In this document: positions 1 to 64,000 of the stretch, piece after piece
Layout of the letters: each line of letters begins with the position of its first letter
Position numbering within the stretch: position 1 is the first letter of the stretch
DNA from: Bacteroidota bacterium
GTDB taxonomy: Bacteria; Bacteroidota; Bacteroidia; UKL13-3
Direction of reading: 5' to 3'
NCBI GenBank assembly: GCA_027488905.1
Contig: JAIYAT010000035.1
Location: forward strand, 1-64,000
DNA: 64,000 nucleotides
Translations under genes and position numbers: made by a program
Notes under the pieces: generated by a model
Seen by the model: the letters and a program-made list of their open reading frames with translations, nothing else
What the model was told of the DNA's origin: nothing
Database searches by the model: none

Positions 1-129
1 GGATGGAATGGAAGAGACTTCAACAATGGCAAAGATTGTCAGCAAGATGCTTACATCTATCAAATCAATGCCACCAGCTTTAGCGGTAAGAAATACAGCT
101 ACAGTGGATCGGTGACGTTAATCAGATAA
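1..129 (+). CDS. C-terminal end of a T9SS type B (gliding-motility-associated CTD) secreted protein, partial
   Basis: The window opens inside a reading frame that stops at 127-129, so the start lies upstream. The 42 visible residues begin GWNGRDFNNGKDCQQ and end GSVTLIR. This matches the last part of the gliding-motility-associated C-terminal (CHU_C, type B) sorting domain: a GW-G-D/N core, a YIY strand and a final V-LIR strand. It closely parallels the tail of the next gene downstream (GWNGRDLNLNKDCQQ ... GLVNLIR), so the two are probably adjacent paralogues. In this family the domain directs export by the type IX secretion system. Nothing can be said about the passenger part. Confidence 0.8.
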   Translation, partial: GWNGRDFNNGKDCQQDAYIYQINATSFSGKKYSYSGSVTLIR

Positions 130-134
130 AACTT

Positions 135-163
135 AAAAAGGGAGCGTTTAGCTCCCTTTTTTT
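135..163 (+). terminator. Rho-independent terminator after the partial surface-protein gene
   Basis: An 11-bp perfect inverted repeat (135-145 with 151-161, core GGGAGC/GCTCCC) with a 5-base loop runs into seven T residues. It ends the first transcript and isolates the next gene. Confidence 0.85.
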
Positions 164-276
164 ATGGTCTAAATCGTATGTTATTTTAAGATTTTTTTGG
201 GTTGGATTCAATAACAAAATTATTGAACTTTGTTTAAGAAAACTACCTCAAGGATTTTTAATTTTAGCCATTAATA

Positions 277-3200
277 ATGTCACCTCATAAACTAAATAGA
301 AATAGGAAGTATTGGCTGGTAACAGCATTTGTATTTCTTGTTTTTCCTGCGTTTTCCTACAACTTAATTGGAAGTGAATTGTCTTACCAAAGCTTGGGTG
401 GCAAGAACTATTTTTTGAGCGCTAAACTATTTAGAAATTGTAATAGCACACCAATTTGTGCATCTTGTGTTGGCTCAAACAACCTTGATACTTGTAAAAT
501 TCCAATTAGGGTGGAAGGTGGATTATTGCCATCAGGAGTTAATCATCAATTGTCTAGTCAGACTTGCGGTAATACCCTTTTTTCGACAGTGCTATTGAGT
601 GCAGGTCCGAATGTGGTTTCATTAGATGTCATTCAACTGTGTGCCACTGAGCGTTCTATTTGTCACAATTGCAATTCAAGAACAGCAGGAAACTTTACGC
701 CAGGAGTTGAGATATACACTTTTACTGGGACTGTAAATTTATCGTCGATACCCTCCAGTTGTTGTTGGGTTAGTTTTGTTACAGGTCCCTTTGCAGGCAG
801 AGACACTAGCAATACAAATTTGCAGAACCCAGGTGGCATTGCTTTTTACAACCATACCGATGTAAACGTTTGTGTTGAACCTAGCAACAGTTCACCAGTA
901 TTTACAAACGACTTAAACTTTGTTACCTGCGCTGGGCAACCTTATTCGGGTAGTTTAGGAGCCATAGACCCTGATGGTGATTCTTTAAGTTACCGACTAG
1001 GTGAAGCAAAGATTGGCCCTAATACTAACGCGGCATATGTGCCACCCCTTAACAGCATTTTTCCTTTCCCAGTATCAGGCGGCCCCGTTCCGGGGCCTTT
1101 TCCACCTTTGCCTCCCCAAGGAATATTCTTTGAAACTTTAGGCAATGGGGTTATTCGGTTTACGCCACAATCTGCTTTTAGTGCTTACCTTGTGATTGAG
1201 GTATTGGAATGGCGGCGAATCAATGGAGTAATAACCTTGGTGGGCTTAAGCAGGCATGATGCACAGTTTACCTCCAAGATTTGTCAACCGCCCAATGACC
1301 CACCCATCGTGCGCATTTATAAAGAAGATGGAACACTAAACATTCCACAGCCACATTTTAATTTTTCGATGGCAGCCGAGCAGACCTATTGCCTCATACT
1401 CTCTGCTTGGGATCGAACCGCTGCTTGGGATACTACCGATTTTAGGTTTACCCAAGCCCCCCAAGGTAAGGAGGAGCTTAACCCCATTTATTTAACTGGT
1501 GGGAATTTCACCAAATTGTATAACAATAACAACAGATCCACGCTTGGGCCAAAGTTTGATAGTGTAAAGTTTTGCTGGACGCCGCCAGATTCTTTGGCCA
1601 GAAGCATGCCTTATTATTTGGTGGTAAATGCTTTTGATAGAGCATGTCCTATCAAATCCAGAAAAACAGTTGCCTTTGCTTTTGTAGTTCGACCAAAAAT
1701 ACTAGCACAACTCCTAATAAGTAAGCAGAGTAGAACTGTTTATAATTTTTCGTTTCAAACTACTCAAGCGCAAATTATCAATCCTAGTAAAACCTATTAT
1801 TTGATAGAAAAAACGCCTCAGTCTAATGTATTTGATAGATATGATTCTGTGGCAGTGAACCAACATCTCTTTGACAGCATAGGTTGGCATAAGGTTCGTT
1901 TAAACCTAAGTTATGCAAATATGCCTGGGTATCAAAATTCCAATCAAACAAGGGTGATAGAAGATTCGGTATTCATAGCTCCTAATCTTGATTCAGCGGC
2001 TCTTCCCATGATACAAGCACAAATTATCACTAGTAAACAAAGTAGAAACGTTTATAATTTTGCGTATCAAACTACTCAAGCGCAATTTATCAATCATAGT
2101 AAAACCATTTACTTGATAGAAAAATCGCCTCAGGCAATTGTATTTGATAGATATGATTCTATGGCAGTGAACCAACATCGCTTTCACAGCATAGGTTGGC
2201 ATAAGGTTCGATTAAATCTGAGTTATGCCAATGTGCCTGGATATCAAAATTCAGATCAAACAACCGTGATAGAAGATTCGGTATACATCATACCACCCTT
2301 AAAAGTCAATGTAAAAAATGCTGAAATTTGCGTTGGGTCAACCCTAAACCTGCAAGCAAGTGGCAGCGGAGGAGAGCCTATTGGCCAGGCTTACCGATAT
2401 ACATTTTTTGAGGGTGACTTGCAAAGCACTCAGGTAATAAGAGCTGCAAGTTTTGATTCAAATTTGGTAGTTCCAGCGGGCACTGCCAATACTTTAGGTA
2501 AGTATAAAGTGTTGATTCAAGATGCAGCTGGCAACAGCGATTCTGCAATGTTTACAGTTTTTACAAGAGCATTGCCAAGTAAAGAATTACCTCCACTTAA
2601 AAATATTTGTGAGGGGGTTTATGATACCTTAGATGCTGGCAATAGCCTATTAAGTATTAGCGCTTGGAGGTGGTTAAGAGCGCCTTCGGCGCTCAGTAAA
2701 TTAGATTCCCTAACCCAAATACTAAAGATAAAACAAAGAGGCTTGTATGTGGTTCAAAAAACTGATTCGTTTGGTTGCAGTGTATTGGATACTTGCCAAG
2801 TTTTTAATATACAACCTTCTGCATTGTTTGCGGTTACGCCTACTTTTGCTTGTGTTGACCCAAGGCGCGCGATTGTGTTTGAAACTAGAAGCAAAGTGTT
2901 AAATACCAATCCAGTTGGTACGAAATATAATTGGTTTTTAAATACCAATAACTACCAAGGAATGCCTTTAAATGAAACGCGTGAAGCGCAGGACACTTTG
3001 GTACTAAAGTTTAGCCAATGGGGTAAGTATTATATTCATTTGTTGGCCATCAATGGAAAATGCAGAGACACCATAGTTCAACAAGTAAATGCATTGCCAG
3101 CGCCAGTGGCTGATTTTGTGAGTCATCCAGATAATATCAGCATCCATCAACCACTTATCAATTTAAACAATCAGAGTGCTATAGCAGATGGGAGTAAATT

Positions 3201-3714
3201 GTCTTTTGTATGGATATTGCCAAGCTTGGATACCATCAGTCCAATTAGGCAATCGAGTGAGGAATCGCCTCAGAGTATTGCTTTAAAAGAAGATACCATT
3301 TGCCAAAAGATAAGATTAATTGCCATAAGTGAAGGCAATTGCAGGGATACCTTTTCGAGGGATTATTGTTTAACTGGAGATTACACCTTATTTATACCCA
3401 ATGCCTTTAGACCTAGAAACGAGGATGGAAGTGGGGGAGGAAATGATAATTGCCTTTTGGGATGCAATACCACCTTTAAAGTATCGGCAAATTATTTTAA
3501 ACACATAGAGATTATGGTATTGAATAGAAAAGGAGATTTAGTTTATCAATTTAGTGGCGACGAGAAAGCTTTTGAGCAACATTCGGGTTGGAATGGGCGC
3601 GATTTAAACCTAAACAAAGATTGCCAACAAGGCGCTTATGTCTATCGTATTACCCTAACCAACATGCGCGGCAAGCAATATGATTATAGAGGATTGGTGA
3701 ATTTGATAAGGTAA
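277..3714 (+). CDS. Large secreted surface protein with type B T9SS sorting domain and an internal tandem duplication
   Basis: Predicted exported protein of 1145 residues. A basic N-terminus and hydrophobic stretch (about residues 8-28) form a signal peptide. The mature N-terminus has the GSELSYQSLGGKNYF pattern and paired cysteines seen at the start of many Bacteroidota gliding-associated surface proteins. Immunoglobulin/PKD-like beta-rich segments follow. The C-terminal ~110 residues (from about 1037, FIPNAFRPRNEDG) form a CHU_C domain ending in GLVNLIR, so I infer T9SS export and anchoring. Residues ~477-567 and ~581-671 are nearly identical copies of one module (DNA copies 1705-1977 and 2017-2289, 312 bp apart), a recent duplication. 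The ligand or substrate is not recognisable; adhesion or matrix function is the family expectation. Confidence 0.85.
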   Translation: MSPHKLNRNRKYWLVTAFVFLVFPAFSYNLIGSELSYQSLGGKNYFLSAKLFRNCNSTPICASCVGSNNLDTCKIPIRVEGGLLPSGVNHQLSSQTCGNTLFSTVLLSAGPNVVSLDVIQLCATERSICHNCNSRTAGNFTPGVEIYTFTGTVNLSSIPSSCCWVSFVTGPFAGRDTSNTNLQNPGGIAFYNHTDVNVCVEPSNSSPVFTNDLNFVTCAGQPYSGSLGAIDPDGDSLSYRLGEAKIGPNTNAAYVPPLNSIFPFPVSGGPVPGPFPPLPPQGIFFETLGNGVIRFTPQSAFSAYLVIEVLEWRRINGVITLVGLSRHDAQFTSKICQPPNDPPIVRIYKEDGTLNIPQPHFNFSMAAEQTYCLILSAWDRTAAWDTTDFRFTQAPQGKEELNPIYLTGGNFTKLYNNNNRSTLGPKFDSVKFCWTPPDSLARSMPYYLVVNAFDRACPIKSRKTVAFAFVVRPKILAQLLISKQSRTVYNFSFQTTQAQIINPSKTYYLIEKTPQSNVFDRYDSVAVNQHLFDSIGWHKVRLNLSYANMPGYQNSNQTRVIEDSVFIAPNLDSAALPMIQAQIITSKQSRNVYNFAYQTTQAQFINHSKTIYLIEKSPQAIVFDRYDSMAVNQHRFHSIGWHKVRLNLSYANVPGYQNSDQTTVIEDSVYIIPPLKVNVKNAEICVGSTLNLQASGSGGEPIGQAYRYTFFEGDLQSTQVIRAASFDSNLVVPAGTANTLGKYKVLIQDAAGNSDSAMFTVFTRALPSKELPPLKNICEGVYDTLDAGNSLLSISAWRWLRAPSALSKLDSLTQILKIKQRGLYVVQKTDSFGCSVLDTCQVFNIQPSALFAVTPTFACVDPRRAIVFETRSKVLNTNPVGTKYNWFLNTNNYQGMPLNETREAQDTLVLKFSQWGKYYIHLLAINGKCRDTIVQQVNALPAPVADFVSHPDNISIHQPLINLNNQSAIADGSKLSFVWILPSLDTISPIRQSSEESPQSIALKEDTICQKIRLIAISEGNCRDTFSRDYCLTGDYTLFIPNAFRPRNEDGSGGGNDNCLLGCNTTFKVSANYFKHIEIMVLNRKGDLVYQFSGDEKAFEQHSGWNGRDLNLNKDCQQGAYVYRITLTNMRGKQYDYRGLVNLIR
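1705..2289 (+). repeat. Tandem duplication of a ~273-bp coding module
   Basis: Copies at 1705-1977 and 2017-2289 encode segments sharing SKQSR-VYNF, TTQAQ, FDRYDS, AVNQH, SIGWHKVRLNLSYAN and VIEDSV. The reading frame is kept across both (offset 312 bp = 104 codons). Few differences separate them, which suggests a recent in-frame duplication. Confidence 0.9.
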
Positions 3715-3731
3715 ATTATCTGCAAATCCCA

Positions 3732-3763
3732 TTTGTTTAAATTAACGAAACCCTTTAGGTTTG
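3732..3763 (+). promoter_or_regulatory. Bacteroidota-type promoter upstream of fbp
   Basis: TTTG at 3732-3735 and TAGGTTTG at 3756-3763 are separated by 20 bases. This fits the TTTG / TAnnTTTG consensus of Bacteroidota housekeeping promoters. The fbp start lies 20 bases downstream, giving a short leader. Confidence 0.6.
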
Positions 3764-3782
3764 TTGTCAAATCTCAAACATT

Positions 3783-4775
3783 ATGTCAATTACTACACTC
3801 GGTCAGTTTGTTATCGAAAAACAACAAGATTTCTCATATGCAAAAGGCGAATTATCTAGGCTTTTACGCGATATTGGGATTGCCTCTAAAATCATTAGCC
3901 GAGAAGTTAATAAGGCTGGTTTGACCCAAATTTTAGGAGAACATGGCTCTGTGAATGTGCAAGGTGAAGATGTTAAAAAATTAGATATTATTGGCAACGA
4001 AACCTTTATCTGGGCTTTGGAAAAAGGTGGAGAAGTTTGTGCCATGGCAAGCGAAGAAAATGACGACATGGTATTATTAAACGGAAAGTTTAGTAAAAAT
4101 GGCAAATATGTAGTGTGTATAGATCCATTGGATGGCTCAAGCAACATTGATGTGAATGTGTCAATTGGAACCATCTTTTCTATCTATCGCAGAATTTCAG
4201 AACCTGGCACAGAGGCTAATTTGCAAGATGTTTTGCAGGCGGGTAATCGCTTAGTAGCTGCTGGATATGTGGTTTATGGAACTTCTACCATGCTGGTATA
4301 TAGCACAGGTAAAGGTGTAAATGGTTTTACATTAGACCCGAGTATTGGCGAATTTTGCCTTAGCCACCCTGATATTAAAACCCCTGCCGATGGAAAGGTT
4401 TATTCTTTAAATGAAGGAAACGCAGGCGAGTTTACAGAAGGCTTAAATAATTATTTGGCTTGGGTTAAAGGAACAGATAAGGCAACTTCTCGCCCTTATA
4501 GTGCTAGGTATATTGGCTCTATGGTGGCAGATTTCCATAGGAATTTATTAAAAGGTGGGGTATTTATTTATCCACCAACCGCAAAATCTCCTAATGGTAA
4601 ATTGAGATTATTGTTTGAGTGTATTCCAATGTCGTTTATTGCAGAACAAGCTGGAGGCATTGCAACAACTGGCACCATGCGCGTATTAGATGTAGAACCG
4701 ACTGAAATCCACCAACGTGTTCCTGTTATCATGGGCTCTGCCAACATGGTTAAAAAGGTTCAGGAGTTTATGTAG
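3783..4775 (+). CDS. fbp: Class I fructose-1,6-bisphosphatase
   Basis: Hydrolyses fructose 1,6-bisphosphate to fructose 6-phosphate, the committed step of gluconeogenesis, in the cytoplasm. The 330-residue length is normal for class I enzymes. The metal/phosphate motif DPLDGSSN is at residues 114-121 and is preceded by the conserved SEEND region. Near the C-terminus the substrate-site segment EQAGGIATTG precedes EIHQRVPVIMGS, as in other family members. The ATG at 3783 sits just after a good promoter. The gene is monocistronic, with a terminator shared with the convergent hppD. Confidence 0.97.
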   Translation: MSITTLGQFVIEKQQDFSYAKGELSRLLRDIGIASKIISREVNKAGLTQILGEHGSVNVQGEDVKKLDIIGNETFIWALEKGGEVCAMASEENDDMVLLNGKFSKNGKYVVCIDPLDGSSNIDVNVSIGTIFSIYRRISEPGTEANLQDVLQAGNRLVAAGYVVYGTSTMLVYSTGKGVNGFTLDPSIGEFCLSHPDIKTPADGKVYSLNEGNAGEFTEGLNNYLAWVKGTDKATSRPYSARYIGSMVADFHRNLLKGGVFIYPPTAKSPNGKLRLLFECIPMSFIAEQAGGIATTGTMRVLDVEPTEIHQRVPVIMGSANMVKKVQEFM

Positions 4776-4785
4776 AATTATCAGG

Positions 4786-4801
4786 TTTGGTTTGAACCAA
4801 A
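4786..4801 (+). repeat. GGTTTGAACC motif copy 1 (intergenic)
   Basis: The exact 10-mer is at 4789-4798. Flanks extend it to a 16-base near-palindrome, TTTGGTTTGAACCAAA, broken only by the central TG. It lies between the convergent fbp and hppD genes, just before their shared terminator. Confidence 0.9.
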
Positions 4802-4805
4802 TACA

Positions 4806-4838
4806 AAAGGCTGTCTTCAAATATTGACGACAGCCTTT
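4806..4838. terminator. Bidirectional terminator between convergent fbp and hppD
   Basis: A perfect 10-bp stem (AAAGGCTGTC at 4806-4815 with its complement at 4829-4838) has a 13-base loop. It is T-rich downstream on the + strand and A-rich upstream, so it can end transcripts from both sides. Confidence 0.85.
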
Positions 4839-4860
4839 GTTTTAAGTGAATAAACTAAAT

Positions 4861-6015
4861 TTATAAAGTGCCTCTTCTGGCTTGTTCGGCTTCTATCGAC
4901 TCAAACAGGGCCTGAAAATTACCTTTGCCAAACGATTTTGCTCCTTTACGTTGAATGATTTCAAAGAATAGGGTAGGCCTGTCTTCCACAGGTTTGGTAA
5001 AGATTTGAAGCAAGTAACCTTCTTCATCTCTGTCTACCATGATGCCCCATTTCTTTAATACTTCCAAATCTTCTTCTATAATGCCAACCCTTTCTTTTAC
5101 TGAATCGTAGTAAGAACCTGGTACATACAAGAATTCAACACCGCGCCTGCGCATTTCAGAGATGGTAAACACAATATCATTGGTGGCTACGGCAATGTGC
5201 TGGCAACCCGGACCTCTATAAAAATCTAAGTATTCCTCTACCTGAGATTTCTTTTTTCCAATAGCTGGTTCATTGATAGGAAACTTAATATACCCATTGC
5301 CATTCGTCATTACTTTACTCATTAAGGCGGTGTATTCAGTTGAAATATCCTTATCATCAAAAGTTACTAAATTGGCAAAGCCCATTACTTCTGCATAGAA
5401 TGCCGACCATTTATTCATGGCACCCAATTCTACATTTCCAACCATGTGGTCTATATACCTAAGTCCAGTATCACCAGGATGGTATTCTGTTTCTAGCTTT
5501 ACATATCCCGGTAAAAACAAACCTTGGTAGTTTTTGCGTTCAATAAAAACATGAACTGTATCACCATAGGTGTGGATGCCACTCATTCTAACTTCGCCAT
5601 TTTCATCGCTCACAGTGCAAGGCTGCAAATAAGGTTTTGCTCCTCTTGTGGTGGTTTGCTTAAATGCATCATAGGCATCATTTACCCAAAGGGCAATCAC
5701 ACGCACGCCATCGCCATGCATGCGCAGGTGCTGTGCAATTTCACTTTCTGGATCGAATGGTGTAGTGAGCACCAGTCTTATTTTGCCTTGTTGTAACACA
5801 TAGGAAGTGCGGTCTCTAACGCCTGTTTCTAAGCCTGCATAAGCTAGGTCTTGAAACCCAAAAGCAGTTTTGTAGAAATGGGCAGCTTGCTTGGCATTGC
5901 CAACATAAAGTTCTACATAATCAGTACCATTGATTGGAAGAAAATCTTGTGCTTGCTCAAAGATTTTCTCTCCTGAATAACTATAATTCTTTACTTCTGT
6001 TAAATCGGTATGCAT
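4861..6015 (-). CDS. hppD: 4-hydroxyphenylpyruvate dioxygenase
   Basis: Non-haem Fe(II) enzyme converting 4-hydroxyphenylpyruvate to homogentisate in tyrosine catabolism. It has 384 residues, the usual size, in two vicinal-oxygen-chelate halves. Predicted iron ligands are H190 (YIDHMVGNV), H273 (GCQHIAVAT) and E352 (LFFEIIQR). The C-terminal helix has the family pattern FGKGNFQALFESIEAEQ-RRG, which gates the active site. It lies 26 bp downstream of hmgA on the same strand, so the two consecutive pathway enzymes are very likely co-transcribed. Confidence 0.97.
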   Translation of the reverse strand: MHTDLTEVKNYSYSGEKIFEQAQDFLPINGTDYVELYVGNAKQAAHFYKTAFGFQDLAYAGLETGVRDRTSYVLQQGKIRLVLTTPFDPESEIAQHLRMHGDGVRVIALWVNDAYDAFKQTTTRGAKPYLQPCTVSDENGEVRMSGIHTYGDTVHVFIERKNYQGLFLPGYVKLETEYHPGDTGLRYIDHMVGNVELGAMNKWSAFYAEVMGFANLVTFDDKDISTEYTALMSKVMTNGNGYIKFPINEPAIGKKKSQVEEYLDFYRGPGCQHIAVATNDIVFTISEMRRRGVEFLYVPGSYYDSVKERVGIIEEDLEVLKKWGIMVDRDEEGYLLQIFTKPVEDRPTLFFEIIQRKGAKSFGKGNFQALFESIEAEQARRGTL

Positions 6016-6041
6016 AGTTTTATTATTTGAATGGTTTTGTT

Positions 6042-7223
6042 TTAAGCAATGGTTTCTTCTGGTTTGTGTTCAACCCAAGAATGATAATAATCGGCTTGCT
6101 CATATTTTAAAGCTTCTTTGGTAATTTTCACTGGGTTAAAAGGGTCTATCATAACGGCAAGTTCATTGGTTTCTTTTTTACCAATGCTTCGTTCTATAGC
6201 ACCAGGGTGCGGGCCATGCGGAATGCCACCTGGATGTAAGGTAATCTGGCCTTTCTGAATATTGTTGCGGCTCATAAAATCACCATCTACATAGTACAAT
6301 AACTCGTCGCTGTCTATATTGCTATGGTGGTAGGGTGCTGGAATGGCATTCGGATGATAATCATACATCCTTGGCACAAACGAACAAATTACAAAGTTCT
6401 TTCCTTGGAAGGTTTGGTGAATTGGCGGTGGCATGTGAATTCTGCCTGTGATAGGTTCAAAATTAAAGATAGAAAACGCATAAGGATAGCAATAACCATC
6501 CCAACCTACTACGTCAAAGGGATGCGTGCCATATACATAAGGATAAATGAGTCCGCGTTTTTTAATCTTTATCAAAAAGTCTCCAGCTACATCAAAAGTT
6601 TCAAGGCTATGCGGGGTGCGAATATCACGTTCGCAAAAAGGGGCATGTTCTAGGTATTGTCCGTAATTGTTTCTATACCTATCTGGGGTTTCGATAGGAC
6701 CATTAGATTCTACAATTAACAATCTGTTTTTAGTGGTTTCAAACTTAATTTGATACACCATTCCTCTAGGGATAATAAGGTAATCACCATAGGCAAAGTC
6801 TAAAGTGCCATACATGGTTTTGAGGGTACCGCTACCTTCATGAATAAATATCATTTCATCGGCATCTGCATTTTTATAGAAGTACTCTTCCATGCTTTGC
6901 TCAGGCGCTGCAAGACCAATGCTCATGTCGTTATTTACAAACAATACTTTCCTGCTTTCGAGATAATCGGCGCTAGGTTCAAGCCGATAACCCATGAAAC
7001 TTCTGGCTTGCAAATTGTCTTCTACAGCTATTTCTGGTCTTACCGAATAGGGTGCTCCAAATTCTTTAACAATGGTAGGTGGATGCAAATGATAAACCAA
7101 TGAAGATAAGCCTGCAAAGCCCTCGGTGCCAAAGAGCTCCTCGTGATATAACTTGCCATTGGCTTGTCTAAAAACCACATGACGTTTGTTTGGTATTTGT
7201 CCTGCTTGTTTATATAAAGGCAT
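6042..7223 (-). CDS. hmgA: Homogentisate 1,2-dioxygenase
   Basis: Cupin-fold Fe(II) ring-cleaving dioxygenase that opens homogentisate to maleylacetoacetate, the step after HppD. It has 393 residues, somewhat shorter than the ~440 of animal and proteobacterial enzymes. By comparison with the family the iron ligands are H300 (YHHSN), E307 (SDELLYY) and H336 (GIPHGPHP). The N-terminus (YKQAGQIPNKRH) is also typical. It is the first gene of the hmgA-hppD pair, transcribed away from the sulfide-oxidation genes. Maleylacetoacetate isomerase and fumarylacetoacetase are not in this window. Confidence 0.95.
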   Translation of the reverse strand: MPLYKQAGQIPNKRHVVFRQANGKLYHEELFGTEGFAGLSSLVYHLHPPTIVKEFGAPYSVRPEIAVEDNLQARSFMGYRLEPSADYLESRKVLFVNNDMSIGLAAPEQSMEEYFYKNADADEMIFIHEGSGTLKTMYGTLDFAYGDYLIIPRGMVYQIKFETTKNRLLIVESNGPIETPDRYRNNYGQYLEHAPFCERDIRTPHSLETFDVAGDFLIKIKKRGLIYPYVYGTHPFDVVGWDGYCYPYAFSIFNFEPITGRIHMPPPIHQTFQGKNFVICSFVPRMYDYHPNAIPAPYHHSNIDSDELLYYVDGDFMSRNNIQKGQITLHPGGIPHGPHPGAIERSIGKKETNELAVMIDPFNPVKITKEALKYEQADYYHSWVEHKPEETIA

Positions 7224-7462
7224 AAAAAAATAATTGATGTGGCAAAACTATTTGCAGACGCAACGTAACAATATGATACAGGTCAGGTTTTTTTGTGAGA
7301 ATGGTCAGGAAGCCATGAAGCTATATTATTCTTTGTTGCAACATTGTAACATTAGTTACTTTAATACCTGATGTATATCACAAGATAAATTGAGTCATCT
7401 CATTTTTTTGGTTTCGGTTTGAACCAACCTTTGTTGAATCAAAATTAATCCAACAAACCCTG
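7224..7462. promoter_or_regulatory. Divergent control region between hmgA and the sulfide-oxidation cassette
   Basis: The 239-bp intergenic region must hold promoters for both divergent transcripts. It is AT-rich. A copy of the GGTTTGAACC near-palindrome (7416-7425) lies about 40 bp before the sqr start, within the likely sqr promoter. I see no clear TAnnTTTG box; AACCTTTG at 7426-7433 is the nearest candidate for sqr. Confidence 0.45.
7412..7427 (+). repeat. GGTTTGAACC motif copy 2 (intergenic, upstream of sqr)
   Basis: Full extended form TTTCGGTTTGAACCAA (core 7416-7425). It lies within the divergent hmgA/sqr control region. Confidence 0.9.
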
Positions 7463-8716
7463 ATGAAAAACATTATAATTTTAGGAGCTGGAACAGGTGG
7501 AACCATGATGGCCAATCATTTAAAAAATGAGTTGAACCATAAGGAAGATTGGCACATTACTATAATTGATGAACGTGAGAAGCATTACTATCAGCCTGGA
7601 TATTTGTTTGTACCTTTTGATATTTATGAACCAGAAGACATTGTTAAACCCATTGAGAAGTTTATTCCAAAAGGCGTAGATTTAATCAAAGGAAAGATAG
7701 ATTTAATTTTGCCAGAACGCAATGTGGTGAACATGGCTGATGGAAGATCCTTTGCCTATGATATTTTAATTATAGCCACTGGTTCTCGCATTGCACCTGA
7801 AGAGATTGCGGGCATGCAAGGTGAAGAATGGCAAAAGAGTGTTTTTGATTTTTACACTTTTGATGGTTGTGTTGCTTTACGTGATAAATTAAGGACTTGG
7901 GAAGGTGGCAAATTGGTCGTGCACATTACAGAAATGCCTATTAAATGTCCGGTTGCTCCTTTAGAGTTTGCTTTCCTATTAGACTCATATTTCATCAACA
8001 AAGGCATGCGCGATAAAGTAGAAATAACTTATGTTACTCCTTTAAGTGGTGCTTTTACTAAGCCCAAAGCCACTGACGCTTTAGGTCATTTATTGCAAGA
8101 AAAAAACATTAAGGTTGAAACCGATTTTGCCATAGAGCAAGTTGACAATGAAAGGAAAGTAATTGTTGATTATGGTGGCAAAGAGGTTCCTTTTGATTTA
8201 TTGGTTACCGTACCTACCAACAAAGGAGATGATGTAATTGGAAAATCTGGATTGGGAGATGAATTAAACTTTATCCCAACTAACAAAGGTTCATTGCAAA
8301 GCATAGCGCATCCCAATATTTTTGTGATTGGTGATGCAAGTAATATTCCAGCTAGTAAGGCGGGCTCTGTTGCTCATTTTGAGGCAGAAATTCTTACCGA
8401 AAACATCAATCGTTTCATTGAAGGAAAACCACTTCAAGAAGAATTTGATGGCCATGCCAATTGCTTTGTAGAAACTGGCCACGGCAAAGCCTTGCTAATC
8501 GATTTTAACTATACCCATGAGCCAGTTGAAGGAACATTTCCTTTCCCGGGTGTTGGCCCTTTGCGCTTGCTTAAAGAAAGTCGCATGAACCATATGGGCA
8601 AGCTTGCCTTTAAATGGATTTATTGGAACATGTTACTCAAAGGAAGTCATATACCATTTGTATCCTCAAAAATGCAGGAGGCAGGCAAACATTTTGAAAC
8701 AGAAGAAACGCATTAA
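7463..8716 (+). CDS. sqr: Sulfide:quinone oxidoreductase-like FAD enzyme
   Basis: Predicted flavoprotein oxidising sulfide to (poly)sulfur and passing electrons to quinone at the membrane. It has 417 residues. The N-terminal FAD-binding motif is GAGTGGTMMA (8-17), a second dinucleotide-binding stretch (ATGSRIAPEE) lies near 105, and VIGDASNIPASK near 288 closes the FAD site. Cysteines 136, 162 (IKCPVAPLE) and 334 resemble the three-cysteine layout of characterised SQRs, where two cysteines carry the polysulfide. The C-terminal ~60 residues are hydrophobic/aromatic, suitable for monotopic membrane association. A TusE-like and a DsrE2-like gene follow closely, supporting a sulfur role over flavocytochrome or NADH dehydrogenase alternatives. 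Confidence 0.8.
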   Translation: MKNIIILGAGTGGTMMANHLKNELNHKEDWHITIIDEREKHYYQPGYLFVPFDIYEPEDIVKPIEKFIPKGVDLIKGKIDLILPERNVVNMADGRSFAYDILIIATGSRIAPEEIAGMQGEEWQKSVFDFYTFDGCVALRDKLRTWEGGKLVVHITEMPIKCPVAPLEFAFLLDSYFINKGMRDKVEITYVTPLSGAFTKPKATDALGHLLQEKNIKVETDFAIEQVDNERKVIVDYGGKEVPFDLLVTVPTNKGDDVIGKSGLGDELNFIPTNKGSLQSIAHPNIFVIGDASNIPASKAGSVAHFEAEILTENINRFIEGKPLQEEFDGHANCFVETGHGKALLIDFNYTHEPVEGTFPFPGVGPLRLLKESRMNHMGKLAFKWIYWNMLLKGSHIPFVSSKMQEAGKHFETEETH

Positions 8717-8736
8717 ACAACAATAAAATTAAGATT

Positions 8737-9045
8737 ATGGAAAAAGTAATTGCAGGCAAAAACATTCAAGTGAACGAAGAAGGCTATTTAACAGATTTCT
8801 CTCAATGGGATCAAACCGTTGGAGAAGAAATTGCCAAAGAGGCAAACATTACCATGACCTCAAGACATTGGGAAGTGATTAAGTTTTTACAAGACCAACA
8901 CCAGCAAAAAGTTGCTTTAAGCATTCGAAAGATTGGACAAAGCAAGGTGGTAGATATCAAAGAATTTTATGCTTTGTTTCCACAGGGGCCTTTAAAGGTT
9001 TCCACCAAAATTGCTGGAATTCCAAAACCTGCTAGTTGTATTTAA
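8737..9045 (+). CDS. TusE/DsrC family sulfur carrier
   Basis: Small sulfur-relay protein of 102 residues. It has the DsrC/TusE layout: an N-terminal strand region, the TSRHWEVIKFLQD helix, and a flexible C-terminal arm IAGIPKPASCI. The penultimate C101 is the universal persulfide-carrying residue. The second DsrC cysteine, about eleven residues upstream, is replaced here (T90/K91), so it is TusE-like rather than a redox-cycling DsrC. It sits 20 bp after sqr and 18 bp before the DsrE2-like gene, which suggests it accepts sulfane sulfur made by SQR. A role in tRNA thiolation is the alternative, but no other tus genes are nearby. Confidence 0.88.
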   Translation: MEKVIAGKNIQVNEEGYLTDFSQWDQTVGEEIAKEANITMTSRHWEVIKFLQDQHQQKVALSIRKIGQSKVVDIKEFYALFPQGPLKVSTKIAGIPKPASCI

Positions 9046-9063
9046 TCATTAATAAGCAAAATC

Positions 9064-9549
9064 ATGACAACAGAATTTAATGGCGAAATTAGAAAGATGA
9101 TGATTATCCTTTCTAAAGCCACCTTGGAAAATGTATATGCTGCCTTTGTTTTGGCAAATGGGGCAAGAATGGAAGGAATTGAGGCTGAGATTTTCTTCAC
9201 CTTCTTTGGCCTAGAAGCCATTCACGCAAAGAAACTAGAGCATTTGCATATTGCAACAGTGGGTAACCCAGCCATGCACATGCCAACATTATTAGGAGGA
9301 TTACCTGGTATGGAGTCTTTGGCAACTGCAATGATGAAAAAAGAAATGGAAAGGATTGACATGCCAGATGTACATGAGTTCCTAGATATTTTGGTGGCAT
9401 CTGGTGTTAAACTTTGGGCTTGCAGATTGGCAATGGACATGTTCCATTACAAAAAAGAAGATATGTATGAGGGAGTAGAAGCTGTTATAACCGTTGGCGA
9501 TTTCTACAAACAAGGCTCCGGCATTGGTACTCATATGTTGTTTATATAA
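9064..9549 (+). CDS. DsrE2-like (DsrE/DsrF superfamily) sulfurtransferase
   Basis: 161-residue cytoplasmic protein. It has the DsrE2 hallmarks: MMIILSKATLENVYAAF, ANGARMEG-EAEIFFTFFGL, LPGMESLATAMMKKEM and the GVKLWACRLAMDMF segment with a single cysteine, C120. In sulfur oxidisers these proteins bind persulfide on this cysteine and exchange it with TusA/TusE/DsrC carriers. It is the last gene of the sqr-tusE-dsrE2 transcript, followed by a terminator at 9571. No rhodanese or tusA gene is in the window. Confidence 0.85.
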   Translation: MTTEFNGEIRKMMIILSKATLENVYAAFVLANGARMEGIEAEIFFTFFGLEAIHAKKLEHLHIATVGNPAMHMPTLLGGLPGMESLATAMMKKEMERIDMPDVHEFLDILVASGVKLWACRLAMDMFHYKKEDMYEGVEAVITVGDFYKQGSGIGTHMLFI

Positions 9550-9570
9550 ACGGTGGTTTGTTGTTTGAAC

Positions 9571-9609
9571 AAGTCCGGTAGTCTGGTAGGCTGTCGGACT
9601 TTGTTTTTT
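9571..9609 (+). terminator. Terminator of the sulfide-oxidation operon
   Basis: A perfect 7-bp stem, AAGTCCG (9571-9577) with CGGACTT (9595-9601), has a 17-base loop and is followed by a T-rich run. Confidence 0.7.
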
Positions 9610-9649
9610 AAGCTTGTGTGTTTACCTTAGTTGGCTCAAACCTAAACTT

Positions 9650-10129
9650 ATGAAAAAGTACGCACACGAAATTCGCTGGGGTATTTATTTTATCCTCATG
9701 CAATTAATTTGGATGGCAGGCGAAAAGCTATTTGGCTTGCACAACGAACATATTTCCGAACATGCTAAGTATAGCATGTTTGTAATGATTCCATCCATTG
9801 CCTTATATGTTTTTGCTTTGTTAGAAAAGCGCAAACAGTTGGGTGGTTACATGACTTATATGCAAGGCTTAGTGTCTGGAATATTGGTTTCTGTGGTGGT
9901 GATGATTTTAACACCATTTTCTGTATGGGCTTCTAACACAATTATTTCGCCAGATTATTTTGAGAACGTCATCAACTATACAGTGTCTCAACAGATTAAA
10001 ACACGTGAGCAAGCAGAGGCTTACTTTAACCTGAACAATTACATTTTTGAGTCAACTATGTTTGCACCAATGGCAGGTTTGGTAACCAGTGCAATCGTAG
10101 CTGTTTTTGTAAAGAAAAATCCTAAGTAA
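9650..10129 (+). CDS. DUF4199-family membrane protein
   Basis: 159 residues with four predicted transmembrane helices (about 9-28, 38-60, 75-100 and 135-155). The pattern is that of the Bacteroidota DUF4199 family, whose function is unknown. A longer reading frame starts upstream at 9614, but the ATG at 9650 (MKKYAHEIRWG) gives the usual family start and clears the preceding terminator. It converges on pyrB with only six bases between the stop codons. Confidence 0.7.
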   Translation: MKKYAHEIRWGIYFILMQLIWMAGEKLFGLHNEHISEHAKYSMFVMIPSIALYVFALLEKRKQLGGYMTYMQGLVSGILVSVVVMILTPFSVWASNTIISPDYFENVINYTVSQQIKTREQAEAYFNLNNYIFESTMFAPMAGLVTSAIVAVFVKKNPK

Positions 10130-10135
10130 AGAGGT

Positions 10136-11068
10136 TTAAATTTCTGGTTTTTGACCCGCTAGTAAGAACATAATAGCCATGCGGGTGGCCACGCCGTTTT
10201 CTACTTGGTCGAGGATGATGCTATGTTTACTATCCGCCACGTCTGAGGTAATTTCTACCCCGCGGTTGATAGGTCCTGGGTGCATGATTACAATTTCTTT
10301 ATTAAGGCTATCAAGTCTTTCTTTGTCTAGGCCATAGAGCATGCTGTATTCTCTTAGACTTGGGAAGTATTTTATGTCTTGTCTTTCTAGTTGTATGCGC
10401 AACATGTTGGCCACATCACACCATTGCAGGGCCTTCATTAAGTCGTGTTCAACCCGAACACCTAAACTGCTGATGAATTTAGGAATAAGCGTGGTGGGAC
10501 CGCAAACCATTACCTCTGCGCCTAATTTTTGAAGACAAAGAATATTAGAAAGGGCAACGCGACTATGGGTAATATCACCCACAATTACCACTTTTTTACC
10601 TTTTACACTGCCAAGTTTTTCGCGGATAGAGTAGGCGTCTAGTAAAGCTTGGGTGGGATGTTCATGCGTGCCATCGCCAGCATTTATGATTTGTGCATTT
10701 ACATGTTTGGCCAAGAAAATGCAAGCCCCAGGTGCGGGATGGCGCATAACCACCATATCTACCTTCATGGCCAAGATATTGTTTACAGTATCTATGAGGG
10801 TTTCACCTTTAGAAACAGAAGAGGAAGAGGCTGAAAAATTAACAATATCTGCACTTAACCTTTTTTGAGCCAATTCGAAGGAAATTCGGGTACGGGTAGA
10901 GTTTTCAAAAAACACATTGGCAATGGTAACATCCCTTAAAGAAGGCACTTTTTTGAGCGGCCTATTGATGATTTGTTTGAAATTATCTGCTGTTTCAAAA
11001 ACCAATTGGATATCTGCCGGTGTAAGGTCTTTGATGCCCAATAGATGCTTTTGTGAGAATTTCTTCAT
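10136..11068 (-). CDS. pyrB: Aspartate carbamoyltransferase catalytic chain
   Basis: Condenses carbamoyl phosphate and aspartate to N-carbamoyl-aspartate, the committed pyrimidine step. It has 310 residues, a standard catalytic chain. The carbamoyl-phosphate motif STRTR is at residues 57-61 (FFENSTRTRISFE). HEHPTQALLD lies in the middle and MHPGPINRGVEI near the C-terminus in the aspartate domain. No pyrI follows. It is 13 bp downstream of pyrR on the same strand, the pyrR-pyrB order known from other bacteria. Confidence 0.97.
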   Translation of the reverse strand: MKKFSQKHLLGIKDLTPADIQLVFETADNFKQIINRPLKKVPSLRDVTIANVFFENSTRTRISFELAQKRLSADIVNFSASSSSVSKGETLIDTVNNILAMKVDMVVMRHPAPGACIFLAKHVNAQIINAGDGTHEHPTQALLDAYSIREKLGSVKGKKVVIVGDITHSRVALSNILCLQKLGAEVMVCGPTTLIPKFISSLGVRVEHDLMKALQWCDVANMLRIQLERQDIKYFPSLREYSMLYGLDKERLDSLNKEIVIMHPGPINRGVEITSDVADSKHSIILDQVENGVATRMAIMFLLAGQKPEI

Positions 11069-11081
11069 GATGCGCGTTGCT

Positions 11082-11630
11082 TTATTTTGGTTCTGTGGTG
11101 ATGATACTTACTTGGTCTTTTTTATTATTTTCTTTCCAATCCACAATTACTTTGTCGTGGGCGCGGGTATCTACTTTCAGTCCAACATAATCTGGGTGAA
11201 TTGGGAGGTCGCGGCTATATTTGCGGTCAACCAAAACCAAAAGTTCAACTTTGGCAGGTCTTCCAAAATCGTTGAGGGCTTCGAGTGCAGCGCGAATGGT
11301 GCGGCCTGTATAAAGCACATCATCAATTAATACGATGCGTTTACCTTCAACGTCAAAATCTATTTTGAGTTCGTGGGGTAGAATAGGACTGCTATTTCTT
11401 CTAAAATCATCGCGGTAGAAAGAAATATCGAGTTCGCCATAATTAAAAGTTTGCTTACCAAGGGCGGCAGTAAGTTTTTCGCGAATGCGTCGGCTAAGGT
11501 AGATGCCGCGTGGCTGCATGCCAATAACGGCAATATTTTTAAAATCGCCAAGGCGTTCTATGAGTTCACAAACCAATCGGTCTAAGGTGATGTCGAGCTG
11601 CTTTTTCTCTAATATTACTCTTGAATTCAT
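11082..11630 (-). CDS. pyrR: PyrR bifunctional pyr operon regulator / uracil phosphoribosyltransferase
   Basis: 182-residue type I phosphoribosyltransferase-fold protein. The PRPP-binding motif VLIDDVLYTGRT is at 100-111, and the RDD, R-S and DLPI--DYVG segments are typical of PyrR. In characterised species PyrR senses UMP and attenuates pyr transcripts by binding leader RNA, and it also has uracil phosphoribosyltransferase activity. It is the first gene of the pyrR-pyrB pair. Only 62 bp separate it from the next gene upstream, and I could not identify a clear anti-terminator there. Confidence 0.93.
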   Translation of the reverse strand: MNSRVILEKKQLDITLDRLVCELIERLGDFKNIAVIGMQPRGIYLSRRIREKLTAALGKQTFNYGELDISFYRDDFRRNSSPILPHELKIDFDVEGKRIVLIDDVLYTGRTIRAALEALNDFGRPAKVELLVLVDRKYSRDLPIHPDYVGLKVDTRAHDKVIVDWKENNKKDQVSIITTEPK

Positions 11631-11692
11631 GTTGCAGGAATTACTCCTTTGCCTTCAAAGATGCGAAATATGGGGGATAAAAAGAAAAATTG

Positions 11693-12097
11693 TTAACTCC
11701 CCATTTCCAAAATTATATCAAACTCCTCCGCTTGCAGAGGCATTACAGAAAGGCGGCCTTGTTTTACCAAACCGATGTTTTGAAGCAAGGGGTGGGCTTT
11801 GATTTGCGGCAGTGTAACTGACTTTTTAAGTTTTTTAAAAGGTTTTAACTCTACCACTACCCAATTGGTGTCTTCGGTGGTGGGGTCTTGATAAGCTTCT
11901 TTTACTACTTTGGCAATACCCACTACTTCCATGCCTTCGTTGCTGTGATACCACAAAACTAAATCGCCTTTTTTCATGGCGCGCAAGTTGTTTCTGGCTT
12001 GGTAGTTTCTAACGCCATCCCAAATGGTTTTTTTATCTATGACAAATTGATCCCAACTATATTTAAATGGTTCTGATTTTACAAGCCAGTATTGCAT
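11693..12097 (-). CDS. EVE-domain protein
   Basis: 134 residues forming one EVE domain (PUA-like fold). It begins MQYWLVKSEP, has WDGVRNYQARNNLRAMKKGDLVLWYHSN in the middle, and ends RLSVMPLQAEEFDIIL. EVE domains bind modified nucleotides in DNA or RNA, and the standalone form occurs widely in bacteria without a settled role. It lies between pyrR and an outer-membrane-type gene on the same strand, with gaps that allow separate transcription. Confidence 0.9.
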   Translation of the reverse strand: MQYWLVKSEPFKYSWDQFVIDKKTIWDGVRNYQARNNLRAMKKGDLVLWYHSNEGMEVVGIAKVVKEAYQDPTTEDTNWVVVELKPFKKLKKSVTLPQIKAHPLLQNIGLVKQGRLSVMPLQAEEFDIILEMGS

Positions 12098-12187
12098 ATA
12101 CTTATTTGAATGAATATGTTGACGAAAATAGGGCTTTGGAAACTACAAATTATTAGTTTTATAATAGCAGATTGATAAAACTTTCCC

Positions 12188-12781
12188 TCACCACATATCT
12201 AAATCCTCATAATTAAATGGGTCCGAAATAGCCAAGCCTACAAAAATTAAGTTTGGGCGTGTATCATACGCTACATTCAAAACTATTCTGCTAAACAAGG
12301 GTACAAAGACACCTGCTGTAAAGGTTGGTTTGAACCGAAGCCTTTCAGGATCTCCTATAAATTCTGTTTCTCCTGGAGCAAAGAATGGCGCGGCTATTTC
12401 CAAGGCTTCTCTATACCTAATTATACCTGCACCTAAATAAAATGGGATTTTTTTAGTTACGGGCAAGGCTAGGTTCAAACCGACACTAAAACTGTAGGCA
12501 CTTTTAGATTTACCAGTTAGCCAACCATTGCTTCTAGCGTTTTCTAAGGTAATTTTACTATAGCCTTCTTGATTCATTAGGTAATTATTGATTCCTAATC
12601 TTGCACTAATTCCTATACCTATTTTTCTGTAAGTAACATGGTTAACGCCAATCATATTGTCTCCAACAGGATATACATGCCCGCCAACGGCAGAGTATTT
12701 TACAGGTTTACCTTTGTCTTGAGAATAAACATCATAGTTTAATAAGAGCGCACACACAAGAAGGAAACAAAGCTTTTTCAT
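12188..12781 (-). CDS. Secreted, probable outer-membrane beta-barrel protein
   Basis: 197 residues with a signal peptide (residues 1-20, MKKLCFLLVCALLLNYDVYS) and then alternating hydrophobic strands (YRKIGIGISARLGI, AYSFSVGLNLALP, IPFYLGAGIIRY, TFTAGVFVPLFSRIVLNVAYD). This is the pattern of small outer-membrane barrels. I do not recognise the family. The gene carries two exact GGTTTGAACC motif copies 145 bp apart. It is divergent from trmD, with 34 bp between the start codons. Confidence 0.7.
   Translation of the reverse strand: MKKLCFLLVCALLLNYDVYSQDKGKPVKYSAVGGHVYPVGDNMIGVNHVTYRKIGIGISARLGINNYLMNQEGYSKITLENARSNGWLTGKSKSAYSFSVGLNLALPVTKKIPFYLGAGIIRYREALEIAAPFFAPGETEFIGDPERLRFKPTFTAGVFVPLFSRIVLNVAYDTRPNLIFVGLAISDPFNYEDLDMW
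12327..12336 (+). repeat. GGTTTGAACC motif copy 3
   Basis: Exact 10-mer inside the outer-membrane-type gene, read there (minus strand) as Arg-Phe-Lys-Pro-Thr. Confidence 0.9.
12472..12481 (-). repeat. GGTTTGAACC motif copy 4
   Basis: Exact 10-mer in opposite orientation to copy 3 and 145 bp from it, in the same gene. It is read as Gly-Leu-Asn, a different frame from copy 3. Confidence 0.9.
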
Positions 12782-12800
12782 ACAAATTCTGTTTTTAGTC

Positions 12801-12808
12801 TAAATTTG
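12801..12808 (+). promoter_or_regulatory. -7 promoter box of trmD
   Basis: TAAATTTG matches TAnnTTTG exactly and lies seven bases before the trmD ATG, so the transcript leader must be very short. No convincing -33 TTTG is visible. Confidence 0.45.
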
Positions 12809-12815
12809 CCCAACG

Positions 12816-13490
12816 ATGCAAATTGATGTTTTAACTTTATTTCCCCAAATTTTTGAGGGTCCTTTTACAGAATCTATCCTAAAAAGAGCTGTGGCCAAAG
12901 GACTTGTAAATATTGATTTACACAACATCAGAGATTATTCTTTATCAAAACACAAAAATGTAGACGATTACCCTTTTGGTGGGGGAGCAGGCATGGTAAT
13001 GAGTGTTGAACCAATCGACCGCTGTTTGGAAGCTTTAAAAGAAAAACGCGTTTATGATGAGGTGATTTATATGAGTCCGGATGGGGAGCCCTTTACGCAG
13101 AAAATTGCCAACCAATTGAGTGGCAAAAAGAATTTGGCTTTCTTATGTGGACATTACAAAGGAGTGGACGAAAGGGTGCGAGAACATTTAGTTACGCGCG
13201 AGTTAAGCCTAGGGGATTTTGTGTTAACTGGAGGAGAACTTGCCGCAGCAGCTATGATTGATGCCATTGTTAGGTTAATACCAGGAGCCTTAAACGACGA
13301 AACCTCTGCCTTGAGCGATTCCTTTCAGGATGATTTGATTAGTCCGCCAGTGTATACCAGGCCAGCAAATTACAAAGGTTGGGAGGTGCCAGAAGTGCTG
13401 CTCAGCGGCCATCAAGCTAAGATAGACGAGTGGCGTCATGAGCAGAGTATCCTGCGGACAAAAGAGAGAAGACCAGGATTAATTGAGTAA
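12816..13490 (+). CDS. trmD: tRNA (guanine37-N1)-methyltransferase
   Basis: SAM-dependent SPOUT methyltransferase adding the m1G37 mark that prevents +1 frameshifting. It has 224 residues. It starts [15 protein letters not shown], and the trefoil-knot SAM site is formed by [20 protein letters not shown] and [13 protein letters not shown]. The C-terminal DNA/RNA-binding part ([22 protein letters not shown]) is complete. rplS follows 95 bp downstream with its own promoter, the common trmD-rplS order. Confidence 0.98.
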
Positions 13491-13525
13491 GGTTAGGAAA
13501 ATCTTGGAATATTTTTTTTAAGTGT

Positions 13526-13556
13526 TTTGTTATTTAGTGAAATAAATCTACTTTCG
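13526..13556 (+). promoter_or_regulatory. Promoter of rplS
   Basis: TTTG at 13526-13529 and TACTTTCG at 13549-13556, spaced 19 bases, fit the Bacteroidota consensus with one change in the -7 box. The ATG is 30 bases downstream. Confidence 0.65.
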
Positions 13557-13585
13557 CAGACCAATTTTAGAAAAAGTACACGAAC

Positions 13586-13933
13586 ATGGACGCCATAAAA
13601 TTTGTCGAGCAAGAATTTACACAAGGAAAAACATTCCCAGCTTTTAATGCTGGTGATACAATCAACGTACATTATAAAATCCGCGAGGGTGCTAAAGAAC
13701 GTATTCAGCAATACCAAGGAATTGTGCTTCAACGCAGAAATTCTGGATTAAACGAAACCATTACAGTTCGTAAAATTTCTAATGGTGTTGGCGTAGAAAG
13801 AATCTTCCCTTTATACAGCTTAAACATAGATAAAATTGATTTAATCAGCCGCGGTAAAGTCCGCAGGGCTCGTTTATTCTATCTACGTGCAGCCAAAGGT
13901 AAAAACGCCAAGGTTAAAGAAAAAAGAGGGTAA
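13586..13933 (+). CDS. rplS: 50S ribosomal protein L19
   Basis: 115-residue large-subunit protein at the 30S-50S interface. Typical segments are [52 protein letters not shown] and [13 protein letters not shown]. It is full length, has its own promoter and is closed by a strong terminator. Confidence 0.98.
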
Positions 13934-13956
13934 AAATTTAATAACTTTAACAACGG

Positions 13957-13996
13957 CCCCGGCTCATGAAAATGGGTCGGGGTTTTTGTTTTTTTT
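13957..13996 (+). terminator. Terminator of rplS
   Basis: CCCCGGC (13957-13963) pairs with GTCGGGG (13976-13982, one G-U) around a 12-base loop and is followed by a long T run. Confidence 0.85.
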
Positions 13997-14063
13997 GACC
14001 ATAGACCATAGTCCATAGTCGATAGCAAGAAGGCTATGGTCTATCGTCTATCGACCATGGACT
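13997..14063. repeat. Intergenic imperfect inverted repeat built of 7-bp CCATAGN units
   Basis: Between rplS and valS. The left arm (about 13997-14025) is a run of CCATAGA, CCATAGT, CCATAGT, CGATAGC units. The right arm (about 14033-14063) carries CTATGGT, CTATCGT, CTATCGA, CCATGGA units. The arms are largely complementary. It codes for nothing, lies just after the terminator and before valS, and is unlike the surrounding sequence. Confidence 0.75.
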
Positions 14064-14087
14064 AATAATTTTAATTATAATTGAACA

Positions 14088-16739
14088 ATGAAAGAACTCG
14101 CTAAAACATATTCTCCTTTAGATTTTGAGGACAAATGGAACCAATATTGGTTGAAACATAAACTTTTTCATGCAACGCCTAAAGAAGGAGTTGAACCTTA
14201 TACCATTGTAATTCCACCACCTAATGTGACTGGTGTTTTGCACATGGGACACATGCTCAACAATACCATTCAAGATGTATTGGTGCGCAGAGCCAGAATG
14301 CAAGGTAAGAATGCTTGTTGGGTGCCGGGTACAGACCATGCTTCTATTGCTACTGAGGCAAAGGTTGTTCAAATGTTGCGCGAGCAAGGCATTAAGAAAT
14401 CAGATCTTTCAAGGGAAGATTTTCTTGCGCATGCATGGACTTGGAAAGAGAAATATGGCGGTATCATCCTAGAACAATTAAAGAAGTTAGGTGCCAGCTG
14501 CGATTGGGAGCGCACACGCTTTACCATGGAGCCCAAATTGAGCGAAGCGGTTATTGATGTTTTCATCGATTTATATAACAAAGGTCTAATTTACCGTGGC
14601 CAACGCATGGTAAACTGGGACCCACAAGGAAAAACAGCCCTAAGCGATGAAGAGGTTATCTACAAAGAAGTACAATCTAAACTTTGTTATGTTCGCTATT
14701 TTATGGCGGATGGTTCTGGAAAATATATGACGGTTGCCACTACGCGACCAGAAACTATTTTGGCGGATGTGGCCATTTGTGTTCATCCAAACGATGAGCG
14801 TTTTAAACATCTTTTAGGTCAAAAATGCTTGGTACCTTTTATAAACCGAGAAATTCCAATTATTGCAGATGAATACATCGATCCTGAATTTGGAACGGGT
14901 TGCTTAAAAGTAACACCTGCGCATGACCAAAATGATTATGCTATTGGACAAAAGCATGGATTAGAAGTAATTGATTTGCTAACTGATGAGGGTATAATCA
15001 ATGAAAATGCACAAGATGCTAGGTACATTGGTAAAGATAGATTTGCAGTTAGAAAACAAATTGTAATTGACCTTGAAGCTGCTGGACATATTGAAAAAAT
15101 TGAAGATTATAAAAACCAGGTTGGAACAAGTGAGCGCACAGGTGCAGTTATTGAACCGCGTTTGAGTTTGCAATGGTGGGTGGATATGAAAGCTTTTATG
15201 GCTAAAAATCCAGAAGTACTAACTTCAGTAATGAACGATGAAGTGAAGTTTCATCCTGCCAAGATGAAAAACACCTATAGACATTGGATTGAAAACATCA
15301 AAGATTGGTGCATCAGCAGGCAATTGTGGTGGGGTCAAAGAATCCCTGCCTGGTATAATGAAAAAGGCGAATTAGTGGCTGTTGCCAAAACCAAGGAGGA
15401 AGCAGAAAAAATTCTATTAGCCAAAGGCCAACTGCCAACAGCCCATGGCTTACACCAAGACCAAGACGTACTCGACACTTGGTTTAGCTCATGGCTTTGG
15501 CCAATCTCTGTCTTTGATGGATTTGAAGATCCTAAAAATAAGGACATCAGCTATTTTTATCCTACACAAGATTTGGTTACAGCACCAGAAATTATGTTTT
15601 TTTGGGTAGCTAGAATGATCATGGCAGGATATGAATGGCGTGGAGAAAAACCATTTAGCAATGTTTATTATACAGGTATTGTGCGCGACAAACAGCGCAG
15701 AAAGATGAGCAAGTCTTTAGGTAATTCACCAGACCCACTTGATTTAATAGCGCAGTTTGGGGCAGATGGTGTACGCATGGGAATGCTCATTTGTTCGCCG
15801 GCCGGAAACGATATTTTGTTTGATGAAAGTCAGGTTGAGCAGGGTAGAAACTTTGCCAATAAAATTTGGAATGCGTATCGTTTGGTAAATGGTTGGAATC
15901 AAAAACCTGATGCTGAAACAGAAAAAGCTGTTATTGAGTCGGCCGAAATGAGCGCCTCTTGGATGCGTGGTAGGATCAACGAAGTACTAAAAGAGTTAGA
16001 AGATAAGTTTACTGATTATCGCTTAAGCGAGGCATTAATGAGTGTGTATAAGCTTATTTGGGACGACTTCTGTGCTTGGTATCTAGAGATGATTAAACCG
16101 CCTTATGGCGAAGCCATTCATGAAAGCGCCTACAAAGCTTGTGCAGAAATATTTGATGAATTGATGCGCATCCTTCATCCATTTATGCCGTTTATTACAG
16201 AAGAAATTTGGCAATCTTTGGCTGTAAGGGGCGAGGGTGCTTCAATCTGTGTGGCGCCTATGCCAAAATATGATGCCACCATCAAGACCTTGGATTTATC
16301 CTATGCCATGGAAGCCATTACGCAAATTAGAAACCTAAGAAATGCCAAAGGCTTAAGTCCTAAAGAAACCTTAGACTTTAGCATTAAGACTTTGGAAAAG
16401 CAACGATATGAAGCCTATTTAGGATTGATCACTAAACTAGCTAATGTTGAGTTTTTGGGCTTTGATCTTTCAGACAATACAAAAGCAGTAATGGTTCCAT
16501 GTATCACAGATGAGTTGTTTGTGGTTTTGAACCTAGTGATTGACGTGGCAGCAGAGCGAGAAAAAATTGAAAAGGAAATTGATTACTTACAAGGGTTTAT
16601 GAAATCGGTGGAAAGCAAACTTAGTAATGAGAAATTTGTGGCAAATGCCAAACCAGATTTAGTTGATAAAGAGCGCAAGAAGCTTTCAGATGCTGAGGCA
16701 AAAATCGAAGCATTGCAAAAGAGTTTGAAAACCTTATAA
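14088..16739 (+). CDS. valS: Valine-tRNA ligase
   Basis: Class I aminoacyl-tRNA synthetase charging tRNA-Val, 883 residues, normal length. The HIGH motif appears as HMGH at 52-55 (PPPNVTGVLHMGHMLN) and KMSKS is at 539-543 (RRKMSKSLGNSPDPLD). The editing domain lies between, followed by the anticodon-binding domain. The C-terminal ~70 residues form the ValS coiled-coil arm (AEREKIEKEIDYLQGF ... EALQKSLKTL). It is a single gene with a strong terminator. Confidence 0.99.
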   Translation: MKELAKTYSPLDFEDKWNQYWLKHKLFHATPKEGVEPYTIVIPPPNVTGVLHMGHMLNNTIQDVLVRRARMQGKNACWVPGTDHASIATEAKVVQMLREQGIKKSDLSREDFLAHAWTWKEKYGGIILEQLKKLGASCDWERTRFTMEPKLSEAVIDVFIDLYNKGLIYRGQRMVNWDPQGKTALSDEEVIYKEVQSKLCYVRYFMADGSGKYMTVATTRPETILADVAICVHPNDERFKHLLGQKCLVPFINREIPIIADEYIDPEFGTGCLKVTPAHDQNDYAIGQKHGLEVIDLLTDEGIINENAQDARYIGKDRFAVRKQIVIDLEAAGHIEKIEDYKNQVGTSERTGAVIEPRLSLQWWVDMKAFMAKNPEVLTSVMNDEVKFHPAKMKNTYRHWIENIKDWCISRQLWWGQRIPAWYNEKGELVAVAKTKEEAEKILLAKGQLPTAHGLHQDQDVLDTWFSSWLWPISVFDGFEDPKNKDISYFYPTQDLVTAPEIMFFWVARMIMAGYEWRGEKPFSNVYYTGIVRDKQRRKMSKSLGNSPDPLDLIAQFGADGVRMGMLICSPAGNDILFDESQVEQGRNFANKIWNAYRLVNGWNQKPDAETEKAVIESAEMSASWMRGRINEVLKELEDKFTDYRLSEALMSVYKLIWDDFCAWYLEMIKPPYGEAIHESAYKACAEIFDELMRILHPFMPFITEEIWQSLAVRGEGASICVAPMPKYDATIKTLDLSYAMEAITQIRNLRNAKGLSPKETLDFSIKTLEKQRYEAYLGLITKLANVEFLGFDLSDNTKAVMVPCITDELFVVLNLVIDVAAEREKIEKEIDYLQGFMKSVESKLSNEKFVANAKPDLVDKERKKLSDAEAKIEALQKSLKTL

Positions 16740-16741
16740 AC

Positions 16742-16772
16742 AAAAAAACCCCGAAATTTCGGGGCTTTTTTT
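16742..16772 (+). terminator. Terminator of valS
   Basis: The palindrome CCCCGAAATTTCGGGG (16749-16764) is preceded by A7 and followed by a C and a T7 run. Confidence 0.88.
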
Positions 16773-16789
16773 GTTTATAATGAATTATC

Positions 16790-17194
16790 TTAGTGACTAT
16801 AAGTAACTACAATTACATCTGAACCATCAGATATTTGCAAGGCAAGTGTATTTGCGTCCAAAGTATTTATGATGGCAGTCTCACCATCTATAACCAATTG
16901 GGATTCACTAGCAGCAAATGCCCAAGTAAAAGGCTCTGTTTGAGGATCCGCTGGATCACATTTTGTGGCACCTTCACTAAACAACCCTGCGCCACCAACA
17001 TTGTATTTTTGTGTGTCATCTTTTTCGCAGGCTTCTAAAAAAGCAGTTCCATCTATGCCATTAACTACTATGGATTTTATTTTCCATGGCGAAGATGTTA
17101 AATAATCTGTTTTAGATTTTTTTTCTTCATCTTTCTTACAAGAAGAGATGGTTAAAAATGCCAATGCGGCAATGATTAAAGTTAGTTGTTTCAT
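16790..17194 (-). CDS. Lipocalin-like lipoprotein, paralogue 1
   Basis: 134 residues from the ATG at 17194 (MKQLTLIIAALAFLTISSCKK); an upstream in-frame start would put extra residues before the signal. The lipobox ISSC gives a lipid-modified cysteine. The following KKDEEKK resembles the charged signal that sends Bacteroidota lipoproteins to the cell surface. The mature part (KTDYLTSSPWKIKS, CEKDD--KYN-GG, KCDPA-PQTEPFTWAFA) shares its layout with two neighbours at 17259 and 23006 and suits a small lipocalin-like barrel with one probable disulfide. Ligand unknown. Confidence 0.75.
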   Translation of the reverse strand: MKQLTLIIAALAFLTISSCKKDEEKKSKTDYLTSSPWKIKSIVVNGIDGTAFLEACEKDDTQKYNVGGAGLFSEGATKCDPADPQTEPFTWAFAASESQLVIDGETAIINTLDANTLALQISDGSDVIVVTYSH

Positions 17195-17258
17195 GATTTT
17201 TAAAAGTTTACACAAGTATAAAAAAAAAAGTCAATTAATCAATTTAATTACTAAAACC

Positions 17259-17666
17259 TTAGCGTGTCATGGTGATAGTAGAAGTATTTCCAGCGTCGGA
17301 CATCCTTAACACTAGTGTGTTCGCATCCAAAGTTACAATACTCCAAGTTTCTCCCTCCAAGATTAATTGTGTTTCGCTAGCTGCAAATGCCCAAGTAAAT
17401 TGCTCTGTTTGCTGCTCAGCAGGGTCGCACTTTACGGTTCCAACATTAATTACACCTGTACCTCCTGCATTAAATTTAAAAGTATCATCTTTTAAACAAT
17501 CCTCTAATTCGTCTACAGGCACATCATCTATAGGATCATAAATGAATGATTTTGGTTTCCAAGCTGAAGAGGTAAGTAAATCCGTTTTAGATTTTTTTTC
17601 TTCCTTCTTACAAGCAGATACAGTTAAAAACGCAAATGCAATAAGAATTAATGTGATTTTTTTCAT
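17259..17666 (-). CDS. Lipocalin-like lipoprotein, paralogue 2
   Basis: 135 residues with a signal peptide ending in the lipobox VSAC, then KKEEKKSKTD. The core pattern is the same as the neighbour 64 bp downstream: LLTSSAWKPKS, CLKDDTFKFNAGG, KCDPAEQQTEQFTWAFAASE, and a LDANTLVLR strand. The pair probably arose by tandem duplication and may be co-transcribed. Function unknown. Confidence 0.75.
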   Translation of the reverse strand: MKKITLILIAFAFLTVSACKKEEKKSKTDLLTSSAWKPKSFIYDPIDDVPVDELEDCLKDDTFKFNAGGTGVINVGTVKCDPAEQQTEQFTWAFAASETQLILEGETWSIVTLDANTLVLRMSDAGNTSTITMTR

Positions 17667-17978
17667 TGGAGTTTAAATTAAGGTTTAAGGATAGTTTGTT
17701 TTTTTAGTAAAACAACAATAATAATTTTGAGGTAAAAATCTCATTAAAAATTGTTTTAGCTCACTATTAACCAATCTAATATTATTAAATAAAGTTATAT
17801 GTAAACAAAGGATAAGTGCAGCTATTTTTGAATTCTTACGGCTAATTATAATTCACCTAGTTAGCATTAGTCAAATAATATCTAGTACGAGGGTCTAATT
17901 CCAAATATTAATTATTCTTTAAAATTATTTGACTATCATTAGGATAAGGGAAATTTCTGTAATTTGCGAATTAACCCC
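17667..17978. promoter_or_regulatory. AT-rich divergent intergenic region
   Basis: 312 bp between the lipoprotein pair (minus strand) and the giant PKD gene (plus strand). It is very AT-rich with no convincing reading frame. A TAATTTG box at 17960-17966 is close to the -7 consensus and sits 12 bases before the downstream ATG. No other structured element was seen. Confidence 0.4.
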
Positions 17979-20900
17979 ATGAAGCAATTATTTTACATCA
18001 AATTTGCCTTTCTTTTTATTAGCAATTTTGCTGTATCTTTCGTTCATGCGCAAGTAATAGCCAACTTTTCCGCCAATAAACTCTCAGGTTGCGTTCCTTT
18101 ACAAGTTGTATTTACTAACCTTTCAACGGGTAATCCAACCAATTATTTATGGGACTTTGGCAATAGCAACAATTCTACACTAACCAACCCTTCTGCAAAT
18201 TATGTGGTTGCAGGAACCTATACAGTTTCCTTAACAGTTTCAAACGGATTGGGTTCAAACACAAAAACCATAACCAATTACATTACTGTTTACCCCTTGC
18301 CAATTGTAAATTTTGATGCCGTTAAACGAATAGGTTGCACACCTTTTAACGTTCAATTTAGAGATTCGAGTAATTCAACTCCTTACCCTATTACCAAATG
18401 GTCTTGGGATTTTGGTAATGGAAGTATTTCTACCCTTAGGCATCCTGTAAATACTTATACTTTGGCAGGTTTATATAAGGTGAGTTTGCAAGCCACAGAT
18501 TTGAATGGTTGCAGTAATACCCAAATTAAAAATAATTACATCCAAGCAGTTACAGCCCCCTTAGCAGACTTTTCAGCCAGTTCAAATTTTGCTTGTACTG
18601 TTCCATTTATACCAACCTTTACTTCGAGTGTTAATCCATCTGGAACTTATTCTTATTTATGGGACTTTGGAAATGGAGGAACTGGTGTTGGCGCTTCAAC
18701 AAACGGAACCTATAATCAAGAAGGTATTTTTACTGTCAAACTTAAAGTTAATTCACCCCAATGCACAGTGGAAGTTGTTAAACCAAGCTTTGTTAAGGTA
18801 TTTAAAATAACTCCAGACTTTCAAATTGCTGGTACACCAGATTTATGCGAACCAGGTAAGTTAATCATTAACAATACCACAACTTTTGATACAGTAGGAA
18901 TGGTTTACGACTGGAAACTAAATGGGATTTCGGTTGGAAACTTTAAAAATTTAACACTAAATGATCTCAAGGCTGGAACCTATTCTGTAAGTTTAACAGT
19001 ATCCATAGGAACATGCACCGCTACTACAGTCAAAAATGCATTTTTTACAGTATTGCCTAGTTCGAAAAGTAATTTTGATGCAGTGCGACGAAAGTATTGC
19101 AAGGTGCCAGAAACGGTTCAATTCAGAGATTCTAGTACCAATGCTGTTTCTTGGCTTTGGAATTTTGGTAATGGACAAACAAGTACTTCAAGGCATCCAA
19201 CTCACCAATATAATAACTTTGGAGACTATACAATAACACTAATTACAACTAGCAGTAATGGGTGCAAAGACACCATGGTGAGAGAAGATTATATTCAATT
19301 GCAAAAACCTCTCATTAAACCAAATGGTTCGCCCGACAAAGGTTGTATTCCTTTAAAAGTTGATTTTTCGGTTTCGGATACCAATAACATTGGACTAGGT
19401 AATTTTCAATGGACTTTATCTAATGGTAATGTTCCTGCAACAGGGGCAACTCCTAGTTATATTTACACCACTGTTGGAACTTATGTGGTTGATGTTACAG
19501 CAACCAATAGTGAAGGATGTATTGCAAAAGGAAAAGATACAATTAGGGCGGGAACACCAATTACTGTTGATTTTTCTAGTCCCAAAAAATTGTATTGTAG
19601 AAATGAGCTACCCGTTACCATGTCAGTCAATACCAATCCTAATGTGTCTCCTAATTCCTTTAATTGGGTAATTACAGATTCTCTCAGCAAACAAAATGGT
19701 AAAATATTAGATTTTAGAGATACAGGCTGGAAACACATGACTATTGCTGTAGATTATTTAGGTTGTGTAACTACTTTGCACAAAGACAGTGTATTAAGAG
19801 TGGTTGGACCAGAGGCTGATTTTGAAGCGCAGTTTAACAGTTGCAGTAAATCTGTTGTAACTTTCAGAAATAGAAGCTTACCATCCTATAACAAGTTTAT
19901 TTGGGAATTTGGCAATGGCAAAAAAGATAGCAGCTCCTTAAATCCTACTCATATTTTTGATTCTGCAGGAACCTATTCAGTAAAACTCACTATGATTGAT
20001 ACATTGTTGGGTTGTACATCCAGTTATAGCAGAATAGTCATAGTCCCAAAAGATTTTACGCCTTCTTTTAGGATTGAACCAAAAACAGGTTGTGCGCCAT
20101 TTTCTGCCACTATAACAAACACAAGTGTTCCTTTCTCAGAAGTGGTCTCAAGTCAATTTGTTGTGGGTTCACAATTGTTAACTGGTAATGTTGTAAATGC
20201 CTTAATTGGTAACCCTGGAAAGTATTCGGTAACCATGCTCATCACAGATAAAAAAGGTTGCACACATACCCTTACCAAAACAGATTCAATTCAAGCTTAT
20301 GGTGCTTCGGTTATTCCAATTATTGAACCCATGTTTGGTTGCTCGCCTATGTTGGTTAATGTAAAAGATTCTAGTAAATTAGAAGGAATAGCCATGCGAA
20401 GGATTTGGTATTGGGGCAATGGTGATTCTACTGTTTACACACACAATGATTCTATCTATTCAAGGAATCTTTATGTTAAGGGACCAGTTATTCAAAATGA
20501 TGGTTATACCATTAAATTAGTTATAGAAGATAATTTTGGTTGCAGGCATTTTACCACAAGAAAATTATTCATCGCTAAGCCTACACCATCATTTGTTACC
20601 AAGCAAATTAAAACTTGTAATTTAGATTCATTTATTTTCACCCCACCTGCAGATAATCTTTTAGGTTTGACCCCACTGAAGTTTCAGTGGACGATTTTTG
20701 GAAACACGCAACAAACCAAAATTGGACGCACACTTTTATTTGGCGACACTTTATTGCCAGTTCAACTTAAAATTACAGATGTTTATGGATGTTCTGATAG
20801 CATAGAAATTCCTGTAAAGGTTTTAACTGGCCCACCTAAACCAGATTTTGATGCTACTCCCAAAATAATCAATTGTCCTGGTCCTCCAGTTTATTTTATG

Positions 20901-22988
20901 GATTTCTCTACACCAGGTTCTTCTCCAATTGCCAAGTGGCGTTGGGAGTTTGGAGATGGTGGCATTTCAGATTTACCTGAACCAAGTCGAATTTATTTGT
21001 TGCCTGGATCTTATTCCGTAAAACTAACTTTAACAGATTCCTTAGGCTGCATTGGTGAGAAAACCATTCCAGATTTAGTAGTTATTGGTGGTCCTAAAAC
21101 TGTTTATAGTATTACACCTAAAGTTGGTTGTGCGCCATTAGAAGTGAGCTTTACTGCTTCAGGAACAAATGTTGCAAAGTATGAATGGGATTTGGCAGAT
21201 GGCACAAAAGATACTTTTCCAAATTTAAAATATACATATACCCGCGCTGGCATTTATGTACCTAATTTATCTTTGGTTGATTCGTCTGGCTGCAAAGTTG
21301 GAATGCCTCCTAAAGATACTTTACAGGTATTTGCTAATCCAATAGTTGATTTTTCAGTAAGCAAGCGCGTGAATTGTTTAGGAAATGAAGTTAAGCTAAG
21401 AAGTTTGGTTCAACCCGATACTGGCATAGTATTATATGCCTGGATGCTTGACAATACCAGCATTATTGGAAAAGGGCCACATGATTATTTCTGCAATCGC
21501 GTAGGAAATATTCCAGTTTCTCTTTTGGCTATTGATAACAAGGGATGCAGCGGATTTAAGACAGACTCATTTGCTATTTTGGTATTTAAAGATTCCATTC
21601 CACCACCTAGACCTGCGGCCTACCGAGCTACTGTAAATACGGATGAAGTTGTTCAGTTTGACCTTAAGCCTACTCAGGTTCCAGATTTAGATTATTATGA
21701 AGTTTGGTACAATTATATCTCAGGTTCGCCTACTCAAATGCGCAGTGTAAACAATCCAAATGATACTATTCAATTGTTTAATAACTTGAACACCTTACAG
21801 TATACCTACTCTTATCAATTGAAAGCAGTGGATGCTTGTAAAAACATATCTGAGGCAAGCAATACACACACATCTATAGAACTTAAAGCAAAGGGTCTGG
21901 TAAATTCAGTTGCATTACAATGGACACCTTATCAGGGTTGGGACAGCGTTTGGAACTATAGCATTTTCAAGTTGAATGAACAAAATGGCGTATTTGAAAA
22001 GATTGGTTCAACCCTAGGAAATACTAACACTTTTATAGACACTCAGGTGTTTTGTCACAAGGTGATTCGTTATAAGGTTCGTGGTGAGTTTGATAAGGTA
22101 ATTAGTTGGAGCGATTCTGCCGCAGCCATTCCTTTGTTTGAACCTAACACCCCGCAAACACGTGCAGTAAGAGCCACCGTGAGAAACAACAATTCAATAT
22201 TGGTGCAGTGGTGGAAACGCAAACACAATTATAATTTTGAATACCAATTAACCCGCACTTCTAACGATCCAATTCAAACCAATAAAGTCTTTTGGATTAG
22301 CAATAAGGACAGTTTTTACATAGATAAAGCAGTGGATGTTCAAAGGTTCTCCTACGCCTATGTAATCCGTTTGAAAGATGAGTGCGGCGGTCTGGGCGAA
22401 CCAAGTAATTTAGCTCAAAACATTGTGCTTAATCTTAAGGTTGAGAAAAATGATAAGTTAAGTGAAAACCCCGTATTGAGTTGGGCTCCTTACCAAGAAT
22501 GGGCTTCTGGCGTTGAGCGGTATGAATTGTATTTTATAAATGATAGTCTTGGTGCCGATCAACTGATTGCCACACGTTTTCCTACAGATAGTTTGCAAGC
22601 CATTCATGATTACATAAATTTCGACCAAGATGATTACTGCTATTATGTAAAAGCTTACCAAAAAGACAGCAATTGGGTGGAGAGTTATTCTAACTTGAAT
22701 TGCATGGATACCGAACCACGTTTGTTTGCACCCAATGCTTTTACTGTGAACTATGATAACTTAAATGAGAATTTTACTGTATCAGGAGTGTTTGTAAAAG
22801 AATTTGAACTAGACATTTTCGATAGATGGGGCAATTTAATGTTTCATTCCACTGATATAAACCAAGGCTGGGATGGTAAATTTGAAGGGCAAGATGCAAA
22901 AAGTGATGTCTATGTTTTTATTGCGAAAGCTTGGGGGAGAAAAGGAAAGTTTGCCAGTTTAAAAGGCAATGTAACCTTGCTCAGGTAA
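17979..22988 (+). CDS. Giant PKD-repeat secreted protein with type B T9SS sorting domain
   Basis: 1669 residues from the ATG at 17979. A TTG five codons upstream would also be in frame but overlaps the likely promoter. A signal peptide (MKQLFYIKFAFLFISN ... VHAQ) is followed by about a dozen PKD-type domains from residue ~26, recognisable by repeated WDFGNG/WEFGDG, NPSANY or HPTHQY, and GTYTVSLTV strands. Fibronectin-like modules lie at about 1207-1570. A CHU_C sorting domain runs from ~1581 (LFAPNAF ... GWDGKFEGQ ... GNVTLLR). It is predicted to be exported by the T9SS and displayed at the surface for adhesion or matrix formation. It is flanked on both sides by related lipoproteins. Confidence 0.88.
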   Translation: MKQLFYIKFAFLFISNFAVSFVHAQVIANFSANKLSGCVPLQVVFTNLSTGNPTNYLWDFGNSNNSTLTNPSANYVVAGTYTVSLTVSNGLGSNTKTITNYITVYPLPIVNFDAVKRIGCTPFNVQFRDSSNSTPYPITKWSWDFGNGSISTLRHPVNTYTLAGLYKVSLQATDLNGCSNTQIKNNYIQAVTAPLADFSASSNFACTVPFIPTFTSSVNPSGTYSYLWDFGNGGTGVGASTNGTYNQEGIFTVKLKVNSPQCTVEVVKPSFVKVFKITPDFQIAGTPDLCEPGKLIINNTTTFDTVGMVYDWKLNGISVGNFKNLTLNDLKAGTYSVSLTVSIGTCTATTVKNAFFTVLPSSKSNFDAVRRKYCKVPETVQFRDSSTNAVSWLWNFGNGQTSTSRHPTHQYNNFGDYTITLITTSSNGCKDTMVREDYIQLQKPLIKPNGSPDKGCIPLKVDFSVSDTNNIGLGNFQWTLSNGNVPATGATPSYIYTTVGTYVVDVTATNSEGCIAKGKDTIRAGTPITVDFSSPKKLYCRNELPVTMSVNTNPNVSPNSFNWVITDSLSKQNGKILDFRDTGWKHMTIAVDYLGCVTTLHKDSVLRVVGPEADFEAQFNSCSKSVVTFRNRSLPSYNKFIWEFGNGKKDSSSLNPTHIFDSAGTYSVKLTMIDTLLGCTSSYSRIVIVPKDFTPSFRIEPKTGCAPFSATITNTSVPFSEVVSSQFVVGSQLLTGNVVNALIGNPGKYSVTMLITDKKGCTHTLTKTDSIQAYGASVIPIIEPMFGCSPMLVNVKDSSKLEGIAMRRIWYWGNGDSTVYTHNDSIYSRNLYVKGPVIQNDGYTIKLVIEDNFGCRHFTTRKLFIAKPTPSFVTKQIKTCNLDSFIFTPPADNLLGLTPLKFQWTIFGNTQQTKIGRTLLFGDTLLPVQLKITDVYGCSDSIEIPVKVLTGPPKPDFDATPKIINCPGPPVYFMDFSTPGSSPIAKWRWEFGDGGISDLPEPSRIYLLPGSYSVKLTLTDSLGCIGEKTIPDLVVIGGPKTVYSITPKVGCAPLEVSFTASGTNVAKYEWDLADGTKDTFPNLKYTYTRAGIYVPNLSLVDSSGCKVGMPPKDTLQVFANPIVDFSVSKRVNCLGNEVKLRSLVQPDTGIVLYAWMLDNTSIIGKGPHDYFCNRVGNIPVSLLAIDNKGCSGFKTDSFAILVFKDSIPPPRPAAYRATVNTDEVVQFDLKPTQVPDLDYYEVWYNYISGSPTQMRSVNNPNDTIQLFNNLNTLQYTYSYQLKAVDACKNISEASNTHTSIELKAKGLVNSVALQWTPYQGWDSVWNYSIFKLNEQNGVFEKIGSTLGNTNTFIDTQVFCHKVIRYKVRGEFDKVISWSDSAAAIPLFEPNTPQTRAVRATVRNNNSILVQWWKRKHNYNFEYQLTRTSNDPIQTNKVFWISNKDSFYIDKAVDVQRFSYAYVIRLKDECGGLGEPSNLAQNIVLNLKVEKNDKLSENPVLSWAPYQEWASGVERYELYFINDSLGADQLIATRFPTDSLQAIHDYINFDQDDYCYYVKAYQKDSNWVESYSNLNCMDTEPRLFAPNAFTVNYDNLNENFTVSGVFVKEFELDIFDRWGNLMFHSTDINQGWDGKFEGQDAKSDVYVFIAKAWGRKGKFASLKGNVTLLR

Positions 22989-23005
22989 GCAAATTAACTA
23001 AAGTT

Positions 23006-23476
23006 TTAATGCGTCATATTTAGGGTAACCTTATAGGATTGCCCACTTATGCCACCAAAAATTTCTGAACCATCTACCACCTTTGTTAAAATAAGGTTAT
23101 TGGCATCTAACTTACTTAAATCGTAGGGTAATTTATCAAAAACAAGCTTTGATTCTGTGGCATCAAATGCCCAAATAAATTCATCTATTTGCGGATTTGA
23201 GGGGTCACACTTTGTTGGTCCTTCATCGGTAAATGCGGTTCCATTGGGGCTAAATTTTTGAAAGTCATCTTTTTCACATTCTGGCAGGGTTGCATAAAAA
23301 TCTGTAACGGTGGTATTGCCAATTTTAACTCCTGGATTAATGTTAAAAACCTTTAAATACCATTGGCCACTGCACAAAAATTCTGTTTTACTCTTTTGAG
23401 GTTCTTTATTTTCATCCTTTTTACAGGCGTTTATGAACAAATAAAAACATGCCGCTATTAAAATTATATTCTTCAT
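23006..23476 (-). CDS. Lipocalin-like lipoprotein, paralogue 3
   Basis: 156 residues. A lipobox cysteine is in LFINACKKDENKEPQKS. The core repeats the family pattern: KTEFLCSGQWYLK, CEKDDFQKFSPNG, KCDPSNPQIDEFIWAFDATESKL, LDANNLIL. It is longer than the two copies on the other side of the giant PKD gene because of an insertion after the first strand. It converges on that gene and lies 14 bp downstream of mpl. Confidence 0.75.
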   Translation of the reverse strand: MKNIILIAACFYLFINACKKDENKEPQKSKTEFLCSGQWYLKVFNINPGVKIGNTTVTDFYATLPECEKDDFQKFSPNGTAFTDEGPTKCDPSNPQIDEFIWAFDATESKLVFDKLPYDLSKLDANNLILTKVVDGSEIFGGISGQSYKVTLNMTH

Positions 23477-23490
23477 ATCTTATTTGAACG

Positions 23491-24828
23491 TTAAAAGTCT
23501 AATGACATACCATCAAAGGTTCCACTACTCATGAGTAGCAAATTTTCTCTGCCAGTATAGTGCTGCTTAATAAAATCATGCAACTCATTTTTATCTGTAA
23601 AAACCTGAACATTTTCGCCAAAGCCATTGGCAACTTCCTCTTTACTAAGCATAGGCATTTTCTTAACTTCTAAAGCATGTTTACTAAATAAAACTGCTCT
23701 TGTGTCGGCTTGAACTAAAGTGTTTTTATAATGAGGTAAAAAATCTTTATTTAAACTACTAAAGGTATGCAACTCATAAATGGCTATTAATTGACGTTCG
23801 GGATAAAGTTCTCTAACTGCGTTAACGGTTGCCTTTAACTTGGAAGGAGCATGTGCAAAATCCCTAATAATTAAACTGCTGTTTGTTTCCTTCAAAGTTT
23901 CAAGTCGTTTTGCAGTGCCTTTAAAACTAGCAATAGCCTCAAAAAATTGGCTTTGGTTCAAACCAACCTTTATACATGCATGAAAGGCAGCCATCATATT
24001 CTGAAGGTTATGGGTGCCAAAAAAATTGAGTGTTACGGAATTTCCTTCGGGTGTTTCAATTACAAATTTCCCATCTTCAACCTTAAAGCCTGGCGTGTTA
24101 TAGGGTATTTTTTCACAAGTGGTTTCGGTTTGAACCAAGAGTTTGTTCACCTCTGAATCTGCATTACAATAGATGATAGCGCCACTTGCAGGAATATCTT
24201 CTACAAACTTTTTAAACTGCAAAACATAATTCTCAAAGGTTGGAAACACATTGATATGGTCCCAAGCAATGCCAGTAATAATACCAATATCTGCTTGGTA
24301 TACATGAAACTTTGGCCTTAAATCTAAGGCTGAGGTTAGGTATTCATCACCTTCGAATACTGCAATTTTTGAGGTTTCTGAGAAACCTACCATAGTGTCA
24401 AATCCTTCTAATTGAGAGCCGACTAAATAATCAAATGCTACTTGATGATGGTTGAGCACATGCAAAATCATAGCTGTAGTAGTAGTTTTTCCATGGCTTC
24501 CACCAACTACAACCCTCAATTTATTTTTGGTTTGCTCGTACATAAACTCTGGAAAAGAGTAGATTTTTAGTCCGAGCTCCTTGGCCTTTAGCAATTCTGG
24601 ATTGTCTTTGCGAGCATGCATTCCCAAGATAATGGCATCCAATTCTGTTGTGATTAAATCTGTTTGCCAGCCCATTTCTGCGGGAAGTAAGCCGTGTTTT
24701 TGCAAGCGAGATTTTGCAGGCTCATATATTTCATCGTCAGTACCCGTAATGGTATGTCCTTTTTGTTTGAGCGCAATTGCCATGTTGTGCATTACCGCGC
24801 CACCTATTGAAATTAAATGTATTCTCAT
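23491..24828 (-). CDS. mpl: Mpl-type Mur ligase (UDP-MurNAc:tripeptide ligase)
   Basis: 445 residues from the ATG at 24828 (MRIHLISIGGAVMHNMA). An in-frame start eight codons upstream is less likely because family members begin at this point. The N-terminal Rossmann-like domain is followed by the Mur ATP-binding motif GSHGKTTT (110-117), then the central and C-terminal Mur ligase domains (GTHNLQNMMAA; RDFAHAPSKLKATV). Mpl recycles cell-wall peptide by joining L-Ala-D-Glu-mDAP to UDP-MurNAc. MurC is the alternative, but GG-AMHN in place of the MurC glycine loop favours Mpl. It contains two motif copies 172 bp apart. Confidence 0.85.
   Translation of the reverse strand: MRIHLISIGGAVMHNMAIALKQKGHTITGTDDEIYEPAKSRLQKHGLLPAEMGWQTDLITTELDAIILGMHARKDNPELLKAKELGLKIYSFPEFMYEQTKNKLRVVVGGSHGKTTTTAMILHVLNHHQVAFDYLVGSQLEGFDTMVGFSETSKIAVFEGDEYLTSALDLRPKFHVYQADIGIITGIAWDHINVFPTFENYVLQFKKFVEDIPASGAIIYCNADSEVNKLLVQTETTCEKIPYNTPGFKVEDGKFVIETPEGNSVTLNFFGTHNLQNMMAAFHACIKVGLNQSQFFEAIASFKGTAKRLETLKETNSSLIIRDFAHAPSKLKATVNAVRELYPERQLIAIYELHTFSSLNKDFLPHYKNTLVQADTRAVLFSKHALEVKKMPMLSKEEVANGFGENVQVFTDKNELHDFIKQHYTGRENLLLMSSGTFDGMSLDF
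23955..23964 (-). repeat. GGTTTGAACC motif copy 5
   Basis: Exact 10-mer, flanked as TTTGGTTCAAACCAAC on the plus strand. Read in mpl as Val-Gly-Leu-Asn-Gln. Confidence 0.9.
24123..24138 (+). repeat. GGTTTGAACC motif copy 6
   Basis: Full extended form TTTCGGTTTGAACCAA (core 24127-24136). Read in mpl as Leu-Val-Gln-Thr-Glu, a frame different from copy 5 in the same gene. Confidence 0.9.
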
Positions 24829-24926
24829 GATTTTAGGTCGGCCAAAATACAAACAAAATGATTGTTTTAGTTTTGGAATTTTTATTTAGTTCAGTAAATC
24901 TGGTTTAGGATACGAAGTAGCTAAAC

Positions 24927-25322
24927 TTAGTTCAATCTAAAATCAACAGGCAAGGTATACTTAACATTTACGAGTTTGCCATTTTGCTTCCCAGGAATCC
25001 AAACAGGCATGCGTTTCAAAACACGAATGGTTTCATCTGCAAATTGTTGAGGCACTTTGTTAACCACTTCAATATTTTTAATTCTCCCTTTGGCATCCAC
25101 TACAAAAGTTGCAATTACTTTGGCTTCCACCTTTTGCTTGCGCATGTCTAAAGGATAACGAATGTTCTTGCCAAGGTATTTGTACAAGGCTTGCACACCA
25201 CCTGGAAACTCTGGCATTTGCTCTGCAAAAATGAGAATCTCTTTGTTGTTTTCGTCTCTTTCTTTTTGTGCGAAACCAACAATTGGTAAGGCAAACAAAA
25301 TCATTAAAAATAGTTTTTTCAT
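24927..25322 (-). CDS. Secreted TonB C-terminal-domain protein
   Basis: 131 residues: a signal peptide (MKKLFLMILFALPIVGFAQ) and then one TonB-C domain (PEFPGGVQALYKYLGKNIRYP ... VIATFVVDAKGRIKNIEVV ... VLKRMPVWIPGKQNGK). There is no transmembrane anchor or proline-rich spacer, so it is not an ordinary energy transducer and probably works as a free periplasmic binding module. The domain is paralogous to the C-terminus of the next gene upstream, 14 bp away, with which it is probably co-transcribed. Confidence 0.85.
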   Translation of the reverse strand: MKKLFLMILFALPIVGFAQKERDENNKEILIFAEQMPEFPGGVQALYKYLGKNIRYPLDMRKQKVEAKVIATFVVDAKGRIKNIEVVNKVPQQFADETIRVLKRMPVWIPGKQNGKLVNVKYTLPVDFRLN

Positions 25323-25336
25323 GGTCTTTTTTTATG

Positions 25337-26224
25337 TTAATCTAATTGAAACCTAATTGGTAGGGTAAAACTTACCCTTACTATTTCACCTTCCAATCTT
25401 CCTGGCGCCCAGTTGGGCATTTTATTTACAACCCTAAGTGCCTCATCTGTTAATTCTTGATTTGGGTTACTTAGTACTTTAATTTCTTCTAATTTGCCAG
25501 TCTTGTTTACCACAAACTGAAGTAAAACTTTTCCTTCAATTTCTAACTGTCTAGCCAAAGGAGGATACTTAATTGTTTCTCCTAAAAATTTGTATAATTC
25601 TTCTTCCCCTCCTGGAAACTTTGGCCTCTCAAACCTTGGGAAATAGGTGGTGTCTTTTCCTTCTTTTGTGAAGCATTTCGCTTCATCTACCTTACCATCA
25701 AGGTAGAATTCTCTTCTTTTGATTTTTCCGTCAGGATAATAGGTTAACGACTCACCAGTTTCAATTCCTTTTGCATAATTATCGGTCGCATATAAATATC
25801 CTGTTGAATCAAATTCTTTCCAAAGTCCTTTTTTGTTGCCTTGAAAAAATTCGCCTTCAAACCATTTTTGACCATTAGCATAATATTCCTCAAATAATCC
25901 TTCTGCCTTGTTTTCTTCGTATTTAACTTGGTATTTTAACTTCCCATTTTTATGGTAAGCCTTAAAAATACCAGTTTTTTGTGTGCCTTGTAAATCTTTA
26001 TAAGCCCCTTCCAAAAGCAATTGGCTAGTAGTTAAATCATAGTCTTTAACATTAATTGTATTTCCATGTTTGCGCACCCGAATGGTTTTAGCATCCTCCT
26101 TAAAACAGAGCAAACTATTTTCGTTATAATACAAAGTATCTACAATGAAATTTTCTTGCGCTAAGGTTTGGTTCAAACCGAAAACACAAAAAGAGATTAA
26201 TAAAATAAAGCAATAGATTTTCAT
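25337..26224 (-). CDS. MORN-repeat protein fused to a TonB C-terminal domain
   Basis: 295 residues with a signal peptide ending near ALAQ (FGLNQTLAQ). Residues ~85-185 carry MORN/YwqK-type repeats (FKAYHKNGKLKYQVKYEENKA, EEYYANGQKWFEGEF, WKEFDSTGYLYATDNY, LTYYPDGKIKRREFY). From ~198 a TonB-C domain follows (PKFPGGEEELYKFLGETIKYP ... FTLPIRFQLD). This arrangement recurs in Bacteroidota but its job is unknown; the TonB-C part may contact TonB-dependent receptors or peptidoglycan. It is divergent from the MBL-fold gene. Confidence 0.85.
   Translation of the reverse strand: MKIYCFILLISFCVFGLNQTLAQENFIVDTLYYNENSLLCFKEDAKTIRVRKHGNTINVKDYDLTTSQLLLEGAYKDLQGTQKTGIFKAYHKNGKLKYQVKYEENKAEGLFEEYYANGQKWFEGEFFQGNKKGLWKEFDSTGYLYATDNYAKGIETGESLTYYPDGKIKRREFYLDGKVDEAKCFTKEGKDTTYFPRFERPKFPGGEEELYKFLGETIKYPPLARQLEIEGKVLLQFVVNKTGKLEEIKVLSNPNQELTDEALRVVNKMPNWAPGRLEGEIVRVSFTLPIRFQLD
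26168..26183 (-). repeat. GGTTTGAACC motif copy 7
   Basis: Extended form (TTTCGGTTTGAACCAA on the minus strand; core 26170-26179), in the signal-peptide region of the MORN/TonB gene. Read as Phe-Gly-Leu-Asn-Gln. Confidence 0.9.
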
Positions 26225-26272
26225 TTTGATATAAAGTAATACAAATTAAAAAAAATATTGCAATTTCCCGCT

Positions 26273-27106
26273 ATGGAATTATTCACTATAGAAACTGGAC
26301 ATTTTAAATTAGATGGAGGTGCTATGTTTGGCGTTGTGCCTAAAAGCATCTGGCATAAACTTAATCCTGCAGACGACAACAACATGATTAGTTTGGCCAT
26401 GCGTTGCCTTTTGGTTCAAACCGAAAACCGCTTAATTCTTATAGATAACGGCATGGGAAATAAGCAAGACACTAAGTTTTTTGGATATTATTTTTTACAT
26501 GGCAACCATTCTTTAGATGCTTCCTTGGCAGCAAAGGGATTTACTAGAAATGACATTACAGACATGGTTTTAACGCATTTGCACTTTGACCATTGCGGCG
26601 GTAGCATTAATCATAATGCAGATAAAACAAAGTTTGAAACAGCTTTTCCTAATGCAACTTATTGGGTGTCTGAGGCGCATTGGCAAGAGGCTTTGCAACC
26701 CAATCCTAGAGAGAAAGCGAGTTTTTTAAAAGAGAATATTTTGCCCATTCAAGAAAGTGGTCAGCTTCAATTATTGCAGCCAGGTCAGCAGTTTCATCCA
26801 GAGATAGATTTGCTTTTTTCAAATGGTCATACCCAAAGTATGATGCATCCAATTATTCCATATAAAGGGTCAAAATTAATTTATTTGGCCGATGTAATCC
26901 CTACACAGGCGCATATTCCCATACCCTATGTAATGGGATATGATGTTCGTCCATTAGATACCATGAAGGAAAAAAATGATATCTTGAATATGGCGGTTGA
27001 AAACAATTGGGTTTTATTTTTTGAGCACGATCCTTTGTTGCAAGCCTGCACGGTTAAACAAACAGAGAAAGGCATTCGTGTTGCTGAGCAAGTAATTATT
27101 TCTTAG
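26273..27106 (+). CDS. MBL-fold metallo-hydrolase
   Basis: 277 residues from the ATG at 26273; an in-frame TTG five codons upstream is less likely. The zinc motif THLHFDHCGG is the HxHxDH signature of metallo-beta-lactamase-fold hydrolases. A later SNGHTQSMMHP histidine, YLADVIPT aspartate and EHDP histidine complete the metal set. The N-terminal half (GAMFGVVPKSIWHKL; RCLLVQTENRLILIDNGMG) matches the quorum-quenching-lactonase/YtnP-like group, but the substrate cannot be assigned. It is a single gene. Confidence 0.88.
   Translation: MELFTIETGHFKLDGGAMFGVVPKSIWHKLNPADDNNMISLAMRCLLVQTENRLILIDNGMGNKQDTKFFGYYFLHGNHSLDASLAAKGFTRNDITDMVLTHLHFDHCGGSINHNADKTKFETAFPNATYWVSEAHWQEALQPNPREKASFLKENILPIQESGQLQLLQPGQQFHPEIDLLFSNGHTQSMMHPIIPYKGSKLIYLADVIPTQAHIPIPYVMGYDVRPLDTMKEKNDILNMAVENNWVLFFEHDPLLQACTVKQTEKGIRVAEQVIIS
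26411..26426 (-). repeat. GGTTTGAACC motif copy 8
   Basis: Extended form (core 26413-26422), 243 bp from copy 7 and in the same orientation but in a divergent gene. Read as Leu-Val-Gln-Thr-Glu in the MBL-fold protein. Confidence 0.9.
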
Positions 27107-27266
27107 CTATTTCATTTTTATTCGGATTGAACCGAGGGCCTTCGGCTATTCATAAAGTAGGAATTTCTTCAAAATTTATTTTTTCAATCAAAAATAAATT
27201 CCCAATTAAATAACTATAATGGAAGAAAAAAGATAAATTTATGTTTAATAAAAAAGAAATAGATTG

Positions 27267-27653
27267 TTACTTCCTAGAGGCAAATCCGTAAAGTGGAGGG
27301 ACAGCTGGTGTGCCTGTTATCTCAAGTTTTACGCCATTGACAATAGAATCTATGGGAGTAATTTTAAATCTTATTAATTCAATTCCATTCCAAAGCATAG
27401 AAGTGTCACTTGTTTGTTCATATGTTCCGTAACAATAAAGGCTATCTAAATTGTTTTGTCTTCTTATCCAGCAATAGTTTCCATCACTCTTCAGGTCTAA
27501 CATTTTGTATCCATTAGAATTAACAGTTGAATCCCTATAATATTTGCCAGATAGTTTATAACTGAAATTATAATTATTCTGGGTGCTTTCCTCCTTTTTA
27601 CATGAAAAGAGTAGGTTCAAGCCGAGAAATAGTAAAAGTAATTTTTGTGGCAT
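27267..27653 (-). CDS. Small lipoprotein of unknown function
   Basis: 128 residues. The signal peptide ends in the lipobox LLFSC, followed by KKEESTQ. The mature part is beta-rich (NYNFSYKLSGKYYRDS, GNYCWIRRQNNLDSLYCYGTYEQTSDTSMLW) and might be a small lipocalin-like or copper-resistance-like barrel. I cannot assign a family. Base composition resembles its neighbours. Confidence 0.65.
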   Translation of the reverse strand: MPQKLLLLFLGLNLLFSCKKEESTQNNYNFSYKLSGKYYRDSTVNSNGYKMLDLKSDGNYCWIRRQNNLDSLYCYGTYEQTSDTSMLWNGIELIRFKITPIDSIVNGVKLEITGTPAVPPLYGFASRK

Positions 27654-27703
27654 AGCAATGGTTGAGATTCAAAAATATTATTTGATTGCTATAAAACAAA
27701 TTG

Positions 27704-28321
27704 CTACAGTAAAACAATAGCAAGCATAAGGGTTAATATGAATATGCCAAATCCGCCTAATTCGGTTTTTTCTACTGGCTTACTGTATTTTATCGGGTCC
27801 TTTTTAAGCAAAAGTTTTAATTGAAGGCTGTCAATTTTATTAGCCATAGCTGAACCAAGTTCATTGGCCAATATTTTATTTGTCTGATTATCTATATGCT
27901 TTTTATTGTAAGGTGTTTTTGCATAGGCATAAAATAGACTATCTTCTTTATCTGAGGTTTTGCATGCAATTAGTGAAGTAGCATATTGATTTTTTAATTC
28001 AATGGAAACAATACATTGTTCCAAATTTATGGTTTGAAGGCTCCCATTGTTTCCAACAACATATTGCTTGTTAACAAGTTGATTAAACAGATTATTAAAA
28101 AGTAATTGGTCAAATGTATCTAAAGCATTTGCTGCTGTTTCCTTATATATTGTATCAGGATAAAATGTATAAATTGTATTGTGATTATTATAATTAACTC
28201 CAAGCTGCGGTCTATGGTATTCTAAAGCTCCAACTTCTATTGTTTTGCAAGAGTTTAGTACCAAAAATGAGCTTATAATTAGCAAAATATTTTGGGGTTT
28301 AATTAGAAAAAAATCACTCAT
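27704..28321 (-). CDS. Lipoprotein with C-terminal membrane segment, unknown function
   Basis: 205 residues. The N-terminal hydrophobic stretch ends in a lipobox-like VLNSC (C25), and a C-terminal hydrophobic helix (FGIFILTLMLAIVLL) closes the protein. Between them is a soluble domain with YKETAANALDTFDQLLFNNLFNQL. This could be a periplasmic protein tethered at both ends. No family recognised. It is divergent from thrS. Confidence 0.6.
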   Translation of the reverse strand: MSDFFLIKPQNILLIISSFLVLNSCKTIEVGALEYHRPQLGVNYNNHNTIYTFYPDTIYKETAANALDTFDQLLFNNLFNQLVNKQYVVGNNGSLQTINLEQCIVSIELKNQYATSLIACKTSDKEDSLFYAYAKTPYNKKHIDNQTNKILANELGSAMANKIDSLQLKLLLKKDPIKYSKPVEKTELGGFGIFILTLMLAIVLL

Positions 28322-28377
28322 GCTTCAGAAAATATCAATTTTCCTGCCAAAATATTTTTCAAATAGGTAGTTTGTTG

Positions 28378-28385
28378 TATTTTGC
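28378..28385 (+). promoter_or_regulatory. -7 box of the thrS operon
   Basis: TATTTTGC resembles TAnnTTTG with one base fewer in the spacer. It lies 16 bases before the thrS ATG, implying a leader of only a few bases, too short for a T-box or operator-type leader. Confidence 0.45.
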
Positions 28386-28401
28386 AAGCTCAACAAAAAT
28401 T

Positions 28402-30327
28402 ATGAATATTACACTACCAGACGGTTCCGTTCGCTCGTATGAACGGGGTACCACCGCCTTTGAGATTGCAAAATCTATTAGCGAAGGACTTGCTAGAAAT
28501 GTTTTAACTGCAAAGTTTAATGGACAAGTCATTGAATTAAATGACCAATTACTAGAAGATGGCTCACTTGTTTTGTTTACTTGGGATAGCAAAGAGGGTA
28601 AAAATGCTTTTTGGCATTCCTCAGCCCATTTAATGGCACAAGCTATTGAGCACTTTTATCCTAAAGTAAATTTAACCATTGGACCTGCAATAGAAAATGG
28701 TTTTTATTATGACATTGACTTTCAAGGCGAGGCTTTTTCTGAAAAAGACTTTAAGCGTATTGAAGACAAAATGTTAGAATTTGCCAGGGAAAAAGCAGAG
28801 TTCCATAAAAAGGCTGTTTCCAAATCTGAGGCATTATCATTTTATCAAAACAAAGAAAATCCATTCAAAGTTGAATTGATTGAGAATCTAAATGATGGCG
28901 AAATAACCTTTTGTACGCATAGTAATTTTACCGACTTATGCAGGGGAGGACATATTCCTAACACAGGATTCATAAAATCAGTGAAACTCATGAATGTTGC
29001 TGGAGCGTATTGGAGAGGCAAGGAAACCAATCCGCAGTTAACGCGTGTTTATGGGATAAGTTTTCCAAAGCAATCGGAGTTAAACGAGTACTTGGAAATG
29101 CTTGAGGAAGCCAAAAAGCGCGACCATAGAAAACTTGGTAAAGAATTAGAGATTTTTACATTTGATGATGATGTAGGTCCAGGCTTGCCACTTTGGTTGC
29201 CAAATGGAGGTGCAATAATTGAATTGCTAGAGAAGTTTGCTAAACAAACAGAAGAGGATGCTGGCTATTCAAGAGTAAAATCTCCGCATATTGCGCGCGA
29301 AAGCATGTATATTAAAAGTGGACATTTACCCTATTATAAGGATAGCATGTTTCCTCCAATGGAAATTGATGGCGAGAAATACTATTTAAAAGCCATGAAT
29401 TGTCCTCATCATCACAAAATTTTTGCAGCAACTCCAAAAAGTTACAGAGATCTTCCACTTCGTTACGCAGAATATGGTACTTGTTACCGCTACGAACAAA
29501 GCGGTGAGTTATTTGGATTAATGCGCGTAAGAAGCCTGCAAATGAATGATGCACATATTTATTGCACTGAAGCGCAGTTTGAAGATGAGTTCAAAAAAGT
29601 TAACGACCTATATATTAAGTATTTCAGTGTGTTTGGAATTGATAAATATGTCATGCGTTTTTCTAAGCATGATCCAGCTAAGCTAGGACAGAAGTATATC
29701 AATTCTCCTGAGTTGTGGGCCAAAACAGAGGAAATGGTTAGAAAAGTTTTGGTAAATCTTGGGGTAAACTTTGTTGAAGTTGAAGATGAAGCAGCTTTTT
29801 ACGGGCCAAAGATTGATATTCAAATCTATTCTGCAATTGGACGTGAATTTACTTTGGCAACAAATCAGGTAGATTTTGCACAAGCAGATAGGTTTGATTT
29901 ATTTTTTACGAACGAAAAAAATGAAAAAGAAAGACCACTAATCATTCATAGAGCACCTTTAAGCACGCATGAAAGATTTATTGGGTTTTTATTAGAACAT
30001 TATGCCGGAAACCTGCCATCTTGGTTAAGTCCTAAACAAGTTTCGATCCTACCAATTAGTGATAAGTATGTTCCTTATGCTCAAAAACTTGTTGGTTTAA
30101 TGAAAAAGAATGATATTCGCGCCTTATTCGACGACAGAAACGAAAAAATAGGCAAGAAAATCAGGGATGCTGAAGTTAAAAAAATCCCTTTTATGCTTAT
30201 CATCGGAGAACAAGAAATGCAGGAAGAAAGTGTTTCCGTTAGGAAGCATGGGCATGGTGATGTTGGAAAAATGTCTTTGAATGAATTTTTAGAATATTTT
30301 GAGAATCAACTAACAGTAAAACTATAA
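28402..30327 (+). CDS. thrS: Threonine-tRNA ligase
   Basis: Class II synthetase charging tRNA-Thr, 641 residues from the ATG at 28402 (MNITLPDGSVRSYERGTT). The TGS domain is at the N-terminus. The editing domain follows, with its zinc-site pattern (HSSAHLMAQA ... CRGGHIPNTG). The catalytic core then carries motif 2 (RYAEYGTCYRYEQSGELFGLMRVR) and the core zinc residues (NCPHHHKIF). The anticodon-binding domain ends the protein. It is the first gene of the conserved thrS-infC-rpmI-rplT operon, with a 6-bp gap to infC. Confidence 0.99.
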   Translation: MNITLPDGSVRSYERGTTAFEIAKSISEGLARNVLTAKFNGQVIELNDQLLEDGSLVLFTWDSKEGKNAFWHSSAHLMAQAIEHFYPKVNLTIGPAIENGFYYDIDFQGEAFSEKDFKRIEDKMLEFAREKAEFHKKAVSKSEALSFYQNKENPFKVELIENLNDGEITFCTHSNFTDLCRGGHIPNTGFIKSVKLMNVAGAYWRGKETNPQLTRVYGISFPKQSELNEYLEMLEEAKKRDHRKLGKELEIFTFDDDVGPGLPLWLPNGGAIIELLEKFAKQTEEDAGYSRVKSPHIARESMYIKSGHLPYYKDSMFPPMEIDGEKYYLKAMNCPHHHKIFAATPKSYRDLPLRYAEYGTCYRYEQSGELFGLMRVRSLQMNDAHIYCTEAQFEDEFKKVNDLYIKYFSVFGIDKYVMRFSKHDPAKLGQKYINSPELWAKTEEMVRKVLVNLGVNFVEVEDEAAFYGPKIDIQIYSAIGREFTLATNQVDFAQADRFDLFFTNEKNEKERPLIIHRAPLSTHERFIGFLLEHYAGNLPSWLSPKQVSILPISDKYVPYAQKLVGLMKKNDIRALFDDRNEKIGKKIRDAEVKKIPFMLIIGEQEMQEESVSVRKHGHGDVGKMSLNEFLEYFENQLTVKL

Positions 30328-30333
30328 AAGTCT

Positions 30334-30948
30334 TTGGCAACACCAACTAATCCGAATCCAGGTGCGGGAAACAGTCCAGCACCGCAACAAAACAGATTTC
30401 AGAGCAGAGGCCGCAGGTCTCTTGAACCTGAGCATAAAATCAATCACCTTATCAGAGCTAGTCAGGTTAGGTTGGTAGGAGAAAATATTGAGGTGGGGGT
30501 GTATACTTTATCTCAAGCTTTAAAGTTTGCCGATGAGCAAGAATTAGATTTAGTTGAAATTTCACCAAATGCTGATCCACCTGTTTGCAGAGTTATTGAC
30601 TACAAAAAATTTCTTTACGAGCAAAAAAAGAAAAAGAAAGAGCAGAAAGCTAATCAAGCCAAATCAGAGGTAAAAGAAATTCGTTTTGGTCCAAATACAG
30701 ACGATCATGACTTTGACTTTAAATATAAACATGCAGAAAACTTCTTAAAGGAAGGACATAAAGTGAGAGCTTATGTGTTTTTCAAAGGTCGTTCTATTGT
30801 CTATAAAGAAAGGGGAGAAGTGCTATTGTTGCAATTGGCTCAAAAATTAACTGAAATTGCAAAAATTGAACAATTACCTAGATTGGAAGGTAAAAAAATG
30901 TTTCTATTGATGAGTCCGAAAGGAAAAGGAGAAGGGAAAAAGTCGTAA
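30334..30948 (+). CDS. infC: Translation initiation factor IF-3 (TTG start)
   Basis: Binds the 30S subunit and checks start-codon fidelity. It has 204 residues. The first ~32 are a low-complexity Pro/Asn/Gln/Arg extension ([18 protein letters not shown]). The N domain ([20 protein letters not shown] ... [21 protein letters not shown]) and C domain ([18 protein letters not shown] ... [18 protein letters not shown]) are complete. No in-frame ATG exists before the conserved core, so initiation must use a non-ATG codon. TTG at 30334 is the best candidate, six bases after thrS and without a good Shine-Dalgarno. Rare start codons on infC are the classic basis of IF-3 autoregulation. Confidence 0.95.
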
Positions 30949-30973
30949 TAATAATAGTATAGGAGTAAAAAAG

Positions 30974-31174
30974 ATGCCTAAAGTAAAAACAAACAGCTCT
31001 GCGAAAAAGCGTTTTAAGTTAACACCAAGTGGTAAAATTAAACGTGCGCAGGCATTCAAAAATCACATTTTAACTAAGAAAACCACCAAGCAAAAACGCG
31101 GCTTAACCAAAATGGTTGTAGTAAGTGATGCCGATATGGGATTAGTTAAAAACCTATTGGGTGTAGGTAAATAA
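30974..31174 (+). CDS. rpmI: 50S ribosomal protein L35
   Basis: 66-residue basic protein with typical segments: [40 protein letters not shown]. It lies 25 bp downstream of infC and is preceded by AGGAG (30960-30964), one of the few clear Shine-Dalgarno-like sequences in the window. Confidence 0.97.
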
Positions 31175-31193
31175 CCCAAAAGCTGTAATCAGC

Positions 31194-31275
31194 GGCCTTA
31201 AATTAGGAGGGCCTTAAATTCCTGGTTTTATTTGTTAACCCGAACAAAAGCAAAAAAGTTCCGAATATTTCGGAC
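31194..31275 (+). promoter_or_regulatory. Structured rpmI-rplT intergenic leader
   Basis: The 127-bp gap before rplT holds an 11-base direct repeat GGCCTTAAATT (31194-31204 and 31210-31220) and a hairpin TCCGAA-TAT-TTCGGA (31260-31274). L20 represses its own operon by binding leader RNA in other bacteria. This is a candidate site, but no resemblance to the known L20 target was checked. Confidence 0.35.
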
Positions 31276-31301
31276 GCTTAGGTTCAAAAACTAAAAATAA
31301 T

Positions 31302-31646
31302 ATGCCTCGTTCAGTCAATTCCGTTGCGAGTAGAGCTCGCCGTAAAAAACTCCTCAAATTAGCCAAAGGTTATTGGGGTAAAAGAAAAAATGTATTAACA
31401 ATTGCCAAACACTCTATAGAAAAGGGTTTAGGTTATGCATACAGAGACCGTAAATCAAAGAAACGTAATTTTCGCAGTTTGTGGATAGTTCGTATTAATG
31501 CTGGTTCTCGTATTCACGGTTTAAGTTATAGTCAATTTATGAATCTTGTTCATAAAAAGGGTTTAGGTTTGAACCGAAAAGTATTAGCTGATATGGCGAT
31601 GAATCATCCTGAAACATTTGCCGAAATCGTAAAATCTGTAAAATAG
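31302..31646 (+). CDS. rplT: 50S ribosomal protein L20
   Basis: 114-residue 23S rRNA-binding assembly protein. Conserved segments: [74 protein letters not shown]. It is the last gene of the thrS operon and ends at a terminator. A GGTTTGAACC motif copy lies in the codons for GLNRK. Confidence 0.98.
31566..31575 (+). repeat. GGTTTGAACC motif copy 9
   Basis: Exact 10-mer in rplT, read as Gly-Leu-Asn-Arg. It is tolerated even in a highly conserved ribosomal protein gene. Confidence 0.9.
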
Positions 31647-31667
31647 TATCATTCATTACGACTTTAA

Positions 31668-31704
31668 AACCTCTTTGGCTTCTTGCTAAGGAGGTTTTTT
31701 TTTT
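31668..31704 (+). terminator. Terminator of the thrS-infC-rpmI-rplT operon
   Basis: AACCTC (31668-31673) pairs with GAGGTT (31691-31696), followed by a run of T. Confidence 0.75.
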
Positions 31705-32201
31705 GATTGTTTTTTCTATTTTAATTGGCGTCAAAAGTATTTTAATTGCTGGTTTAATATTTAAGTGACAAATACGCTTTTTTTATGCCTTTTTCTATCC
31801 TTTTTTTAGAATTATTTACATAAAAAGAGGAAAAAAGCCTATTTGTACTGTTTTTAATTCTCTAGGTATAAAACAACATTAGAAAAGCCTGATTTTATTG
31901 ACCTTTGAGCTCATTTTTATTTAGGTAAATTGATATTCCACTTAATTAAACTATTAAAAGTTTTAACCTTTGGGTTAAGAATCTTTTTGAGACAAATTCA
32001 ATTGATTTTGTGTCAGATTGGAGTGTTTTTTCCCAAAATGGTTCTGGCTACTTTTCTTTCACCTTTGACTTGTTTGTTTAAATCTTTGAAAATCAATTAT
32101 TTGGTTAAAGATTTTTGCAATGGATGGATTTTTGATTCTATCCGCAGATGTCAAATGCCTTCGAGGCAGTTGGAAGGTTCTAATTTTAGATAATAAAACT
32201 T
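31705..32201. other. Long AT-rich non-coding stretch before the adhesin locus
   Basis: About 500 bp with no gene I can support. A plus-strand frame at 31930-32193 has no homology pattern and an unusual Leu/Ile/Phe-rich composition, so I treat it as chance. The stretch is poly-T and poly-A rich. It may hold the promoter and a long leader for the small secreted protein and giant adhesin downstream. Confidence 0.5.
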
Positions 32202-32675
32202 ATGAAAATAATTAAATTAAAACAAATGTTGAACAAGATTAATGAGGAGAAAATCAATCGATTATTCTCAATTAAACTAGGTTTCTACCTAGGCATGGCA
32301 GCATTTTTTGTGTTATTGCAATCCAATGATGCTTTCGCTCAGGAATCTGAAAGAAAAATTCATCCGCAATATTTACAAGCATCCCAATCTTTTAAATCAA
32401 AGGTGGGTCAAAACAGGGTAGCAGAATTTAATGCTATTGAAAGTTCATTAACTACTTTTATAGCAAGTGCTGATCCAAAACCTAGTTATGATTATTTTAT
32501 TGGCGATTTTCAAATTACAACTGCAGAGCTAGTAACTCTTTTAGGGGAACCTGATGTGAAAATTTCAAATGGAATTTGGGTTTATGTTTTGAATCCAAGC
32601 CTAAACTGCAAGGTTTTGGTTGGGATTGACCCAAATGGATATTTAAGTTATATAACACGTAAAGAGTGTAATTAA
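32202..32675 (+). CDS. Small secreted protein upstream of the giant adhesin
   Basis: 157 residues with a long N-region and hydrophobic segment ending ANDAFAQ-like (SNDAFAQES, cleavage near residue 47). The mature ~110 residues contain YFIGDFQITTAELVTLLGEPDVKISNGIWVYVL, loosely reminiscent of SmpA/BamE-like folds, and end with a cysteine near the C-terminus. No family assigned. It lies 19 bp before the giant adhesin and is probably co-transcribed, so a role in that protein's export or display is possible. Confidence 0.6.
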   Translation: MKIIKLKQMLNKINEEKINRLFSIKLGFYLGMAAFFVLLQSNDAFAQESERKIHPQYLQASQSFKSKVGQNRVAEFNAIESSLTTFIASADPKPSYDYFIGDFQITTAELVTLLGEPDVKISNGIWVYVLNPSLNCKVLVGIDPNGYLSYITRKECN

Positions 32676-32694
32676 TTATCTAAACAAGAACGAA

Positions 32695-35600
32695 ATGAAA
32701 AATTCAATTTATAAATATTTGTTACTATTTGTTGTAGGACTTTTCTCCTTTTTAGGATTAGAAGCGCAATACATCTTTACAACAAGTGCAAGCTCAAGTG
32801 TAAGTTCTGTTAATACCGGAAGCCAAATTACATACACATTCAATTACTCAACGGCAGCAAATACCACTTCGGGTCAAAACGTAGTTGCAGAATTAAACTT
32901 GCCAGATAATTTAATTCCATTTAATGAAAGTAACTTTAACAGCAATGTTTTGTTTGCTCCAACACAGATTTCGTCGGTTACCTATAATTCAGGTTTAAAT
33001 AAAGTAACCATTAATTATGTTCATCCTTTGCCAGCCGGGGTTACTGGTCAACTTGAATTAAAGTTGAAATATGTAAATGGAACAACTCCAGATGGCTATG
33101 CACCAGATTTATTTACAAAAGTAACTTTCACAAATGCAGAAGGTGGCAGCCCAGTTTATTCTGATACCTTAAATATAATTGCAATAGCTTCTTCTCGCTT
33201 TACTGTTTCAAAAATTAAGAATTCAGGTGGAGCCATTAACGATTTAACAATATTTAAGATTTCAATTGGTAATAGCAGTCCTAATGCAGGTGCATTACAA
33301 TTAGAAAATCCTGTTCTTAGAGATACGCTACCAACAGGCGTTACTTTTGTAGAAGCGACCTCATTTTCAGGTTCAAACGCCCCAACCTATGATCCTTTAA
33401 CTAGAATAATTACTTGGACTTGGTCATCTGGATTATTCAACACAAATTATTCTGGTAATGCTTATGTGGCAGTTAAATATGAAGAACCAACTTATCAGAT
33501 TGGATGGTCGGCGTGCAATTCTGCTACTTTAAGTGGCGATTATCCAATCCTTCCTTTAGGAACCTCAGATTATACTCAAAAAACAGGTTCTATTTGTTTT
33601 GGCGTTGAGTCTCCAACCCCAGATTTGGTTTGTACAGGAGGTGGAATTACTGCTGCCACTGCTAGTTGGTTGAATAAACACGTAATTTCAGGAACTAGTA
33701 ATAATCAATTTGCTAATGGATGGTCTAACTTGGGTAATACAGAGTTGGATAGTGTAATTTTAACTTACCAGATTGACAAAAGTGTAGATGTTACAACAGT
33801 TAAAATAGGAAAATTAGTTGACGGTTTAGCTAGGACGGGTAGAGATACAGTTGATTTGTTTTATAAAACTAACCTAAATTCAAGCTGGACTTTTCAGGGA
33901 AATCATATCATTACAGCAGATAAAAACGTTTCATTTACTTCAATTTTGGGCGTGGGAGAATACTTAACAGAAGTAAAATTTAAGATTTATAGTCAGTTAC
34001 CAATTGGTGGAAGTCAAAGTTTAACCTATAACGGAAATGTTAGGACTTCAGCAACAAATGCTAAGGATGGCAGTCCAATTACAGAAGGAACTACTTATAA
34101 TACCTCAAATCCAGGAGATGATGGAACAACCATCAGTAACAATTCTCAAGGCTCTTATTACTATGGTGGAATTGGAACAAACTTTTCAAATTGCTCAGGT
34201 ACGAGTGAAATATTAATTTCAAGACCCGTTTTCAATTCACCTTCAAAATCAATTCTTAATGGCTCTAGTTTTAGGGCTAGTGACACAATCAATTATAGAT
34301 TTAGTGTTCAGTTAGGGGGAAACATGAGCGCACAAAATGTAGTTTTATATGATACTTTAGATAGCAGATTAACATATATAGCTGGTTCTTCTTCAATCGT
34401 AATTTCAGGTAATACAATTGTTCCAACAGTAAATGGTCAAATATTAATTTGGAACTTAGGAACTGTGCCTGCTAATGGCGCTTCATATACTGTTGATTTT
34501 AAAGCAGCCATCGCACCTGGTACAGCACCGGGTTCTATAAACAACAAGATGTTTATGTCTGCTGATGCTCCAGCCATATTTCCAAGAGGTACAAATGACA
34601 ATGAAAGCACATCGGTTATAACTGCAGTTGCCCTAATTGCCTATAAAGCACAAAATGGTTGTGACCCTGGTTTTGTATATTACCCTACCAATGCAATTAC
34701 GAAGGAAGGTGATATTTTACGTTACAGAGTTACAGTAAAAAATCAAGGTAATGTTGCTGCAAAAGACTTAACCTTAATTGATGTTTTCCCTTTTATAGGT
34801 GATTCTAGAAATTCTCAATGGTTTGCTAATTTGGTTGGTCCAGTTATTTTAAATGATCCAAATTCAACAGTATATTACAACGCAGTGGCTAATCCATGTT
34901 ATGCTGATTTTTCTCCAGAGGTTAACCCTCCTGGATGTAGCAATCCTGTTTGGACGCTTACTCCACCTATAAATATTACTAGTGTAACTGCTATTAAAAT
35001 TGTTAGGCCAAGTAATTTACCAGCCTTGGACAGCATAGAATTTGAATGGCCAATGCGTGTTCCTGTGGGTACACCTGCTAACATTCAAATGAACAATACG
35101 ATTTATTATCAAGTGAGCAGAGCAGATATGGCTGGAACCACAGGTAGATTGTTACCTGCTGCTCCAAATCAAGTGGGTATGATTACCAGTTGTGCTCCAA
35201 TCTTAGGTTCAATTGGTGATTATGTTTGGATCGACCAAAATGGAAACGGCCTTCAGGATGAAGCTGCTAATAAAGGATTGAATGGTGTTAAGGTTTACTT
35301 ATTTGGAACTGGCCCAGATAACCAAATTGGTGGAGGAGATGATGTTTTATTGGACTCAACCTTTACTGGTAATAATTTCTCAGGAAATCCGGGGTACTAC
35401 AAGTTCGTTGATTTAGCAGATGGTAAATACTTTGTAAAGTTTGAAACAAAATATGATACCTACAGACTTACCCCAATTAGCAGTCAAAATCCTCAAACTG
35501 CTGGAAATAATGATGCAGATTCTAGCGGAAATTCTGGAGTAGTAACCATTAATGTTGCTGCGGGTGGTATTGATAAAGACAATCCAACAATTGATGCTGG

Positions 35601-38600
35601 TTATTATCCTATTAACACTCCAATTTGTTCAGTTACTAATAATGTAAGTTGTTTTGGTAATGCAAACGGAAATGTTTCTGTAAGTGTGAGTGGTATTCTA
35701 CCTTACACTTACCAATGGAATACTGGACCTACTACTACTAGTTTAACTAACTTACCAATTGGCACCTACACTGTTGTTGTTAACTATGGCTATGGAATTA
35801 CCAGATCTTGCAGCGCAACGGTAACTCAACCGGCAGTTTTGGCTAGCACCTTAACAGATTCCAATAATATTAGCTGTAGAGGTGGTCAAAATGGTAGTAT
35901 CAATATCTCGGTAAGCGGAGGCAATGTTCCTTATGGTTATACTTGGAAGCGTAACGGTATTGATATTGTAAATACAAGCCAAGATTTAAACAATATCCTT
36001 CCGGGGGAATACATGGTTACAATCCTAGACAATAAAGGATGTTCAACCAGTAGAACGGTTGTTTTGACCCAACCTTTGGATTCTGTTTCTACAGTTATCA
36101 CTTCTTCTAATGTTTCTTGTAATGGTTTATTAGATGGTACCATAGCACAAACAGTTAGTGGAGGAACCTCACCTTATAATTTTAGTTGGACAAAATCTGG
36201 AGATTTATTGTTTGGTTCAAGCAATGAAGATATTAATACTTTAGCAGCTGGCACTTACTTCTTAGAAATTGAAGATAATAATGGCTGTTTATTACTAGAT
36301 ACCGTAAGCATAACACAGCCAACTGTTCTTTCTGCTACTTTAGATACTGCAATAAATCAAGCTTGTAGTGCAGTTTCATCTGGCTCAATTGAAATTGATG
36401 TTGTAGGCGGAACAACGCCATACACATACAAATGGACAAATTCTTCTGCACCTGGTTATTTGCAAACTACACAAGATATTTATAGTTTATATGGTTCTAA
36501 CTACAGAGGGGTAGTAACTGATAACAATGGTTGCAGAGATACCGTTTTAGTTACCATTGGAAGCCAAGTTGTAGAGGCAGAATTTGATGCCGATCCATTG
36601 AATTGTGATGGTACATACGAATTAACCAATAATAGCATTGGTGCAGATAATTATACTTGGTTAATAGAAGGTGTTGCACCAACCGGATTTAATAGGAGAG
36701 TGTATTGTACAACTACAGATACTTTAATCATTATGGATTTTAGTCCAGGTGAATATAGAATCACACTTACAGTTAGTAGCAATGAAGGTTGTGTAGATTC
36801 ATTAACAAAAAATATAATTGTTATGCCGCAACCAATTGCCTTATTTGCTTATGATCCTATACCTTGTACGAGTGGCATTAAGTTTACCAATTTATCGGTA
36901 AATGGAGCGATCACAACTTGGAATTTTGGAGATTTGGCTTCTGGCTTAAACAATACTAGCACAAACAATAATCCTACCCATACTTTCAGTTCAAACGGAA
37001 CTTATAGTGTTACCTTAATTGCTGGCGATGCTGCTGGTTGCAAGGATACCATTGTAAGAGCAATTCCAGTTCAATCTGTTGGTATTACACCAACTGCAGG
37101 TTTTTCACACTCAATTCAGACAAGTGCATGTGCAACGCGAGTTTTATTCAACAATACCTCTTTAAATGCCAACACTTACCTTTGGATTTTTGATGATGGA
37201 AGTACAAGTAATCTTGCAAATCCTAGTAAGGCTTACCCGGTTGCTGGAACTTATCCAGTTCAATTGATAAGCTTTAGTGCTACGGGTTGTTCCGACACAA
37301 TTGAACATTCTATTGTAATCGGTTCAAACTCGTATGGTGCAATAGCCAAGTTTGTTGCCAATGACTCGGTTCAGTGTTTGACTAATAATAGGTTTAATTT
37401 TATCAATCAATCTTTATACTACGGTCCAGGTTGGGTTTCTAATTACCAATGGAATTTTGGAGATGGTACAACCAATAATACCAACACATTTGTTTACAAT
37501 AAACAATATGATACAGCAGGTAGTTATCAAGTAAGGTTAATCGCTATTTCACCTAATGGTTGTAGAGATACAGCTTATCAAATGGTTCGAGTTTTACCTG
37601 AGGCTGACCCAACTTTCATCATGACAATTGGATGTGGAATGGTTGCAGCCCTAGAACATGCTGTTGATACAAATGTGAGTTATGTTTGGAGTTTTGGTGA
37701 TGGCAATTTTGCTAGCAACCACTTAGATAGCTTCTCTCATACATTTACTACACCTGGTAAATATAACATCAGACTTACTACCTATACCCAGAATGGTTGC
37801 AGCACCACCTATAGCATAGGTACGCTTGCTTCGGATGGCAGGTTGCCAGAGCCTGACTTTTTCTACTATGTAGCTTGTGCTAATAACATTCAATTTAAAA
37901 ATACATCAGAATGGGGTTCAAGTTATATCTGGGATTTTGGAGATGGTTCTCCTGCAGATTCTAGTTATGAGCCATACCATAGTTATGCAGCTGCTGGAAC
38001 CTATAACGTAACCCTTACAGTTTATAATTCTCCTCAGTGTTTAAAATCTATTACTTATGCGGTTGTTGCTCCTCAAGGTTTGGGAGTTAGATTACCTAGA
38101 GCAAGATTGGCTTATTGGGTAGAGCCTTGCACCAATATTACGCATGCAAGAGATAGCGCATCAAAAGATGCAACAAATTTCAATTGGTACCTAAATAATG
38201 TTTGGGTTGCAAATGGCGCAAATGTTGCCATTCCTGATCCAGGTGTTGGCATTTATCAATTGAGAATGATTGCTGACAATGGCGTATGCGCTGATACAAC
38301 TTATGGTGGTTTTGAGCTTCAAGAAAAGCCAGAGGCGGGTTTCGATTTCCTTTCAAATACTTGTTCAAATACCATCATGGTTAGCAGTAATTCTAAACAT
38401 GCTACAAGCTACGAATGGAATTTTGATGATGCCGGAACTTTAACAAATACTTCTTATGGTGCTTCTGCATCACACACTTTCAGTGCAAATGGTACTTACA
38501 ACGTTAGATTAATTGCCTATAACCTTACTGGTTGTGCCGATACTTTGGTTCAAACCATTACTGTTAACAATGGAAATAGTTTAAACAAAGCCAATTTTAC

Positions 38601-39465
38601 TTATATCAACGGTTTATGTAATTGTAAATGCCAGAACACAGTTAAGTTTAACAATTTAACACCTGGAAGTGGAAATACTTATTTCTGGACTTTTGGAGAT
38701 GGTACTTCTTCGGTTCAAGCCAACCCAAGAAAAGGATTCCCTGCAGCGGGCAACTATATTGTTACATTAACTTCTGTTGATAATACAGGTTGTATGAGTA
38801 CCAAATCAATGAATGTAAATATTGATGCTTCTGTTAATGGCCCAAGTGCTGCATTTAGCACAGATTTCCAAGTTCAATGCGTAGATAGTAATAGCTATAA
38901 TTTCTATAATCATTCAGCTTACTTAGGTGCAGGTTGGATTAACAAATACTATTGGTATTTTGGAGATGGAACAATGGATTCAACAAACTCATTTATCTAT
39001 AACAAAAAATACACAACTGCTGGAAATTATGTGGTGACTTTAGTTGCTGTTGGGGTTGAAGGTTGTAGAGATACCATGAGTATGTTTATTCAAGTTAGAC
39101 CTCTTCCTTGCACTGGAGTACTTAAACTTGTAAACTTACAAGATGGAACTAATTGGCACATAGATCCAGACATGGGTGGGATATTAAGCAGCTTGAAAGA
39201 GGTTAATACTGAACCAAACTTTAGCTTATATCCAAATCCTAACACAGGAAGTTTTAAAATAAATGTAAGCGGATTAAATGCTAAGATTTATGATTTAGAA
39301 ATTAGAGACATCGCAGGAAGGTTGGTTTTTGAACAACGTGAAATGCTCAATAATGGCTCTGAGAAGTCAGTTTCTGCAAGCAACCTTTCAGATGGAGCTT
39401 ATTTGGTAAGAATTCTTACAGACGAAGGATTGGTAACAGAAAGAAAGTTTATTGTTGTAAAATAG
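32695..39465 (+). CDS. Giant mosaic adhesin (DUF11, SdrD-B-like, SprB, PKD) with type A T9SS sorting domain
   Basis: 2256 residues. After a signal peptide (ending LGLEAQ) come DUF11-like/conserved-repeat domains (to ~835). A SdrD-B-like domain follows at ~837-972 (GDYVWIDQNGNGLQDE with acidic, calcium-type loops). SprB-type repeats lie at ~977-1290 (VSCFGNANGNVSVSVSG-PYTYQW ... GTYTV). About ten PKD domains (WNFGDGT, WDFGDGS) extend to ~2140. The C-terminal ~80 residues (NFSLYPNPNTGSFKINV ... GAYLVRILTDEG) are a Por secretion-tail, type A. Predicted T9SS-exported, surface-attached adhesin, possibly linked to gliding as SprB is in flavobacteria. A strong terminator follows. Confidence 0.9.
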   Translation: MKNSIYKYLLLFVVGLFSFLGLEAQYIFTTSASSSVSSVNTGSQITYTFNYSTAANTTSGQNVVAELNLPDNLIPFNESNFNSNVLFAPTQISSVTYNSGLNKVTINYVHPLPAGVTGQLELKLKYVNGTTPDGYAPDLFTKVTFTNAEGGSPVYSDTLNIIAIASSRFTVSKIKNSGGAINDLTIFKISIGNSSPNAGALQLENPVLRDTLPTGVTFVEATSFSGSNAPTYDPLTRIITWTWSSGLFNTNYSGNAYVAVKYEEPTYQIGWSACNSATLSGDYPILPLGTSDYTQKTGSICFGVESPTPDLVCTGGGITAATASWLNKHVISGTSNNQFANGWSNLGNTELDSVILTYQIDKSVDVTTVKIGKLVDGLARTGRDTVDLFYKTNLNSSWTFQGNHIITADKNVSFTSILGVGEYLTEVKFKIYSQLPIGGSQSLTYNGNVRTSATNAKDGSPITEGTTYNTSNPGDDGTTISNNSQGSYYYGGIGTNFSNCSGTSEILISRPVFNSPSKSILNGSSFRASDTINYRFSVQLGGNMSAQNVVLYDTLDSRLTYIAGSSSIVISGNTIVPTVNGQILIWNLGTVPANGASYTVDFKAAIAPGTAPGSINNKMFMSADAPAIFPRGTNDNESTSVITAVALIAYKAQNGCDPGFVYYPTNAITKEGDILRYRVTVKNQGNVAAKDLTLIDVFPFIGDSRNSQWFANLVGPVILNDPNSTVYYNAVANPCYADFSPEVNPPGCSNPVWTLTPPINITSVTAIKIVRPSNLPALDSIEFEWPMRVPVGTPANIQMNNTIYYQVSRADMAGTTGRLLPAAPNQVGMITSCAPILGSIGDYVWIDQNGNGLQDEAANKGLNGVKVYLFGTGPDNQIGGGDDVLLDSTFTGNNFSGNPGYYKFVDLADGKYFVKFETKYDTYRLTPISSQNPQTAGNNDADSSGNSGVVTINVAAGGIDKDNPTIDAGYYPINTPICSVTNNVSCFGNANGNVSVSVSGILPYTYQWNTGPTTTSLTNLPIGTYTVVVNYGYGITRSCSATVTQPAVLASTLTDSNNISCRGGQNGSINISVSGGNVPYGYTWKRNGIDIVNTSQDLNNILPGEYMVTILDNKGCSTSRTVVLTQPLDSVSTVITSSNVSCNGLLDGTIAQTVSGGTSPYNFSWTKSGDLLFGSSNEDINTLAAGTYFLEIEDNNGCLLLDTVSITQPTVLSATLDTAINQACSAVSSGSIEIDVVGGTTPYTYKWTNSSAPGYLQTTQDIYSLYGSNYRGVVTDNNGCRDTVLVTIGSQVVEAEFDADPLNCDGTYELTNNSIGADNYTWLIEGVAPTGFNRRVYCTTTDTLIIMDFSPGEYRITLTVSSNEGCVDSLTKNIIVMPQPIALFAYDPIPCTSGIKFTNLSVNGAITTWNFGDLASGLNNTSTNNNPTHTFSSNGTYSVTLIAGDAAGCKDTIVRAIPVQSVGITPTAGFSHSIQTSACATRVLFNNTSLNANTYLWIFDDGSTSNLANPSKAYPVAGTYPVQLISFSATGCSDTIEHSIVIGSNSYGAIAKFVANDSVQCLTNNRFNFINQSLYYGPGWVSNYQWNFGDGTTNNTNTFVYNKQYDTAGSYQVRLIAISPNGCRDTAYQMVRVLPEADPTFIMTIGCGMVAALEHAVDTNVSYVWSFGDGNFASNHLDSFSHTFTTPGKYNIRLTTYTQNGCSTTYSIGTLASDGRLPEPDFFYYVACANNIQFKNTSEWGSSYIWDFGDGSPADSSYEPYHSYAAAGTYNVTLTVYNSPQCLKSITYAVVAPQGLGVRLPRARLAYWVEPCTNITHARDSASKDATNFNWYLNNVWVANGANVAIPDPGVGIYQLRMIADNGVCADTTYGGFELQEKPEAGFDFLSNTCSNTIMVSSNSKHATSYEWNFDDAGTLTNTSYGASASHTFSANGTYNVRLIAYNLTGCADTLVQTITVNNGNSLNKANFTYINGLCNCKCQNTVKFNNLTPGSGNTYFWTFGDGTSSVQANPRKGFPAAGNYIVTLTSVDNTGCMSTKSMNVNIDASVNGPSAAFSTDFQVQCVDSNSYNFYNHSAYLGAGWINKYYWYFGDGTMDSTNSFIYNKKYTTAGNYVVTLVAVGVEGCRDTMSMFIQVRPLPCTGVLKLVNLQDGTNWHIDPDMGGILSSLKEVNTEPNFSLYPNPNTGSFKINVSGLNAKIYDLEIRDIAGRLVFEQREMLNNGSEKSVSASNLSDGAYLVRILTDEGLVTERKFIVVK
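38547..38556 (-). repeat. GGTTTGAACC motif copy 10
   Basis: Exact 10-mer in a PKD module of the giant adhesin, read as Leu-Val-Gln-Thr. It is the only exact copy in this 6.8-kb gene. Confidence 0.9.
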
Positions 39466-39482
39466 ATTTATTGGATAAAACA

Positions 39483-39520
39483 AAAAAGGCCGCCTCAAGC
39501 TTGCTTGAGGCGGCCTTTTT
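39483..39520 (+). terminator. Very strong terminator after the giant adhesin
   Basis: A perfect 18-bp inverted repeat (39483-39500 with 39503-39520, core GGCCGCCTCAAGC) has only two central bases, so the top of the stem must open as loop. A5 precedes and T5 follows the GC-rich stem, so it can act in both directions. Confidence 0.92.
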
Positions 39521-39563
39521 GTTTTAGCGAATTATTCAGTTGAAAGACTTCCATTCAAGACTA

Positions 39564-39593
39564 TTGGCACATGGGATAAAATAATTACCTTTG
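39564..39593 (+). promoter_or_regulatory. Promoter of the ccm gene cluster
   Basis: TTGG (39564-39567) and TACCTTTG (39586-39593), spaced 18 bases, fit the Bacteroidota promoter consensus. The ccmC ATG is 22 bases downstream. Confidence 0.65.
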
Positions 39594-39615
39594 CGGTTCT
39601 AAGCACTAGTTTTAA

Positions 39616-40284
39616 ATGATGAAAATACAATTGTGGAAACTTGCCGGAATTTTGCTGGTTTTATTTGCTTTAATTGGAGGTTTGGCTCTTCCTGTTCCAC
39701 AATTGCCTATTTTAGAGCAAAGTATTCGCAATTTGTATTATCATGTACCTATGTGGTTTGGCATGTTAGCCTTATTAATGGCTTCTGGTTTTTATAGTGT
39801 TAAAACGCTAAAAGATGGAAATTTTCAAAACGATATAAAAGCGTCGTCTTATGCCGCAATTGGAGTATTATATGGCAGTATTGGATTAACAACTGGGATG
39901 ATTTGGGCCAGAAATACCTGGGGTGTTTATTGGACCAATGACCCAAAATTAAATAGTGCTGCAATTGGAATGCTCATGTATGCTGCTTATTTTGTGCTAA
40001 GAGGCTCTGTAGAAGATGAAGAAAAAAGAGCAAGAATTAGCGCTGTTTATAACCTTTTCGTTTTACCGGTTTATATTGTATTAATTTACATTATGCCAAG
40101 ATTAACCGCCTCACTCCATCCCGGAAATGGTGGAAACCCCGGTTTTAATAGTTATGATTTAGATAGTAGGTTGAGAATGGTTTTTTATCCTGCTGTTTTA
40201 GGTTGGATATTTATTGGGTTTTGGATTGCCGATTTACAGATAAGAATTAAACAAATTGATTTTAAAAAACGTTTAAACGATTAG
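39616..40284 (+). CDS. ccmC: Haem-handling membrane protein CcmC
   Basis: 222 residues with six predicted transmembrane helices. It contains the tryptophan-rich haem-handling motif WARNTWGVYWTNDPK in a periplasmic loop and a conserved periplasmic histidine (YYHVPMWFG). CcmC loads haem onto CcmE in system I cytochrome c maturation. The start codon could be either of two adjacent ATGs. It is followed with one intervening base by a ccmD-like gene. Confidence 0.93.
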   Translation: MMKIQLWKLAGILLVLFALIGGLALPVPQLPILEQSIRNLYYHVPMWFGMLALLMASGFYSVKTLKDGNFQNDIKASSYAAIGVLYGSIGLTTGMIWARNTWGVYWTNDPKLNSAAIGMLMYAAYFVLRGSVEDEEKRARISAVYNLFVLPVYIVLIYIMPRLTASLHPGNGGNPGFNSYDLDSRLRMVFYPAVLGWIFIGFWIADLQIRIKQIDFKKRLND

Positions 40285-40285
40285 T

Positions 40286-40450
40286 ATGAAATTTATAATT
40301 AATCAAGTTCAACAACATAGTAGCAATATGCCAGATGCTTCTGGTACAGGAAAATTCTATGTAGTCATAGGGGTAATCGCCATTTTGTTTATTGGAATTG
40401 CAGCTTATTTAGTGAGCCTCGATCTTAAAATTAAAAAACTTGAAAAATGA
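40286..40450 (+). CDS. ccmD: CcmD-like small membrane protein
   Basis: 54 residues. A short soluble N-terminus (MKFIINQVQQHSSNMPDAS) precedes one transmembrane helix (FYVVIGVIAILFIGIAAYLV) and a basic tail (DLKIKKLEK), the size and topology of CcmD, which stabilises the CcmC-CcmE complex. Its ATG is one base after the ccmC stop and its stop overlaps the ccmE start (ATGA, 40447-40450), so translation is coupled. Assignment rests on position and topology; sequence conservation of CcmD is weak. Confidence 0.8.
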   Translation: MKFIINQVQQHSSNMPDASGTGKFYVVIGVIAILFIGIAAYLVSLDLKIKKLEK

Positions 40451-40830
40451 AAAAATCTAGCATCATAGGATTAATTATTATTGCCATTGCCATTGCAGCA
40501 ATTGTTAGCATGTATGGCGATTCTAGCACTTATGAAGACTTTTCGGTTGCAAAAGAAAATCCAGGTAAGGAATACCATGTAGTGGGAACGCTAAATAAGA
40601 CTAAAGAGAAGCACTACGACCCGCAAAAAGATGCCAATTACTTTACTTTTTATTTAATAGACCAAAAAGGTGCTGAGTGTAAAGTGGTGTACCATAACCC
40701 AGAACCACCCGATTTTGATAGGTCTGAGCAAATTGTAATTGTAGGCAGCATGGAAGGTCAAAATTTTGAGGCAAGTAAAATTCTATTAAAGTGCCCTAGC
40801 AAATACACAGATAATCAGGTTAAAACCTAA
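40447..40830 (+). CDS. ccmE: Cytochrome c maturation haem chaperone CcmE, CxxxY type
   Basis: 127 residues: an N-terminal membrane anchor (IIGLIIIAIAIAAIV) and a periplasmic OB-fold (YHVVGTLNKTKE ... YFTFYLIDQKGAECKVVYHNPEPPDF ... IVIVGSMEGQNFEASKILLKC). The usual haem-binding HxxxY near the C-terminus is replaced by C116-P-S-K-Y120. Cysteine-type CcmE is known from variant (system I*) pathways and is, from memory, common in Bacteroidota. The upstream coupling to ccmD and downstream ccmF support the function. Confidence 0.92.
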   Translation: MKKSSIIGLIIIAIAIAAIVSMYGDSSTYEDFSVAKENPGKEYHVVGTLNKTKEKHYDPQKDANYFTFYLIDQKGAECKVVYHNPEPPDFDRSEQIVIVGSMEGQNFEASKILLKCPSKYTDNQVKT

Positions 40831-40844
40831 ATCGTAAATGTTTC

Positions 40845-40854
40845 GGTTTGAACC
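40845..40854 (+). repeat. GGTTTGAACC motif copy 11 (intergenic)
   Basis: Exact 10-mer 14 bp after ccmE, in the 150-bp gap before ccmF, with TTTCGGTTTGAACC on the left side. Confidence 0.9.
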
Positions 40855-40980
40855 CATCCTGATTACTTTCCTTGTTTCTAAAAGAAATGACTTTCGTTTG
40901 ACAGCTTAGCTGGTATTTTTACTTTATTTCCTTTTTGGTTACGGTTTACAAGTTCTAAATTCGTCACCCAATTTCAATAC

Positions 40981-43368
40981 ATGGATTCAATTCAATTTGT
41001 AGGTGAAAACCTATTCTGGGGTAACCTTGGTCATGCAGCAGTTGTTGTTTCATTTGTAACATCAATACTTGCTACACTTTCTTATTTTTTTGCAGAGCGC
41101 AATCCCTTAGATGGCTCATGGGCTAAGATTGCTAAGGCTAGTTTTCAATTGCACAGTTTATCGGTACTCACAATTATTGGTTCTTTGTTCTATATCATTT
41201 ATGCCCATTTATTCGAGTACCATTACGCCTGGCAGCACAGTAGCAGAGACCTTCCAGTTTATTACATGATTTCCTGCTTTTGGGAAGGTCAAGAAGGAAG
41301 TTTCTTACTTTGGATATTCTGGCAAATGTTTATCGGTCAGATTTTAGTTAGAACCTCAAAAACTTGGTTGTTTCCAGTTATGGCAGTTTTAATGCTCTCA
41401 CAAATTGCCTTAACAAGTATGCTGTTAGGAGTTAAGATTTTGGGTTATAAATTAGGTAGTAGTCCTTTTGAGTTACTTAGAAATGCCATGGATGCTCCTA
41501 TATTTAAAAGGGCAGATTACCTAAGCAAGGTAAAGGATGGTAATGGACTTAATCCTTTACTCCAAAACTATTGGATGGTAATTCATCCTCCAACATTGTT
41601 TTTTGGGTTTGCCACAACCATTGTTCCTTTTGCTTATGCCATTGCTGGTTTATGGCGCAAAGAATATGCGGCTTGGCTCAAACCTGCGCTGCCTTGGGCT
41701 TTAATTAGTGTGATGGTGCTGGGTGCAGGTATTATTATGGGCGGTTTTTGGGCTTATGAGAGTTTAAGTTTTGGCGGCTATTGGGCTTGGGACCCTGTTG
41801 AAAACGCTTCTTTAGTTCCTTGGCTTATCTTAATTGCTGGCGTTCATGTGATGATTATTCATAAAACCACGGGAAATTCTTTTATCGTAGCATTGATTCT
41901 TATCCTAGCTACCTTCCTTCTGGTTTTATATGCAACCTTTTTAACCCGTTCTGGTATTCTTGGAAATGCATCAGTGCACTCATTTACCGACCTCGGGATG
42001 AGTGGTCAATTGTTGGTTTTTCTTTTTATGTTTATCCTTTTATCTATTTACCTTATTGTGATAAGATGGAAAGAATTGCCGCGCTCGGCTAAAGATGAAG
42101 AGATTTATACCCGTGAATTTTGGATGTTTATTGGAAGTTTACTGTTGGTAATTTCTGCCTTTCAGGTAATTTTAACTACTTCTATTCCGGTTTTTAATAA
42201 GATATTTTCTGCTAACATGGCGCCACCTGCCGATGTAATTGGTCATTACAATAAATGGCAAATGCCAATAGCCATCTTAATTGGTACTTTAACCTCCATA
42301 GCACATTTACTTAAATACAAAGTGAATAAAAAAGAAACCTTAAAGAAAATTGGAATCTATGCAGCGATATCTTTAGTTGTTACCGTAATTTTATTCTTTG
42401 GGTTCAAACTAAATAATTATGTTTTTATAGGTTTACTTTTTGCTGGAGTTTTTGCAGTGATTGGAAATTTTGCTATTCTTTTGCCATTTCTACGAGGTAA
42501 AATTCAATTGGCTGGCGCAAGTGTTGCACACATTGGGTTTGGCGTTTTATTAATTGGTGTTTTAGTTTCTTCTGCCAACAAAGAAGTTATTTCTATTAAT
42601 GAAAGTGGAGAAGCCTTGAACCCAGATTTCAATAACAAAGAAAATGTTGAGAATATCTTTTTAGAGCGTGGTAAGCCCAATAAAATGGGTGATTATATCA
42701 TTACCTATGTTAAAGATTCTCTTCATTGGGTTAATACTTATTATCAAGTAAACTATAAGAAACTAAATAAAAATGGTGAACTTGATTATGAGTTTAACCT
42801 GTATCCAAATGGCCAAATCAATCCAAAGTTTGGACTGGTGGCAAACCCTGATACCAAGCACTATTTAAGTCATGATGTATTTACCTATGTAAGCTCTGTG
42901 CCCAATGGAAAGTCAGAAGCTAAATTTATCAATGAAAAAATTCACGTGGTTGAAGCAGGAGATACCCTTTATACAAATAATGGATATGCCATCTTGCAAG
43001 GTATCAATTCTAATACTGGCGCTGAAAATGTCGATTTGAAAAATTTTCAGGTTTTATTAGGAGCCGAACTTAAGATTTATACCCTAAACGAAACCTATGA
43101 TGCCATGCCAATGTATGGCGTTGAAAATAATTCTGCTGTGAGCTTTGAAGCTCTAGTGGATGAGGCAAAGCTCAAATTTAGATTTACAGGTGTAGATCCT
43201 GAAACTAGAAAAGTAACCATTAGAAGCTACGAAAAAGATACTTCTGGCGAATTTATCATCATGAAAGCCATTGTTTTTCCATGGATAAATTTGGTTTGGG
43301 CAGGAACCATCATTATGATTGTTGGATTCTTTTTATCAATATTGAAAAGGATTAAAGACCTAAAGTAA
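40981..43368 (+). CDS. ccmF: Cytochrome c haem lyase CcmF (CcsA/CcmF family)
   Basis: 795 residues with about 14 transmembrane helices. The haem-binding WWD domain is SFGGYWAWDPVENASLVPWL, with conserved periplasmic histidines nearby (HPPTLFFGF; HVMIIHKTTGNS). A soluble region before the last helix holds ~220 residues, making it longer than the ~650 of proteobacterial CcmF. It attaches haem from CcmE to apocytochromes. CcmH, CcmG, CcmA and CcmB are not next to it. Confidence 0.93.
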   Translation: MDSIQFVGENLFWGNLGHAAVVVSFVTSILATLSYFFAERNPLDGSWAKIAKASFQLHSLSVLTIIGSLFYIIYAHLFEYHYAWQHSSRDLPVYYMISCFWEGQEGSFLLWIFWQMFIGQILVRTSKTWLFPVMAVLMLSQIALTSMLLGVKILGYKLGSSPFELLRNAMDAPIFKRADYLSKVKDGNGLNPLLQNYWMVIHPPTLFFGFATTIVPFAYAIAGLWRKEYAAWLKPALPWALISVMVLGAGIIMGGFWAYESLSFGGYWAWDPVENASLVPWLILIAGVHVMIIHKTTGNSFIVALILILATFLLVLYATFLTRSGILGNASVHSFTDLGMSGQLLVFLFMFILLSIYLIVIRWKELPRSAKDEEIYTREFWMFIGSLLLVISAFQVILTTSIPVFNKIFSANMAPPADVIGHYNKWQMPIAILIGTLTSIAHLLKYKVNKKETLKKIGIYAAISLVVTVILFFGFKLNNYVFIGLLFAGVFAVIGNFAILLPFLRGKIQLAGASVAHIGFGVLLIGVLVSSANKEVISINESGEALNPDFNNKENVENIFLERGKPNKMGDYIITYVKDSLHWVNTYYQVNYKKLNKNGELDYEFNLYPNGQINPKFGLVANPDTKHYLSHDVFTYVSSVPNGKSEAKFINEKIHVVEAGDTLYTNNGYAILQGINSNTGAENVDLKNFQVLLGAELKIYTLNETYDAMPMYGVENNSAVSFEALVDEAKLKFRFTGVDPETRKVTIRSYEKDTSGEFIIMKAIVFPWINLVWAGTIIMIVGFFLSILKRIKDLK

Positions 43369-43376
43369 ACAATTTT

Positions 43377-45977
43377 ATGGATATACGTAGTAAGACATTT
43401 TTTAATTTGAAACTACGTTTACCATACGCTTTAATAGTCTTCGCATGCTTTTCATTATCTTTTGAAGCCATTTCCCAAGGAATAAAGGGATTTGTAGTAA
43501 ACTCAAAAGGAGAGCCAATTCCGTATGTTAGTATTTACGCTCAACCTGCTAAACGTGGCGCAAATTCAAATGTGGATGGTAGTTTTTTACTTAACCTACC
43601 TAAAGGTATTTATGAAATAAGTTTTAGTAGTATTGATTTTAAACCCAAAGTAATTAGGGTAGAGGTTTCGGATCAGTTATCAGATTTAAAGGTTGTTCTT
43701 GAAGACCAAAGTTATCAATTAAAAGAAGTTAAAATTCAAGTTAATAATATAGACCCAGCTGTTTATATTATGAGAAAAGCAATTGGTGCAGCGCCATATT
43801 ATAGGCGTCAAGTTTTAAAATATGCTGCTAAGGTTTACATCAAAGGTTCTGGAAGTATAGATTATGTGCCAAAGCTTTTGAAAGGGATGGTTGAGGAATC
43901 TTCTGAAATGAAAGTTGGGAAAACATATGTCACTGAAAGTATTAATGAAGTTCAGTTTTTTCAACCCAATACCTATCGAGAAAAAGTGCTTTCTATGCAA
44001 AGCACTATGCCATTTAAAGACGGACCAGAGCCCATGAGAATGGTTCGAGGAAACATTTATAATACAGATTATACAGGCATTATTTCCCCACTTTCTTCAC
44101 AAGCTTTCTCGGTATATAATTTTTATCTAGAAGGTTCTTTTTATGAAAATGGCAGAGAAATAAACAAGATTAGGATTGAACCTAAACGAAAAGGTGCTGA
44201 CATGTATTCTGGCTATCTCTACGTAATTGAAAAGCTTTGGTGTTTGCATAGTTGTGTTTTGAATAATTTATCAAATGGCGTAAACAGCTCAGTTAAAATT
44301 ACTTTTAGTCAATTAGCTGAGCAACCTTTGATTTGGCTGCCAACTACCTATGATTTAAGTTTCAAAGGAAGTTTTATGGGAATTAAAGGCGGATTTAGAT
44401 ACTTAGGGGCAGTAAGTAATTATAAGGTAGTCCTCAATTCAAATCTTAACCATGAATGGTTGAAAGTTGCTACCAAAGAAGCACTTGAATCACAAATTGC
44501 TAAAGAAACAATTCCTGTAAAATCAAGGAATCAAACCAAAATTGAAGCATTAGCTGCCAAAGAAAATCTCAATAAAAGAGAAATGCTGCAATTGGCATCG
44601 CGTTTAAAAAGAGAATCAGAAAAAAGTTTACCCAAGGATTTAGTGTATGATAGCACTGAGTTGATAATTGATACCTTAGCATTTAAAAAGGACAGTATCT
44701 ATTGGTTAGAAAATAGGCCTGTTCCATTAATGCGTTCAGAGCAAATAAGTTTTTTACAAAAAGACTCTCTATTCAAAAATACAATTGACACCTTTCCAAA
44801 ACAGAAGAAAGACAATGATAAATTCAATTTCATTTCTTATTTATGGAAAGGTGATAGCAGCCATTTTTCCACCAATTATTACTTGAACTTTAGCAGTCCT
44901 ATCAAGGGCTTACGTCTAAATGCTGTAAATGGTATATTTATAAATACCTATGTTAGTTTTGGTTCAAGTAAAGCGTTAAAACCTTGGCGCTATGTGCAAA
45001 CTTTCCATATTCCATTGCAACGAAACTTGGTTCAAACCAAGGGAGAATTTCATTGGCTATTTAAGCCGTATAAACTTGGCCAAATAAACATATCAGCTGG
45101 TATTGTTTTGCAAGATTATAATAAAAAGGGAATTACTCCTTTGGAAGACATTTTTCAATTGCTACTTTTAGGAAACAATTATTCCAAATGGTACATGAAT
45201 GAATTTGTTGAAGGTTCATTAAATTATGAGGTATCCAATGGTTTGAACTTAAAAATGCGTCTAGGCTATTTTCATAGATATGGGTTAGAAAATCAAACTT
45301 ATTTTAAGGATAAAGAAAGTTCAAAGCCCTATCAACCTAATCGCCTACCTGCAGATGAAACCTTAGCCAACCATGAAAGTTATCAATTGGGTTTAGGCTT
45401 AGCATACAGACCATATCAGCTGTATAGGTTCAAACAGAACAAAAAAGAATACCTAAAGAGCAAGTGGCCCTTGTTGGAAGTAAAATACCAAATAGGGGCA
45501 GACAAAATGTTGCAGTTTCATCAATTGGATTTTCAAATGAGTCAACTTTTTAGTCCGCGTCAATGGGTAGAAATCCAATATAAAATGCAAGCAGGATTTT
45601 TTTTATCGAATAAGGGTTTATTTCAGCCCGACAAACAATATTTTGCAGGTAATTTATCGGCTATCACGCAAGGGAATTATAAAGAACGGTTTCAAGATTT
45701 ACCCTATTATTTGCAGGCATCTTCTGAGCAATATATTTCCTTTCACAGTAATTATGCCTTTAAGCGTTTGCTCATAAAGCGTTTGCCTTATCTTAACCTT
45801 AGCAATTTTAAGGAAGCCATTTACTTTAATGCACTGCAATCAGATAAGCAACCTTTGTTTTATGAGGCAGGTTATCGAATTACAGAAGTGTTTCGGTTCT
45901 TTAGTTTCGGTTTGAACCAAACATTTTATGAAGGAAAGCCTAAGAGTTTAACACTTAGGATTAATATCAATTTATAA
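43377..45977 (+). CDS. DUF5686 / carboxypeptidase-regulatory-like domain outer-membrane protein
   Basis: 866 residues. A signal peptide is followed by a carboxypeptidase-D regulatory-like beta domain (~35-110, IKGFVVNSKGEPIPYVSIYA ... GIYEISFSSIDF). A long DUF5686 region follows, beginning NNIDPAVYIMRKAIGAAPYYRRQ. The second half is strand-rich and ends with an aromatic-terminated beta signature (TLRININ), suggesting an outer-membrane barrel. These proteins are common in Bacteroidota, with function unsettled. It lies eight bases after ccmF and may share its transcript. It contains two motif copies 880 bp apart. Confidence 0.82.
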   Translation: MDIRSKTFFNLKLRLPYALIVFACFSLSFEAISQGIKGFVVNSKGEPIPYVSIYAQPAKRGANSNVDGSFLLNLPKGIYEISFSSIDFKPKVIRVEVSDQLSDLKVVLEDQSYQLKEVKIQVNNIDPAVYIMRKAIGAAPYYRRQVLKYAAKVYIKGSGSIDYVPKLLKGMVEESSEMKVGKTYVTESINEVQFFQPNTYREKVLSMQSTMPFKDGPEPMRMVRGNIYNTDYTGIISPLSSQAFSVYNFYLEGSFYENGREINKIRIEPKRKGADMYSGYLYVIEKLWCLHSCVLNNLSNGVNSSVKITFSQLAEQPLIWLPTTYDLSFKGSFMGIKGGFRYLGAVSNYKVVLNSNLNHEWLKVATKEALESQIAKETIPVKSRNQTKIEALAAKENLNKREMLQLASRLKRESEKSLPKDLVYDSTELIIDTLAFKKDSIYWLENRPVPLMRSEQISFLQKDSLFKNTIDTFPKQKKDNDKFNFISYLWKGDSSHFSTNYYLNFSSPIKGLRLNAVNGIFINTYVSFGSSKALKPWRYVQTFHIPLQRNLVQTKGEFHWLFKPYKLGQINISAGIVLQDYNKKGITPLEDIFQLLLLGNNYSKWYMNEFVEGSLNYEVSNGLNLKMRLGYFHRYGLENQTYFKDKESSKPYQPNRLPADETLANHESYQLGLGLAYRPYQLYRFKQNKKEYLKSKWPLLEVKYQIGADKMLQFHQLDFQMSQLFSPRQWVEIQYKMQAGFFLSNKGLFQPDKQYFAGNLSAITQGNYKERFQDLPYYLQASSEQYISFHSNYAFKRLLIKRLPYLNLSNFKEAIYFNALQSDKQPLFYEAGYRITEVFRFFSFGLNQTFYEGKPKSLTLRININL
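45026..45041 (-). repeat. GGTTTGAACC motif copy 12
   Basis: A 16-base near-palindrome, CTTGGTTCAAACCAAG on the plus strand (core 45029-45038), broken only at its two central bases. Read as Leu-Val-Gln-Thr-Lys in the DUF5686 gene. Confidence 0.9.
45905..45920 (+). repeat. GGTTTGAACC motif copy 13
   Basis: Full extended form TTTCGGTTTGAACCAA (core 45909-45918). Read as Phe-Gly-Leu-Asn-Gln near the end of the DUF5686 gene. Confidence 0.9.
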
Positions 45978-45980
45978 TTA

Positions 45981-46814
45981 CTAAGGCAAACTATTTTTGA
46001 AATCTTGATAGCGTTGCGCGAACAATTCGTCATCTCCACCGCTTCCAAGGCATTTCCAGGTAGCCTCAATGTTTTCAACTCGGTTATCAGGATTAGGGTG
46101 AGTGCTAATAAATTCTGGAGGAGAACTTTCACCACCAATTTTTTGGAAAAAGAATTTTGCGCCTTGTGGGTCATATTCTGTTCCGTACAAATACCTAACA
46201 CTATAATCATCAGCTTCTGTTTCATCTGTTCTACTGAATTTAAGCGATAGAAGCTGGGCTCCAAGTTGAGCTAATTGGTTAGGGTCACCATTACTTAAAA
46301 TTTCTAATAATAATTGAACACCTGTTTGTTTTAACATCTGATTTGCACTATGTCTTCTGTCTGCATGCGCAATTTCATGGCCCATAACACCTGCAAATTG
46401 GGTTTCATTATCTAGAAACTTAATTAAGCCTGTATACACATAAATATAACCACCAGGTGTGCAAAATGCATTTAGTGTTTTATCGTCTTTAATGATTCTA
46501 ATTCTCCAAGGAAACTCATCTTTGTAATATACCTTTCCCGAATTTAAGATGTTATTTCTAATTCTATAAATGTGCCCATAGGCAACAGAATTAGTGGCAG
46601 AATCTAAAATTGGGAAATTAGTTGGGTCACTTTCAATTTGATTAACAGCAGTAAGTCCGAGTTGTTTATCTTGGTTAATGCTCATAAGAATACCAACCGC
46701 TCCTCCTGGTGCCTTACCGCCGCAAGGGTCTTCAAAAGCTGCATCCTTGTCGCTTTTGCAAGCAGATAGAATTAATAAAGATACTGTTATGCAAAAAAAG
46801 ATGTATTTCTTCAT
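45981..46814 (-). CDS. M48-family metallopeptidase lipoprotein
   Basis: 277 residues. The signal peptide ends in the lipobox ILSAC (C19), followed by KSDKD. The zinc motif HEIAH is at 146-150 (GVMGHEIAHADRRHSANQM), and a downstream glutamate (TDETEADDYSVRYLY) provides the third ligand. Related periplasmic M48 proteases (BepA/LoiP type) check outer-membrane protein assembly. It converges on the DUF5686 gene with three bases between the stops, so the two share no transcript. Confidence 0.9.
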   Translation of the reverse strand: MKKYIFFCITVSLLILSACKSDKDAAFEDPCGGKAPGGAVGILMSINQDKQLGLTAVNQIESDPTNFPILDSATNSVAYGHIYRIRNNILNSGKVYYKDEFPWRIRIIKDDKTLNAFCTPGGYIYVYTGLIKFLDNETQFAGVMGHEIAHADRRHSANQMLKQTGVQLLLEILSNGDPNQLAQLGAQLLSLKFSRTDETEADDYSVRYLYGTEYDPQGAKFFFQKIGGESSPPEFISTHPNPDNRVENIEATWKCLGSGGDDELFAQRYQDFKNSLP

Positions 46815-46829
46815 GATGACAAATATCGA

Positions 46830-48314
46830 CTATTTTTTAAAAAAAACTTTAAATGTACTACCAACATCGACAATACTTTCTACTTCTATATAACCACCCA
46901 TAGTTTCTATTTGTGTTTTTGTGAGAAAAAGACCTATTCCTCTCGATTCCTTCTTGTCATGAAAAGTTTGGTACATTCCAAAAATCTTATCTCCATATTT
47001 TTGTAAATCAATACCTAAACCATTATCGGTAACTGCCAAAATCACAAATTCTTTGTCCTCTTCAACACTTATCTTTATAAATGAATCCCTTATTGGAGCA
47101 CTATATTTAATGGAATTTGTAAGTAAATTGAGTACAATGCTATCTAAAAAAGCTGGAACGGCTTTAATGTTTTGGTTTTTTGTAATGTTATTTTCTATGA
47201 AAATACCAGCTTTATTTGCCAAACCTAAAACGTTTTCAATCGCTTTTTGAACCACATCCAGCAAAGATAAACTTTCCATTTGCGCAGAAATGTCTTCATT
47301 TTCATTGGTCATTTTGGATAAGTTTCCAATTGTATCTAGCAAGTTTTTACTCGCAGTTTTTGTAAATGAAAGTAGTTCCTCCTTTTCCAAACCTTCTTCT
47401 GAATCCAGCGCTAACTCAAGTAAACGTTGGATATTGCCAGCATGACTTCTAAGATTATGGTTAACAATATGAGAGTAATTCTTGAACTTAAGATTTTGTG
47501 ATTTTACCAATGACAAAATTCCTATCAGCTCAGTTTCTGAATTTTTCCTTTTAGTGATATCTTGGTGAATGCCAAACATCAATAAAGGAAGGTTTTCATT
47601 GGTTCTAGAAATAACCATTCCATGGTCGTAAACCCAAATCCAATTTCCGTTTTTATGTTTTAATCTTGCTTCCATTTCATAGGTAGGATGAGTTCCATCA
47701 AAACATTTTTGTAATCGCTTATTGGATTCCACTAAATCTTCGGGATGTACAAATTTTTCCCAAGTTGCGATATTTATTGGAGCAAGTTCTTCTAAAGTAT
47801 ATCCAATTATTTCTGCCCATTTTTCATTAAAAATGGTTTCACCAGTTTGCACATTCCATTCCCAAGTTCCTAAGCCAGAACCCAAAATCACATGTTCATT
47901 TCTTAGTTTTTCTGCCTGAAGGGCAAGTTCAGCTTTTTTTCTTTTACCTATGTCTTGAAAAGTACCAAACAATTTTTTGCACTTTCCATTTTCAAAAATT
48001 GTTTGACCAATAGTTCTAACCCATTTCTCATTTCCTTTTTGAGTAATGATTTGAACCTCCAAATCATAACCTTCTCCTAGTGCTATTGCTTTTTCAATGG
48101 CTTTAGAAATTGCATCCCTGCTTTCACCTTCTTTATAAAATAGGATGGCAGTTTCTAAGTTAGGACCAAAGGATTCATCTAATTCATGAATAGCTTTAGT
48201 AACTCTACTCCAAATAGGAATTTGTGTTGCAAAATCTAATTCCCAATAACCAATGCTCGCAACTTCATTTGCTTTTTCGGCAAGCCACAAACTTTCTTCC
48301 TCTAAATGATTCAT
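46830..48314 (-). CDS. PAS-domain sensor histidine kinase
   Basis: 494 residues with no transmembrane segment, so cytoplasmic. Two PAS domains are visible, roughly 10-135 (IGYWELDFATQIPIWS; PAC-like GNEKWVRTIGQTIF) and 140-260 (GLGTWEWNVQTGETIFNEKW). The phosphoacceptor helix carries YSHIVNHNLRSHAGNIQRLLEL with the histidine before NLR. An HATPase domain follows with the N-box LTNSIKYSAP, G1 VTDNGLGIDL and G2 ESRGIGLFLTKTQIE. It is 123 bp downstream of the PorX gene on the same strand and has no receiver of its own, so PorX is a plausible partner, though PorY kinases are usually membrane-bound. Confidence 0.88.
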   Translation of the reverse strand: MNHLEEESLWLAEKANEVASIGYWELDFATQIPIWSRVTKAIHELDESFGPNLETAILFYKEGESRDAISKAIEKAIALGEGYDLEVQIITQKGNEKWVRTIGQTIFENGKCKKLFGTFQDIGKRKKAELALQAEKLRNEHVILGSGLGTWEWNVQTGETIFNEKWAEIIGYTLEELAPINIATWEKFVHPEDLVESNKRLQKCFDGTHPTYEMEARLKHKNGNWIWVYDHGMVISRTNENLPLLMFGIHQDITKRKNSETELIGILSLVKSQNLKFKNYSHIVNHNLRSHAGNIQRLLELALDSEEGLEKEELLSFTKTASKNLLDTIGNLSKMTNENEDISAQMESLSLLDVVQKAIENVLGLANKAGIFIENNITKNQNIKAVPAFLDSIVLNLLTNSIKYSAPIRDSFIKISVEEDKEFVILAVTDNGLGIDLQKYGDKIFGMYQTFHDKKESRGIGLFLTKTQIETMGGYIEVESIVDVGSTFKVFFKK

Positions 48315-48437
48315 TCAAACAAAATTGATTTTTTAAAAAAACATGTTGCTTCAACATATTTTACTAATCAATCCTGTGTAAAGGTAGATTTACGTTGTTT
48401 TTTGAACAATGATTTTGGTCAGTTGCATTTATGTTCT

Positions 48438-49988
48438 TTATTTGGTTTCTAAGACTATAAAAGGGACCAACATTTCTTCCATACTTATACCACCATGTTG
48501 AAATGAATTAGTATACATATTTACATGGTAGTTATAATTGTTTGGATAAACCATAAAGTCTTCACCTGTTGCAAAAACATATGAAGTACTTACGTTCTGC
48601 TTTGGCAAATAGGCTTCGCTTGGGTTTTTAATCGTAAACAAATCCTTTTCATTATAGTTTAAATTTCTGCCTTGTTTGTACCTTAGGTTTGTGCTGGTAT
48701 GTCTATCTCCAACGATTTTAATTGGGTTGTTAACCCTAATGCTTCCATGGTCTGTTGTAATTATTACCCTAGCCTTTTTACTTGCAATTTTTTTAATTGC
48801 ATCAAATAGGGGAGAATGTTCGAACCAACTTGCCGTGATGCTTCTATAGGCTGCTTCATCTTCAGCCAATTCTTTCATAACATTCATCTCGGTTCTGGCA
48901 TGACTTAGCATATCAACAAAATTATAAACGATTACATTCAAGTGGTTATTCCACATGTTTGGTACTTTGTCTGCCAAATCTTTTCCCGCATTCAAGTTAG
49001 TAATTTTGGTATAACTGAATTTATCCTTAATCCCAGCGCGATTAAGTTGCCTTCCCAATAAATCTTCTTCATGAATGTTTTTTCCTTCGTCTTCTTCCTC
49101 GTTTACCCAAAGATTTGGATATAGTTTTTCAATTTCACTTGGGAGCATTCCCGCAAAAAATGAATTACGTGCATAATGCGTGGTCGTAGGAAGAATAGTT
49201 AGGTATAAATCATCCGTAACAACTGAGAATAATTCATTGAGTTGTTGTTGTATTACTTTCCATTGGTCGAACCTAAAATTGTCAATTAATATAATAAAAG
49301 TTGGTGTTTCATCTTTCAATAAAGGAATTATCCTCCTATTAAAAACTGTGTGTGACATTGAGGGGGTTGTATCATCGGACTTCTTTAAAAATTTAAGGTA
49401 GTTTTCCTTTACAAATTTTGTCCAACCATTATTGGCATCTCTTTTTTGCATGGCCAAAATTTCGTCCATCCCAGTTTCGCCACTTTTCGCCAATTCTAGT
49501 TCCCAATACACAAGTTTTCTGTACATATTTACCCAGCCTTCAAAACTGTTGACATCATATAAATCCATGCTCAACTGTCTAAATTCTTGTTGGTAATTCT
49601 GCGCTGTTTTTTCAGTAACCAATTGCCTTCCATCTAGAATTTTCTTGAGAGAAAGCAAAATCTGACTGCTATTTACAGGTTTAATCAAATAATCTGCAAT
49701 TTGATTTCCAATGGCATCTTCCATAATATGCTCTTCTTCGCTCTTGGTAATCATTATAATTGGAATATCTGGCTTTAGCTGCTTTATTTGAGCCAAGGTT
49801 TCAATACCAGAAATTCCTGGCATGTTTTCATCCAAAAAAATTACATCATAGTTTTGGGATTTTACCTTTTCTACTGCGTCTACGCCATTGGTAACTTTAT
49901 CTACTGTATAACCTTTGTTGCTAAGAAACAGTATGTGAGGCTTAAGAAGATCAATCTCATCGTCGGCCCAGAGTATGGATGCGTTCAT
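48438..49988 (-). CDS. porX: PorX-type response regulator with PglZ domain
   Basis: 516 residues. The N-terminal receiver domain has phospho-acceptor D53 (VIFLDENMPGISG) and the conserved switch lysine in LIKPVN. A helical linker leads to a C-terminal PglZ/alkaline-phosphatase-superfamily domain with metal and catalytic residues in LIDNFRFDQW, LPTTTHYARN and ITTDHGSIRV ... GDRHTST. PorX is the response regulator needed for type IX secretion in Porphyromonas and its phosphatase domain acts on nucleotide signals. The T9SS cargo genes in this window make the assignment coherent. It is divergent from the HD-domain gene with 41 bp between. Confidence 0.92.
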   Translation of the reverse strand: MNASILWADDEIDLLKPHILFLSNKGYTVDKVTNGVDAVEKVKSQNYDVIFLDENMPGISGIETLAQIKQLKPDIPIIMITKSEEEHIMEDAIGNQIADYLIKPVNSSQILLSLKKILDGRQLVTEKTAQNYQQEFRQLSMDLYDVNSFEGWVNMYRKLVYWELELAKSGETGMDEILAMQKRDANNGWTKFVKENYLKFLKKSDDTTPSMSHTVFNRRIIPLLKDETPTFIILIDNFRFDQWKVIQQQLNELFSVVTDDLYLTILPTTTHYARNSFFAGMLPSEIEKLYPNLWVNEEEDEGKNIHEEDLLGRQLNRAGIKDKFSYTKITNLNAGKDLADKVPNMWNNHLNVIVYNFVDMLSHARTEMNVMKELAEDEAAYRSITASWFEHSPLFDAIKKIASKKARVIITTDHGSIRVNNPIKIVGDRHTSTNLRYKQGRNLNYNEKDLFTIKNPSEAYLPKQNVSTSYVFATGEDFMVYPNNYNYHVNMYTNSFQHGGISMEEMLVPFIVLETK

Positions 49989-49994
49989 ATTTTA

Positions 49995-50002
49995 TATATT
50001 TG
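49995..50002 (+). promoter_or_regulatory. -7 promoter box of the HD-domain gene
   Basis: TATATTTG is an exact TAnnTTTG match 27 bases before the GTG start. Its -33 region would overlap the 5' end of the divergent porX gene. Confidence 0.55.
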
Positions 50003-50029
50003 CGAAGTAACGCAATATAATCAATACTA

Positions 50030-51268
50030 GTGTCGCTTAATAAACTCAAAAATTTTAATGATCCAGTTTATGGATTTGTTAGCATCCCATGTGACTTGGT
50101 TTACGATATCATTTCTCATCCTTGGTTTCAGCGTTTAAGAAGAATTAAGCAGTTAGGTTTGTCCAACTATGTATATCCTGGCGCTCAGCACACTCGCTTT
50201 CAGCATGTAATTGGCGCTATGAGTTTAACACAAGACGCAATTGCAACCCTTGAGCAAAAAGGAGTTAGGATCAAACCAGAAGAAAAAGAAGCTGTTTATG
50301 CTGCAATATTATTACATGATATTGGACATGGTCCTTTTTCGCATACCCTTGAAAATATTTTAGTTAAGGGGATTTCACATGAGCAAATATCCTTGCATTT
50401 AATGGAGCAAATGAACCTAGAAATGAATGGAAGGTTAAGTTTATGCATAGAAATCTTTACAAATAAATATCACAAACATTTTCTGCATCAGTTGGTAAGC
50501 AGCCAATTAGATATGGATAGGCTAGATTATCTTAGAAGGGATAGCTTTTTTACGGGTGTTCAAGAAGGAGTAGTTGGGCAAGATAGAATTATTAAAATGC
50601 TTAATGTGTTTGAAGGAGAATTGGTGGTGGATGAAAAGGGAATTTATAGCATTGAAAAGTTTTTAATTGCTAGAAGATTAATGTATTGGCAAGTTTACCT
50701 GCATAAAACGGTGGTTGCCGCAGAAAGTATTTTAATTAAAGCAGTGGAAAGAGCTTTTGTTTTAGCTGCAAATGGTAAGCAGTTATTCGCCTCACCAGCC
50801 TTTGCTTATTTTCTAAATAACCAGCCACATGCATCAAGTTTTTTTTCTGATAAAGAAGGAATACAATCATATACACAGCTGGACGACAATGATATAATGA
50901 CCTCCATTAAGGTTTGGTGTAACCATGAAGATCTCATTTTGAGAGATTTATGTCTTATGCTCAGAGATAGGCAACTTCCAAAAATTGTTTTTTCAAATGA
51001 GCCGTTTGAAGAAAGTGAGCTAGAACGTTTAAAAGGTTTTGTTTTGAACCAAAAGAACATCAGTTATGCTGAAAGTGATTATTTTGTTTATACCGACTCT
51101 ATTAAGAACCGTGCATATAATTTAGACCATTTTCATATAAATATTCTTTATAAAGACGGTACTTTAATGGATATTGCGAAAGCATCTGACCAATATAATA
51201 TTGAAACACTTGCACGTTCAGTTACCAAGTATTTCCTTTGTTATCCAAAATACCTTGAACCTAAATAA
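50030..51268 (+). CDS. HD-domain phosphohydrolase (dNTPase/SAMHD1-like)
   Basis: 412 residues starting at GTG. The HD metal site is H59 (QHTRFQHVIGAM) and H96-D97 (ILLHDIGHGPFSH), with a later aspartate in SSQLDMDRLDYLRRDS. The N-terminus (FNDPVYGFVSIPCDLVYDIISHPWFQRLRRI) is that of COG1078 HD phosphohydrolases, which include dNTP triphosphohydrolase-like enzymes. The substrate is not proven. It is nine bases before lpxD, which suggests co-transcription with lipid A genes. Confidence 0.9.
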   Translation: MSLNKLKNFNDPVYGFVSIPCDLVYDIISHPWFQRLRRIKQLGLSNYVYPGAQHTRFQHVIGAMSLTQDAIATLEQKGVRIKPEEKEAVYAAILLHDIGHGPFSHTLENILVKGISHEQISLHLMEQMNLEMNGRLSLCIEIFTNKYHKHFLHQLVSSQLDMDRLDYLRRDSFFTGVQEGVVGQDRIIKMLNVFEGELVVDEKGIYSIEKFLIARRLMYWQVYLHKTVVAAESILIKAVERAFVLAANGKQLFASPAFAYFLNNQPHASSFFSDKEGIQSYTQLDDNDIMTSIKVWCNHEDLILRDLCLMLRDRQLPKIVFSNEPFEESELERLKGFVLNQKNISYAESDYFVYTDSIKNRAYNLDHFHINILYKDGTLMDIAKASDQYNIETLARSVTKYFLCYPKYLEPK

Positions 51269-51277
51269 TTTTATTAC

Positions 51278-52315
51278 ATGCAAATAAGCCTAAATGAACT
51301 TGCGAAGTTGTTAAATGGAGAGTTGATAGGAGATGGCGCACAAACCGTTCATACGGTAGCCAAAATAGAAGAAGGATTTGCAGGTGCCTTATCCTTTTTA
51401 GCTAACCCCAAATACGAGGAACATTTATACACCACTAAAGCTACTGCTGTCTTGGTAAATAAAACTTTCCAGCCAACATCAGATTATTCTACTAGCCTTA
51501 TAAAAGTAAATGATTCTTATGCAGCATTTACCTATTTACTTGAAAAGTTTAGTAATCCAAGTGCTCAATTTATTGGGTTTGAACCAATGAGTTTTATAGA
51601 TGGCACTGCTAAACTAGGCAATGAGGTATATGTTGGTGCATTTGCTTATGTAAGTAAAGGAGCTGTAGTTGGCGATAATAGCAAAATTTTCCCGCAAGTA
51701 TTTATAGGTACCAATGTAAAAATAGGTTCAAACTGTATTATTTATCCTGGGGTTAAAATTTATCACGATTGTGTGATAGGTGATAATTGTATTATACATG
51801 CTAGCAGTGTAATTGGTAGCGATGGATTTGGTTTTGCACCTTTGCCAGATGGCTCATACAAAAAAATACCCCAAACAGGAAATGTAATTGTGGAAGATGA
51901 TGTTGAAATTGGTTCAAATTGCAGTATTGATCGCGCTACTATGGGTTCAACAATTATTAGAAAAGGGGTGAAGTTGGATAATCTTATTCAAATTGCCCAT
52001 AATGTTGAAATAGGGGAACATACGGTTATGGCTGGTCAATCTGGAATTGCCGGTTCAACTAAATTGGGTAAATTTGTAGTGGTTGGTGGGCAAGTTGCTA
52101 TATCTGGTCACCTTCAAATAGCAAATAAAAACCAATTTGGTGGGCAATCTGGAGTAAATACCAATATAAAGGAAGAGGGTAAAAAATGGTTTGGAACACC
52201 TGTTTTAGAATTGCGTGATGCTTTGAAAGTTGGCGTTGTTACTAGACGTTTGCCCGAATTATTAAGCCGAATTGAAGCGCTTGAAAAAGAGTTATCGGCT
52301 TTTAGAAAAGATTAA
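51278..52315 (+). CDS. lpxD: UDP-3-O-acylglucosamine N-acyltransferase
   Basis: 345 residues. An N-terminal uridine-binding domain is followed by a left-handed beta-helix of hexapeptide repeats (KLGNEVYVGAFAYVSKGAVVGDNSKIF). The catalytic histidine is in QIAHNVEIGEHTVMAGQSGIAGS. It adds the N-linked acyl chain in lipid A synthesis. The C-terminal helix is present. It is followed by a hairpin that may limit read-through into lpxC. Confidence 0.97.
   Translation: MQISLNELAKLLNGELIGDGAQTVHTVAKIEEGFAGALSFLANPKYEEHLYTTKATAVLVNKTFQPTSDYSTSLIKVNDSYAAFTYLLEKFSNPSAQFIGFEPMSFIDGTAKLGNEVYVGAFAYVSKGAVVGDNSKIFPQVFIGTNVKIGSNCIIYPGVKIYHDCVIGDNCIIHASSVIGSDGFGFAPLPDGSYKKIPQTGNVIVEDDVEIGSNCSIDRATMGSTIIRKGVKLDNLIQIAHNVEIGEHTVMAGQSGIAGSTKLGKFVVVGGQVAISGHLQIANKNQFGGQSGVNTNIKEEGKKWFGTPVLELRDALKVGVVTRRLPELLSRIEALEKELSAFRKD
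51576..51585 (+). repeat. GGTTTGAACC motif copy 14
   Basis: Exact 10-mer in lpxD, read as Gly-Phe-Glu-Pro. Confidence 0.9.
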
Positions 52316-52337
52316 AATTTAGAGAAATAATAAAAAT

Positions 52338-52368
52338 AGCGGGCAATTTGCCTGCTTTTCTTTTTTTT
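52338..52368 (+). terminator. Hairpin-T-tract between lpxD and lpxC-fabZ
   Basis: AGCGGGC (52338-52344) pairs with GCCTGCT (52350-52356, one G-U) over a 5-base loop, then TTTC and eight T. It lies inside an otherwise compact lpx block, so it may act as a partial terminator or attenuator. Confidence 0.7.
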
Positions 52369-52379
52369 GCAGAATAATT

Positions 52380-53768
52380 ATGAAGCAAACAACTATTGCA
52401 AAAGCGGTGAGTTTAGAAGGTGTAGGCCTTCATACAGGTCAGAATGTGCATATGACCTTTTTGCCAGCAGCCGATAATTACGGCATTAAGTTTCAACGGG
52501 TTGACTTACCAGAACAACCAATTGTAGATGCAGATGTAGACAATGTGGTAGACACCAGCAGAGGCACAACAATTGAACAAAATGGTGCAAGAATCGCTAC
52601 AGTAGAACATGTTATGGCTGCTTTAGCAGGTTTGGAAATAGACAATTGTCTGGTTCAAATTGATGGGGGAGAAACCCCGATTATGGATGGTAGCTCTAAG
52701 TTTTTTATGAAAGCCTTACGTGAAGCAGGTATTACCGAATTAGAAGCAGAGCGTGAATATTTCTCCATTCCACAAAATGTATATTACACAGAAGATGATA
52801 GAAATGTGGAAATGATTGCCATGCCTTTAGACGACTATCGTTTAACTGTAATGGTAGATTATAATTCTCCTGTCTTAGGAAGCCAACATGCTTCAATTAC
52901 TAGTTTAAAGGAATTTGAAAAAGACATCTCAAGTTGTAGAACCTTTTGCTTTTTGCATGAACTTGAATTACTCTATAATAATGGATTAATCAGAGGTGGC
53001 GATTTAAACAATGCAATAGTAATTGTAGACAGGGTAATTGAAGACAATGAATTAGACCATTTGGCTAAAATGTTTAATAAGCCTAAGGTTGAAGTAAAAA
53101 AGGAAGGCATCTTAAATAATGTTGACTTGCGTTTTCATAATGAACCTGCGCGTCACAAGCTGTTAGATTTAATTGGAGATTTGGCCTTGATCGGTACACC
53201 AATCAAAGCACAAATTATGGCTGCAAGGCCTGGTCATGCTGCCAACGTAGCTTTTGGAAAGAAAATCAAAGCCTTAATCAAAAAAACGCGAAATTCACAT
53301 AAGGTTCCAAAAAACGACCCAAACAAAGCCCCTCTTTATAATTCTCAAGATATTGAGAAATTATTACCTCACAGGTTTCCTTTTTTATTGGTTGATAAGG
53401 TTGTAGAAATGGGCCAAAATCACATTGTGGCAGTTAAAAATGTAACGATAAATGAACAATTCTTTCAAGGACATTTCCCTGGAAACCCAGTAATGCCTGG
53501 AGTTTTAATTATCGAGGCTATGGCACAAAGTGGTGGAGTCCTTATTTTATCTAAAGTAGAAGACCCAGAAAACTATAACACCTATTTCATGAAAATTGAT
53601 AATGCAAAGTTCAAAGAAAAAGTTATTCCTGGGGATACCTTGGTGTTTCGACTTGATTTAACTGCCCCAATCCGTAGAGGAATTTGTGTAATGAAAGGCA
53701 GTGCTTTTGTAGGCGATAAACTCGTTGCAGAAGCCGAATTAATGGCTTCCGTAGCAAAAAGTAAATAA
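52380..53768 (+). CDS. lpxC/fabZ: Bifunctional LpxC deacetylase / FabZ dehydratase
   Basis: 462 residues. The N-terminal ~305 residues are LpxC (UDP-3-O-acyl-GlcNAc deacetylase), with zinc-site histidines in TVEHVMAALAGLEIDN and PARHKLLDLIGDLAL. The C-terminal ~150 residues are FabZ, with the hot-dog catalytic segment HRFPFLLVDKV and HFPGNPVMPGVLIIEAMAQ. The fused form is the norm in Bacteroidota and links the committed lipid A step with the fatty-acid branch point. It is one base from lpxA. Confidence 0.98.
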   Translation: MKQTTIAKAVSLEGVGLHTGQNVHMTFLPAADNYGIKFQRVDLPEQPIVDADVDNVVDTSRGTTIEQNGARIATVEHVMAALAGLEIDNCLVQIDGGETPIMDGSSKFFMKALREAGITELEAEREYFSIPQNVYYTEDDRNVEMIAMPLDDYRLTVMVDYNSPVLGSQHASITSLKEFEKDISSCRTFCFLHELELLYNNGLIRGGDLNNAIVIVDRVIEDNELDHLAKMFNKPKVEVKKEGILNNVDLRFHNEPARHKLLDLIGDLALIGTPIKAQIMAARPGHAANVAFGKKIKALIKKTRNSHKVPKNDPNKAPLYNSQDIEKLLPHRFPFLLVDKVVEMGQNHIVAVKNVTINEQFFQGHFPGNPVMPGVLIIEAMAQSGGVLILSKVEDPENYNTYFMKIDNAKFKEKVIPGDTLVFRLDLTAPIRRGICVMKGSAFVGDKLVAEAELMASVAKSK

Positions 53769-53769
53769 A

Positions 53770-54552
53770 ATGATTCATAGTTTAGCTTATATAGACCAAC
53801 AAGCCAAATTAGCAGAAAATGTTGTTGTAGATCCTTTTTCAGTTATTCATAAAGATGTTGAAATTGGGGAAGGTACTTGGATTGGTTCAAACGTAACCAT
53901 ATATCCTGGTGCTAGAATTGGAAAAAATGTTAAGATCTTTCCTGGTGCAGTTATTTCTGCAGTTCCTCAAGATTTAAAATTTGATGGCGAAGAAACGCAT
54001 GTAATAATTGGTGACAACACTACCATTCGTGAATGTGTTACTATCAATAGAGGCACAAAAGATAAGTTTAAAACAGAAGTTGGTTCAAACTGCCTAATTA
54101 TGGCTTACTCTCATTTGGCACATGATTGCATTGTAGGCAATAACGTGATAATTGCAAATGGTGTGCAAGCAGCAGGTCATGTTACAATCCAAGATTATGC
54201 GAGAATTGGTGGACTATCTGCCATTCATCAATTTGGTATTGTTGGCAGAAACGTTATGATTGAAGGCGGCAGCATGGTTAGCAAAGATGTTCCTCCATTT
54301 GTTAAGGCAGGAAGGTATCCTTTAACCTATGAAGGTGTAAATGCAGTTGGATTGAGACGTGCAGGTTTCTCAAATGAGAAAATAAACGAAATTCAAGACA
54401 TTTACCGTGTGCTTTTTGTACATAATACAAACCTAAGTAAAGCGCTAGAATTGGTTGAGCGTGATTTTGGTTCAACCCTAGAAAGAGATGAAATTTTATC
54501 TTTTATCAAGAGCTCAGAACGCGGAGTTCTAAAAGGATTTAGCAGCCGATAA
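53770..54552 (+). CDS. lpxA: Acyl-ACP:UDP-N-acetylglucosamine O-acyltransferase
   Basis: 260 residues, full length. Left-handed beta-helix repeats carry the catalytic histidine in YSHLAHDCIVGNNV, the family segment GGLSAIHQFGIVGRN, and the C-terminal helical domain (GVNAVGLRRAGF). It catalyses the first step of lipid A synthesis. It follows lpxC-fabZ immediately and is three bases before an ABC ATPase gene. Confidence 0.98.
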   Translation: MIHSLAYIDQQAKLAENVVVDPFSVIHKDVEIGEGTWIGSNVTIYPGARIGKNVKIFPGAVISAVPQDLKFDGEETHVIIGDNTTIRECVTINRGTKDKFKTEVGSNCLIMAYSHLAHDCIVGNNVIIANGVQAAGHVTIQDYARIGGLSAIHQFGIVGRNVMIEGGSMVSKDVPPFVKAGRYPLTYEGVNAVGLRRAGFSNEKINEIQDIYRVLFVHNTNLSKALELVERDFGSTLERDEILSFIKSSERGVLKGFSSR

Positions 54553-54555
54553 ATT

Positions 54556-55176
54556 TTGGAAGTAATTCTTTCTGATATTGGAAAGCGTTTTAATTCGCAG
54601 TGGATATTTAAAGGAATCACGCACACTTTCATGCCTAATAGCACAACTGCGTTAATAGGTAATAACGGTAGCGGTAAATCAACTTTGCTTCAAATTATTT
54701 ATGGTTTTCAAACCTATAGCCGAGGTAATATCTCTTGGGAAATCAACCATGAAATGCTGAATGACGAATCGCTCCCCGGCAAAATTTCACTTGCAGCCCC
54801 TTATTTAGAATTGCCTGAAGAGTTTACTTTAGAAGAGATGCTTAGATTTCACTTTAGCATCGTTCCTGCTAAGACAGCTTATTCAAAAGAAGAAATGCTA
54901 AAATCCGCTGGATTAGCAGGGCAAGAGCGAAAATTCATAAAACATTTTTCTTCAGGAATGAAACAAAGGTTAAAGCTATTATTAGCATTTTACAGCAATA
55001 CTCCTTTGTTATTGCTCGACGAACCTTGCTCTAACTTAGATGAAAATGGTATAAATTGGTATAGAAACATACTTGAAGCAAATATTGGCCAACGAACCAT
55101 TATCATTGCAAGTAATCAAACGATTGAATACCAGGGCTGTCAAACCATCATAAATGTATCTCAATTTAGGCCTTAA
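54556..55176 (+). CDS. ABC transporter ATPase subunit (TTG start)
   Basis: 206 residues. Walker A GNNGSGKST is at 35-43, the signature is FSSGMKQRLKL and Walker B is PLLLLDEPCSNLD. The start appears to be TTG, three bases after lpxA; the next ATG would delete the first two strands. No permease gene is adjacent. The size and position fit a CcmA-like haem-exporter ATPase, and ccmC-F genes lie 14 kb upstream, but an LPS-related role cannot be excluded. It converges with lpxB (stops overlap by 11 bases). Confidence 0.85.
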   Translation: MEVILSDIGKRFNSQWIFKGITHTFMPNSTTALIGNNGSGKSTLLQIIYGFQTYSRGNISWEINHEMLNDESLPGKISLAAPYLELPEEFTLEEMLRFHFSIVPAKTAYSKEEMLKSAGLAGQERKFIKHFSSGMKQRLKLLLAFYSNTPLLLLDEPCSNLDENGINWYRNILEANIGQRTIIIASNQTIEYQGCQTIINVSQFRP

Positions 55177-56275
55177 TCAGTTTTTGAATTTCCTGAGCAC
55201 CTTTTAAACCTGCATTTTCATCTCCAAAAAGTGCGCTTAATTCGGCATAATCACTACGCATTTTTTCTAGTTTAGAACCTCCAGGCAAAATTTGTATCAA
55301 CTCTTCAAGCAAATGCGCCTTGGTATAATCTTTTTGAACCAACTCATTTATTGCCAATCTATCCAAGTTTAGGTTTACCAATGAAACATATTTAACTTTA
55401 ACAACCCTAATGGCAATATTATAAGAAATAGGATGCGCTGCATAGCCACAAACTTGCGGTACACCCATAATCGCGGTTTCTAAGGAGGCTGTACCACTGC
55501 AAACTACTGCTGCGGTTGCATGTTTAAGAATTTGAGCTGTTTCTCCAAACACAATGTTTACGGTTGGGTTTAGCCATTCTTCATAAAATGATTTTTCTAA
55601 ACCTGGTGCACCTGCAATCAAAAATTGATATTCTGGTAAGTCATTGGCCAAACTTAACATAGGTGGCAACATTCTTTTTACTTCTTGCTTTCTGCTTCCA
55701 GGCAACAAAGCTATGATTGGCTTGTGTTTATCTGCCCCAATTTCTTCTAAAAATCCAGGACGAGGAAAAGTTTGTTTGGCTTGTTGAACCAATGGATTTC
55801 CTACATAAACCGAGTTTACTTTCCATTTCTTGAAATAGTTTGGTTCGAACGGAAAAATGAGCAAAAGTAAGTCTACATATTTTTCAATTTTATAACCTCT
55901 TTTTTCATTCCATGCCCAGATTTTAGGGGCAATATAGTAACATGTTTTTATGCCATTTTCTTTGCCAAACTTAGCCATTCTAAGGTTAAAACCAGGGTAA
56001 TCAACAAGTATAAGTACATCTGGATTAAATGCTAAAACATGAGATTGGCACCGTTTTAAATTTCCAAAAACTTCTCTAATTCGCATCAATACTTCCACAA
56101 AACCCATGATGGTGATGTCTTTGTAATGTTGCAATAAACCTGGTGCAATTTTTTGCATGGCATCGCCACCCCAATATTGAAATTCTGCTTTGGGGTCTTC
56201 AACCAAAATTCCTTGCATTAAACTTGCTGCCAAGGCATCTCCACTGGCTTCTCCAGCTATTAAAAAATATTTCAT
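55166..56275 (-). CDS. lpxB: Lipid-A-disaccharide synthase
   Basis: 369-residue GT-B glycosyltransferase joining UDP-diacylglucosamine and lipid X. The N-terminal motif is AGEASGDALAASLMQG, followed by GFVEVLMRI, DYPGFNLRMAK, YYIAPKIWAWNEKR and LLPGSRKQEVKRMLP, and the CSGTASLETAIMGVPQV acceptor region. Its ATG overlaps the stop of the upstream ATP-grasp-like gene (56272-56275), so it is translated as the last gene of the amidoligase transcript and not with lpxD-lpxC-lpxA. Confidence 0.97.
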   Translation of the reverse strand: MKYFLIAGEASGDALAASLMQGILVEDPKAEFQYWGGDAMQKIAPGLLQHYKDITIMGFVEVLMRIREVFGNLKRCQSHVLAFNPDVLILVDYPGFNLRMAKFGKENGIKTCYYIAPKIWAWNEKRGYKIEKYVDLLLLIFPFEPNYFKKWKVNSVYVGNPLVQQAKQTFPRPGFLEEIGADKHKPIIALLPGSRKQEVKRMLPPMLSLANDLPEYQFLIAGAPGLEKSFYEEWLNPTVNIVFGETAQILKHATAAVVCSGTASLETAIMGVPQVCGYAAHPISYNIAIRVVKVKYVSLVNLNLDRLAINELVQKDYTKAHLLEELIQILPGGSKLEKMRSDYAELSALFGDENAGLKGAQEIQKLIKA

Positions 56276-57462
56276 TGTTCAAAAAATGAGACTGTACTTC
56301 CTACCCAATTCAAGTCTTTGTTAAAATTAACACCAATCATTTTTCCCCTACTTAAACGTGTTAACGAAATGGCTAATGTTGGTTTTTCGTCTTCATCTGG
56401 CCAAAGATACATCATCCTAACTTCACATTTTACCCCGCCTTCAGGTGTGTCTATGGCTTCAGTATAAGTTACTTTTTTCTGAAGTATCCAGTTTTCTGGG
56501 TCTTTGATAGATTTGATATCACTTTCGTTTACGTCTATAATTACTCCTGAACCTGCAAAGCTGAAAAGTGGTTTTAAAACATAGTTTTCTAGGTTTTCTG
56601 GAATTTCCTTCACCTTGTTTAAAAACTTAGTTTCTGGTACAAAGGCATGTTTTAAAAATGGCATGCTGTATTTACTAATTTGGTAAAACCAATTAGGATG
56701 CGATACCCATTCCACCTCTAAGTCGTCAAACAAATTTACCTTGTAAGTAAAATGGGTGTTGTTTTGTAAGTCGTCAAAAATTACACGGTTATAAATTCGT
56801 TTTACTTCAATAGTTTTTCCGTTTTTGTGGTAAAACAGTTTTTTTTCGGTTTGAACCAATTCGCTTAAGCACACTACTTCGATGCCCAAAAGTGCTTGAG
56901 TAAGGTAAAAATCTACTCGCGTTTTTTGTTTATGTGGTTCTATTTCTAACAGGATAACTTCAGATGGATTATGTTCTCCTAAAATAGTTCTACGCAATAA
57001 TTCTATATAAAAGGTTTGGTTAAAACCGCCCAATAAATGTGTGTATTGTGAAGTAATGGAGAATTCTTTTTGATAAGCATTGCCTAAATAATTCATCCAA
57101 CCATACAAGCTGGCAAAGCCTTGCAGTTCTATGAGCTGTGGCTCTAACTCATTGTTTGAGTCTCTGCAAATTGCAAAATCTATACATATAAAATTGCTAT
57201 GAGAGGAGAGGTTTTTTACATTCAAATCTTCTGGTACCGCTTTTTTACTAGCCTCTAAGAACTCAGCAGATTGAAGTGTGCTAATTATTTCTTGACAAGC
57301 GCTTTCTAGTTTTAGTTGTAGTTGTTTTGGAATAAATACTGGACTTTCTGCTACTCTAAAATCTATGGAATGCTGGCAATCTTCTTGCAAGATTTGCAAA
57401 AACTTTTCATACTGCTTTCTATCAAAATTAGCATTGATTTTATTCCTAAGTGCTGCTATCAT
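56272..57462 (-). CDS. ATP-grasp-like protein of unknown specificity
   Basis: 396 residues. The N-terminal half contains FICIDFAICRDSNNELEPQLIELQGFASLYG. The C-terminal half has the ATP-grasp nucleotide-binding pattern NYVLKPLFSFAGSGVIIDV, WILQKKV, a KCEVRMMYL metal-side strand and a closing RGKMIGVNFN loop. This suggests an ATP-dependent carboxylate-amine ligase or a degenerate relative. It overlaps the amidotransferase gene upstream and lpxB downstream by four bases each. Function is inferred only from fold and context. Confidence 0.7.
   Translation of the reverse strand: MIAALRNKINANFDRKQYEKFLQILQEDCQHSIDFRVAESPVFIPKQLQLKLESACQEIISTLQSAEFLEASKKAVPEDLNVKNLSSHSNFICIDFAICRDSNNELEPQLIELQGFASLYGWMNYLGNAYQKEFSITSQYTHLLGGFNQTFYIELLRRTILGEHNPSEVILLEIEPHKQKTRVDFYLTQALLGIEVVCLSELVQTEKKLFYHKNGKTIEVKRIYNRVIFDDLQNNTHFTYKVNLFDDLEVEWVSHPNWFYQISKYSMPFLKHAFVPETKFLNKVKEIPENLENYVLKPLFSFAGSGVIIDVNESDIKSIKDPENWILQKKVTYTEAIDTPEGGVKCEVRMMYLWPDEDEKPTLAISLTRLSRGKMIGVNFNKDLNWVGSTVSFFEQ
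56843..56859 (+). repeat. GGTTTGAACC motif copy 15
   Basis: Full extended form TTTCGGTTTGAACCAA (core 56848-56857), in the ATP-grasp-like gene, read on the minus strand as Leu-Val-Gln-Thr-Glu. Confidence 0.9.
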
Positions 57463-58280
57463 ATCTTACTCACCATAGGTTGATTGATTTTTTCATGGGC
57501 ATTCCTTAGGAAAACTGGTAACATCAATTGCTGTGTCAATGCTATTTTTTTAGGGTCTTCCAAACTTTCAACCATATCATTATATTTCTTTAGACCATAG
57601 TTTTGTATGACTAACTCTTTTTTCTCCTTTTCTCCTAAATAATGCAACATTCCTTTGGCATCAGCCTCAGGATGAAATTGTGTGCCAAAAATCTCTGGGG
57701 TAAATTCAATAGCCATGGTTGCCCTTTCAAAACTTACTTGTGGCCTATGTTTTTCAATGGCTAAAATTTTAGCACCCATATCTTCAAGTGCTTTAAGGTT
57801 GGGTTGAATCACTTGCCATTTTCTTGAATCAACTGCAAAAAATGGGTCGGGTAGGGTAGCTATGATAGCATTGTGCTTTCCTTGCTTTGTAGGATGCATT
57901 GGGAATATACCAAATGATTCACTTTGCCTTTTGTTAACTTCTGCTAAATTAAAATGAAAGCACATCAGTTGAAAGCTATGGCAAATCAAAAACAGCCACT
58001 TTTTATTTGGTTCAACCCTATTATACTGTATAATTTCTTCAACCAAACTTTTCCATGAAGCTTCCCAACCTTCTGTATCTATTGGGCTTCCTGGTCCTCC
58101 GCTGCTTATGTATACATCAAAGGCTAAGTTAGGAATTTCATTTGCTCCTCTAACATCAAATACTTGTTTGTTTATTGATATATTATAAGTTTGGGCAAAT
58201 GTATCTACCAATTGATGAATGTTACGCATCCCTTGGTTGGGTTCCCCTTTGTACATGTCTAAGATGGCAACTGATAACAT
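57459..58280 (-). CDS. Class I glutamine-amidotransferase-like protein
   Basis: 273 residues. It has the GATase-1 triad: nucleophile C100 (FLICHSFQLM), H203 and E205 (GTQFHPEAD), plus the oxyanion glycines (SSGGPGSPID). It has no synthetase domain, so it may supply ammonia to, or hydrolyse gamma-glutamyl products of, the neighbouring ligases (compare PuuD-like hydrolases). It is three bases downstream of the GCS2 gene, and its stop overlaps the next start. Confidence 0.85.
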   Translation of the reverse strand: MLSVAILDMYKGEPNQGMRNIHQLVDTFAQTYNISINKQVFDVRGANEIPNLAFDVYISSGGPGSPIDTEGWEASWKSLVEEIIQYNRVEPNKKWLFLICHSFQLMCFHFNLAEVNKRQSESFGIFPMHPTKQGKHNAIIATLPDPFFAVDSRKWQVIQPNLKALEDMGAKILAIEKHRPQVSFERATMAIEFTPEIFGTQFHPEADAKGMLHYLGEKEKKELVIQNYGLKKYNDMVESLEDPKKIALTQQLMLPVFLRNAHEKINQPMVSKI

Positions 58281-58283
58281 AAT

Positions 58284-59390
58284 TTATATGCCTTGCAAGG
58301 TAGCATTGGTTATATAATCTACCAATTCTATCCAGTTTTTATTTTGGTAATAAACCTTAAGCTGTCTATCTGCACCAGTGCCTTGCTCCATCATTTTATG
58401 TACATAGTTGATATCTTCTCTTGAACCCAAATCATCCACTACATCATCTATAAAATCAAGTAATTCGAGTATGAGTGCTTTTGTTGGAACCTCGGCTTGC
58501 TTGCCAAAATCTATCAAAACGCCATCTAACCCATACCTCGAAGCACGCCATTTGTTCTCTGCAATGAGCGCACGTCTGTAATGAATGAACTCCAAATTTT
58601 GTTGCTTAAGCTTGCAAAGTTTAGCACATAGAGCCTGAAAAACAGCTGCAATAGCAAGGGTTTCGTCTAAGAGCATTGGAATATCACAAATTCTAAACTC
58701 CACAGTATCAAAAACAGGATGAACCCTTAAGTCCCACCAAATTTTCTTAGCATTATCTATGCAACCTGTCTTAACCAAAAGCTTTACATAATTGTCATAT
58801 TCTTCCCAACTTTCGAAGTAATCAGGAATTCCTGTTCTTGGGAATTTATCAAAAACCTTTGTTCTAAAACTTTTGAAGCCAGTATCTCTGCCTTCCCAGA
58901 AAGGGGAGTTTGCAGACAAAGCATATACATGAGGTAAAAAATAGCGCATGGAGTTAGCAATGTGAATGGCTAATTGTTTATTGGGCATTCCCACATGTAC
59001 ATGTAGTCCAAAGATTAAATTGGAACGTGCAGCTTCCTGCATTTCATTCACAATTTGATGGTACCTTGGATTATCAGTAATTAGCTGTGTGCTCCAATGA
59101 CTAAAGGGATGTGTGCCGCTTGCGCCAATGGTAAAACCCAAATCATTGGCTACGATGTGAATGGTTTTTCTGAGGTTACCTAAATCTTTTCTGGCTTCTG
59201 TGGTATTCGCACAAATTCCTGTTCCTGCCTCTACCACGGCCTGGTGCATTTCAGCCTTTACCTGGTCGCCAGTTAAAATTTTTTCGGCCGCTGTTACAAT
59301 TTTCTGGTCATGCGGTGCCAAAGCCCTAGTCTCTGGATTGATAACCATGTATTCTTCTTCAATTCCAAGGGTAAACTGTTTTGGATCCAT
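58284..59390 (-). CDS. GCS2-family carboxylate-amine ligase (YbdK-like)
   Basis: 368 residues. The family signature LGIEEEYMVINPETRAL (E11-E13) binds metal-ATP. HQAVVEAGTGICANT, GLHVHVGMPN and WWDLRVHPVFDTVEFRICD follow as in glutamate-cysteine-ligase-2/YbdK enzymes. These form an amide between a carboxylate, often glutamate, and an amine; YbdK itself has weak glutamate-cysteine ligase activity. It is four bases downstream of the RimK-like ATP-grasp gene. No gshB is recognisable, so glutathione synthesis is possible but not the only reading. Confidence 0.88.
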   Translation of the reverse strand: MDPKQFTLGIEEEYMVINPETRALAPHDQKIVTAAEKILTGDQVKAEMHQAVVEAGTGICANTTEARKDLGNLRKTIHIVANDLGFTIGASGTHPFSHWSTQLITDNPRYHQIVNEMQEAARSNLIFGLHVHVGMPNKQLAIHIANSMRYFLPHVYALSANSPFWEGRDTGFKSFRTKVFDKFPRTGIPDYFESWEEYDNYVKLLVKTGCIDNAKKIWWDLRVHPVFDTVEFRICDIPMLLDETLAIAAVFQALCAKLCKLKQQNLEFIHYRRALIAENKWRASRYGLDGVLIDFGKQAEVPTKALILELLDFIDDVVDDLGSREDINYVHKMMEQGTGADRQLKVYYQNKNWIELVDYITNATLQGI

Positions 59391-59394
59391 ATTT

Positions 59395-60393
59395 TTAGGC
59401 TTTGCTTGTTTTGGGTTTGGTAGATTTAGCAGCGGTTTTGACAGGAATAATACTTGGAACTGCAGATTGCATATAGGTTCCCCAAGTTAAGTTATTCTTG
59501 CCAGGCTTATGCGCTTTTGCTTTAGCAATGGCAAAATCAGCTGTTGTTTTAACCACCCATTCGAAATTTTCTTCTCCTACTGAGTTTTTATCTGAATCGG
59601 GTGCCGGATTACAAAAATCAATGGCATAAGGTATGCCGTCTCTTACTGCAAACTCTACAGTATTAAAATCATATCCTAAACCTTTGCAAAGTAACAGCGT
59701 GTAGTTTTCTATAAGTTTAAGCAACTTTTTATTGGTAGTAACATTGTCTACTTGGTATCTCAAATGAGGCTCGTGATGAGGTGCATAAGGCATTATTTTT
59801 ACATGTTTGCCTCCTACACAGTATACTCGAAAATAGTCTTCATATTTTATTTCCTCTTGCAGCAGCATCACCAATTGCCCCGTTTCTTGATGTTTTTCAT
59901 AAAAATCTTCAGGGCTTGTTACTTTGTAAACACTTTTCCATCCACCACCAGCATGTGGTTTCATATAAGCTGGAAAGCCAATTTCTGCAAACATAGTTTC
60001 CCAATCTAAAGGCATTATCATGTTTCTAAAGCTGTTTTCACTGGTGTCTGAAGGTCTTTCATTGCTTGGTAACAAATAAGTTTTGGGTACTGGTACACCT
60101 AATTGAAGGGCAAGACAGTTATTAAAAAACTTTTCATCTGCACTCCACCAAAATGGGTTGTTTACTACAGCTGTTCCTTGTAAAGCTGCGTTTTTAAGGT
60201 AGGCGCGGTAAAAGGGAACATCATGACTTATTCTATCAAAAATAACGGCGTAACCGCTGTCTTCTCCTTGAGATAGTTTGTCAATTTTGATAAATTCTGC
60301 ATGGATATCTTTTTCACCACGATTGTTAATTTCGTCTACAAATGCTTGCGGAAAGGAGTTTTCCATGCCAAATAAAATGCCGATTTTTTTCAT
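59395..60393 (-). CDS. ATP-grasp ligase (RimK / D-Ala-D-Ala ligase-like)
   Basis: 332 residues. The ATP-grasp core has FPAYMKPHAGGGWKSVYKV (nucleotide lysine and glycine loop), VMLLQEEIKYEDYFRVYCVGG, and the metal site TVEFAVRDGIPYAIDFCNPAPD. The Lys-rich C-terminal ~30 residues (SIIPVKTAAKSTKPKTSKA) are probably disordered. It is predicted to ligate an amino acid or peptide to a carboxylate through an acyl-phosphate. It is the second gene of the minus-strand cluster, 20 bp after the esterase gene. Confidence 0.85.
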   Translation of the reverse strand: MKKIGILFGMENSFPQAFVDEINNRGEKDIHAEFIKIDKLSQGEDSGYAVIFDRISHDVPFYRAYLKNAALQGTAVVNNPFWWSADEKFFNNCLALQLGVPVPKTYLLPSNERPSDTSENSFRNMIMPLDWETMFAEIGFPAYMKPHAGGGWKSVYKVTSPEDFYEKHQETGQLVMLLQEEIKYEDYFRVYCVGGKHVKIMPYAPHHEPHLRYQVDNVTTNKKLLKLIENYTLLLCKGLGYDFNTVEFAVRDGIPYAIDFCNPAPDSDKNSVGEENFEWVVKTTADFAIAKAKAHKPGKNNLTWGTYMQSAVPSIIPVKTAAKSTKPKTSKA

Positions 60394-60413
60394 AGTATGT
60401 TAGATTAATGTGT

Positions 60414-61118
60414 TTAACGTAATGATAAATAATGTGGAAACATTTCTCGCCAAACTGGCCAATCATGGCCACCAGCGCTTCTAATATCTAGCCAATGTTC
60501 AATCCCTTTGCTGGTAAGAATTTCGCTCAAATGAATACTTGCTTCTTTGCAAAAATCTCCTTCAGCGGTACCTAAGATAATTTTCATTTTCCATAAATCT
60601 GGGTGTTTGGCATTAGGTAAAAAATCAATTGGGTTATTGTAAAAGACATTATCGTCATAATATCCATCCACTCTTTTGCGTATGTCAAACGCTGCTCCCA
60701 TGGTAAATAAATGACTCACATCCTCTGGGTGTTTAAAAGCATAATTGGCTGCATGATACCCTCCAAAACTGCATCCTGCCAAGGCAATTTTTCCAAATCC
60801 CGAATCCTGCTTGATTTCTGGTACCAATTCTTGGTGCAGCATTTGGTCGAATAAGTTGTGGTTAAAAGCTCTAATCTCTGGACTTACATTTGAATTATAC
60901 CAACTTAGTTCGTCTATGCTATCTGGGCAATAAATTTTTATGAATCCATTGTTTATATACCATTGTGCAGATTCTATTAATTTAAAATCTCTATTTTCAT
61001 TGTGTTTACCCATTGAAGTTGGGAATACAACAACGGGTAATCCCGCATGGCCAAACACAAGTGCTTTTAGGTCTATATTTAGTGTTGGGGAATGCCACTT
61101 AAAGTAAGTTTCCTTCAT
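60414..61118 (-). CDS. Alpha/beta-hydrolase (esterase-family) of the amidoligase cluster
   Basis: 234 residues. The nucleophile elbow is GCSFGG with S117; D188 (TAEGD) and H218 (SAGGHDWPVWREMFPHYL) complete the triad. It belongs to the esterase-D/putative esterase group and has no signal peptide, so is cytoplasmic. It is the first gene of the minus-strand run to lpxB and divergent from a second esterase, 101 bp between starts. A peptide- or ester-releasing role in the cluster is inferred. Confidence 0.85.
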   Translation of the reverse strand: MKETYFKWHSPTLNIDLKALVFGHAGLPVVVFPTSMGKHNENRDFKLIESAQWYINNGFIKIYCPDSIDELSWYNSNVSPEIRAFNHNLFDQMLHQELVPEIKQDSGFGKIALAGCSFGGYHAANYAFKHPEDVSHLFTMGAAFDIRKRVDGYYDDNVFYNNPIDFLPNAKHPDLWKMKIILGTAEGDFCKEASIHLSEILTSKGIEHWLDIRSAGGHDWPVWREMFPHYLSLR

Positions 61119-61205
61119 AAGCTAATCAATTGTAGTTCAATTTATAATTTTAAATTTGAATAACAAGTAAAGAACTTTCTTAAATAAATTAATTAACACA
61201 ATCCT

Positions 61206-61212
61206 TACCTTG
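61206..61212 (+). promoter_or_regulatory. -7-like promoter box of the second hydrolase
   Basis: TTACCTTGCG just before the ATG at 61220 resembles TAnnTTTG (TACCTTG). Its position implies a leaderless or nearly leaderless message. Confidence 0.4.
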
Positions 61213-61219
61213 CGAGGGT

Positions 61220-62008
61220 ATGTTAAGCCCTACCATTTTTACATTTGATTTATTTTCTAAAAACCTAGAAGCTACTTTTTCCATTCATGTTTATTTGCCA
61301 CCAAATTTTAACATAAACCATGTTTATCCTTTGTTACTTTTGAATGATGGACAAGACTTAGAGGCAATGGATATGAAAACCATTTTAACCGATGTGTTTC
61401 GCCATCAAATTTGTAAACCCTTTGTATTGGCTGGCATTGAGGCAATAGACCGTTTGCAAACCTATGGTGTGGCAGGTATGCCTGATTTTAAAGGACGAGG
61501 GGGCAAAGCAATTGAATATACAAACTTTGTTGTTAATGAAGCTTTACCTGCAATTTTAAAAGTTAGTGGTTTGACCCAATTCTCTGAAAAGGCAGTAGGA
61601 GGATTTAGCTTAGGTGGCCTTTCTGCTTTTGATTTGGCTTGGGTTCAGCCTGAAACCTTTTCTAAAGTAATGGTTTGCAGCGGAGCATTTTGGTGGAGAA
61701 GCAAAGATTTAAAAGAAGGCTATACAGATGCGGATAGAATCATGCATCAAAAGGTATTGAATACCTTAGAAAAGCCTGATCTAAAAATATGGTTGCAAAG
61801 TGGAACTTTAGATGAGAAAGAAGACAGAAATCACAATGGAATAATTGATAGTATTGAGGATATGCGCGACTTGGTTCAAGCCTTAAAACAAAAAGGTTTC
61901 AAAGAAAATGAAGACTTATTTTTTAAAGAAATGATTGGTGGTAAACACAGCCTAGAAACCTATGGTATTGTGTTTCCCTACTTTGTGCATTGGGCTTTTG
62001 GTGAATAG
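61220..62008 (+). CDS. Esterase-D-type alpha/beta-hydrolase
   Basis: 262 residues, no signal peptide. The nucleophile elbow is GGFSLGG with S130, and the catalytic histidine is in GGKHSLETYG near 248. The LPPNFNINHVYPLLLLNDGQD opening is that of the putative-esterase (enterobactin esterase/EsD-like) family. It is divergent from the other hydrolase, so probably shares control with the amidoligase cluster. Substrate unknown. Confidence 0.85.
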   Translation: MLSPTIFTFDLFSKNLEATFSIHVYLPPNFNINHVYPLLLLNDGQDLEAMDMKTILTDVFRHQICKPFVLAGIEAIDRLQTYGVAGMPDFKGRGGKAIEYTNFVVNEALPAILKVSGLTQFSEKAVGGFSLGGLSAFDLAWVQPETFSKVMVCSGAFWWRSKDLKEGYTDADRIMHQKVLNTLEKPDLKIWLQSGTLDEKEDRNHNGIIDSIEDMRDLVQALKQKGFKENEDLFFKEMIGGKHSLETYGIVFPYFVHWAFGE

Positions 62009-62018
62009 CATTCGGTAA

Positions 62019-62309
62019 TTATTTTATCCATTTTTTAGGATTGGTTGAGGTGTGTAAAATCGCAATTATCAAAATTTGATTTTCTTTAACTATGTAATGT
62101 ATTCCAAAAGGGAATTTACTCAGAAATGCTACTCTAATTTGCTTATATCTTATTTGAATTAAGTTAGGATTTGATTGTATTAAATCTAAAACACTTATTA
62201 GGTTTTGTTCAAATTTATTTCCGAGACCTTCATTTTGACTTTCATACCATAAAAAAGTCTCACGGATTTCAAATTCAGCCTTATTTGAAATAAATAACTC
62301 AAAAATCAT
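62019..62309 (-). CDS. ParE/RelE-family toxin
   Basis: 96 residues. The ParE/RelE fold pattern is clear: an N-terminal strand (FELFISNKAEFEIRETFLWY), two helices (GLGNKFEQNLISVLDLIQSNPNL), then strands VAFLSKFPFGIHYIVKENQILIIAILHTSTNPKKW. Such toxins attack gyrase or ribosome-bound mRNA; the subtype is undecided. Its ATG overlaps the antitoxin stop (62306-62309), giving coupled translation. Confidence 0.85.
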   Translation of the reverse strand: MIFELFISNKAEFEIRETFLWYESQNEGLGNKFEQNLISVLDLIQSNPNLIQIRYKQIRVAFLSKFPFGIHYIVKENQILIIAILHTSTNPKKWIK

Positions 62310-62512
62310 TTTTTGAATATATCATTTTTAACATCTTTCCAAGGTCTTACTTCCATTTCGCCCGACTCAATCTCATTTAAGCGATATTCTACCTCAGTTA
62401 TTTGCCAATCAGGAATATCCTCATTAAAAACTGACACATAATTTAAGGTCTTAATTATTTCCATAAAGGAGTTGAGTTTGTCATCTTCAACATTTAAGAT
62501 TATTTGCGTCAT
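62306..62512 (-). CDS. Antitoxin partner of the ParE/RelE-type toxin
   Basis: 68 residues. The N-terminal IILNVEDDKLNSFMEIIKTLNYVSV resembles Bacteroidota addiction-module antitoxins that lie directly before ParE/RelE toxins. The acidic, flexible C-terminus (NEIESGEMEVRPWKDVKNDIF) would wrap the toxin. Function is assigned from gene order and overlap more than from sequence. Confidence 0.75.
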   Translation of the reverse strand: MTQIILNVEDDKLNSFMEIIKTLNYVSVFNEDIPDWQITEVEYRLNEIESGEMEVRPWKDVKNDIFKK

Positions 62513-62636
62513 AATAAATTAATGAATAGTGTTTATTTAAAAATAAATTCGAATTTACTAAAAATATTGATTAGCAGTTTCAGTTTTAATAAATTAGTAA
62601 TTCATATTCTTCAACCTAAATAGCGCTTTTTAATCA

Positions 62637-64000
62637 TTAAGCCACTATTTGTATTCTTGAGTACCCATTACCACTTGGAATAACTTCTACATGCGTGGCA
62701 ATCCGTTCCTTAAGTTCTGATAAATGTGAGATTACGCCAATTATTTTACCTTCACTTTGCAAGTTAGACAAGGCAGAAAGCGCTACATCTAAATAATCCG
62801 AGTCTAAGGTTCCAAAACCTTCATCAATAAAAAGGGTGTCTATACGCATGTTTTTACTCGCCATGTTAGATAGTCCCAATGCCAAGGATAAGGAAACAAT
62901 AAACTTCTCTCCGCCCGAAAGATTCTGGGCAGTTCGCTCTTCATTGTTTTGAAATTTATCTACCACAGATAATTCAAAGGGATTGCTAATTTCTCCAGTT
63001 CTTTTGAGTAAGTATCTTTCCGACATTTTCTGCAACTGTTTGTTGGCCAAAGCTATCAAATGTTCAAACGTTAAGGCTTGCGCAAAATTGCGATATTTTC
63101 TGCCATCACTTGCGCCAATGAGCTTATCTAAATTACTCCATTTATTGCAGATTTCTTGTTGTTTTACTTTCTCTTTAAGTTTAATTCCACTTTCCTTTAA
63201 AGCTATTGCATTAGCATCTAAAGCTTGTTGGTTCGCACCCATTTTTTGCGAAACAAAATCTGAGTTTTGTTTCTTTTCTTTAAGTGTTATTTCAATTTCT
63301 TCAATGGCTTTCTCACTTAGTTTTTGCGATTGCTTTGCTATAAGTTCCTTTTCTTTTTCTTTAATAATTGCCTCAATTTTGGTTAACTCTATACTCGCAG
63401 TTTGATTTGATTTGTCTGCTTCATCCCTAACAAATTCAGCTTCTTTAAGTTGACTTTTGAGCATGCTTTCTTCTTTATCAACATGTTTTTCTCCAAATAT
63501 TTCAAGGCGTGCTAGGGTTAAATCTGACTTTTCAATTTCAAGCTTTTCTCTTTCTTTTTCTTTCTCTTTAAGTTGTGATAGGCCATTGTTAAAATTACTT
63601 TCAAAAATCGTTAGTTGGTTGTTTATCGCTTGTTTATCTTTGGTTAATTCTTCAATACTTTTTTGATTGAAGGTCCAATCTTCAAGGCATTTTTTGAGTG
63701 ATTCGATGGTATCAACCTCATAATATTTTAGCTCATTTAAAAAGGCATTGGTTGCTTGGTTATGCTTTTCATCTAGCGTTTTTGCAATTTCATTTTTACT
63801 GACAATATCTTGTTCAATTAAACTCAACTGCATCTTTACATCAATCATTCCTTGCTCTGCTTTTTGCCTTTCTTTTATTAAGATAGGTAGTTGTTGATCG
63901 CGCAAGTCAGTTATTTCTTTTTCAATTTCTGTGGCTTTATCAAGGTTGCTTTTTATGTTTTTGAAGTCGATTTGTTTGCTAGTTAAAAGAGTTTGAAGAA
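62637..64000 (-). CDS. sbcC: SbcC/Rad50-like SMC-family ATPase, C-terminal part (truncated by window end)
   Basis: The frame is open to the window edge and stops at 62637; the N-terminal Walker A part lies beyond 64000. About 454 residues are visible. A long coiled coil (EKEKEREKLEIEKSD, IKEKEKELIAKQSQ) is followed by the C-terminal ATPase lobe, with FAQALTFEHLIALANKQLQKMS, the signature NLSGGEKFIVSLSLALGL, Walker B DTLFIDEGFGTLD and the switch VISHLSELKERI. This is the SbcC/Rad50 nuclease-complex ATPase of double-strand-break processing. sbcD would be expected just upstream, outside the window. Confidence 0.9.
   Translation of the reverse strand, partial: LQTLLTSKQIDFKNIKSNLDKATEIEKEITDLRDQQLPILIKERQKAEQGMIDVKMQLSLIEQDIVSKNEIAKTLDEKHNQATNAFLNELKYYEVDTIESLKKCLEDWTFNQKSIEELTKDKQAINNQLTIFESNFNNGLSQLKEKEKEREKLEIEKSDLTLARLEIFGEKHVDKEESMLKSQLKEAEFVRDEADKSNQTASIELTKIEAIIKEKEKELIAKQSQKLSEKAIEEIEITLKEKKQNSDFVSQKMGANQQALDANAIALKESGIKLKEKVKQQEICNKWSNLDKLIGASDGRKYRNFAQALTFEHLIALANKQLQKMSERYLLKRTGEISNPFELSVVDKFQNNEERTAQNLSGGEKFIVSLSLALGLSNMASKNMRIDTLFIDEGFGTLDSDYLDVALSALSNLQSEGKIIGVISHLSELKERIATHVEVIPSGNGYSRIQIVA

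Follow-up and report, generated by a model that had tools for sequence, protein, structure and literature searches.

In E. coli Gss, a ligase and an amide hydrolase are paired within one fused protein, and YgiC and YjfC, which share its ligase fold, are annotated as peptide-spermidine ligases (Pederick et al. 2023, as cited in the available text of PMC12568646). Glutathione biosynthesis combines a GCS2-family ligase with a ligase of the glutathione-synthetase fold. For the GCS2 relative YbdK, gamma-glutamyl:cysteine ligase activity has been reported (Lehmann et al. 2004, by its title as cited in PMC2588565). Stand-alone ATP-grasp ligases also form amide bonds stepwise in the dapdiamide and E-64 pathways, within biosynthetic clusters that have other partners. 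The carboxylate-amine ligase neighbourhoods described by Iyer, Burroughs and Aravind (2008, PMC2588565) involve another ligase family, in proteobacteria and firmicutes, and the available portions of that paper mention neither second or third ligases nor esterases, unlike the cassette presented here.

The window, a stretch of 64,000 nucleotides from a Bacteroidota bacterium (contig JAIYAT010000035.1 of assembly GCA_027488905.1), contains a six-gene cassette that adds a GCS2 protein and a RimK/Ddl-like ligase to a Gss-like ligase, and in which the hydrolase partner, a fused amidase in Gss, is encoded as its own protein: class I amidotransferase-like here, M29-like or Amidohydro_3 in other loci (Table 1). 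A previous reading based on the sequence alone (hereafter the sequence-only reading) had described five minus-strand genes with overlaps or gaps of 20 bp or less plus a divergent hydrolase gene, and the open reading frames were found where it had placed them. The five-gene run from EST1 to AG2 spans 56272-61118 on the minus strand; downstream from EST1, gaps of 20, 4 and 3 bp are followed by a 4-bp overlap between GAT and AG2. An lpxB gene at 55166-56275, missing from that reading, overlaps AG2 by 4 bp. Despite this overlap it was rejected as a cassette member, with no lpxB match in 91 AG2 stretches (tblastn).

Table 1. Genes of the cassette, with positions in the window.
Gene	Position	Strand	Assignment
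EST1	60414-61118	-	alpha/beta hydrolase, PF00756/Abhydrolase kind
AG1	59395-60393	-	ATP-grasp ligase, RimK/LysX/Ddl fold
GCS2	58284-59390	-	YbdK-type carboxylate-amine ligase (PRK13515)
GAT	57459-58280	-	class I amidotransferase-like hydrolase, C100/H203/E205
AG2	56272-57462	-	ligase, glutathionylspermidine synthetase / YgiC / eukaryotic glutathione synthetase fold
EST2	61220-62008	+	PF00756 esterase, divergent from the five-gene run

New here are the fold assignment of AG2, the swapping of hydrolases and a fusion of EST2 to a DinB domain, as are the presence of a bacillithiol gene in the genome and the absence of GshB matches from it. At the level of search listings, the literature on the cluster and its components showed no description of the six-gene set; the 2009 survey by Iyer et al., the likeliest earlier source, lay outside that scope. 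That survey (Mol BioSyst 5:1636) reportedly covers bacterial neighbourhoods with COG2170 ligases, ATP-grasps, class I amidotransferases and alpha/beta hydrolases; the cassette may be among them.

We compared 80 named loci, which are the best 80 of at least 580 and are biased toward close kin of the window's AG1. The order EST1-AG1-GCS2-GAT-AG2 is kept in 67 of these 80 (best 80 of at least 580), and because it recurs in this way, the five-gene arrangement is far beyond chance. No further ORF is common in the neighbourhood: none of at least 80 aa occurs in more than 11 of the 80 loci (best 80 of at least 580; flanks of up to 9 kb), and the commonest extra neighbours there, in 11 and 10 loci, come each mainly from one family.

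Among 296 sampled Bacteroidota genomes, AG1 was found in 108, with four weak matches (35-43% identical) that may be paralogues. AG2 occurs in 92 genomes, of which 89 have AG1, 87 have GCS2 and 84 have both; the GCS2 matches in AG2-less genomes, 16 in all, are just 33-47% identical to the window's GCS2. Independent scattering of the genes in relatives, against which the sequence-only reading had set its proposal, is thus not what is seen, given the kept order and the presence of AG1 in nearly all AG2 genomes. AG1 adjoins AG2 in 47 of 91 fetched AG2 stretches, some of which end at contig ends. The idea of AG2 as a stand-alone orphan was rejected: AG1 is absent from roughly half of the AG2 stretches, yet nearly all of those genomes have AG1 and GCS2 elsewhere. 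AG2 together with AG1 is present in 26 of 51 sampled families (Fisher p 1e-6, from a coarse table in which family f16 is counted on a weak AG1 match). Fisher tests on genome counts ignore kinship; a count that lies inside a single family, f5, gives both genes in 6 genomes, AG2 alone in 1, AG1 alone in 0 and neither in at least 22.

The genes are unlinked in several families, as would be expected if AG1, GAT and the esterases formed one unit and GCS2 and AG2 another, loosely related and joined by neighbourhood. Moreover, 15 of the 296 genomes have AG1 and GAT without AG2, and in every one of the 9 loci fetched from such genomes AG1 is followed by a different ATP-grasp-like protein (c1); an hhalign comparison of c1 with AG2 gave a probability of 4.9%, on which we base no claim. 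GCS2 is missing in 5 of the 92 AG2 genomes, 4 of them from one family (f6). Since GCS2-less AG2 genomes and AG2-less AG1/GAT genomes both exist, neither GCS2 nor AG2 is always required. A division into two units is nevertheless quite unlikely in our judgement, given that AG1, GCS2 and AG2 are all found in 84 of the 92 AG2 genomes, even when unlinked.

Inheritance of the cassette within Bacteroidota is mostly vertical. On a tree of 54 of 59 labelled loci, with labels from record titles, the family labels change 5 times, the minimum possible being 4. Five loci whose GCS2 ORF was not extracted were left out (L141, L149, L171, L193 and L197); L197, which comes from a Flavobacteriaceae record and shows Pedobacter-like identities for its cassette, might have added one label change. 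This pattern, together with a nearly constant single copy per genome, the presence of AG1 and AG2 in about half of the sampled families, and the lack of a shared transporter, other export gene or regulator among ORFs of at least 80 aa in the 80 named loci (best 80 of at least 580; flanks of up to 9 kb), argues against a secreted secondary metabolite, such as a dapdiamide- or E-64-like pseudopeptide. Such compounds are indeed made by ATP-grasp amide ligases, and Cp1B of E-64 synthesis has the fold of AG2 (9cjn, Z 22.5; available text of PMC12568646), but a product of this kind seems decidedly improbable.

AG2 has no Pfam match at E ≤ 0.1. Its AF2 model (pLDDT 91.7) aligns over the full length with GspS-, YgiC-, trypanothione-synthetase- and eukaryotic-GSS-type chains and with Cp1B at Z 20-26, the next row being at 12.8, which places the "second ATP-grasp-like protein" of the sequence-only reading in the glutathionylspermidine/eukaryotic glutathione synthetase fold. 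The values are Z 26.3 for 7uk8 (rmsd 3.4, 340 residues aligned) and 24.5 for 2io8 (rmsd 3.9, 344 aligned), with eukaryotic glutathione synthetases within 1 to 3 of these. Against Gss, YgiC and YjfC, for which Z is 23-26, identity in the structural alignment is 12-15%. AG2 residues D95, E112, K264 and K297 align with Gss D318, E330, K498 and K533, which we take to be metal/ATP residues, and are present in 160 of 160 copies. Two other Gss residues are not kept: position 93, equivalent to R316, is never Arg among the 160 copies, and N332 is replaced by Gln (Q114) in all of them. PF03738 matches 6 of 69 AG2s at E ≤ 0.01 (best 9.6e-6), the window's AG2 not among them, and has no match in the window's genome; when the AG2 profile was compared with that of YgiC/YjfC/Gss, just 54 columns aligned, with a probability of 46%. 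As a likeness between a model and known folds, this assignment reveals no substrate.

The other two ligases are likewise of amide-forming families. GCS2 matches PF04107 at 2.8e-64 and NCBIfam PRK13515 at 525.9 bits, above the cut-off of 371, and its solved relatives are 1tt4 (E 2.9e-54) and 1r8g (YbdK; E 1.4e-53). For AG1, the best named family is rimK_fam TIGR00768 (7.3e-7; 28.8 bits, under the NCBIfam cut-off of 143.4). Its AF2 model (pLDDT 85) resembles Ddl/LysX/RimK structures at Z 12-14 over residues 81-300, including 5zct (Z 12.2, the fold common to the RimK family), and K145, E247, D259 and N262 are present in 126 of 126 copies. Because three ligases of amide-forming families travel together with invariant residues suited to ATP and metal binding, the part of the sequence-only reading that foresaw a ribosome-independent amide or peptide pathway gains support. 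Its suggestion of carrier modification does not: the five genes in the window are too tightly packed for a carrier gene to fit between them, and no further ORF of at least 80 aa recurs in more than 11 of the 80 named loci (best 80 of at least 580). A RimK-like AG1 might add residues to a protein end, with GAT and the esterases removing them, in keeping with its best named family and with the Lys/Ala-rich C-terminal tails of many AG1s (at least 40 residues past G305 in 53 of 126). To our knowledge, YbdK/GCS2 and GspS-fold enzymes use small-molecule substrates in known cases, and we consider protein or carrier modification very unlikely.

GAT matches PF00117 at 1.3e-7 (31.9 bits, cut-off 22.8), and a sequence search against solved structures gave nothing at 1e-3. 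The intact Cys-His-Glu triad noted in the sequence-only reading is conserved in 113 of 113 aligned copies. Class I glutamine amidotransferases usually have the elbow G-x-C-x-G-x-Q, from which GAT departs: the window has I-C-H-S-F-Q, and Ser stands at Cys+2 in 113 of 113. In 5 loci an M29-like peptidase lies between GCS2 and AG2, and in 11 an Amidohydro_3 protein lies directly upstream of AG2; all 16 loci belong to genomes without a GAT match. No substitute hydrolase was identified in 21 of 37 GAT-less AG2 genomes, and two loci (L045 and L049) have an Amidohydro_3 relative together with GAT. Because a peptidase or an amidohydrolase takes its place in some genomes, GAT is more likely a peptide or amide hydrolase than an ammonia donor.

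EST1 matches Abhydrolase_1 (1.5e-7) and Esterase PF00756 (23.9 bits, cut-off 22), with nothing at 1e-3 in a sequence search against solved structures. The serine of its G-x-S-x-G motif, S117, is kept in 103 of 107 copies, and EST1 lies upstream of AG1 in 74 of the 80 loci (best 80 of at least 580). EST2 matches PF00756 at 1.4e-22 and occupies the divergent position in 53 of the 80 (best 80 of at least 580); raw matches include weak off-site ones, 5 of 58 in the same 80 named loci (excluded from the 53) and 3 of 16 in AG2 stretches. Hymenobacter EST2 carries a fused DinB domain, an arrangement confined to one small group; the EST2-DinB_2 protein has a further match to the Mycothiol-S-transferase family, and the fusion points to thiols.

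This fusion would fit a plain glutathione-type thiol, for which GCS2 would make gamma-Glu-Cys, one ATP-grasp ligase would add glycine or another residue, and the esterases and GAT would process S-conjugates. The activity reported for YbdK and the likeness of AG2 to eukaryotic glutathione synthetase are in line with it. On the other hand, the window's genome (completeness 99.9) has a BshC gene, of bacillithiol synthesis, and 0 matches to PF02955 (GSH-S_ATP), the GshB-type synthetase. The same facts bear on the modified glutathione-like thiol of the sequence-only reading, for which the fusion speaks and the BshC gene and missing GshB match do not. In the available text of a survey of complete genomes, which used other queries and identity limits, gshA-gshB is listed for Cyanobacteria, Proteobacteria, one actinobacterium and Eukarya, not for Bacteroidetes (PMC6282198). 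A glutathione-type route also leaves the third ligase unexplained, differs from the cassette in lacking the extra hydrolase and two esterases, and does not accommodate the absence of GCS2 from some hosts. We therefore regard it as rather unlikely.

The deoxyhypusine/homospermidine synthase family PF01916 is found in 86 of 92 AG2 genomes and in 147 of the 204 without AG2; of the 15 AG2-less genomes that have AG1 and GAT, 4 carry it. This link to AG2 is suggestive and confounded by kinship. A search of the window's genome for spermidine synthase (PF01564) found nothing, and the NspC score there, 41 bits, is far under the cut-off of 409.

Gene order, co-occurrence, folds, catalytic-type residues, hydrolase swapping and the finding of nothing widely recurrent beyond the six genes form the observed basis for a plausible, though slightly less than probable, mechanism: by analogy with glutathionylspermidine metabolism, the six genes may constitute a cycle that builds and breaks down a gamma-glutamyl-type peptide or peptide-amine. 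First, GCS2 would form an amide between an amino compound and glutamate (or an analogue of it), using the gamma-carboxyl group. AG1 would then add a second residue via acyl-phosphate chemistry, and AG2 would close the carboxyl terminus with an amino acid or an amine, in the way known from eukaryotic glutathione synthetase, glutathionylspermidine synthetase or YgiC/YjfC. GAT would cut the product amide again, so that ligase and hydrolase form a reversible pair comparable to E. coli Gss with its synthetase half and amidase half, and EST1 and EST2 might act on ester or thioester forms. Both this order of reactions and an intracellular location of the product are presumed.

Because AG1 is found in over a third of the sampled genomes and the gene order is kept across families, the product is likely a small molecule in wide use within a major phylum, and the set offers genes to delete and reactions to test. 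In a more specific and unlikely version, many Bacteroidota would share a core metabolite, a gamma-glutamyl peptide reversibly joined to homospermidine or another amine by GCS2, AG1 and AG2 and split by interchangeable amide hydrolases; if so, the conjugate would parallel the glutathionylspermidine/trypanothione principle as a second and independent case, in users of bacillithiol rather than glutathione. Either glutathionylspermidine-like chemistry would extend to a bacillithiol-using phylum, or another conjugate altogether would emerge.

Open reading frames in the window confirmed the positions claimed by the sequence-only reading for five minus-strand genes and a divergent esterase, and the six proteins belong to the families claimed for them. 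From the hydrolase EST1 downstream, the five genes are separated by gaps of 20, 4 and 3 bp, followed by a 4-bp overlap between GAT and AG2. lpxB, on the same strand, overlaps AG2 by 4 bp and may be co-transcribed with it in the window; as a cassette member it was rejected (0 matches in 91 fetched AG2 stretches). A ParE-like toxin family protein (PF05016) adjoins EST2.

Cassette genes and flanking features in the window
Feature	Position	Strand	Protein
lpxB	55166-56275	-	
AG2	56272-57462	-	second ATP-grasp-like protein
GAT	57459-58280	-	class I amidotransferase-like protein
GCS2	58284-59390	-	YbdK-type ligase
AG1	59395-60393	-	RimK/Ddl-like ATP-grasp ligase
EST1	60414-61118	-	hydrolase
EST2	61220-62008	+	divergent esterase
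ParE-like	62019-62309	-	toxin family protein

The cassette is real and widespread. Among 80 named loci (the best 80 of 580 relatives, from named genomes scanned with an AG1 alignment), 67 have the order EST1-AG1-GCS2-GAT-AG2, 47 of the 80 with divergent EST2 in front; several of the 13 without the full order stop at a contig end. Clustering of reading frames of at least 80 aa in these 80 loci returned the six cassette genes and then fell sharply to 11 and 10 loci; thus, no transporter, regulator or carrier gene of that size is common to them. The commonest extra neighbor occurs in 11 of these 80 loci, ten of them Sphingobacteriaceae. A class III aminotransferase-like gene, identified by eye, lies downstream of AG2 in 10 (for example, L142), ~4.5 kb downstream of the AG1 start; seven of the 10 are Spirosomataceae.

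Of 296 Bacteroidota genomes searched, 92 (counting that of the window) encode AG2; repeated in the same way, the search found AG1 in 108, GAT in 70 and GCS2 in 103. AG1 is encoded in 89 of the 92 AG2 genomes, GCS2 in 87 and both in 84. In stretches of up to 17 kb from the 91 other AG2 genomes, some ending at contig ends, GCS2 lies near AG2 in 48, AG1 in 47, GAT in 40 and EST1 in 36. Because AG1 is nearby in only these 47, its co-occurrence with AG2 goes beyond linkage. All 26 families with AG2 also have AG1; 10 have AG1 only and 15 neither. Within one family (f5), six genomes have both, one AG2 only and none AG1 only, with neither in 22 among those listed. Identity to the window's GCS2 is 33-47% for each of the 16 matches in genomes lacking AG2, against 50% or more for full-length copies in AG2 genomes. 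On a quick tree from AG1, GCS2 and AG2 (the window plus 54 of 59 labeled loci, with family labels assigned in this analysis), labels change five times, against a minimum of four and a shuffle mean of 32, so inheritance is mostly vertical. Flavobacterium-type cassettes (L134, L137, L150, L162) cluster with Cyclobacteriaceae, which suggests transfer from Cyclobacteriaceae to Flavobacterium.

The window's AG2 had no Pfam match; GSP_synth matched 6 of 69 AG2 relatives, and an AG2 profile had a single match among PDB sequences, YgiC (E 0.016). Profile comparison by sequence alone was weak (probability 46%, 54 columns). The AlphaFold2 model (pLDDT 91.7) matched over its full length YgiC (7uk8, Z 26.3), YjfC (25.8) and the E. 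coli glutathionylspermidine synthetase/amidase Gss (2io8, 24.5), followed by eukaryotic glutathione synthetases (up to 24), trypanothione synthetase (23) and Cp1B of E-64 synthesis (22.5); below Z 20 the list falls to 12.8 and then 8.2. AG2 residues D95, E112, K264 and K297, kept in 160/160 AG2s, align with the Gss metal/ATP residues D318, E330, K498 and K533. The position of Gss R316 is never Arg in AG2, and that of N332 is always Gln.

For AG1, residues 81-300 of the model (pLDDT 85) matched Ddl, LysX and RimK (Z 12-14), a comparison that barely probes the first 80 residues. The AG1 C-terminus is a Lys/Ala-rich tail of highly variable length (for example, L149 and L141), at least 40 residues after G305 in 53 of 126 (median 24% Lys among those 53). 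An aromatic amino acid lyase directly follows AG1 in L216 (PF00221 profile) and L217 (same sequence cluster), both of family f25, and at L212:5952-7760 a 43%-identical AG1 relative precedes two genes that by eye are squalene/phytoene synthase-like. The solved relatives of GCS2 are YbdK proteins. GAT retains its catalytic triad in 113/113 aligned copies, with Ser two residues after the Cys, where Gly is usual.

The hydrolase beside AG2 varies. In five loci (L047, L054, L061, L087, L090), GAT's place between GCS2 and AG2 is taken by an M29-like peptidase (profile match on L047 and L087). In eleven others, the gene immediately upstream of AG2, in the same orientation, encodes an Amidohydro_3 protein (profile match on L107) and overlaps AG2 by 4 bp in six. 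All 16 genomes with either arrangement lack a GAT match at 1e-10. This swapping argues against GAT as an ammonia donor, and suggests to us that AG2 requires an amide hydrolase alongside it, reminiscent of the fused amidase of Gss. It is no clean rule, since no substitute was identified in 21 of 37 AG2 genomes without GAT, and L045 and L049 carry an Amidohydro_3 relative alongside GAT.

Fifteen of the 296 genomes lack AG2 yet carry AG1 and GAT. In all nine such loci fetched, another ATP-grasp-like protein, c1, directly follows AG1; on L203 it matched circularly permuted ATP-grasp PF14403 under the family cut-off (E 6e-6). GAT follows c1 in 8/8 loci whose stretch includes it, and a PF00756-like esterase (c5) follows GAT in four. 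The placement of c1 suggests that GCS2 and AG2 can be replaced by a different ligase as partner of AG1, GAT and the esterases.

As to the product, EST2 carries a fused DinB_2 domain at its C-terminus in 8/8 Hymenobacter loci reaching EST2 and in L053; that of L130, one of the eight, also matched Mycothiol-S-transferase. The DinB superfamily includes thiol S-transferases, and the fusion thus supports a thiol. DinB-type bacillithiol transferases are the subject of PMC5815605. The window's genome has a BshC (bacillithiol synthesis) gene and 0 matches to bacterial glutathione synthetase GshB, which disfavors ordinary glutathione. A polyamine is supported by YgiC and YjfC, annotated at NCBI and reported as peptide-spermidine ligases (Pederick et al. 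2023, as cited in PMC12568646), together with a deoxyhypusine synthase-family protein encoded in the window's genome; some homologs in that family act as homospermidine synthases, and glutathionylhomospermidine is proposed for hss-gss clusters of a phage and betaproteobacteria (PMC9992855). The family occurs in 86/92 AG2 genomes versus 147/204 others, and therefore does not settle the polyamine question.

No characterization of the cassette was found in the literature searched. The 2009 survey of Iyer and colleagues may already include this neighborhood, which lowers the cassette's novelty. These authors had tied a GCS2-sized ligase family to a thiol peptidase resembling amidotransferases, with glutathione or related peptides as the predicted products (PMC2588565). 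Overall, our verdict is that the cassette works like glutathione or glutathionylspermidine metabolism, without showing every feature by which membership of either is judged; tentatively, it may make and break a peptide or peptide-amine of gamma-glutamyl type in a reversible cycle.
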